A stretch of DNA of 26,488 nt from an uncultured Gemmatimonadota bacterium (GTDB lineage: Bacteria > Gemmatimonadota > Gemmatimonadetes > Gemmatimonadales > GWC2-71-9): assembly GCA_946887295.1 (NCBI GenBank), contig CAMPKP010000031.1, positions 1 through 26,488 on the forward strand, in the 5' to 3' direction. The translations under genes and the position numbers were made by a program. Below are positions 1 through 26,488 of the stretch, piece by piece. The notes beneath the pieces are model-generated. The model had not been told where the DNA came from and made no database searches. It was given only the letters and a program-made list of their open reading frames with translations. Numbering within the stretch: position 1 is the stretch's first letter; each line of letters opens with the position of its first letter.

Positions 1-3000
1 CCGGAGACCTGGCCTACGTGATGTACACGTCGGGCTCGACCGGCCGGCCGAAGGGGGTGGCGATCCCGCACCGCGGCATCGTCCGCCTGGTCTGCGGCAC
101 CGACTACGTCCAGCTGACCCCGGCGGACACCGTGGCCCAGGTCTCCAACATCACGTTCGACGTCGCCACCTGGGAGATCTGGGGGGCGCTGCTCAACGGC
201 GCGTCCCTGGTGGTCATCCCCAGGGAAGTGGTGCTGTCTCCACCCGCTCTCGCCGCCGAAATCCGCGACCGGGGGATCACCGCCATCGACGTGACCACGG
301 CCCTCTTCAACCAGCTCGCTCGCGACGTCCCCGGCGTGTTCCAGCCGGTGCGGCAGGTACAGCTGGGCGGGGAGGCGGCCGATCCGGGCTGGGTGCGCGA
401 GATCCTGGCCGACAAACCGCCCGAGCGCCTGATCAACAGCTACGGACCTTGCGAGTGCACCACCACCGCGACCTGGCATGAGGTCCGCCGGCTCCCAGCC
501 GATGCTATCACCGTGCCCATCGGCCGCCCCATCGCGAACACCCGTGCATACGTGCTCGACCGCTATCTGGAACCGGTGCCGGTGGGGATTCCAGGAGAGC
601 TCCATCTCGGCGGACCGGGTCTGGCGCGCGGCTACTTCGATCGGCCGGGGCTCACCGCCGAGCGCTTCATTCCCGACCCCTTCGGCCCGGAGCTCGGGCA
701 CGAAACAGGCGGCCGGCTCTACCGGACCGGAGACCGGGTACGCTGGCGGGCAGACGGCGAGCTCGAGTTCCTCGGCCGGTTCGATGGACAGATCAAGCTG
801 CGCGGCCACCGGATCGAGCCCGGTGAGATCGAAGCCGCGCTCCGCGAGCACCCGGCGGTGCGCGCGGCGGTGGTGGTCGCCCGCGACGATGAGCCCGTCG
901 GAAAGCGACTGGTGGCCTACGTCGTGCCGAGCGGGGCTGCGCTCGGGAGTGACGACCTGCGCCGCTTCCTGCAGCAGCGGCTGCCCGACTTCATGGTGCC
1001 GTCGGTCTTCATGGTCCTGGACGCCCTCCCGCTCTCGCCCAACGGCAAGCTGGACCGCCGGGGATTGCCCGCCCCCAGTGACGCGAGACCGGAGCTGGAG
1101 CAGGCCTTCGTCGCCCCCCGCGACCCGATCGAGGAGGTGGTTGCCGGCATCTGGGCCACGGTGCTCGGCGTCGATCGGGTGGGCATCCAGGACGACTTCA
1201 GCGCCCTCGGCGGGCACTCGTTGCTGGCCACCCAGGGCATCTCGCGCCTTCTGGCGGCGCTCGACGTCGATCTGCCGCTGCGCACGATCTTCGAGACTCC
1301 GACTGTGGCCGGTCTCGCGGAGCTGGTGACTTCCGCGCGCGACGGTCGGGCGCTCCTGCCGGCTCCGGCGGCGCGCGCCGAGCCCGGGCGGCGGCGGCTG
1401 CCACGGACCGACCCCGGCGCATCGGGGATCCCGCGGCGCGTGGGGTCGGGCCCCGCGCCGCTGTCCTTCGCGCAGCAGCGGCTCTGGTTCCTGGAGCAGC
1501 TATACCCCGGCACGCCCCTTCACAACGTCTCCCGCCTGATTCGGCTGAGCGGGGCGCTCGACGTGGCGGTGTTGCAGCGAACGCTCGACGCCATCGTGGC
1601 GCGGCACGAGGCACTGCGCACCACCATCGTGACGTCGAACGCCACCGCCATGCAGGTCATCGCGCCCCCCTCGAGCGTGTCGATCGAGCTCACCGACCTC
1701 AGTGGCCTCGAGGCACCGGAGGGCGAGGCCGAGGCCCGCCGGCTGACCTCGGAGGAAACCCGGCGGCCGTTCGATCTCGCTCGCGGCCCGCTCTTCCGGC
1801 CACGCCTGCTGCGGCTGGGAGCCGAAGAGCACCTGCTGCTGCTGACGATGCATCACATCATCAGCGACGGCTGGTCGCACGGTGTGCTCTCCCGCGAGCT
1901 GACGGCCTTCTACGAGGCGTTCGTCACCGGTGTCCCCGCGTCGCTGCCCGAGCTGCCGATCCAGTACGCCGACTACGCGGTCTGGCAGCGGGAGCGGCTC
2001 CAGGGGGAGCGGCTGGAGCGCGAGCTGGGCTACTGGCGGACGCAGCTTCGGGGTGCCCCGGCGGCGCTCGAGCTGCCGACCGACTACCCCCGCCCGCCGG
2101 TGCAGAGCTCTCGTGGAGCGAAGCAGGCGATTTCACTTTCGGCGGGCGTCACCCAGGCGCTGCAGGGCTTGAGCCGTCGCGAGGGCGTCACGCTGTTCGC
2201 GACCGTGCTCGCGGCGTTCCAGACCCTGCTCGCCCGCTACAGCGGCCAGGACGACATCGTGGTCGGCGCGCCCATCGCGGGGCGCACCCGGACGGAGACC
2301 GAGGGGCTGATCGGCTTCTTCGTCAACACCCTGGCCCTGCGGACCGATCTCTCGGGTGACCCGACGTTCCGCGAGCTGCTTCGGCGGGTGCGCAAGGTGA
2401 CGCTGGGAGCCTACGACCATCCCGACATCCCGTTCGAGCAGCTGGTGGAGGAGCTCCAGCCGGAGCGCGACATGAGCCGGACGCCGATCTTCCAGGTGGC
2501 GCTGGCGATGCAGAACGTTCCTGCTCACACGCTGGAGTTGCGGGGCCTGGTGCTGCGTCCCGAGGCGACCGACAGCGGGACCGCGAAGTTCGACCTCACC
2601 CTGTTCGTCCACCAGCAGGGGGCCGGGCTGAGGCTGGTGCTGGAGTATTGCACCGATCTGTTCGAGGCGGGCTCTGCCGCCCGGTTGCTGGGTCATTTTC
2701 GGACCCTGCTCGACGCGGTCGTCGCCGATCCGGACCGCCGGCTCTCGCAGCTGCCGCTGCTCACCGAGCCGGAGCGGCACCAGCTCCTGGTCGAGTGGAA
2801 CGCCACGGCGACCGACTACCCGAGCGACGCCACCATCGGGGAGCTCTTCGGCGCGCAGGCCGCCGGAGCCCCGGACGCCATCGCCGTAGTCTCCGGGAGC
2901 GAGCGGCTCACCTATCGCGAGCTCGATGAGCGAGCCAACCGGCTGGCCAACTATCTCCGGTCGCGGGGAGTGTGCGCCGAGGCCCGCGTCGCCGTCTGCC

Positions 3001-4679
3001 TCGACCGCTCGGCCGACCTCGTGATCGCGGTGCTGGGGGTGCTGAAAGCCGGGGGGACCTACGTGCCGCTGGACCCTGGCGACCCCCCCGGGCGCCTCGG
3101 GCTCCTGCTCGGCGATGCCGGGGTCGGCGTCCTCCTCACCGAGAGGCGGCAGCGCGAACGGTTGCCGTCCAGCTCCCTCGCATACACCATCTGCCTGGAC
3201 GAGGAGCGCGACGCGATCGCCGGTGAATCGAGCGAGCCGCCCCGCGTAGCGCTCGCCGGGCGACTCGCCTGCGTGATGTACACGTCCGGCTCGACCGGGA
3301 CGCCCAAGGGGGTGGCGGTCCCCCACCGGGCGATCGTGCGGCTGGTGCGGGGCACGGACTATTTCCAGGGCGGCCCGACGGAGACGTTTCTCCAGCTCGC
3401 CCCGATGGCGTTCGATGCGTCGACCTTCGAGATCTGGGGGGCGTTGCTGACGGGGGCGCGGCTGGTCATCGCTCCCCCGGGCACACTCAGCCTCGAGGAG
3501 ATCGGGCGGACGGTTCGGGAGCATGGCGTCAGCACGCTGTGGCTGACCGCCGGACTCTTCCACCTGATGGTGGACCGGGGCCTGGCGGATCTGCGGGGCG
3601 TGCGGCAGCTGCTGGCCGGCGGAGACGTGCTCTCGGTGGCGGACGCGGAGCGGGTGCTGCGCGAGCTGCCCCAGTGCCGGCTGGTCAACGGCTACGGGCC
3701 GACCGAGAGCACCACGTTCGCCAGCTGTCATGCCGTGGCCGCCGGCGGACTGCGGGGCTCGGTGCCCATCGGCCGCCCGATCGCGAACACCCGGGCGTAC
3801 GTGCTCGACGGCAACCTGTCGCCGGTGCCGGCAGGGTTGCCGGGCGAGCTCTATCTCGGGGGTGCGGGGCTGGCGCGCGGCTACCTGGGCCGGCCCGGGC
3901 TGAGCGCGGAGCGGTTCGTGCCCGATCCGTTCGGCCCCGCGTACGGCGGGGAGTTCGGGGGCCGGCTCTACCGGACCGGCGATCGCGCGCGCTGGCGGAG
4001 TGACGGGACGCTGGAGTTCCTCGGGCGCCTGGATGACCAGGTCAAGCTCCGCGGCCACCGGATCGAGCCCGGCGAGATCGAGGCCGCGCTCCGGGAGCAC
4101 GCGGGAGTGCGCACCGCCGCCGTTGTCGCACGGGAAGACCCGGCCGGTGAGAAGCGGCTCATCGCCTACCTGGTGCCGAACGGGCGGGCGCCCGGCCCGG
4201 ACGAGCTGCGAGCGTTCCTGCGACAGCGGCTGCCCGAGTTCATGGTGCCCTCGGCATACGTGGCGGTCGAGGAGTTTCCGCTGTCGCCCAACGGCAAGGT
4301 GGATCGTCGGGCCCTGCCGGCGCCGCCGGACTCGAGGGCCGGGCTGAAGGCGGACTTCGTTCCTCCAGCCGGTCCGATCGAGGAGCTGCTCGCCACCATC
4401 TGGATGGCGGTGCTGCGGGTCGGCCGTGTCGGCATCCACGACAACTTCTTCGAGCTCGGCGGGCACTCGCTGCTCGCCACCCAGGTGATGTCCCGCATCG
4501 TCGCGACGCTCGGAGTCGAGCTGCCGCTGCGCGCCCTCTTCGAGGCGCCGACCGTGGCCGGCCTGGCGGCCCGGCTGGCCGCGGCGCAGCAGAGCGGAGC
4601 ACCCGCGGAGGCTCCGGCACTCGTACCGGTCGCCCGCCAGAATTACCGCATGTCCAACGACGGAGGGAGGCAGGAGTGA
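1..4679 (+). CDS. Nonribosomal peptide synthetase, 3' part (A-PCP-C-A-PCP), 5' end outside the window
   Basis: An elongation subunit of a peptide assembly line. The reading frame is open from nt 3 and enters inside adenylation motif A3 ([11 protein letters not shown]), so the start lies upstream. Domain order: A1 to about nt 1075 (A8 [14 protein letters not shown]10 NGKLDRR); PCP1 (GGHSLL, phosphopantetheine Ser at nt 1218-1220); C domain about 1458-2760 (QQRLWF, active site HHIISDG at 1851-1871, LCL-like); A2 about 2820-4330; PCP2 (Ser at 4467-4469). The A2 pocket reads DAFWLGGTFK, a valine-type code. The A1 pocket reads DVWDQGSTTK, which I cannot match, and its A5 motif is GPCEC instead of GPTES. 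No epimerase is seen. The protein ends in a linker of about 40 residues that includes [11 protein letters not shown], which resembles the linker that normally precedes a C domain. The stop overlaps the MbtH gene start by 4 bases. Family assignment is certain; substrates are inferred. Confidence 0.97.
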
Positions 4680-4897
4680 CGGACCACGAGGACGACACCA
4701 CCATCTACAAGGTGGTCGTGAATCACGAGGAGCAGTACTCCATCTGGCCCGCGGACCGGGAGAACGCCCCCGGCTGGCGTGACGCCGGCACCAGCGGCAG
4801 CAAGGCGGAGTGCCTGGCCCACATCGAGCGGGTCTGGACCGACATGCGCCCCCTCAGCCTCAGGCTCCAGATGGATGGTGCCGACCGGAAGGCATGA
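4676..4897 (+). CDS. MbtH-like NRPS accessory protein
   Basis: A 73-residue MbtH-family protein, the chaperone or activator that binds adenylation domains. It shows the family signature: [10 protein letters not shown] near residues 16-25, GWRDAG, G.K.ECL, and VWTDMRP near 54-60. These include the invariant Trp residues. The GTG start at 4676 overlaps the upstream NRPS stop (GTGA) and lies just behind a purine-rich site (GGAGGGAGGCAGGA). Its own stop overlaps the ATG of the next NRPS (ATGA). This arrangement implies translational coupling and a fixed ratio of the three proteins. The position between two synthetase subunits is less usual than the start of the operon, but the family assignment is clear. 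Confidence 0.96.
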
Positions 4898-7800
4898 GCG
4901 ACGAGCGGTTCGTCTTCCCTGCCTCCTTCGCCCAGCGGCGGCTCTGGTTCGTCAGCCAGCTCGAGCCGGAGAGCGGCCTTTACAACGTGCCGATGACTCT
5001 CGCGCTGAGCGGGGGCCTCGATGTCTCCGCGCTGCGGTGCGCTCTGGCGGCCATCGTCGGCCGGCACGAGGCTCTCCGCACTACGTTCGCCCTGGCGGAT
5101 GGAGAGCCGGTGCAGATCGTGGGGCCGGGCCCGAATCTCGACCTGCCGGTGCAGGACGTGACCGCCATGGCCGAGGCGGAGCTTCAGCAATTCATCGGGG
5201 AGGAGGCGGACCGGCCCTTCGACCTCGAGCGCGGGCCGCTGGCTCGTGCGGTGCTGCTCCGGCGCGGAGCAGACGAGCACCTGTTGCTGCTGGCCTTCCA
5301 CCACATCGTCTTCGACGGCTGGTCGACCGGCGTGCTCTCCCATGAGCTGGGTGAGTTCTACGGCGCGTTCGCCTCCGGCTCGACTCCCCACCTGCCGGCC
5401 TTGCCGGTGCAGTACGGGGACTATGCCGTCTGGCAGCGGGACTGGCTCAAGGGCGAAGCGCTGGAGCGGCAGCTGGCCTACTGGCGCGAGCGCCTCGCGA
5501 GTCCTTCGCCCTCTCTGGAGCTCCCCGCGGACCGACCCCGCCCGCGGACCCGCACCCACCGCGGCGCCACCGAGGTGCTGGAGCTCGCTCCGGGCATCCT
5601 CGAGGGCCTGACCGCATTGAGCCGCCAGGAAGGCACTACGCTGTTCATGACGCTGCTGGCGGCGTTTCAGACGCTGCTGGCCCGCTCCGGCGGTGTGGCC
5701 GACGTGACCGTGGGCTCCCCCATCGCCAATCGCACCCGCAAGGAGCTCGAGCACCTCATCGGCTTCTTCGTGAACACGCTCACGCTGAGGACCGATCTCT
5801 CGGGCGATCCCTCCTTCCGCGAGCTGCTGGGCCGGACGCGCGAGGTGGCGCTCGGCGCCTATGCTCACCAGGACGTCCCCTTCGAGAAGCTGGTGGAGGA
5901 GCTTCGGCCAGAGCGCGCCGGCGACCGCAATCCGTACTTCAAGGTGATGTTCGCCCTGCAGAATGCACCGCGGGCACCGCTGAGCCTGCCCGGTCTGACG
6001 GTGCGGAGCCTCCCGGGTCGGACGACCACGTCCAAGTTCGATCTTACCCTCGCTGTGCGGGAGAAATCCGGCGGCCTGCGGGCGGGCATGGAATACAGCC
6101 TCGATCTGTTCGAGCCCGGCACCATCCGGCGGATGCTGGGCCACCTCGGAGTGCTGCTCGCGGAAGTGGTTGCCGACCCTGATCGGCGGCTGTCCTCGAT
6201 CCCGCTGCTCTCCCGCGAGGCGCGCAGCCAGGTGCTGGTGGAATGGAACCGGACGGATCGGGAGTATCCGCGCGACCGCGGCGTGCACGAGCTGTTCGAG
6301 GCCCGGGCGGCCGAGTGTCCCGACGCGACCGCCGTAGAGGCGGCAGGTGAGCGGGTCACCTATCGCGAGCTGAACGTCCGGGCCAACCGGCTGGCGCGGC
6401 ACCTTCGCCGTCGGGGCGCGGGGCCGGACGCGCGGATCGGGGTGGCGCTGGAGCGGTCCTCCGACCTCATAATGACGCTGCTCGCGGTGCTCAAGGCGGG
6501 CGCGGCGTACGTGCCGCTGGATCCGAGCTACCCGTCGGAGCGGCTGGCGTTGATGCTCGACGACTCGCGTGTGAGCGCGCTGGTGACCATGGGCGCGGGC
6601 CTGCCCGGCGTCCCGGCCGGCGTGGCGACGGTGAGGCTGGACCTCGACCGTGACGCCATCGCACAGGAGAGCGGTGACGACCTCGGCCTGGAGAGCCGGC
6701 CGGAGCAGCTCGCCTATGTGATGTACACCTCGGGATCGACGGGTCGCCCCAAGGGGATCGCCATTCCGCACCGGGCCATCGTTCGTCTGGTGTGGAACGC
6801 GGAGTACGTCCAGCTCACCCCTCAGGACCGGGTCGCCCAGATCTCCAACGCGTCGTTCGATGCCGCGACGTTCGAGATCTGGGGCGCGCTGCTCCAGGGC
6901 TCTCGCCTGGTGATCATCCCGCGGGACGTGGTGCTGTCTCCCCGCGACCTCGCGGCCGAGATCCGCGACCGCGGCATCACTGCGGCGTTCATGACCACGG
7001 CCCTGTTCAACCAGCTGGTGGGCGAGCTGCCCTCCGTGCTCGGGTCGGTGCGTCACGTCCTCTTCGGCGGAGAGGCGGCCGATCCCGGGCGGGTGAGGCG
7101 GTGCCTCGCCGAAGGCCCGCCCGAGCGACTGATCCACGTCTACGGACCGACCGAGTCCACCACGTTCGCCACCTGGCATCAGGTGCGGGAAGTCGCCGAA
7201 GACGATGTCACCGTTCCCATCGGCGTGCCGATCGGCAATACCCGCGCCTACGTGCTGGATCGTCACATGGAGCCCGTCCCGCTGGGCGTTCCGGGGGAGC
7301 TCTATCTCGGCGGGCCCGGGCTGGCGCACGGGTATGTGGGCCGGCCGGCGCTCACCGCCGAGCGCTTCGTGCCCGACCCTCACGGCTCCGAGCCGGGCGG
7401 CCGGCTCTACCGCACCGGTGACCTGGCTCGCCGGCGGGCGGATGGTGCGCTGGAGTTCATGGGGCGGCTGGACGCGCAGGTCAAGCTTCGGGGATTCCGC
7501 ATCGAGCCTGGAGAGATCGAGGCCGCGCTGACGCAGCACTCGGCGGTGCGCGAGTGCGCCGTGGTTCTCCGTGACGACTTGCCGAGTGGCCGGGGACTGG
7601 TAGCCTATCTGACGCGCGGGCAGCCCGAGTCCAGCGAAGCGAGGCCGGTTCCCGCCGCCGAGTCGCCGCTGGACCATCTCTCGGCGTGGCAGGCCGTGCG
7701 CGAGGAGCTGCCGATGCGCTCGTCCACCGGGCAGCCGATTCCGGAGGAGGAAGTGCGCGACCGGGCGGACCGGACCGCGGAGCGGCTGCTGCGGCTCGGG

Positions 7801-10095
7801 CCGCGTCGTGTCCTCGAGATCGGCTGCGGTACCGGGATGCTCCTCGAGCGAGTCGCTCCCCACTGCATCCGGTACGTGGCGACCGAGCACTCCGCGGCGC
7901 TGCTGGGCAAGGCGCAAAGCCGGGTCGGTGCGGCCGGCCTGGACAGCCGCGTAACGCTGCTCCAGCGGGACCTCGGGGACGTGACCGGGATCGAGAGCCA
8001 GAGTGTCGATATCGTCATCCTCGACTCCGTTGCCGGGTATTTCCCGACCATCGAGCATGTGGCCGGCCTGCTGGAGCGGATCACCCGGCTTCTGGCCCCC
8101 GGCGCCACCGTCTTCGTCGGCGGGGTGCGCAACCTGGAGCTGCTTGGCGCCTTCCATGCGTGGCAGGAGCTCCATCGCGCTCCGGCGACGATGCCGGCGG
8201 CGGAGCTGCGGCAGCGCGTTCGGAGCAGGGTGGCGGCCGAGTGCGAGCTGTGGATCGGCCCCGGCTTCTTCACCGCGCTGCCGCAACGCCTCTACCAGGT
8301 TCGACGAGTCGAAGTGATGCCAAGGCGCGGCCGCGGTGAGAGCGATCGGAATCCTTTCGAGTACGACGTTCTGCTGCACGCCGGCGATCCGGTCGCAACA
8401 CCCGAGCGAGCGCCGGCCTGGAGTGACTGGGAGGACGAGGAGTGGAGTGTCGACCGCCTCCGCCGAGCTCTGGAAGGAGAGCGGCCCGGGGTGTTGGCGC
8501 TCGGCCGCGTCCCGCACCCGCGCGCCGCGGCGCATGCCTGGACCGCGGCGGCGCTCGAGGCGGCGGATGCCTCGCTGACTGCCGGCGAGCTCGCCCAGAG
8601 TGGATCGATGATGCGAGAGCGTGGCGCGGACCCCGAGGCGTTCTGGGCACTCGGCGAGGCGCTTGGCTACCGGGTGGATATCAGCTGGGCAAGATGCGAC
8701 GCCGAGGGCCGGTACGATGCCCTGTTCCGCAGGTCCGGTGGATCACGGCATTCCGACATCGCCTGGCCGTCGGAGCATCGAGCTTCGCCGAGGTCGTGGG
8801 CCGACTACGGCAACCAGCCCGCGATGAAGACAGCGTCGGACCGCCTGATCCCGGCGCTGCGGGCTCATCTGCGCGAGCGACTGCCCGAGTTCATGGTCCC
8901 ATCGGCATTCGTGGTGCTCGATGCGCTTCCGTCCACACCCAATGGCAAGGTCGATCGCCGCGCGCTGCCGCCTCCTTCCGGCCTCGCGGCGGCGTCGCAC
9001 GCGGCGTTCGAGCCACCCCGCACGCCGGTCGAGAAGACCCTCGCCGGAATCTGGAGAGAGCTGCTGGGGGTCGAGGCGGTGGGACTGGAGGATGATTTCT
9101 TCGAGCTCGGCGGACACTCGCTGCTCGCGGTCAAGCTGTTCGCGGAGATCGAGCGGACCTTCGCCCGGAAGCTGCCCCTGTCGACCCTGTTTCAGGCAAC
9201 GACGCTTGGGCGGCTGGCCGACGTGCTCGCCAGGTCCTCGCCAGAGACCCCCGCTTCGGCTCTGGCCGTGCTGCAACCTCGGGGGTCACGGCCGCCGCTG
9301 TTCCTCGTCCATGGGGTCTACGGGGACGTGCTGGAGTACCGCGACCTGGTGAGCCGTCTGGATCCCGACCAGCCGGTGTACGGCATCGAGGCTCCCCACG
9401 GCGACGGTGAGGCGGTGCTCAGGACGATCGAGCAGCTGGCATCGGGGTACCTCCAGGAGCTGCGGCGGCAGCAGCCTGCGGGTCCCTACTTCCTGTGCGG
9501 CTATTGCTGGGCCGGTGCCCTGACCTTCGAGATGGCCAGGCAGCTCCACGAGGCGGGTGAGGACGTCGCTCTGGTCGCGCTCATCGACGCCGCCTGCCCG
9601 GGGAGCCTGCGTCCCCTCACGCTGGCGCTCAGGGCCGCACGCCGTGGCCGGAGCATCTGGGCTCGTGTCGGCCGCAACCTTCGTCGTCTCCCGGATCTGC
9701 ACCCGAAGGCGCTGCCGCTCTTCCTCTGGGAGCGGGCGGTGAATCTTGGCACCGAGCTGCTTGGAACGCTTGCGTACACCTGGTCGGTCCGGCTGCGAAA
9801 GCCGTTGCTCCCGGCATTCGGGCGTCGTCGCCAGGCGCTTCTGTATGCGGCCAAGTGCTACCGGCCGCCGGTGTATCCAGGTCGGGTCACCCTGCTGCGG
9901 GCTCGAACCTCCAGTCCGGCCACGGCCGGAAGCGCCATGTGGGGCTGGGATCGGGTGGCGGCGGGCGGGGTGGAGCTCCACGAGGTCCCCGGGGAGCACC
10001 ACGAGCTGCTGAAGGAGCCCAGGGTCGCCGGACTCGCCGCGACGCTTCAGGCATGCCTCGACCACGCCGCCGGAGACCGGCTGGAAGTACGCTGA
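4894..10095 (+). CDS. Terminal NRPS: C-A(with embedded methyltransferase)-PCP-TE
   Basis: A protein of 1733 residues that adds, methylates and releases the last residue. I chose ATG 4894 because it overlaps the MbtH stop and puts the C-domain motif SFAQRRLWF at residue 10. C domain about 10-440 (HHIVFDG from residue 136). A domain from about 457, with A3 [11 protein letters not shown] near 611 and pocket DAFFLGVTFK, an Ile/Val-like code. A methyltransferase of about 415 residues is inserted between A8 and A9, with SAM motif VLEIGCGTG at 973-981 and DSVAGYFP at 1044. The place and length fit NRPS N-methyltransferases. A9/A10 follow ([15 protein letters not shown]), then PCP (GGHSL, Ser1409). 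The thioesterase begins near 1465. Its nucleophile motif is GYCWAG with Cys1538 where Ser is usual. The likely Asp is in LIDAACPG and the His in [10 protein letters not shown]. Product tail inferred: Val-N-Me-Ile. Confidence 0.97.
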
Positions 10096-10102
10096 GGCGG
10101 TC

Positions 10103-10798
10103 GTGACGGCGACCGCGACCGTAGTTCTCTGGCGCGTGCACCTGAGTCAGGTGGCGGTGCAGCCCGGTCTGGCCGATTGCCTCGACGCAGATGAACGGGC
10201 TCGGGCCGTACGGTTTCACTTCCACCGCGACTCGTCTCGCTTCGTGGCCTATCGCGGCGCGCTCCGTCACATCCTGGGCCACTACCTGCGCCAACCCCCG
10301 GAAGCCGTGCGCCTGGGATATGCCTCCGCCGGAAAACCCTTTCTTCTCGATTTTCCCGAACTCCAGTTCAATCTCTCCCACGCCGGGGACCTGCTCCTCG
10401 TCGGGGTCTCGCGTGGCGGGCGGCTCGGCGTGGACATCGAGCGGATCCCTCCTGACTCCGTAGTGGACGAGACCAGCGGTCTCGTGCTGTCCGCCCCGGA
10501 GCGGGATCTGATGCGACGGCTGACCGGACAGGCGAGGCGTGCGCGGTTCGGCGCGATCTGGACTCGGAAAGAGGCCTACATCAAGGGCGATGGACGGGGC
10601 ATGGGACTCGAGCTCGATCTGATCGACGTCGCTACTTCGCCCGACCGGGTCCTGGTGCGAGAGCAGGGCTCGGATCGTTGGGCCACCTGCTCGACGTGGA
10701 CGCTCCGATCTCTCGAGATCGATCCAGGCTACTCGGCCGCCATCGCCGTGGAGGAAGCGGACTGGCGCCTCGAGCGGCTCGAGTGGCCGGGGCCCTGA
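10103..10798 (+). CDS. Sfp-type 4'-phosphopantetheinyl transferase
   Basis: A 231-residue enzyme that moves phosphopantetheine from CoA to the conserved Ser of carrier domains, here most likely the three PCPs encoded upstream. Family motifs are in order: GKPFLLDFPELQFNLSHAGD (P1/P2 region), the Mg-binding GVDIER near residues 112-117, and WTRKEAYIKGDGRGMG (P3, WxxKEA) near 153-168. Length matches Sfp/AcpT-type enzymes. The GTG start lies 7 bases after the NRPS stop, so it is probably the last gene of the operon. A dedicated PPTase makes the cluster self-sufficient for carrier activation. The next gene is convergent. Confidence 0.95.
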   Translation: MTATATVVLWRVHLSQVAVQPGLADCLDADERARAVRFHFHRDSSRFVAYRGALRHILGHYLRQPPEAVRLGYASAGKPFLLDFPELQFNLSHAGDLLLVGVSRGGRLGVDIERIPPDSVVDETSGLVLSAPERDLMRRLTGQARRARFGAIWTRKEAYIKGDGRGMGLELDLIDVATSPDRVLVREQGSDRWATCSTWTLRSLEIDPGYSAAIAVEEADWRLERLEWPGP

Positions 10799-10804
10799 GA
10801 CCGG

Positions 10805-10832
10805 TGGGCTGATGGTGCCGCGGCTCAGCCCA
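10805..10832. terminator. Inverted repeat between convergent genes, possible two-way terminator
   Basis: A perfect 8-bp inverted repeat (TGGGCTGA / TCAGCCCA) with a 12-base spacer sits between the PPTase stop and the stop of the opposing gene, and overlaps the latter. There is no clear T-run on either side, so intrinsic termination is plausible but unproven. Confidence 0.4.
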
Positions 10833-11280
10833 GTGGCTGCAGGTCCGGCTCGACCCAGCCGAACCTCGCGTCGGCCGACATCAACCGGTCCCTGCTGTAG
10901 TGCCGCAGCGGCAGGTCCCTGGCTCCGTACCGCGCCAGCAGGCGGTCTACCCGCTGGGCCCAGTCGCCTCCCAGTCCTTCCCCTTCGGCCGCGACATGGT
11001 CGCAGATCACTCTCATATAGAAGCGGGTGATCGTCTCGTGGTAGCCGCCGGTCGGGGTGGTGCGCACCCCGTGCGCCGCGTTGAACCGCTGGATTCCCTC
11101 GCGCATGGCGGCCAGCGCCTCTTCGTAGGGCATCCTCGACGCGTACCAGAGGGCCACCGCCAGGTGCGCCTCGTGGGTCCACGCCGCCTTCGGCAGCGTA
11201 CACGCCTCGAACTCCTCCACCAGCCGAACCAGGTCGGCGGCGTGTCTGAGCGGCGGAGCATTCGCGGCGGGCGACGTCAC
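10825..11280 (-). CDS. Small conserved hypothetical protein (WTHEAHL motif), operon with EamA exporter
   Basis: A protein of 151 residues, starting at a GTG that overlaps the stop of the upstream EamA gene by 4 bases (GTGA). It appears soluble and mostly helical. Notable stretches are ACTLPKAAWTHEAHLAVALW near residues 26-45, FNAAHGVRTTPTGGYHETIT near 67-86, and a charged C-terminal third (RYGARDLPLRHYSRDRL). I have the impression of a widespread uncharacterised family with a WTHEAHL...YHET pattern, in which the His and Glu residues could bind a metal. I cannot name a function. Translational coupling places it in the same regulon as the Lrp-type regulator and the exporter. Confidence 0.82.
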   Translation of the reverse strand: MTSPAANAPPLRHAADLVRLVEEFEACTLPKAAWTHEAHLAVALWYASRMPYEEALAAMREGIQRFNAAHGVRTTPTGGYHETITRFYMRVICDHVAAEGEGLGGDWAQRVDRLLARYGARDLPLRHYSRDRLMSADARFGWVEPDLQPLG

Positions 11281-12221
11281 GCGCCTGCCTCTCCGCGCCT
11301 CGGTGCGGCACTCGGCGCCGGGGACTTCCGTCCGTGGGCGCCGGGCGCGAGCTGGATCATGAGCACCGCGCCGAGGATGAGCACCATCGCCGCGATCGTC
11401 CGGGGTGTGACGGCCTCGTGGAGGATGAGCCATCCGAGCAGCACCGCCACCACCGGGTTCACGTAGGCGTAGGTGCCGACCACGGTCGCGGATGCATGCC
11501 GTAGCGCGTAGGCGTAGGCGGTGAAGCCGACGATCGAGCCGAAGACGACGAGATAGGCGAGCGCACCCATTCCCTGAGGAGACCAGCGCCACTGTCCCGC
11601 CTCTCCGAGGGCGAGCCCCAGCAGCGCGATCACCGCGCCGCCGACGAGCATCTGAACCGCCGACGCGGCATAGGGCGAGGTGTCGGTCGGGTTGCGCTTG
11701 GAGTAGACGGTGCCGAGCGCCCACGACGCGCTCGCCAGTGTGAGCGCGGCCGGACCCGCCAGGTTGGCGTTCATCAGCTCGCCGGGCGTGACTCCCGCGA
11801 GGAGAGCGCTGCCCAGAAAGCCGAGGGCCAGCCCCACGCCGACCCGCCAGGTGAAGACCGTCGTACCGCCCGGCCACAGCGCATCGAAGAAGGCCGCCCA
11901 GAGCGGCACGGCTGCCACGAACACGCTCGCCGCTCCCGATTCCACGTGCTGCTCGGCCCAGACGACGACGGCGTTGCCACCGAGCAGGAGGAAGAGGCCG
12001 GTGACTGCGAGCACCTTCCAGTCGCGAAGGGTACGCGGCAGCTTGTCGCCCGTCGCGAGGACGATTCCGGCCAGCAGCAGACCGGCGATGAGGAAGCGCA
12101 CGCCGGCGAAGAGGAGCGGGGGCAGGTGCATCACCCCGACCCTGATCGCGAGATAGGTCGAGCCCCACACGGTGCAGACGAGGAGGTAGGCGATCAAGGC
12201 CCGGCCGCGGAGGCCCGCCAT
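11277..12221 (-). CDS. EamA/DMT-family transporter (probable metabolite or amino-acid exporter)
   Basis: A 314-residue inner-membrane protein of the drug/metabolite transporter superfamily. It has two EamA repeats with about ten hydrophobic segments. The first is LIAYLLVCTVWGSTYLAIRV, the classic EamA start. A later segment has FGSIVGFTAYAYALRHASAT followed by AYVNPVVAVLLGWLILHE, the usual end of the second repeat. I chose ATG 12221 because it overlaps the stop of the regulator gene by one base (TGATG) and places the first membrane helix directly after MAGLRGRA. The coding frame is open further upstream, but that part overlaps the regulator gene. Pairing with an Lrp/AsnC regulator suggests export of an amino acid or similar effector. 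The substrate cannot be read from the sequence. Confidence 0.94.
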   Translation of the reverse strand: MAGLRGRALIAYLLVCTVWGSTYLAIRVGVMHLPPLLFAGVRFLIAGLLLAGIVLATGDKLPRTLRDWKVLAVTGLFLLLGGNAVVVWAEQHVESGAASVFVAAVPLWAAFFDALWPGGTTVFTWRVGVGLALGFLGSALLAGVTPGELMNANLAGPAALTLASASWALGTVYSKRNPTDTSPYAASAVQMLVGGAVIALLGLALGEAGQWRWSPQGMGALAYLVVFGSIVGFTAYAYALRHASATVVGTYAYVNPVVAVLLGWLILHEAVTPRTIAAMVLILGAVLMIQLAPGAHGRKSPAPSAAPRRGEAGA

Positions 12222-12697
12222 CAGTCGGCCTCCACCGGCACGATGCCGGGCTTCTCGAACAGGGTGGAGAGCACGATCGTCGTCCGCGTGCTGGCCGGAT
12301 GGCCCGGTTGCTTGATCTCGCGCAGGACGCCTTCGAGGCTCTCGATCGAAGGGGCGGCGACCTTGAGGACGTAGCAGTCGTCGCCGGCCACGTGGTGGCA
12401 CTCGAGCACGTGAGGATTGGCCTCGAGGGCATCGAGCTGGGCCTCGTCGCCCGCGTTATCCGAGGCGGGATACCGGACCGCGACGAATGCGGTGACCGGA
12501 AACCCCGCCTTGGCGCGGTCGAGCCGGGCCTGATAGCCGAGGATGTAACCCGACTCCTCCAACCGCTTCACCCGCTCCATGACGGCCGGCCGGGACAGTC
12601 CGATCTCATCCGCGATCGCCTGGTAGCTGGCCCGGCCATCGGCCGAGAGGAGCTGGAGGATGCGTCGGGAGATGTGGTCCAGCGGATATGCGCTCAT
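12221..12697 (-). CDS. Lrp/AsnC-family transcriptional regulator
   Basis: A 158-residue regulator. The N-terminal helix-turn-helix spans about residues 6-50 (ISRRILQLLSADGRASYQAIADEIGLSRPAVMERVKRL, written here only as its ends ISRRILQ and AVMERVKRL). A RAM ligand-binding domain follows (VTAFVAVRYPAS, HHVAGDDCYVLKV, IVLSTLFEKPG). Proteins of this family bind amino acids and often control their own gene and an adjacent transporter. It is the first gene of a three-gene operon. The ATG lies 6 bases after AGGAGAAAG, and that ribosome site is one arm of an inverted repeat (see the operator). Family assignment is firm; the effector is unknown. Confidence 0.95.
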   Translation of the reverse strand: MSAYPLDHISRRILQLLSADGRASYQAIADEIGLSRPAVMERVKRLEESGYILGYQARLDRAKAGFPVTAFVAVRYPASDNAGDEAQLDALEANPHVLECHHVAGDDCYVLKVAAPSIESLEGVLREIKQPGHPASTRTTIVLSTLFEKPGIVPVEAD

Positions 12698-12700
12698 CGC

Positions 12701-12725
12701 TTTCTCCTATGCTTCGTAGGAGAAA
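12701..12725 (-). promoter_or_regulatory. Candidate Lrp autoregulatory operator overlapping the ribosome binding site
   Basis: A perfect 9-bp inverted repeat, TTTCTCCTA - 7 bases - TAGGAGAAA, starts 4 bases upstream of the lrp start codon. On the coding strand the downstream arm contains the Shine-Dalgarno sequence AGGAG. It may be a protein operator, an RNA hairpin hiding the ribosome site, or both. Confidence 0.6.
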
Positions 12726-12751
12726 ACTACATGGCGTCGACTATTCGTCAA
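12724..12751 (-). promoter_or_regulatory. Putative promoter of the lrp-eamA operon
   Basis: On the - strand there is a good -35-like hexamer TTGACG (12751-12746), 16 bases, then TAGTTT (12729-12724), a weak -10. The predicted transcription start would fall inside the 12701-12725 inverted repeat, consistent with self-repression. The -10 is a poor match, so confidence is modest. Confidence 0.4.
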
Positions 12752-12771
12752 CAGCCAAATATCGCCACGGA

Positions 12772-12793
12772 CTATTAGCAGGAGTAGGTACTT
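12772..12793 (+). repeat. Repeat copy a (half hairpin, CTATTAGCAGGAG.AGGTACT)
   Basis: A 21-base segment repeated in direct orientation at 13768-13788 with one mismatch (T/C). Its CAGGAGTAGGTACTTG part continues as CAGGAGTAGGTACTTGACGC and is also found inverted at 13749-13768, with one difference. It marks the left edge of the accessory island. Confidence 0.75.
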
Positions 12794-12870
12794 GACGCAC
12801 AGGGTATTGAAGACGGGGGTGGCGACCCGTAGCTTGAGTGTGCGGGGCGAGTTCCCGTAAGGAGGCCAGT

Positions 12871-12957
12871 ATGAAAGAGGTTTCCACCTGCGGGTGCACC
12901 AAGGGATGCTGTGATACGGGGTGCTGCTGCGGGACTAGCGCCTGTACCTGCGGCTAG
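12871..12957 (+). CDS. Cys-rich 28-residue peptide (metallothionein-like or modified-peptide precursor)
   Basis: A very small gene with a strong ribosome site (GTAAGGAGG) 7 bases before the ATG and an intrinsic terminator 19 bases after the TAG. The peptide starts MKEVST and has nine Cys in 28 residues, at positions 7, 9, 13, 14, 18, 19, 20, 25 and 27 (pattern CxC, CC, CCC, CxC). The other residues are mainly Gly and Thr, with no aromatic or hydrophobic core. The pattern resembles metallothioneins, which hold d10 metals or Cu(I) through CxC and CC clusters. A ribosomally made, Cys-modified peptide precursor is an alternative, but no maturation enzyme is visible nearby. I know no matching family. 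The complete ribosome site, ORF and terminator unit argues that it is real. Confidence 0.68.
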   Translation: MKEVSTCGCTKGCCDTGCCCGTSACTCG

Positions 12958-12975
12958 AGCGCAGGCGAAGACGAG

Positions 12976-13013
12976 AAGGCCGGGGCTACCTACCGCCTCG
13001 GCCTTTCTTGTTT
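12976..13013 (+). terminator. Intrinsic terminator of the Cys-rich peptide gene
   Basis: An 11-pair stem (AAGGCCGGGGC with GCCTCGGCCTT, one G-T pair) and an 8-base loop are followed by TTTCTTGTTT. It is a good rho-independent terminator on the + strand. It overlaps the 3' end of the opposing 60-residue ORF. Confidence 0.75.
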
Positions 13014-13168
13014 GGTGGCTTGGACCAGCCGCCCTTGGGCGGTGGCTTCTTGAGTGCCTTCCCGACGTTGCCCTCCCACGGCCCCGGTAGGACTAGCTTC
13101 TCCGGCTTTGGCCCCCGCTTCCGGGGTGGACTCCCCTTCGATCGTGCTCCCATCGGACCCCCGTCCAT
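12986..13168 (-). CDS. Small basic hypothetical protein downstream of the tRNA-like gene
   Basis: A 60-residue ORF from ATG 13168, about 32 bases downstream of the tRNA-like gene on the same strand. The sequence is rich in Lys, Pro and Gly. The segments RKRGPKPEKLVLPGPWEGNV and KALKKPPPKGGW look constrained, not random, and recall short hypothetical proteins with a GPKPE.L...W...A..AL..P.P..GW pattern. That recollection is not verified. It has only a weak ribosome site (GTGGAATCT). The same frame stays open upstream through the tRNA to about 13423, which I take as chance in GC-rich DNA. The stop lies within the terminator of the opposing Cys-rich gene. Function unknown; possibly a nucleic-acid-binding accessory protein. 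Confidence 0.42.
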   Translation of the reverse strand: MDGGPMGARSKGSPPRKRGPKPEKLVLPGPWEGNVGKALKKPPPKGGWSKPPNKKGRGGR

Positions 13169-13199
13169 AGATTCCACGCTGTGGGTTCGAGCTGCTGTA

Positions 13200-13284
13200 T
13201 GCGGTCGGCGGGACTCGAACCCGCAAGGGCTAGGCACCCAGGTAGCTTCCAAAGCTACTGCGTTTACAGTTTCGCCATGACCGC
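13200..13284 (-). tRNA. Divergent class-II-like tRNA, anticodon UGG (Pro by codon), possibly degenerate
   Basis: On the - strand a cloverleaf can be drawn. Acceptor GCGGTCA/CGACCGC has six pairs plus one A-C mismatch at the seventh. The D stem is GCG/CGC with a 10-base loop. The anticodon stem GTAGC/GCTAC encloses loop TTTGGAA, so the anticodon is TGG. A 17-base variable arm can form a 4-pair stem. The T arm GCGGG-TTCGAGT-CCCGC is perfect. The discriminator is A and no CCA is encoded. A long variable arm is a Leu/Ser/Tyr trait, while UGG is a Pro anticodon and normal Pro tRNAs have G37, here A37. The D loop has CTGT where G18-G19 is expected. It may be a mobile-element tRNA with altered identity or a decaying copy. 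Confidence 0.68.
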
Positions 13285-13312
13285 CACCCCGGGAAAAGCT
13301 TTTCCCGGGGTG
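13285..13312. repeat. Perfect 28-bp palindrome abutting the tRNA 5' end
   Basis: CACCCCGGGAAAAG is followed directly by its exact complement CTTTTCCCGGGGTG, with no spacer. It ends at the base before tRNA position 1. It could be a protein or recombination site, or a cruciform or processing signal. It lacks the loop of a normal terminator. Confidence 0.9.
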
Positions 13313-13457
13313 TTTGTTTACGTCTCCCCAAGGGCCGTCGTTCGCTGCCAACGGGGCAGAAAGTGCCGCAAGTGCTTCCTTCGGCTCCTCGTCAGGTTGG
13401 TCAAACAGCGGCATGATTTCCACCAGTCTGTCGTACAGGGCATCCGGGGTGAGCCTC

Positions 13458-13633
13458 TAGGAGATTGGCGCGCAGCTCATCCAGCTTGGCCTTAACGCCA
13501 GCGGGGGCCTCTATGTCGGCCAGTCCTACCTTGAAGGACGCGAAACACCCTCGTCTGCAAGAATGACCCGCCCTGTTCGGTTGAACAGGGTTAGATCCCC
13601 GGCCTCGTCCACGAAGTAGTGCTCGGTCTGCAC
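13458..13633 (-). pseudogene. DUF3800-family remnant, frameshifted and truncated
   Basis: A decayed N-terminal piece of a DUF3800 protein. From GTG 13633, preceded by GGAG, the frame reads VQTEHYFVDEAGDLTLFN and then RTGRVILADEGVSR. The acidic YFVDEAGD motif is the hallmark of the family, which has an RNase-H-like fold and is common on mobile elements. The frame then hits a stop at 13526-13528. One base is missing near 13537: the continuation SFKVGLADIEAP, then KLDELRANLL, lies in the next frame. After that the similarity stops, so most of the usual protein of about 250 residues is lost. Family assignment is from memory of the motif. Confidence 0.68.
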
Positions 13634-13750
13634 CGCTCCAACCTAGGCACCCCTCTCTAACTATCCACGTAGATAAGTGCAGATGCGGTGCAGTCATTAA
13701 TCACGCGGGGCTGCCAGACTGGCCCGATTCCGAACAAACCCCCGTGCGCC

Positions 13751-13789
13751 AAGTACCTACTCCTGGCTATTAGCAGGAGCAGGTACTCC
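13751..13789 (+). repeat. Repeat copy b (complete hairpin)
   Basis: Arms AAGTACCTACTCCTG and CAGGAGCAGGTACT(C) pair with one internal mismatch around the 8-base loop GCTATTAG. The right half plus loop is the direct repeat of copy a at 12772; the left arm is its inverted counterpart. Together they frame about 1 kb. Confidence 0.8.
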
Positions 13790-13930
13790 GCTATTTCGTC
13801 TTTAGGGGGACGCTGACCCCCAAAGACGTGGCGGCACGCTTGTCTGAGCGGATCAAGGGCTAGAGGCGTGACGCTCCGATCGGCGCGTTCACGGCTATGG
13901 TGGTCCTCATGAGACGGCTGGCCTCAGTCA

Positions 13931-13972
13931 CACCCAAAGAAGAAGGGCCGGGGGGAAGTAGCCCCCGGCCCT
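13931..13972 (-). terminator. Intrinsic terminator of the - strand receiver-like gene
   Basis: An 11-pair GC-rich stem (AGGGCCGGGGG at 13944-13954 with CCCCCGGCCCT at 13962-13972) has a 7-base loop. Read on the - strand it is followed by TCTTCTTTGGG, a T-rich tract. It lies 34 bases past the stop of the 14007-14450 gene. Confidence 0.75.
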
Positions 13973-14006
13973 GTCCGACCTTGCTGCACCTCCCCGCTGC
14001 ATGCAT

Positions 14007-14450
14007 TCACTCTGTCGGTGCATGCGCGGGCGAGAAGACGTCCTCCAAGGTGGCACCAGGGAGTCTGGGGACCAATCGTCGCTCGATGAGCGTGCTCACA
14101 GTGTTGAGGAGAAACTCCGGGCTGAACACCTCAGGAATCGTGAGCACATCATCGGGCAGGCCGTGAGGAATAGTCGAGCCGATATGCAGGATCTGGATCT
14201 CCGGACTCGCCTGGCGAACACGTCGGACAAGGCCACCGACGTCAATACCGGTCCCGTAGGTGTTCAGCACCAGCAGGGCGATTTTCGGCATCCTGCCGCA
14301 GAGCTCCTCGGCGGCGAGGCCGTCGTGGGCCTGGAACACACAGTAGTTGGCCATCCGTAGGAGTCCGGTGACCGACAACAACAGGGCGTTATAGTCGCAA
14401 ATCACGATGCGCCGCCCCTCGCTGGAGGGGACGGGGCGCTGGGACGACAT
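14007..14450 (-). CDS. Stand-alone receiver-like protein lacking the phospho-acceptor Asp
   Basis: A 147-residue protein with the fold pattern of a response-regulator receiver and no output domain. Strand 1 and the acidic site are RRIVICDYNALL near residues 13-24. Strand 3 reads ALLVLNTYGTGIDVGG, where the usual phospho-accepting Asp (LVLD) is Asn. The strand 4 switch position is ILHIGST. The conserved Lys before Pro at the end of strand 5 is absent (TIPEVFSPEFLL). It therefore probably cannot be phosphorylated in the normal way and may act by protein contact. It is transcribed away from a similar protein at 14690 and has its own terminator. The ATG has little ribosome-site support. Confidence 0.78.
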   Translation of the reverse strand: MSSQRPVPSSEGRRIVICDYNALLLSVTGLLRMANYCVFQAHDGLAAEELCGRMPKIALLVLNTYGTGIDVGGLVRRVRQASPEIQILHIGSTIPHGLPDDVLTIPEVFSPEFLLNTVSTLIERRLVPRLPGATLEDVFSPAHAPTE

Positions 14451-14498
14451 GTGAGGTCTTGCGTCCGGCGGAGACGGCCGGCCATGGCAGGGAGCTAT

Positions 14499-14524
14499 AG
14501 GGAATCTTCCTGGAAGATATCCCT
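14499..14524. promoter_or_regulatory. Interrupted palindrome in the region between two receiver-like genes
   Basis: AGGGA-A-TCTTCC-T-GGAAGA-TA-TCCCT: outer 5-bp and inner 6-bp inverted arms. It lies about 50 bases upstream of the - strand gene, close to a CCCTATAG stretch on that strand that could be a -10. Candidate operator; no binding protein is known. Confidence 0.4.
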
Positions 14525-14568
14525 GATTTGACTAGATAGATAGCTCAACCCACCCGCCTGAACCTCAC

Positions 14569-14600
14569 GTACTTGCTCCTGAGTACTAGCAGGGTAAGGG
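14569..14600 (+). repeat. Repeat copy c (diverged hairpin)
   Basis: GTACTTGCTCCTG, 8 bases (AGTACTAG), then CAGGGTAAGGG. It keeps the CTCCTG-8-CAGG core and loop length of copy b, and aligns with the reverse complement of b at most positions. It is the third member of the local repeat family, outside the roughly 1 kb unit. Confidence 0.5.
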
Positions 14601-14689
14601 CCTGAACTCCGAGCCTGGGGTATATTCAAGTAGTTGAAATCCCTCTGCTGCCTGCCTCTCCCGGGTGTCCTCCGGGTCCAAGGTTCACA

Positions 14690-15106
14690 ATGGACACAGG
14701 GTCTCCGCCCCACTACACCGGGCGGCACATCGTCGTGGCCGACGAGGATCCCAAGATGGTCGAGTTCGTCATCCGGACACTGCGCGAGGACGGCCACGCG
14801 GTGTTCCACGCCTATGACGTGCTCTCCGCGACCCAGCTGGCCATCGGCCTCGAGACTTGCGACCTGGTCATCAGCAACACGAAGGTCGAAGGGGCGGATG
14901 GCGTGGAGCTGGTGCTCTACCTTCGCAAGCGCCAGCCCGAGTTGCCGATCATCTACCTCGCCAACATCGGCCGGTCCACCCCGGAGGCCGAGGCTCAGCT
15001 CCCCCGGGACATCCCCATCCTGCGGGAGCCGTTCACCGCGGAGGATCTGCGAGGCACGGTGCACGCGATGCTCGACGGGGCGGGGCCGGCGAAGGGGCCG
15101 GGGTAG
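14690..15106 (+). CDS. Stand-alone receiver-like protein lacking the phospho-acceptor Asp
   Basis: A 138-residue single-domain receiver-like protein. The acidic site is HIVVADEDPKMVEF near residues 13-26. Strand 3 and the acceptor site are CDLVISNTKVEGADG, with Asn where Asp is expected. The switch region is IIYLANIGRS. The strand 5 end is ILREPFTAEDL, where Lys of the KPF motif is replaced by Glu. Both key residues for phosphorylation are thus changed, as in the 14007-14450 protein. The two share general layout, not close sequence. The ATG at 14690 has a weak AAGG site 7 bases upstream. A TATATT hexamer at 14621-14626 could be its -10. No histidine kinase is nearby. Confidence 0.85.
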   Translation: MDTGSPPHYTGRHIVVADEDPKMVEFVIRTLREDGHAVFHAYDVLSATQLAIGLETCDLVISNTKVEGADGVELVLYLRKRQPELPIIYLANIGRSTPEAEAQLPRDIPILREPFTAEDLRGTVHAMLDGAGPAKGPG

Positions 15107-15188
15107 CACCTTGGGCGTATCCCGCGTATCCCGCCACAGACTTCGGCAGGAGTCGCGCACAGCCTGAAGCAAGCCTAGGTTTCCGCCG

Positions 15189-18164
15189 GTGATTGCCCTC
15201 GCCTTGCTCGCGCTGCAGTCGTCACCCACCGCCCCGCCAGGCTCCTACTGGCAGCAGGACGTAGCCTACGAGATCACCGCCGCGCTCGACGAGCCCGCCG
15301 GTGTGCTCGCCGGCGGCGAGCGAATCCGCTACACCAACAACTCTCCCGACACCCTGGACGCCTTCGCGCTCCACCTCCACCTCAACGCATTTCGTCCCGG
15401 CTCCCGCTGGTCCGACGCCGACTCGGCGGAGGGCAAACGCCGGTTCAACGATCTGAAGGATCCGGACTACGGCTACAACCACGTGCGCGACGTGCGCATC
15501 ATGGGCGAGCCGGTGCAGCCGATCTATCCCTTCGCGCCCGACAGCACGATCGTCAGGTTTCCGCTCCCTCGGCGGTTGGCGCCCGGCGAGACGATGACCG
15601 TCGAGATGGCGTGGGACGCCCGGCCGTCCACCGTCCCGCGGCGTCAGGGCCGACGGGGCCGGCGCTTCGACTTCGCCCAGTGGTATCCCAAGGTGGTGGT
15701 GTACGACCGATACGGGTGGAACGAGCGGCCCCTCTATCCGGCGGGCGAGTTCTACGGCGAGTTCGGCAGCTTCACCGTGGACCTCGACGTGCCGGACGAT
15801 CAGGTGGTCGGCGCGACCGGTGTCCCGGTCTGCGGCGATCCGGGGTGGGAGCGGGCCAACCGGAATCCGTCGCGACCGGTGGAATATCTGCGCGACTACT
15901 ACGGTGCTTCGGCGCCGCCGGCGGACGCATGCGACGGTGCGGCGCGCGGCCGGAAGAAGATTCGGTGGTACGCGGAGAAGGTCCATCACTTCGCCCTGTC
16001 GCTGAGCCCCGACTACCGCTACGAGGGCGGACGGTTCGAGCGTACCGCCGTGCACGTGCTCTACTCGCCCGGAGACGAACCCACCTGGGGCGGGGGAGTC
16101 GCCGTCGAGCGGACCGAGCGGGCGCTCGCGTGGCTCGATCGGCTCTTCGGGCCGTTCGGCTGGCCCCAGCTCACCAATCTGCATCGGATCGAGGGCGGCG
16201 GTACCGAGTTCCCCATGGTGATCATGGACGGGTCCGCCGACCAGGGGCTCATCGTGCACGAGGGCGGCCACAACTACGTCATGGGCCTGCTCGCGAACAA
16301 CGAGTGGCGGGAGGGGTGGCTCGACGAGGGCTTCACCAGCTTCCAGACGACCTGGTTCTGGGAGGCGTCGGGACGGCCCAGCACGTATCCCGAGACCGAG
16401 GCCGAGGTGCTGCTCGCGGACCTGGACGGCCGCTCCGAGCCGCCCAGCCTCGTGGCCGAGGCGTATCGCGATTTCGACTCGTATCAGTCGGCGATCTACA
16501 CCCGCGGCGAGCTCTTCTTTCATCAGCTCCGGCACCTGGTGGGGGATGCCACGATGCACCGGATCCTTCGCGCCTTCTACGACCGGTGGAAGTACCGCCA
16601 CGTGGACGAGGCGGCGTTCCGCGCGGTCGCCGAGGAGGTGTCGGGCCAGGATCTCTCCACGCTCTTCGCCCAGTGGCTGCACACCACGGAGCTCTACGAC
16701 TACGGTGTGGGCCGGGTGAAGCGGGAGCGGCGGGGAGACGGATGGGTCACCCGGATCGAGGTCGTGCGCCGCGCGCCGGGCCGGTATCCGGTGGACGTCG
16801 CGGTGCTGGCCGACACCGACACCGCCGTGACCCGCTCGACGGGACTGGCGGAGCGCGAGTGGGTGGAGGTGGGCACCCTGAGCGAGCCGCGGGAGATCCT
16901 GCTCGACCCGCTGGGGCGCGGCCACGACTGGAACATGCTCGACAACCGCCGCGAGCTGCGCTTTCGGCTCCGGTCACTGGTCGCGCCTTACGCCGGCTCC
17001 GAGATCTACTTTCACCCCTACTTCACCACCCGGAGCCGCCGCGACCGCATGACGGTCGGCTTGCACCCGACTCTCTGGTACAACGACGGCGGAGGGATCA
17101 CCCTGGGCGTCGGGAGGCGCAGCGACTATCTCGGCCGGTACGAGCAGAACGTCGCGCTGCTTTCCGTCGGTACCGGGTGGGGAGCCGAGGACGACACACC
17201 CGACGCCGATCTCTTTCTGCGGGTCAGGAATCCCGTCTTCCTGCGCGCACCCAACACGTCGGAGACTTTCGATCTCTTCGACGTCGAGGGCCGCTTCGGC
17301 GCGACGATCGGCGTCGAGCGGCAGCGGCACGTCGGCCGCGCCGCGCTCTGGTCGCATGCCCTCACGCTCCAGTGGGTGCACCCCGACGATTTCCGCTATC
17401 TCGACCGCGGCTACTACGACCGCGCGGGGACGGTGGAGCTGCGGGCCACGAACGCGGTGAACGCCCGGCGCGGCGGCTGGGCGCTCGGCTTCGAAAGCTC
17501 GCTGGGCGGGGGACTGGCCTACGATCGAGCGGGCCTCGCGGCGAGCGGCCGGCCGGACCTGGATCAGTTCTACTTCCGCGGCACTCTCGAAGGCACGGCG
17601 CGCCGGGCGATCGCGAAGCGGCTCGATCTCGGGATGAGAGCGTTCGCCGGCGTTGCGGGGGGACGGCACGATGCGGCCAAGCAGCGCCAGATCTACTTCC
17701 AGGGCGCCGACCCGCTGGAGCAGCTGGGCAATCCCTTTCTTCGCTCGCGCGGCTCGCTGCTCCGGGGCGAGGACGTCCGCTATCAGATGCCGGGTGGCGC
17801 AGGCGTGCGCGGCGCCGATCCTCGGCTCTCGACCGGGGGCGTCGTCGCGCTCGGCCTGGAGCTGGAGCGCACCGTGCTGGCCCGCCCTCAGGCGCGGCTC
17901 TTCAGCCGGGTCGGGGTCGCGCTGTTCGGCGATCTCTCGCACGCGCTCGACGACACCGCTCTCGCGCCGCTCGCCGATCCCGTCGGATTTCTGGCCGACG
18001 CGGGCATCGGCTTCCGGGCGGATCATCGCATCGGCGACACCCGGTTCGTGACCCGGCTCGACCTGCCGCTCTGGTTCAGCAGGCCCGAAGCCGCCCACGA
18101 CCGGTCGCCGGGAGACGGCGAGCTCGCGCTCCGCTGGGTTCTCGGCTTCGAGCCGGCGTTCTGA
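15189..18164 (+). CDS. Secreted M1-family zinc aminopeptidase with barrel-like C-terminal region
   Basis: A 991-residue protein. The N-terminal half is a gluzincin: GGTEFPM at 337-343 stands for the exopeptidase GxMEN motif. HEGGH at 357-361 with E380 18 residues further on (WLDEGF) forms the zinc site. YTRGELFFHQL carries the likely transition-state Tyr. The last 380 residues or so contain many alternating, aromatic and Gly-rich short strands (TVGLHPTLWY, ITLGVGRRSDY, LELRATNAV-like stretches) and end in EPAF, a terminal Phe as in outer-membrane barrels. This suggests a peptidase anchored at the outer membrane. GTG 15189 is the only start after the in-frame stop at 15165. The leader MIALALLALQSSPTA is short and lacks basic residues, so export by a normal signal peptide is likely but not ideal. 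Confidence 0.88.
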   Translation: MIALALLALQSSPTAPPGSYWQQDVAYEITAALDEPAGVLAGGERIRYTNNSPDTLDAFALHLHLNAFRPGSRWSDADSAEGKRRFNDLKDPDYGYNHVRDVRIMGEPVQPIYPFAPDSTIVRFPLPRRLAPGETMTVEMAWDARPSTVPRRQGRRGRRFDFAQWYPKVVVYDRYGWNERPLYPAGEFYGEFGSFTVDLDVPDDQVVGATGVPVCGDPGWERANRNPSRPVEYLRDYYGASAPPADACDGAARGRKKIRWYAEKVHHFALSLSPDYRYEGGRFERTAVHVLYSPGDEPTWGGGVAVERTERALAWLDRLFGPFGWPQLTNLHRIEGGGTEFPMVIMDGSADQGLIVHEGGHNYVMGLLANNEWREGWLDEGFTSFQTTWFWEASGRPSTYPETEAEVLLADLDGRSEPPSLVAEAYRDFDSYQSAIYTRGELFFHQLRHLVGDATMHRILRAFYDRWKYRHVDEAAFRAVAEEVSGQDLSTLFAQWLHTTELYDYGVGRVKRERRGDGWVTRIEVVRRAPGRYPVDVAVLADTDTAVTRSTGLAEREWVEVGTLSEPREILLDPLGRGHDWNMLDNRRELRFRLRSLVAPYAGSEIYFHPYFTTRSRRDRMTVGLHPTLWYNDGGGITLGVGRRSDYLGRYEQNVALLSVGTGWGAEDDTPDADLFLRVRNPVFLRAPNTSETFDLFDVEGRFGATIGVERQRHVGRAALWSHALTLQWVHPDDFRYLDRGYYDRAGTVELRATNAVNARRGGWALGFESSLGGGLAYDRAGLAASGRPDLDQFYFRGTLEGTARRAIAKRLDLGMRAFAGVAGGRHDAAKQRQIYFQGADPLEQLGNPFLRSRGSLLRGEDVRYQMPGGAGVRGADPRLSTGGVVALGLELERTVLARPQARLFSRVGVALFGDLSHALDDTALAPLADPVGFLADAGIGFRADHRIGDTRFVTRLDLPLWFSRPEAAHDRSPGDGELALRWVLGFEPAF

Positions 18165-18182
18165 TCGCGCGTCTCCCCCGCC

Positions 18183-18188
18183 TATATT
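18183..18188 (+). promoter_or_regulatory. Possible -10 element (TATATT) before the cupin gene
   Basis: An A/T-rich TATATT stands out in GC-rich DNA between the M1 gene stop and the GTG at 18218. No good -35 is seen 16-18 bases upstream, so this is a weak call. Confidence 0.28.
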
Positions 18189-18217
18189 ACCGCACCCATC
18201 AGACCCGGGGGGATCGC

Positions 18218-18568
18218 GTGCCGGAGGTGCCGTACCGTGTGGACAAGCCCTGGGGCTACGAGCTGATCTGGGCCAGCACCGATCGCTACGTGGGCAAGAT
18301 CCTCCATGTGCGCGCCGGTCACGTACTGAGCCTTCAATACCACAACCGAAAGGACGAGACGATGCACGTGCTCCGCGGCGAGCTCATCCTGCGGACCCAG
18401 CCGGGAGCCTCGCTCGAGGAGCGGCGGTTCAAGGCGGGCGAGAGCGCGCGCATCCCGCCCACGCTCATCCACCAGATCGAGGCCGTCGTGGACAGCGACG
18501 TGCTCGAGGCCTCCACGCCCGAGCTGGACGATCTGGTACGACTCCAGGACCGTTACGGCCGAGGCTGA
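18218..18568 (+). CDS. Cupin protein, mannose-6-phosphate isomerase type II-like
   Basis: A 116-residue single cupin domain. VDKPWGYELIW starts the fold. The metal-binding motif 1 is LSLQYHNRKDETMHVLRG and motif 2 GESARIPPTLIHQIEA, with His and Glu ligands in the expected places. It matches the C-terminal phosphomannose isomerase domain of bifunctional GDP-mannose enzymes (type LSLQyHhhR.Eh) more than other cupins. The start chosen is GTG 18218, behind GGGGGGA. An upstream extension would overlap the M1 gene region and lacks similarity. Three bases separate it from the nucleotidyltransferase gene, so the two probably act together in making a nucleotide sugar for cell-surface glycans. Substrate (mannose-6-phosphate) is inferred. 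Confidence 0.86.
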   Translation: MPEVPYRVDKPWGYELIWASTDRYVGKILHVRAGHVLSLQYHNRKDETMHVLRGELILRTQPGASLEERRFKAGESARIPPTLIHQIEAVVDSDVLEASTPELDDLVRLQDRYGRG

Positions 18569-18571
18569 GCC

Positions 18572-19552
18572 ATGCAAGTGATCATTCCGCTCGCCGGCAA
18601 GGGAACCCGGCTGCGTCCTCACACCCACCTGGTCCCCAAGCCCCTCCTCAAGGTGGCCGGGCGGCCCGTGATGGACTGGGTGATGGATCGGCTGGACGGC
18701 CTCGACGTGAGCGAGCTGATCTTCGTCACCGGGCACCTCAAGGAGCAGGTGGAGTCGTACGCCCGCGCGCGCTACAAGATCCCCTCCCGCTTCATCGAGC
18801 AGAAGGTGCAGGACGGCACCGCCGGAGCGGTGAACCTGGCGCGGCCGTTCGTGCACGAGCCGGTCCTGATCGTCTTCGTGGACACCGTGTTCGAGGCCGA
18901 CCTCACCCTGATCAACCGCACCGACGCCGACGGGATCATCTGGGCCAAGGAGGTCGACGACTACCAGCGCTTCGGCGTGGTCGTCACGGACAGCGACGGC
19001 TACATGACGAAGATCGTCGAGAAGCCCGACACTCCGGTCTCCAGGCTGGCCAACATCGGCCTCTACTACATCAGGGCGGTGGACAGCCTCTGGCAGGGGA
19101 TCGATCACGTCCTGACCCGGCCCAAGAACAAGGGCGAATACTTCCTGACCGACGCGTTCCAGTGGATGATCGAGCACGGCAAGCGGATTCTCACCGCGGA
19201 GGTCGGCGGGTGGTACGACTGCGGAGCGCTCGGCACGCTGCTGGAGACCAACGAGGCGCTGCTCAGGAAGGGCCATGCCCGGCGGGTCGACTTCCCCGGC
19301 GTCACCATCCACGATCCGGTGTACATCGAGGATGGCGTGACCATCGAGCGCAGCGAGATCGGGCCCAACGTGTCGCTGGAGAAGGGCACCCGGGTGACGG
19401 ACAGCAGGCTGCGCAATACCGTCGTGGGCCGTGACGCCGTGCTCACCCGCGCGATCCTCGACGGCGCCCTGCTGGGCAATCAGGTCGTGGTGGAGGGCTT
19501 CCACGGCGGCATGACACTGGGCGATCATTCAGAGGTGACCGCGAAGGGCTGA
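18572..19552 (+). CDS. Sugar-1-phosphate nucleotidyltransferase with left-handed beta-helix tail
   Basis: A 326-residue enzyme that would join a nucleotide to a sugar-1-phosphate. The signature is at the N-terminus: IIPLAGKGTRLRPHT, then PKPLLKVAGRP (GxGTR...PKP). The metal-binding Asp is in VFVDTVFEADL. VEKPD near 145 and the motif GGWYDCGALGTLLETN are typical of the RmlA/ManC-like group. Residues from about 245 on show hexapeptide-like repeats (VYIEDGVTIERSEIGPNVSL), as in GlmU-type helices. Whether the nucleotide is dTTP, GTP or UTP cannot be read directly. The preceding PMI-like cupin favours GDP-mannose or a related sugar. Confidence 0.92.
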   Translation: MQVIIPLAGKGTRLRPHTHLVPKPLLKVAGRPVMDWVMDRLDGLDVSELIFVTGHLKEQVESYARARYKIPSRFIEQKVQDGTAGAVNLARPFVHEPVLIVFVDTVFEADLTLINRTDADGIIWAKEVDDYQRFGVVVTDSDGYMTKIVEKPDTPVSRLANIGLYYIRAVDSLWQGIDHVLTRPKNKGEYFLTDAFQWMIEHGKRILTAEVGGWYDCGALGTLLETNEALLRKGHARRVDFPGVTIHDPVYIEDGVTIERSEIGPNVSLEKGTRVTDSRLRNTVVGRDAVLTRAILDGALLGNQVVVEGFHGGMTLGDHSEVTAKG

Positions 19553-19581
19553 TTCACCTCGGGACCCCTGCTCGAGGAGTC

Positions 19582-21201
19582 ATGGCGTCGGTTGACGATC
19601 TCTGCCGGTCCTATCTGGATCTGAAGTACCACTTCGATCCCGCAGCCGCGAGCTCGGCCGGGCTGGTGTCTCACGACGCGCAGCTCGGTCGGTTCGACGC
19701 CGAGACCGTGCGCGCGCACCTCGCGGCGCTGCGCTCGGTCTCCGGCGCGATCGAGGAGCTGGAGCCCGAGGACGTGCAGTCCGAGATCGACCGCACGGCG
19801 CTGCTGGGCGAGATCCGGAACTCGATCTTCCGGTTCGAGCACGAGCGTCCTCACGTGCGCAACCCGGGCTTCTGGCTGGCGCACGTCTTTCAGGGCCTCT
19901 ACGCCATGATCTCGCGGCGCAACGGGGCCGTCGGTGGCCGGGCATCCCCGGGTCTCGAGCGGCTGAAGGGCATTCCCGCGTTCCTGGAGGCCGCCCGCGT
20001 GACGCTGGACGAGCCGCCCTCGGTGTTCGTGGATACCGCGCTCGGCATGCTCGGCGGCGGCGGCGAGCTGGTGGTGCAGCTGGTCGCGGTGCTCGGAGCC
20101 GAGTCGCCCGAGCTCAGGCCGGAGCTGGAGAAGGCGGCCGGCGACGCGCTGGCGGCGCTCAAGCGGTTCGGCACGGCGCTCCGCGACGAGATCGAGCCGG
20201 CGGCCGATCCCCACGCCTTCGCCGTCGGCGAGGAGCAGTTCAGCCGCCGGCTGCATCACGAGCACGCGCTGGTCTCGGGCGCCCCCGAGCTCTGGCGTTA
20301 CGGGCTCCACCTGCAGGAGGAGACCGAGGCCGCGCTCACCGAGCTGGCCAGTCGCCTGGGCGGGCGCGGCTGGCGCGAGATCGTCGAGGAGCTGCGCGGC
20401 GACACGCCGGAGCCCGAGGCGCTGCTCGCGGTGTATCGGGCCGAGCTCGACCGGGCCCATGCGTTCGTGGAGGAGCGGGATCTCGTCAGTGTCCCGCGCG
20501 AGCCGGTGGACGTCGTCCCCACACCCTCGTTCATGCTCGCGCTGGTGCCGTTCGCGGCCTACGAGCCGCCGCCGATCTTTCTGTCGCACCAGACCGGCCG
20601 CTTCTACGTGACGCCGCCGGACACCTCGCTCCCGCCGGAAGTCCTGGCACGCCAGCGGCGGGGGCACTGCCGCCACGCCATCCCGGCCATGGTGGCGCAC
20701 GAGGCCTATCCGGGCCACCACCTCCAGCTCGTCACCGCGCAGGGCCTCGGCTCCGAGGTGCGCCGCCACGTCTGGACGCCGGTCATGGTGGAGGGGTGGG
20801 CGCTCTACTGCGAGCAGCTCATGGATGAGACCGGCTACTACGCGGACGACGAGGCCCGCCTCTTCCAGCTGGTGAATCTGCTGTGGCGCGCCATCCGCAT
20901 CGTGCTGGACGTGGGGCTCCATACCCGTGGGATGAGCCCGGCGGAGGCGGTGGACTACATGGTCGAGCATCTGCCGATCGAGCGCGCGAGCGCCGAGGCG
21001 GAGGTCCGCCGCTATTGCGCCTGGCCCACGTACCAGCTCTGCTACGCCGTGGGCCGCCGCGAGCTGCTGCGGCTGCGGGACGCCTATCGGGAGCGGGCCG
21101 GGGCGTCGTTTCATCCCAAGCGATTCCACGACGAGCTGCTGGCGTACGGCGGCATTCCGGTGGCGCTGGCGCGCTGGGGCATGGAGCTGGAGGAGGAGTG
21201 A
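19582..21201 (+). CDS. DUF885-family zinc metalloprotein (putative peptidase)
   Basis: A 539-residue protein of the DUF885 family. The hallmark is HEAYPGHH at residues 373-380 (an HExxH-type zinc site), followed by WTPVMVEGWALYCEQLMDE, which supplies the next Glu. The C-terminal end GGIPVALARWGME is also typical. Family length (500-600) is respected. No signal peptide is visible, since the start MASVDDLCRSYLDL is polar, so a cytoplasmic location is likely unless a start was missed. The ATG follows GAGGAG at 4-6 bases. It is 30 bases downstream of the nucleotidyltransferase gene and 22 bases upstream of the ATP-grasp gene. The family is related to M32-type gluzincins; its substrate is unknown. 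Confidence 0.92.
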   Translation: MASVDDLCRSYLDLKYHFDPAAASSAGLVSHDAQLGRFDAETVRAHLAALRSVSGAIEELEPEDVQSEIDRTALLGEIRNSIFRFEHERPHVRNPGFWLAHVFQGLYAMISRRNGAVGGRASPGLERLKGIPAFLEAARVTLDEPPSVFVDTALGMLGGGGELVVQLVAVLGAESPELRPELEKAAGDALAALKRFGTALRDEIEPAADPHAFAVGEEQFSRRLHHEHALVSGAPELWRYGLHLQEETEAALTELASRLGGRGWREIVEELRGDTPEPEALLAVYRAELDRAHAFVEERDLVSVPREPVDVVPTPSFMLALVPFAAYEPPPIFLSHQTGRFYVTPPDTSLPPEVLARQRRGHCRHAIPAMVAHEAYPGHHLQLVTAQGLGSEVRRHVWTPVMVEGWALYCEQLMDETGYYADDEARLFQLVNLLWRAIRIVLDVGLHTRGMSPAEAVDYMVEHLPIERASAEAEVRRYCAWPTYQLCYAVGRRELLRLRDAYRERAGASFHPKRFHDELLAYGGIPVALARWGMELEEE

Positions 21202-21223
21202 GCCGGCCGTCCTGAAGGGGCCC

Positions 21224-22210
21224 ATGAAGATCACCGTCCTGACGTACCTCGACAGCGAAGACGAAAACTCCAAGGACTACGACCCGGTCGTGCCCCAGGT
21301 CGCGCGAACGCTGCGCAAGCTGGGCCACCGGGTCTCCGTGCTCGGCGTGCACGGCGACGTCAAGCGGCTGATCACCGGCCTTTCCCGCCGCAAGCCCGAT
21401 CTCGTCTTCAACCTGATGGAGATGTTCGGCGACAACGTCTTCGGCGACATCCCGGTTACCGGCCTGCTGGAGCTGCTGGGCCTTCCCCACACCGGCAGCG
21501 GCCCCGGCGAGCTCTACCTCAGCCAGGACAAGGGACTCACCAAGAAGCTCCTGGCCTTCGAGGACATCCTCTATCCCCGCTTCGCGGTGTTCGCGCGCGA
21601 CACCGCCTTCGAGACCGGGGGCAACCTGCGGATGCCTCTCTTCGTGAAGCCCCTCCGCTCCGACGCCTCCCTCGGCATCGGCGGGAAGTCTCTGGTGCAC
21701 GACGCGGTGGCGCTGATGGAGCGGGTGAGCGCGATCCGAAAGGAGCTGGACGACGCCGCCCTGGCGGAGGAGTACATCGAGGGCCGCGAGTTCTACGTCG
21801 GCGTGATCGGCAACTCGCAGCCCAAGGCGCTCCCACCGGTGGAGATCGACTTCACCGGCTTTCCCGAGGGCGTGCCCAAGGTGATGGACAGCAAGGCCAA
21901 GTGGGACGAGCGGAGCAAGGAGTACAAGGGCACCCGCTCGGTTCTGGCGCAGCTGCCCGACGAGCTGCGTGCGCGGCTGCAGAAGGTGGCGGTGGACGCG
22001 TACCGGGCGCTCAGGGTTCGGGACTACGGCCGGGTGGATCTCCGCCTCACCGACACCGGGGACATCTACGTACTCGAGGTCAACGCGAGCTGCTATCTCG
22101 ACCGGGAGAGCGAGTTCGCCATGGCCGCCGGGGCGGGAGGGCTCGACTATCCGCGGCTCATCGAGCGGATCGTGGATCTCGCTCTGGCGCGCCACAAGAA
22201 GAGGAACTGA
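21224..22210 (+). CDS. ATP-grasp ligase, D-Ala-D-Ala ligase-like
   Basis: A 328-residue ATP-grasp enzyme. The N-terminal domain starts MKITVLTYLDSEDENS and includes PDLVFNLMEMFGDN and ELLGLPHTGSGP, the usual preamble of Ddl-type ligases. The ATP-grasp core has the lysines in LTKKLLAFEDI and PLFVKPLRSDASLGIG, the EEYIEGREFYVGVIG clamp, and the Mg-binding end DYGRVDLRL...VLEVNAS. Canonical Ddl has NPN where VNAS-C stands here, and the first domain is atypical. It may join amino acids or other carboxyl/amine partners, not D-Ala. The start has an AAGGGG ribosome site. It is probably co-transcribed with the DUF885 gene. Confidence 0.9.
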   Translation: MKITVLTYLDSEDENSKDYDPVVPQVARTLRKLGHRVSVLGVHGDVKRLITGLSRRKPDLVFNLMEMFGDNVFGDIPVTGLLELLGLPHTGSGPGELYLSQDKGLTKKLLAFEDILYPRFAVFARDTAFETGGNLRMPLFVKPLRSDASLGIGGKSLVHDAVALMERVSAIRKELDDAALAEEYIEGREFYVGVIGNSQPKALPPVEIDFTGFPEGVPKVMDSKAKWDERSKEYKGTRSVLAQLPDELRARLQKVAVDAYRALRVRDYGRVDLRLTDTGDIYVLEVNASCYLDRESEFAMAAGAGGLDYPRLIERIVDLALARHKKRN

Positions 22211-22232
22211 GCGCGCCGACCGCGGACGCGCT
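22209..22232. terminator. Weak inverted repeat between convergent genes
   Basis: AGCGCG at 22210-22215 and CGCGCT at 22227-22232 form a 6-bp stem in the 24-base gap between two stop codons. There is no T-run, so it may or may not terminate transcription. Confidence 0.25.
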
Positions 22233-22234
22233 GC

Positions 22235-23275
22235 TCAGGGCAGGTAGCTCCCCCGCTGCACGTGGTTCATCGCCAGGCCGGTCACCAGCGTCGTCACCGC
22301 CACGATCGCCGCCCCTTCCCGCGCCGGCGTGTATCCCTGCCGCAGATGGTCCGCGCGCTCCGCCAGATAGCGGATCAGGACGCGGGTCCGCTCGGGGAAG
22401 TGGCCGGTCCAGCGGAACACGTTGGCGAGCAGGTCGGGCTCGAGCCGCCGGATGAGCGGGCCTGCCGGAGCGAGCGGCTCCGCGGGCATCGCTTCCCCCA
22501 CTCCCAGGTCCTCGAAGATGGCCCGGATCGCGCCGTCCAGGCCCGGCGGGACCTCGCCCAGGCCGAGGGGATTGTCACGGTAGTAGTGGCCGAGTGAGTA
22601 CTCGATCTCGGCGACATCCTCGTCGAGATCCACGTGGGTCACCACCGGGTCGCGCTCCCGGAGCGCCGCGAGGACGCGGTCGCAATAGGCCAGCTTCGCC
22701 GCCGCCACCGGCCATCCGCTGTACTCCTTCCGCCAGTCGAGCTCCGGGGTCATCCAGACCGCGAACGTCTCCGACCAGTCCTCGTCCGGATGCTTCTGGG
22801 CGTACCAGCCGGGGAGATGGCGCACGTAGCGCCGGCTGAACGGCTCCGGCCGGTACTCCTCGGAGTAGGGCTGGGTGATCGAGCCGAACTGCTTGACCCA
22901 CTCCTCATCGTCGTAGAGGCGGTAGGCGTAATTCACCACGTGTCCCATCTCGTGGCGAAGGTATCGGAGGATGTCGGCCCGGTCGAACCCCTCCACGAGG
23001 CCGGTCCGCTCCACGTGGAGCGCCCTGAGGTCCGGACGGGCCAGGTAGAAGGGGATGGCGATGGCGACCGAGTCGAAGGCCACTCCCCACTCGGTCGAGA
23101 GGTAGAAGCGCGGCTGGACCCGGGTGAGCCCCACCCGGCGGAGCTCCCCCTGGAACTCCTCGACGATCGGCTGGAGGGGGGTGCCTTCGATGGTGAGCCC
23201 GAAGTCCCGGATCGGCGTGGCCCAGAGATTGGATTCCTGGAAGCGGGCGGGCTCGGCGGGCATGGCGACAAACAT
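22235..23275 (-). CDS. Putative zinc-binding metallopeptidase (Peptidase_Mx-like)
   Basis: A 346-residue protein. The zinc site is RHEMGHVVNYAYRLY (HExxH at 108-112), and the likely third ligand is in DEDWSETFAVW (Glu near 169). The HPDEDWSETFAVW layout recalls the family called putative zinc-binding metallo-peptidase (Mx). No signal peptide is visible, which suggests a cytoplasmic protein. Two starts are possible: ATG 23275 or ATG 23263 (MPAEPARF), neither with a clear ribosome site. The shorter form would fit a leaderless message from a TATGTT -10 on the - strand. It is divergent from the MFS gene only 16 bases away and convergent with the ATP-grasp gene. Substrate unknown. Confidence 0.86.
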   Translation of the reverse strand: MFVAMPAEPARFQESNLWATPIRDFGLTIEGTPLQPIVEEFQGELRRVGLTRVQPRFYLSTEWGVAFDSVAIAIPFYLARPDLRALHVERTGLVEGFDRADILRYLRHEMGHVVNYAYRLYDDEEWVKQFGSITQPYSEEYRPEPFSRRYVRHLPGWYAQKHPDEDWSETFAVWMTPELDWRKEYSGWPVAAAKLAYCDRVLAALRERDPVVTHVDLDEDVAEIEYSLGHYYRDNPLGLGEVPPGLDGAIRAIFEDLGVGEAMPAEPLAPAGPLIRRLEPDLLANVFRWTGHFPERTRVLIRYLAERADHLRQGYTPAREGAAIVAVTTLVTGLAMNHVQRGSYLP

Positions 23276-23291
23276 ACACTAGCTTTGGCGA

Positions 23292-24470
23292 GTGCCATCC
23301 ACCGCCGTCCCCCGGACCGTCAAGGGGCTCTCGCTCGTCTCCCTGTTCAACGATTTCGCCAGCGAGATGGTATACCCCATCCTGCCGGCGTTCGTCACGG
23401 GGCCGCTCGGCGCCGGAGCGCTCGCCCTCGGCGTGCTGGATGGCGCGGCGGAGCTGACCTCGGCCGTGCTCAAGGTGGTGAGCGGCCGGTTGGCGGACCG
23501 CCCCCGGTGGCGCGCCCCGCTGATTCTGGGAGGGTACGCGACGGCCGTGCTGGTCCGGCCGCTGATCTCAGTCGCCGCGGCGGCCTGGCAGGTGATCGGG
23601 TTCCGGATCATAGACCGGGTCGGAAAGGGCCTCCGGACCCCGGCCCGCGACGCGCTCATCGCGGCGGTCACGCCTGCCGAGCTGCGCGGCCGGGCGTTCG
23701 GGTTCCATCGCGCCGCCGACCACCTGGGCGCGGTGCTCGGCTCGATCGCCGCGGGGTATCTGCTCGCGCTGGGACTCGGCGTTCGAGAGGTCATCGGCTG
23801 GAGCGCGCTCCCCGGGATGGTCGCGTTCCTGCTTCTGGCCCTGCTGCTCCGGGGGACGCGAGCGGCGGCGGCGCCGACCCGTGGACCGGAGCGCGGGGGG
23901 AACCTCACCGATGCCGGCGGGCGGGTCTTCTGGGGGCCGGTGCTGGTGCTGGCGGCGCTCACCTTCTTCCGGCTGCCGGAGGCGCTGCTGCTGCTCAGAC
24001 TCCAGGAGCTCGGGGTGCCGGTCGCGTCGATCCCGCTGGTGTGGGCCGGCCTTCACGTGGTGCGAAGCGCGTCCTCCTATCCCGGCGGGTGGATTTCCGA
24101 CCGGCTCGGGCCGCGGGCGACCGTCGCGGCGGGAGGTCTGCTCTTCGCCGCCGTCGCGGCCGGGTTCGGTGGCCGGCTCGCTTCAGGATGGGCCATAGCC
24201 GTATTTCTTCTGCTCGGGCCGGTGGCCGGGTTGACCGAATCTCCGGAGCGGGCGCTGGTGGCGCGCCTCGCGCCGGTCCGGACCGGCAGGGGTTTCGGCA
24301 TCTACCACGCGCTGACCGGAGTCGCCGCGTTGCCGGCCGGGCTCGTCTTCGGCGGCGTGTATCAACGGTTCGGCGGACCGGTCGCGCTGTGGGGGTCGGC
24401 CGCGGGAATGGTCGCCGGGGTCGCCGCCTGGCTCGCCGTCACGCGCGGGCGCGCCTACACTTCCCCATGA
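23292..24470 (+). CDS. Major facilitator superfamily transporter
   Basis: A 392-residue inner-membrane protein with about twelve hydrophobic segments. The start TVKGLSLVSLFNDFASEMVY and the loop FRIIDRVGKGLRTPARDALI, then GRAFGFHRAADHLGAVLGS, are characteristic of an MFS subgroup (YfkF-like). The DRxGKGxRTxPRDAL loop lies between helices 4 and 5. The second half has GGWISDRLGPR, the matching inter-helix loop. The start is GTG 23292; a later start would remove the conserved first helix. No drug or sugar specificity can be assigned. The promoter must overlap the divergent metallopeptidase gene. The stop is followed 19 bases later by the next gene. Confidence 0.93.
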   Translation: MPSTAVPRTVKGLSLVSLFNDFASEMVYPILPAFVTGPLGAGALALGVLDGAAELTSAVLKVVSGRLADRPRWRAPLILGGYATAVLVRPLISVAAAAWQVIGFRIIDRVGKGLRTPARDALIAAVTPAELRGRAFGFHRAADHLGAVLGSIAAGYLLALGLGVREVIGWSALPGMVAFLLLALLLRGTRAAAAPTRGPERGGNLTDAGGRVFWGPVLVLAALTFFRLPEALLLLRLQELGVPVASIPLVWAGLHVVRSASSYPGGWISDRLGPRATVAAGGLLFAAVAAGFGGRLASGWAIAVFLLLGPVAGLTESPERALVARLAPVRTGRGFGIYHALTGVAALPAGLVFGGVYQRFGGPVALWGSAAGMVAGVAAWLAVTRGRAYTSP

Positions 24471-24489
24471 CGGGGACGGAGGGACCGAG

Positions 24490-25422
24490 ATGGTGAGCAG
24501 GAGACTGCTGGTCGCGGGACTTCTGGCGCTGACGGCCGGACCCGGCGAGGCACAGGTGCTGATGCGGATAGGCGAGCCGGGTCGGGCGACCTACTCCGAG
24601 CTGCACGAGGCGCTCCGGGCCGGCACGCCTGCGGCCGATTCGGCGTGCGCCGTACTGGGGGAGAAGCGTCCGAAGGTGCTCTGGGGCCGGATGCGCGCCG
24701 CCGTCGCGGGCGAGGCCGAGTGGAACGACGCGCCGCTCGCCCTGACCCGCCTCGCCGAGCTGCGCGACCCGGCCTACGCCGACAGCGCGGCGCGGCTGAG
24801 CCGGGAGATCGCCGCCGGCGAGGTGAAAGGCCCGCCGGGGCAGGATCCGGCGGATCTGCTGGCCCCGCTCCGCGCCATCGAGCTCGAGCGCGCGAGGCGG
24901 ACCCGGGGAGATCCTGCGGTATTGAAGGAGATCCTCGCCCAGATCCCCACTCGCAACTACGGATTGGGAGAGGCGTGGGTGCTGGGCCGGCTCGGACCGG
25001 CGGCTTCGGACTCGGTGCGGGCCCGCTTCCTGGCAGCCGCGGACCCGGAGCTCAAGGTGCGATACCTGACGCTGCTGTCCTTCTCGGCGGATACTTCATC
25101 GATCCCGCTGTTGAAGCGGGTGTACGCCGCGCCGGACAGCTTCGGCGTGCCGCCGCGCTACGCGTCCCGCGCCTCCGACGCGCTGCTCTGGATCGGCACC
25201 CGCTCCAGCCTGGCCGCCCTGCTGGAGGCCCGCGAGCAGGCCCGCGCCCGCGGCGTCTACAGCGCTCCGGAGCTCGCCCGGGGCGGCTACGACTTCCTGG
25301 CGAACGACAGCTCGGCCGTGATCTCGCGGACGGGGAAGTGGCTGACGCAGTGGATCGAAGAGCTGGGTCAGCAGCAGCGGGTCGGCCCGTCGGCGTATCG
25401 GGCCCGCACGAACTCCTCGTAG
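24490..25422 (+). CDS. Secreted protein with HEAT-like helical repeats, function unknown
   Basis: A 310-residue protein. MVSRRLLVAGLLALTAGPGEA is a good signal peptide (two Arg, hydrophobic core, cleavage probably before QVLM), so it acts outside the inner membrane. The mature part is Ala- and Leu-rich with helical pairs such as LAPLRAIELERARR and GEAWVLGRLGPAASDSVRAR, and DPELKVRYLTLLSFSADTSS. These look like HEAT/PBS-type repeats, as used for protein binding. ATG 24490 is preceded by GGAGGG. It sits 19 bases after the MFS gene and may share its message. Its last 55 bases overlap the opposing YbdD-like gene. No enzyme motif is seen. Confidence 0.86.
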   Translation: MVSRRLLVAGLLALTAGPGEAQVLMRIGEPGRATYSELHEALRAGTPAADSACAVLGEKRPKVLWGRMRAAVAGEAEWNDAPLALTRLAELRDPAYADSAARLSREIAAGEVKGPPGQDPADLLAPLRAIELERARRTRGDPAVLKEILAQIPTRNYGLGEAWVLGRLGPAASDSVRARFLAAADPELKVRYLTLLSFSADTSSIPLLKRVYAAPDSFGVPPRYASRASDALLWIGTRSSLAALLEAREQARARGVYSAPELARGGYDFLANDSSAVISRTGKWLTQWIEELGQQQRVGPSAYRARTNSS

Positions 25423-25586
25423 AACTCGCGCTCGCCGGGCACCGGGCGCTCCGGATGACACCGGCGCAGATGCTCCACGTACGCCCCGTAGTCCGGCATC
25501 CCCGCGACCCGCCTGAGCGCGGTCAGCATCGCGGAGAGCCATGAGCGAGGGTCCGCCCCACCCCGGCCGGCCGCACTAGCCCGCAT
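25368..25586 (-). CDS. YbdD/YjiX-family small protein
   Basis: A 72-residue protein of the YbdD/YjiX family. The hallmark is [19 protein letters not shown], followed by [20 protein letters not shown] and the C-terminal PTRCC. In E. coli the relatives YbdD and YjiX accompany CstA and BtsT and are needed for pyruvate uptake by them. Here the gene directly follows cstA on the - strand: its ATG overlaps the cstA stop by 11 bases. An internal start ([12 protein letters not shown]) is also possible, giving a protein closer to the usual 65 residues. The 3' end overlaps the convergent 24490-25422 gene by 55 bp. Confidence 0.93.
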
Positions 25587-26488
25587 ACGCCGTCTCCACG
25601 AACGGGCTCTCCTGAACGCTCGCGGGCTTGCGCCGCGTCAGCACCAGCACCCACTCCCGCGCCGACGCCAGCACCACCAGCAGTGTCACCAGCATGAAGG
25701 CGATTGCGACCACGGCGTCGAGCCGGTCGTTGAAGACCAGCCGCGCGCCGCGCGCCGGGTCGAGCGTGCCATCGGCGATCTGCTGCAAGGTCAGCGCGGC
25801 GTGGGACAGAAATCCGAGCCGGGGATCGGCCGCGAACACCTTCTGCCACCCGGCCGTGAGCGTCACGACCAGCACCCAGGCGAGGGGCAGGAGCGTGACC
25901 CAGGCGTAGCGCGCCTTGCCGCTCTTGATGAGGATCGTCGTGCCCACGCACAGCGCGACCGCCGCGAGCAGCTGGTTGCTGATCCCGAAGAGCGGCCAGA
26001 GCGAGTTGATCCCGCCGAGCGGGTCCACCACGCCCTGGATCAGGAAGTATCCCCATCCCGCCACCACCAGGGCCGAGGCCGCGATGATGCTGGGGTACCA
26101 GGAGGTGCGGCCCAGGGGCTTCCAGAGATGTCCGGCGAGCTCCTGGAGCATGAAGCGGCCGACCCTGGTGCCGGTGTCCACCGTGGTCAGAATGAAAAGC
26201 GCCTCGAACATGATGGCGAAGTGGTACCAGAGCGCCATCAGTCCCTGCCCGAACGCGCCGGAGAAGATCTGCGCCATCCCCACCGCGAGGGAGGGCGCAC
26301 CGCCGGTTCGCGAGAGCAGGGTCTGCTCGCCCACCGCCGCCGCGAGGCCGTTCATCTGCTCCGGCGTGACCAGGAAGCCCCAGCCCCGGATCGTCTCCGC
26401 CGCGGCCTCGACGCTGCCGCCGAGGGTGGCGATCGGGGCGTTGATCGCGAAGTAGACTCCGGGATCGAGCACCGCGGCGGCGCACATC
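25576..26488 (-). CDS. cstA: CstA-family carbon starvation/pyruvate transporter, C-terminal part
   Basis: The last 300 or so residues of CstA; the N-terminal half lies beyond the window end. Typical segments are [20 protein letters not shown], then MLQE, and [20 protein letters not shown], both strongly conserved in CstA. Several further membrane helices follow, such as [20 protein letters not shown] and [19 protein letters not shown]. The short cytoplasmic tail ([13 protein letters not shown]) is variable. CstA is an inner-membrane transporter linked to pyruvate and peptide use in starvation. It is followed by its YbdD-type partner with an 11-base overlap, indicating one operon. Confidence 0.96.

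Follow-up and report, generated by a model that had tools for sequence, protein, structure and literature searches.

The stretch of DNA analysed here, called the window throughout, comprises 26,488 nucleotides (G+C 69.6%) from an uncultured, soil-type Gemmatimonadota bacterium (assembly GCA_946887295.1, contig CAMPKP010000031.1). On its plus strand, positions 12871-12957 hold a micro-ORF of 28 codons running from ATG to TAG, the predicted product of which is MKEVSTCGCTKGCCDTGCCCGTSACTCG. Nine of the 28 residues, or about every third, are Cys (positions 7, 9, 13, 14, 18, 19, 20, 25 and 27). They are spaced as CxC-x3-CC-x3-CCC-x4-CxC, and the peptide is devoid of aromatic residues and His (F/W/Y/H = 0). 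The count bears out the first-pass annotation of this DNA, which had described about a third of the residues as Cys in CxC, CC, CCC and CxC groups. A Shine-Dalgarno sequence, AAGGAGG (12859-12865, plus strand), precedes the ATG with a 5-nt spacer, and a terminator-like hairpin with a T-rich tail (12975-13013, plus strand) follows the stop codon.

The micro-ORF lies in the interval between genes for an Lrp-family regulator and an M1 peptidase (12697-15189). The first recognised plus-strand gene after it encodes a response regulator and is found 1.7 kb further on. Four unrecognised plus-strand frames of 89-119 aa occupy the space between the two, with zero Pfam matches, and the minus strand of the same space carries a tRNA-Pro, the only element matched in an Rfam scan, and a 55-aa ORF rich in Lys, Pro and Gly (12986-13153), which opposes the micro-gene and has no Pfam match. 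A further minus-strand frame (13401-13697), also without a Pfam match, resembles a decayed gene by eye. The left part of the window (18-10798, plus strand) is taken up by NRPS genes followed by a 4'-phosphopantetheinyl transferase.

A frame of this kind could arise by chance in GC-rich DNA, as TGC-rich repeats often give Cys-dense frames and a loose DNA pattern for seven of the Cys is found in at least 120 stretches of viral contigs. On either strand of the window, a search for ORFs of 15-60 aa in which Cys makes up 25% or more recovered only the micro-ORF and its in-frame GTG extension. Shuffling of the whole window with dinucleotide composition preserved (200 replicates) gave some ORF of at least 25% Cys in 8/200 cases, but such an ORF was paired with a Shine-Dalgarno-like site in 0/200, and an ORF with at least nine Cys at 30% or more likewise appeared in 0/200. 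The strong ribosome site and short Cys-rich ORF proposed in the first-pass annotation are thus supported. A chance origin is already contradicted by these controls and by the mostly silent changes of the relative described next, and we regard it as extremely improbable.

The relative was found by scanning the genomes of 84,980 species for the first seven Cys in precisely this spacing, the codons allowed between them being restricted so as to exclude TGC repeats; the scan covered contigs of at least 3,000 bases and misses relatives with shifted spacing. It returned 19 stretches with 20 matches, and a single true relative among them: stretch L140, on contig JAICPP010000119.1 of a Gemmatimonadales MAG (hereafter G001), with E = 7e-9 when the peptide was used as query. 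The other 18 stretches were dismissed as non-relatives on inspection by eye. The G001 peptide, MMEVKSCGCIKGCCDTGCCCGTGACTCG, is identical to that of the window in length and in the spacing of its nine Cys, and shares 23/28 residues with it. The two copies share every one of the nine Cys, the core KGCCDTGCCCG and the non-Cys residues K11, D15, T16, T22 and T26. The two ORFs differ at 18 nucleotides, distributed 2/4/12 over the three codon positions, and 9 of the 14 changed codons are silent (dN 0.12; dS 1.30 over 17 silent sites; dN/dS about 0.09). When the same substitutions were scattered randomly in 20,000 trials, at least 23 identities were retained in 0.03% and all nine Cys in 0.11%. Judged by this substitution pattern, the comparison, although of two sequences only, shows the micro-ORF to be a protein-coding gene under purifying selection. 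The genuine micro-gene suspected at the outset has thereby gained a relative with silent-change bias, in which the frame is intact and nine of nine Cys keep their spacing; a lack of homologs with that spacing had been named among the grounds for rejecting it. With a family of two members, little can be said about how strongly any one residue is constrained.

DNA similarity between the two copies is limited to the leader and ORF (12830-12955, plus strand; 126 nt, 78% identity), and the neighbouring genes differ; the conserved unit, as aligned, is the leader plus the ORF. In G001 the ribosome site reads AGGGAGG at an identical distance from the ATG. A one-base gap in the alignment breaks the frame upstream of the ATG at 12871, making this ATG the likely start; the in-frame GTG at 12838 is for that reason probably not used. 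When the leader was folded alone, a hairpin formed by 12841-12847 with 12853-12859 (plus strand) was predicted at the same place in both copies, enclosed by a four-pair outer helix (12832-12835 with 12863-12866). This helix would cover the Shine-Dalgarno sequence; its outermost pair, G-C in the window, is replaced by A-U in G001. The leader folds are no more stable than shuffles (z = -0.7 and -0.5). Once the ORF is folded along, the outer helix is absent from both minimum-energy structures and the leader hairpin is left in G001 only. Conservation of the leader hairpin is accordingly tentative, because the hairpin is lost in the window when the ORF is included, and translational gating by the leader is only a suggestion.

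The hairpin downstream of the ORF (12975-13006, 12 pairs) begins 17 nt after the stop codon and overlaps the end of the opposing 55-aa ORF. A terminator scan called 2 sites in 900 bases against 0.7 on average in shuffles, and the hairpin stretch folds at z = -2.97, with equally stable structures in 2/200 shuffles. A terminator belonging to the micro-gene, as first proposed, is uncertain. The hairpin and its T-rich tail are present in the window, but no plus-strand terminator was called at the G001 copy. Another relative, G233, possesses DNA homologous to 12968-13069 (81% over 102 nt), hairpin included, without the micro-gene, and the terminator scan makes no call there.

Upstream of the leader, a repeat motif (CTATTAGCAGGAGTAGGTACTTGACGCAC..., 12772-12809, plus strand; also at 13735-13788) occurs in direct and inverted copies; with up to 3 mismatches allowed it matched 3 times, and 100 shuffles gave 0 matches. 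Further copies lie upstream of the Lrp gene in G233 and close to the Lrp homologs in G009 and G050. Its 17-base core was found at one mismatch in 4/61 genomes and is absent at one mismatch from G001. The motif is a candidate operator or promoter element. No sigma-70-type promoter was called at either copy. A weaker palindrome is visible by eye near 14575.

Cys runs followed at short distance by a terminator-like hairpin recall the Cys-rich regulatory sORFs that act as attenuators in mycobacteria (Canestrari 2020, as cited in the part of PMC9094748 consulted) and CruR, presented as a Cu-sensing uORF in the consulted part of PMC9426467. The micro-ORF might by analogy encode a leader peptide, the translation of which senses cysteine or metal while the hairpin attenuates a downstream gene. 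The sORFs and CruR resemble the micro-ORF as short Cys-bearing frames, but they sit upstream of the gene that they regulate (same excerpts of PMC9094748 and PMC9426467), whereas the micro-ORF has no close recognised co-directional gene. Unrecognised plus-strand frames do lie nearby, namely the four of the window and one of 167 aa in G001, but none of these has a Pfam match; the first recognised plus-strand gene after the micro-ORF in the window is reached only past the minus-strand tRNA.

The G001 copy lies upstream of rpsM-rpsK-rpoA, which read away from the micro-gene, and pyrF, the next recognised gene, stands beyond on the minus strand. The 167-aa frame downstream overlaps a minus-strand frame that is likewise without a family above the cut-off. 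When the 10 frames of this 9.4-kb contig were compared with NCBIfam at E<=1e-10, 4/10 had no family; four frames were searched against Pfam, and only pyrF scored above its family cut-off. A minus-strand frame at 8265-8681 was not assigned to a recognised family. Attenuation is further weakened by the hairpin-homologous DNA of G233, which lacks the ORF, by the missing plus-strand terminator call in G001 and by the conservation of non-Cys residues in the peptide. Since no recognised co-directional gene is close by at either copy, we consider an attenuator improbable.

The same neighbourhoods bear on the possibility, also raised in the first-pass annotation, that the ORF encodes the precursor of a ribosomally made, post-translationally modified peptide (RiPP), with maturation enzymes encoded elsewhere. 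Short Cys-rich ORFs are in keeping with it, and putative six-Cys precursors linked to DUF692 have been described from soil (consulted part of PMC8692599). A search for linked maturation enzymes had been recommended; no maturase was recognised among the scanned frames of the window or the 10 frames of the G001 contig, and MNIO/DUF692 (PF05114) was detected in 0/3 genomes, the control being positive in 2/14. Moreover, nearly the whole peptide is conserved, which leaves no separate leader part. In view of the missing maturase beside either copy, a RiPP precursor appears very unlikely.

By sequence, the peptide is outside every described family searched. Pfam, NCBIfam and PADLOC gave zero families, although HMMER is weak on 28-residue Cys-rich queries and this absence is soft; PDB chains gave zero matches, short Cys-rich queries being handled poorly there as well. 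A protein database queried with a set containing the G001 relative returned zero matches, and literature queries on the smallest or a 25-residue metallothionein returned zero papers, the peptide being described in no literature examined. The initial remark that no described family resembles it is consistent with the Pfam, NCBIfam and PDB results, within the softness of such searches for a query of this kind.

Metallothioneins are defined as very small proteins of which about a third of the residues are Cys, clustered as CxC or CC, without aromatic residues. The beta domain of vertebrate metallothioneins has nine Cys, single nine-Cys domains being of about 30 residues and free of aromatics, and metallothioneins of the SmtA type are larger than 28 residues. 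The peptide shows the same composition: very small, about a third Cys, CxC and CC clusters and no aromatics. Because it offers nine thiols in 28 residues and neither aromatics nor His, a single metal-thiolate cluster fits it. Our preferred reading, drawn from composition and spacing, is that the gene stands alone and encodes a cytosolic metal-thiolate peptide, metallothionein-like and of a single domain; we assign this a probability of about 0.58. Once translated, the peptide would wrap its nine thiolates around a small metal cluster, possibly of about three divalent ions (Zn or Cd) or of several Cu(I), and the metal would be buffered or detoxified by this cluster. The weakest step of the model is that the leader helix over the Shine-Dalgarno sequence may gate translation. 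Counted against the metallothionein-like reading are the lack of a recognised metal gene nearby in either genome, the zero matches to a metallothionein family or a solved structure, and the CC and CCC runs, since classic metallothioneins more typically have CxC. The metallothionein-like character first suggested is hence retained as the best reading of composition and Cys spacing, without a match to any metallothionein family model.

A parallel in organisation is offered by the beta1 domains of mollusc metallothioneins, which also hold nine Cys in one small domain and are described in the consulted part of PMC9781358 as binding three divalent ions. The spacing given there for Nautilus beta1, [CxC]x3[CxC]x3Cx5[CxC]x3[CxC], differs from the CxC-x3-CC-x3-CCC-x4-CxC of the peptide, which is in addition bacterial and free-standing; the two are set apart here by their descriptions and not by direct sequence comparison. 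Among bacteria, SmtA-type metallothioneins are similar in being Zn-thiolate proteins but have a zinc-finger core and commonly His (PMC10612145, consulted in part), whereas the peptide lacks His and matches no Pfam family. MymT, the mycobacterial metallothionein, was likewise a small Cys-rich ORF overlooked at first by annotation. It is described as a 4.9-kDa protein needed for Cu resistance (PMC7558416, consulted in part), which distinguishes it from a peptide known from its sequence alone and compared by description. One search of the literature on metallothioneins in Gemmatimonadota turned up no described metallothionein in the parts of the texts consulted. If metal binding is confirmed, the peptide would be a free-standing single-domain metallothionein of 28 residues and a minimal model for thiolate clusters.

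Conservation outside the Cys positions might point to a role more specific than that of a metal store. A small regulatory or redox peptide, working through its thiols or by binding Zn, as the partner of a larger protein or as a thiol/persulfide buffer, would be compatible with the identity of K11, D15, T16, T22 and T26 in both copies and with the sporadic distribution of the gene. The frames scanned around the two copies, in the window and in G001, included neither a recognised partner gene nor a recognised metal gene, and nothing specific points to such a role, which we regard as unlikely. A more far-reaching version of the metallothionein-like reading would see in the peptide the first representative of a new family of bacterial metallothioneins, restricted to one lineage, built around a single cluster and ranking with the smallest known, with a structured leader masking the Shine-Dalgarno sequence and translation switched by a metal or thiol signal. 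In its entirety this proposal seems quite unlikely to hold. Were it true, such genes would be shorter than gene callers usually accept and would go unnoticed in phyla that have received little study. As it stands, the micro-gene is real, evolutionarily constrained and easily overlooked, and it illustrates that genes of fewer than 30 codons are recognisable by Cys spacing and silent changes though the protein database gave nothing.

The micro-gene is rare in the order Gemmatimonadales. A profile built from the two sequences and run on 288 genomes of the order matched 12/288 at E<=0.1, namely G001 and 11 non-relatives, and the 287 genomes other than G001, from which the sample was reached, yielded no relative. 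Among 395 Gemmatimonadota genomes including G001, 42 matched the peptide at E<=1 and only G001 fell below 0.02. Of 45 matches in the phylum, 30 had a locus that could be viewed on both strands, and the 29 loci other than that of G001 contained no second relative; apart from the 15 weak matches without a locus, the 394 genomes of the phylum sample besides G001 thus have no confirmed copy. At the DNA level, the leader and ORF of G001 matched 68 of 101 genomes at E<=1 and only the match to G001 was real; the next-best was 28 nt long (E = 0.0017), and the remainder of the 68 were not viewed singly. These absences are soft because the genomes look like draft assemblies.

Outside the phylum, a sample centred on Dechloromonas gave a match in 1/299 genomes, which is not a relative, and samples centred on Acidicapsa (0/297) and Streptomyces (0/296) contained no known-positive genome, so that their zeros are uninformative. 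Plasmids and phages gave no relative by tblastn, where the low-complexity filter may mask the peptide, and blastn found nothing other than one 32-nt match at E = 0.3. In viral contigs the profile pointed to 56 pattern stretches, 0 of which were confirmed by tblastn. The stretches found there with the loose seven-Cys pattern were by eye mostly TGC-rich low-complexity frames and none was peptide-like, frames of at least 90 codons being viewed only in part. A stricter pattern, which required the other codons to begin with a base other than T, left 18 stretches and no relative by eye, two long frames being viewed partly.

Silent divergence between the two copies (pS 0.62) is close to that of the DUF885 genes compared between these genomes (pS 0.57), while non-silent divergence is lower (pN 0.11 against 0.20). 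With this pattern an old divergence with relocation and loss fits better than a recent transfer, although 17 silent sites cannot decide the matter. Among 61 genomes, the best matches to the neighbouring Lrp and DUF885 genes of the window belong to G092 (87% and 91%) and G233 (86% and 89%). G092 is in the same order as G001, which suggests that the window too stems from this order of Gemmatimonadales; the contig of G092 stops 140 bases past Lrp. None of the four relatives in which the surroundings of Lrp were compared (G233, G009, G050 and G229) has the micro-gene there; in G233, Lrp and its upstream motif are followed by a frame that by eye is response-regulator-like. The interval from Lrp to the M1 peptidase is variable, with about 2.5 kb in the window, 1.2 kb in G050 and 0.55 kb in G229, and response-regulator-like frames lie inside it in the window and, by eye, in G050.

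Two of the stretches inspected belong to longer Cys-rich proteins. The Planctomycetota MAG stretch L139 (5111-5153) falls in a frame of 248 codons in which CC/CxC motifs recur and which by eye encodes another kind of Cys-rich protein, and the Oscillospiraceae MAG stretch L152 (3575-3617, minus strand) belongs to a non-related, acidic Cys-rich protein of 117 aa with, by eye, a hydrophobic N-terminal stretch.
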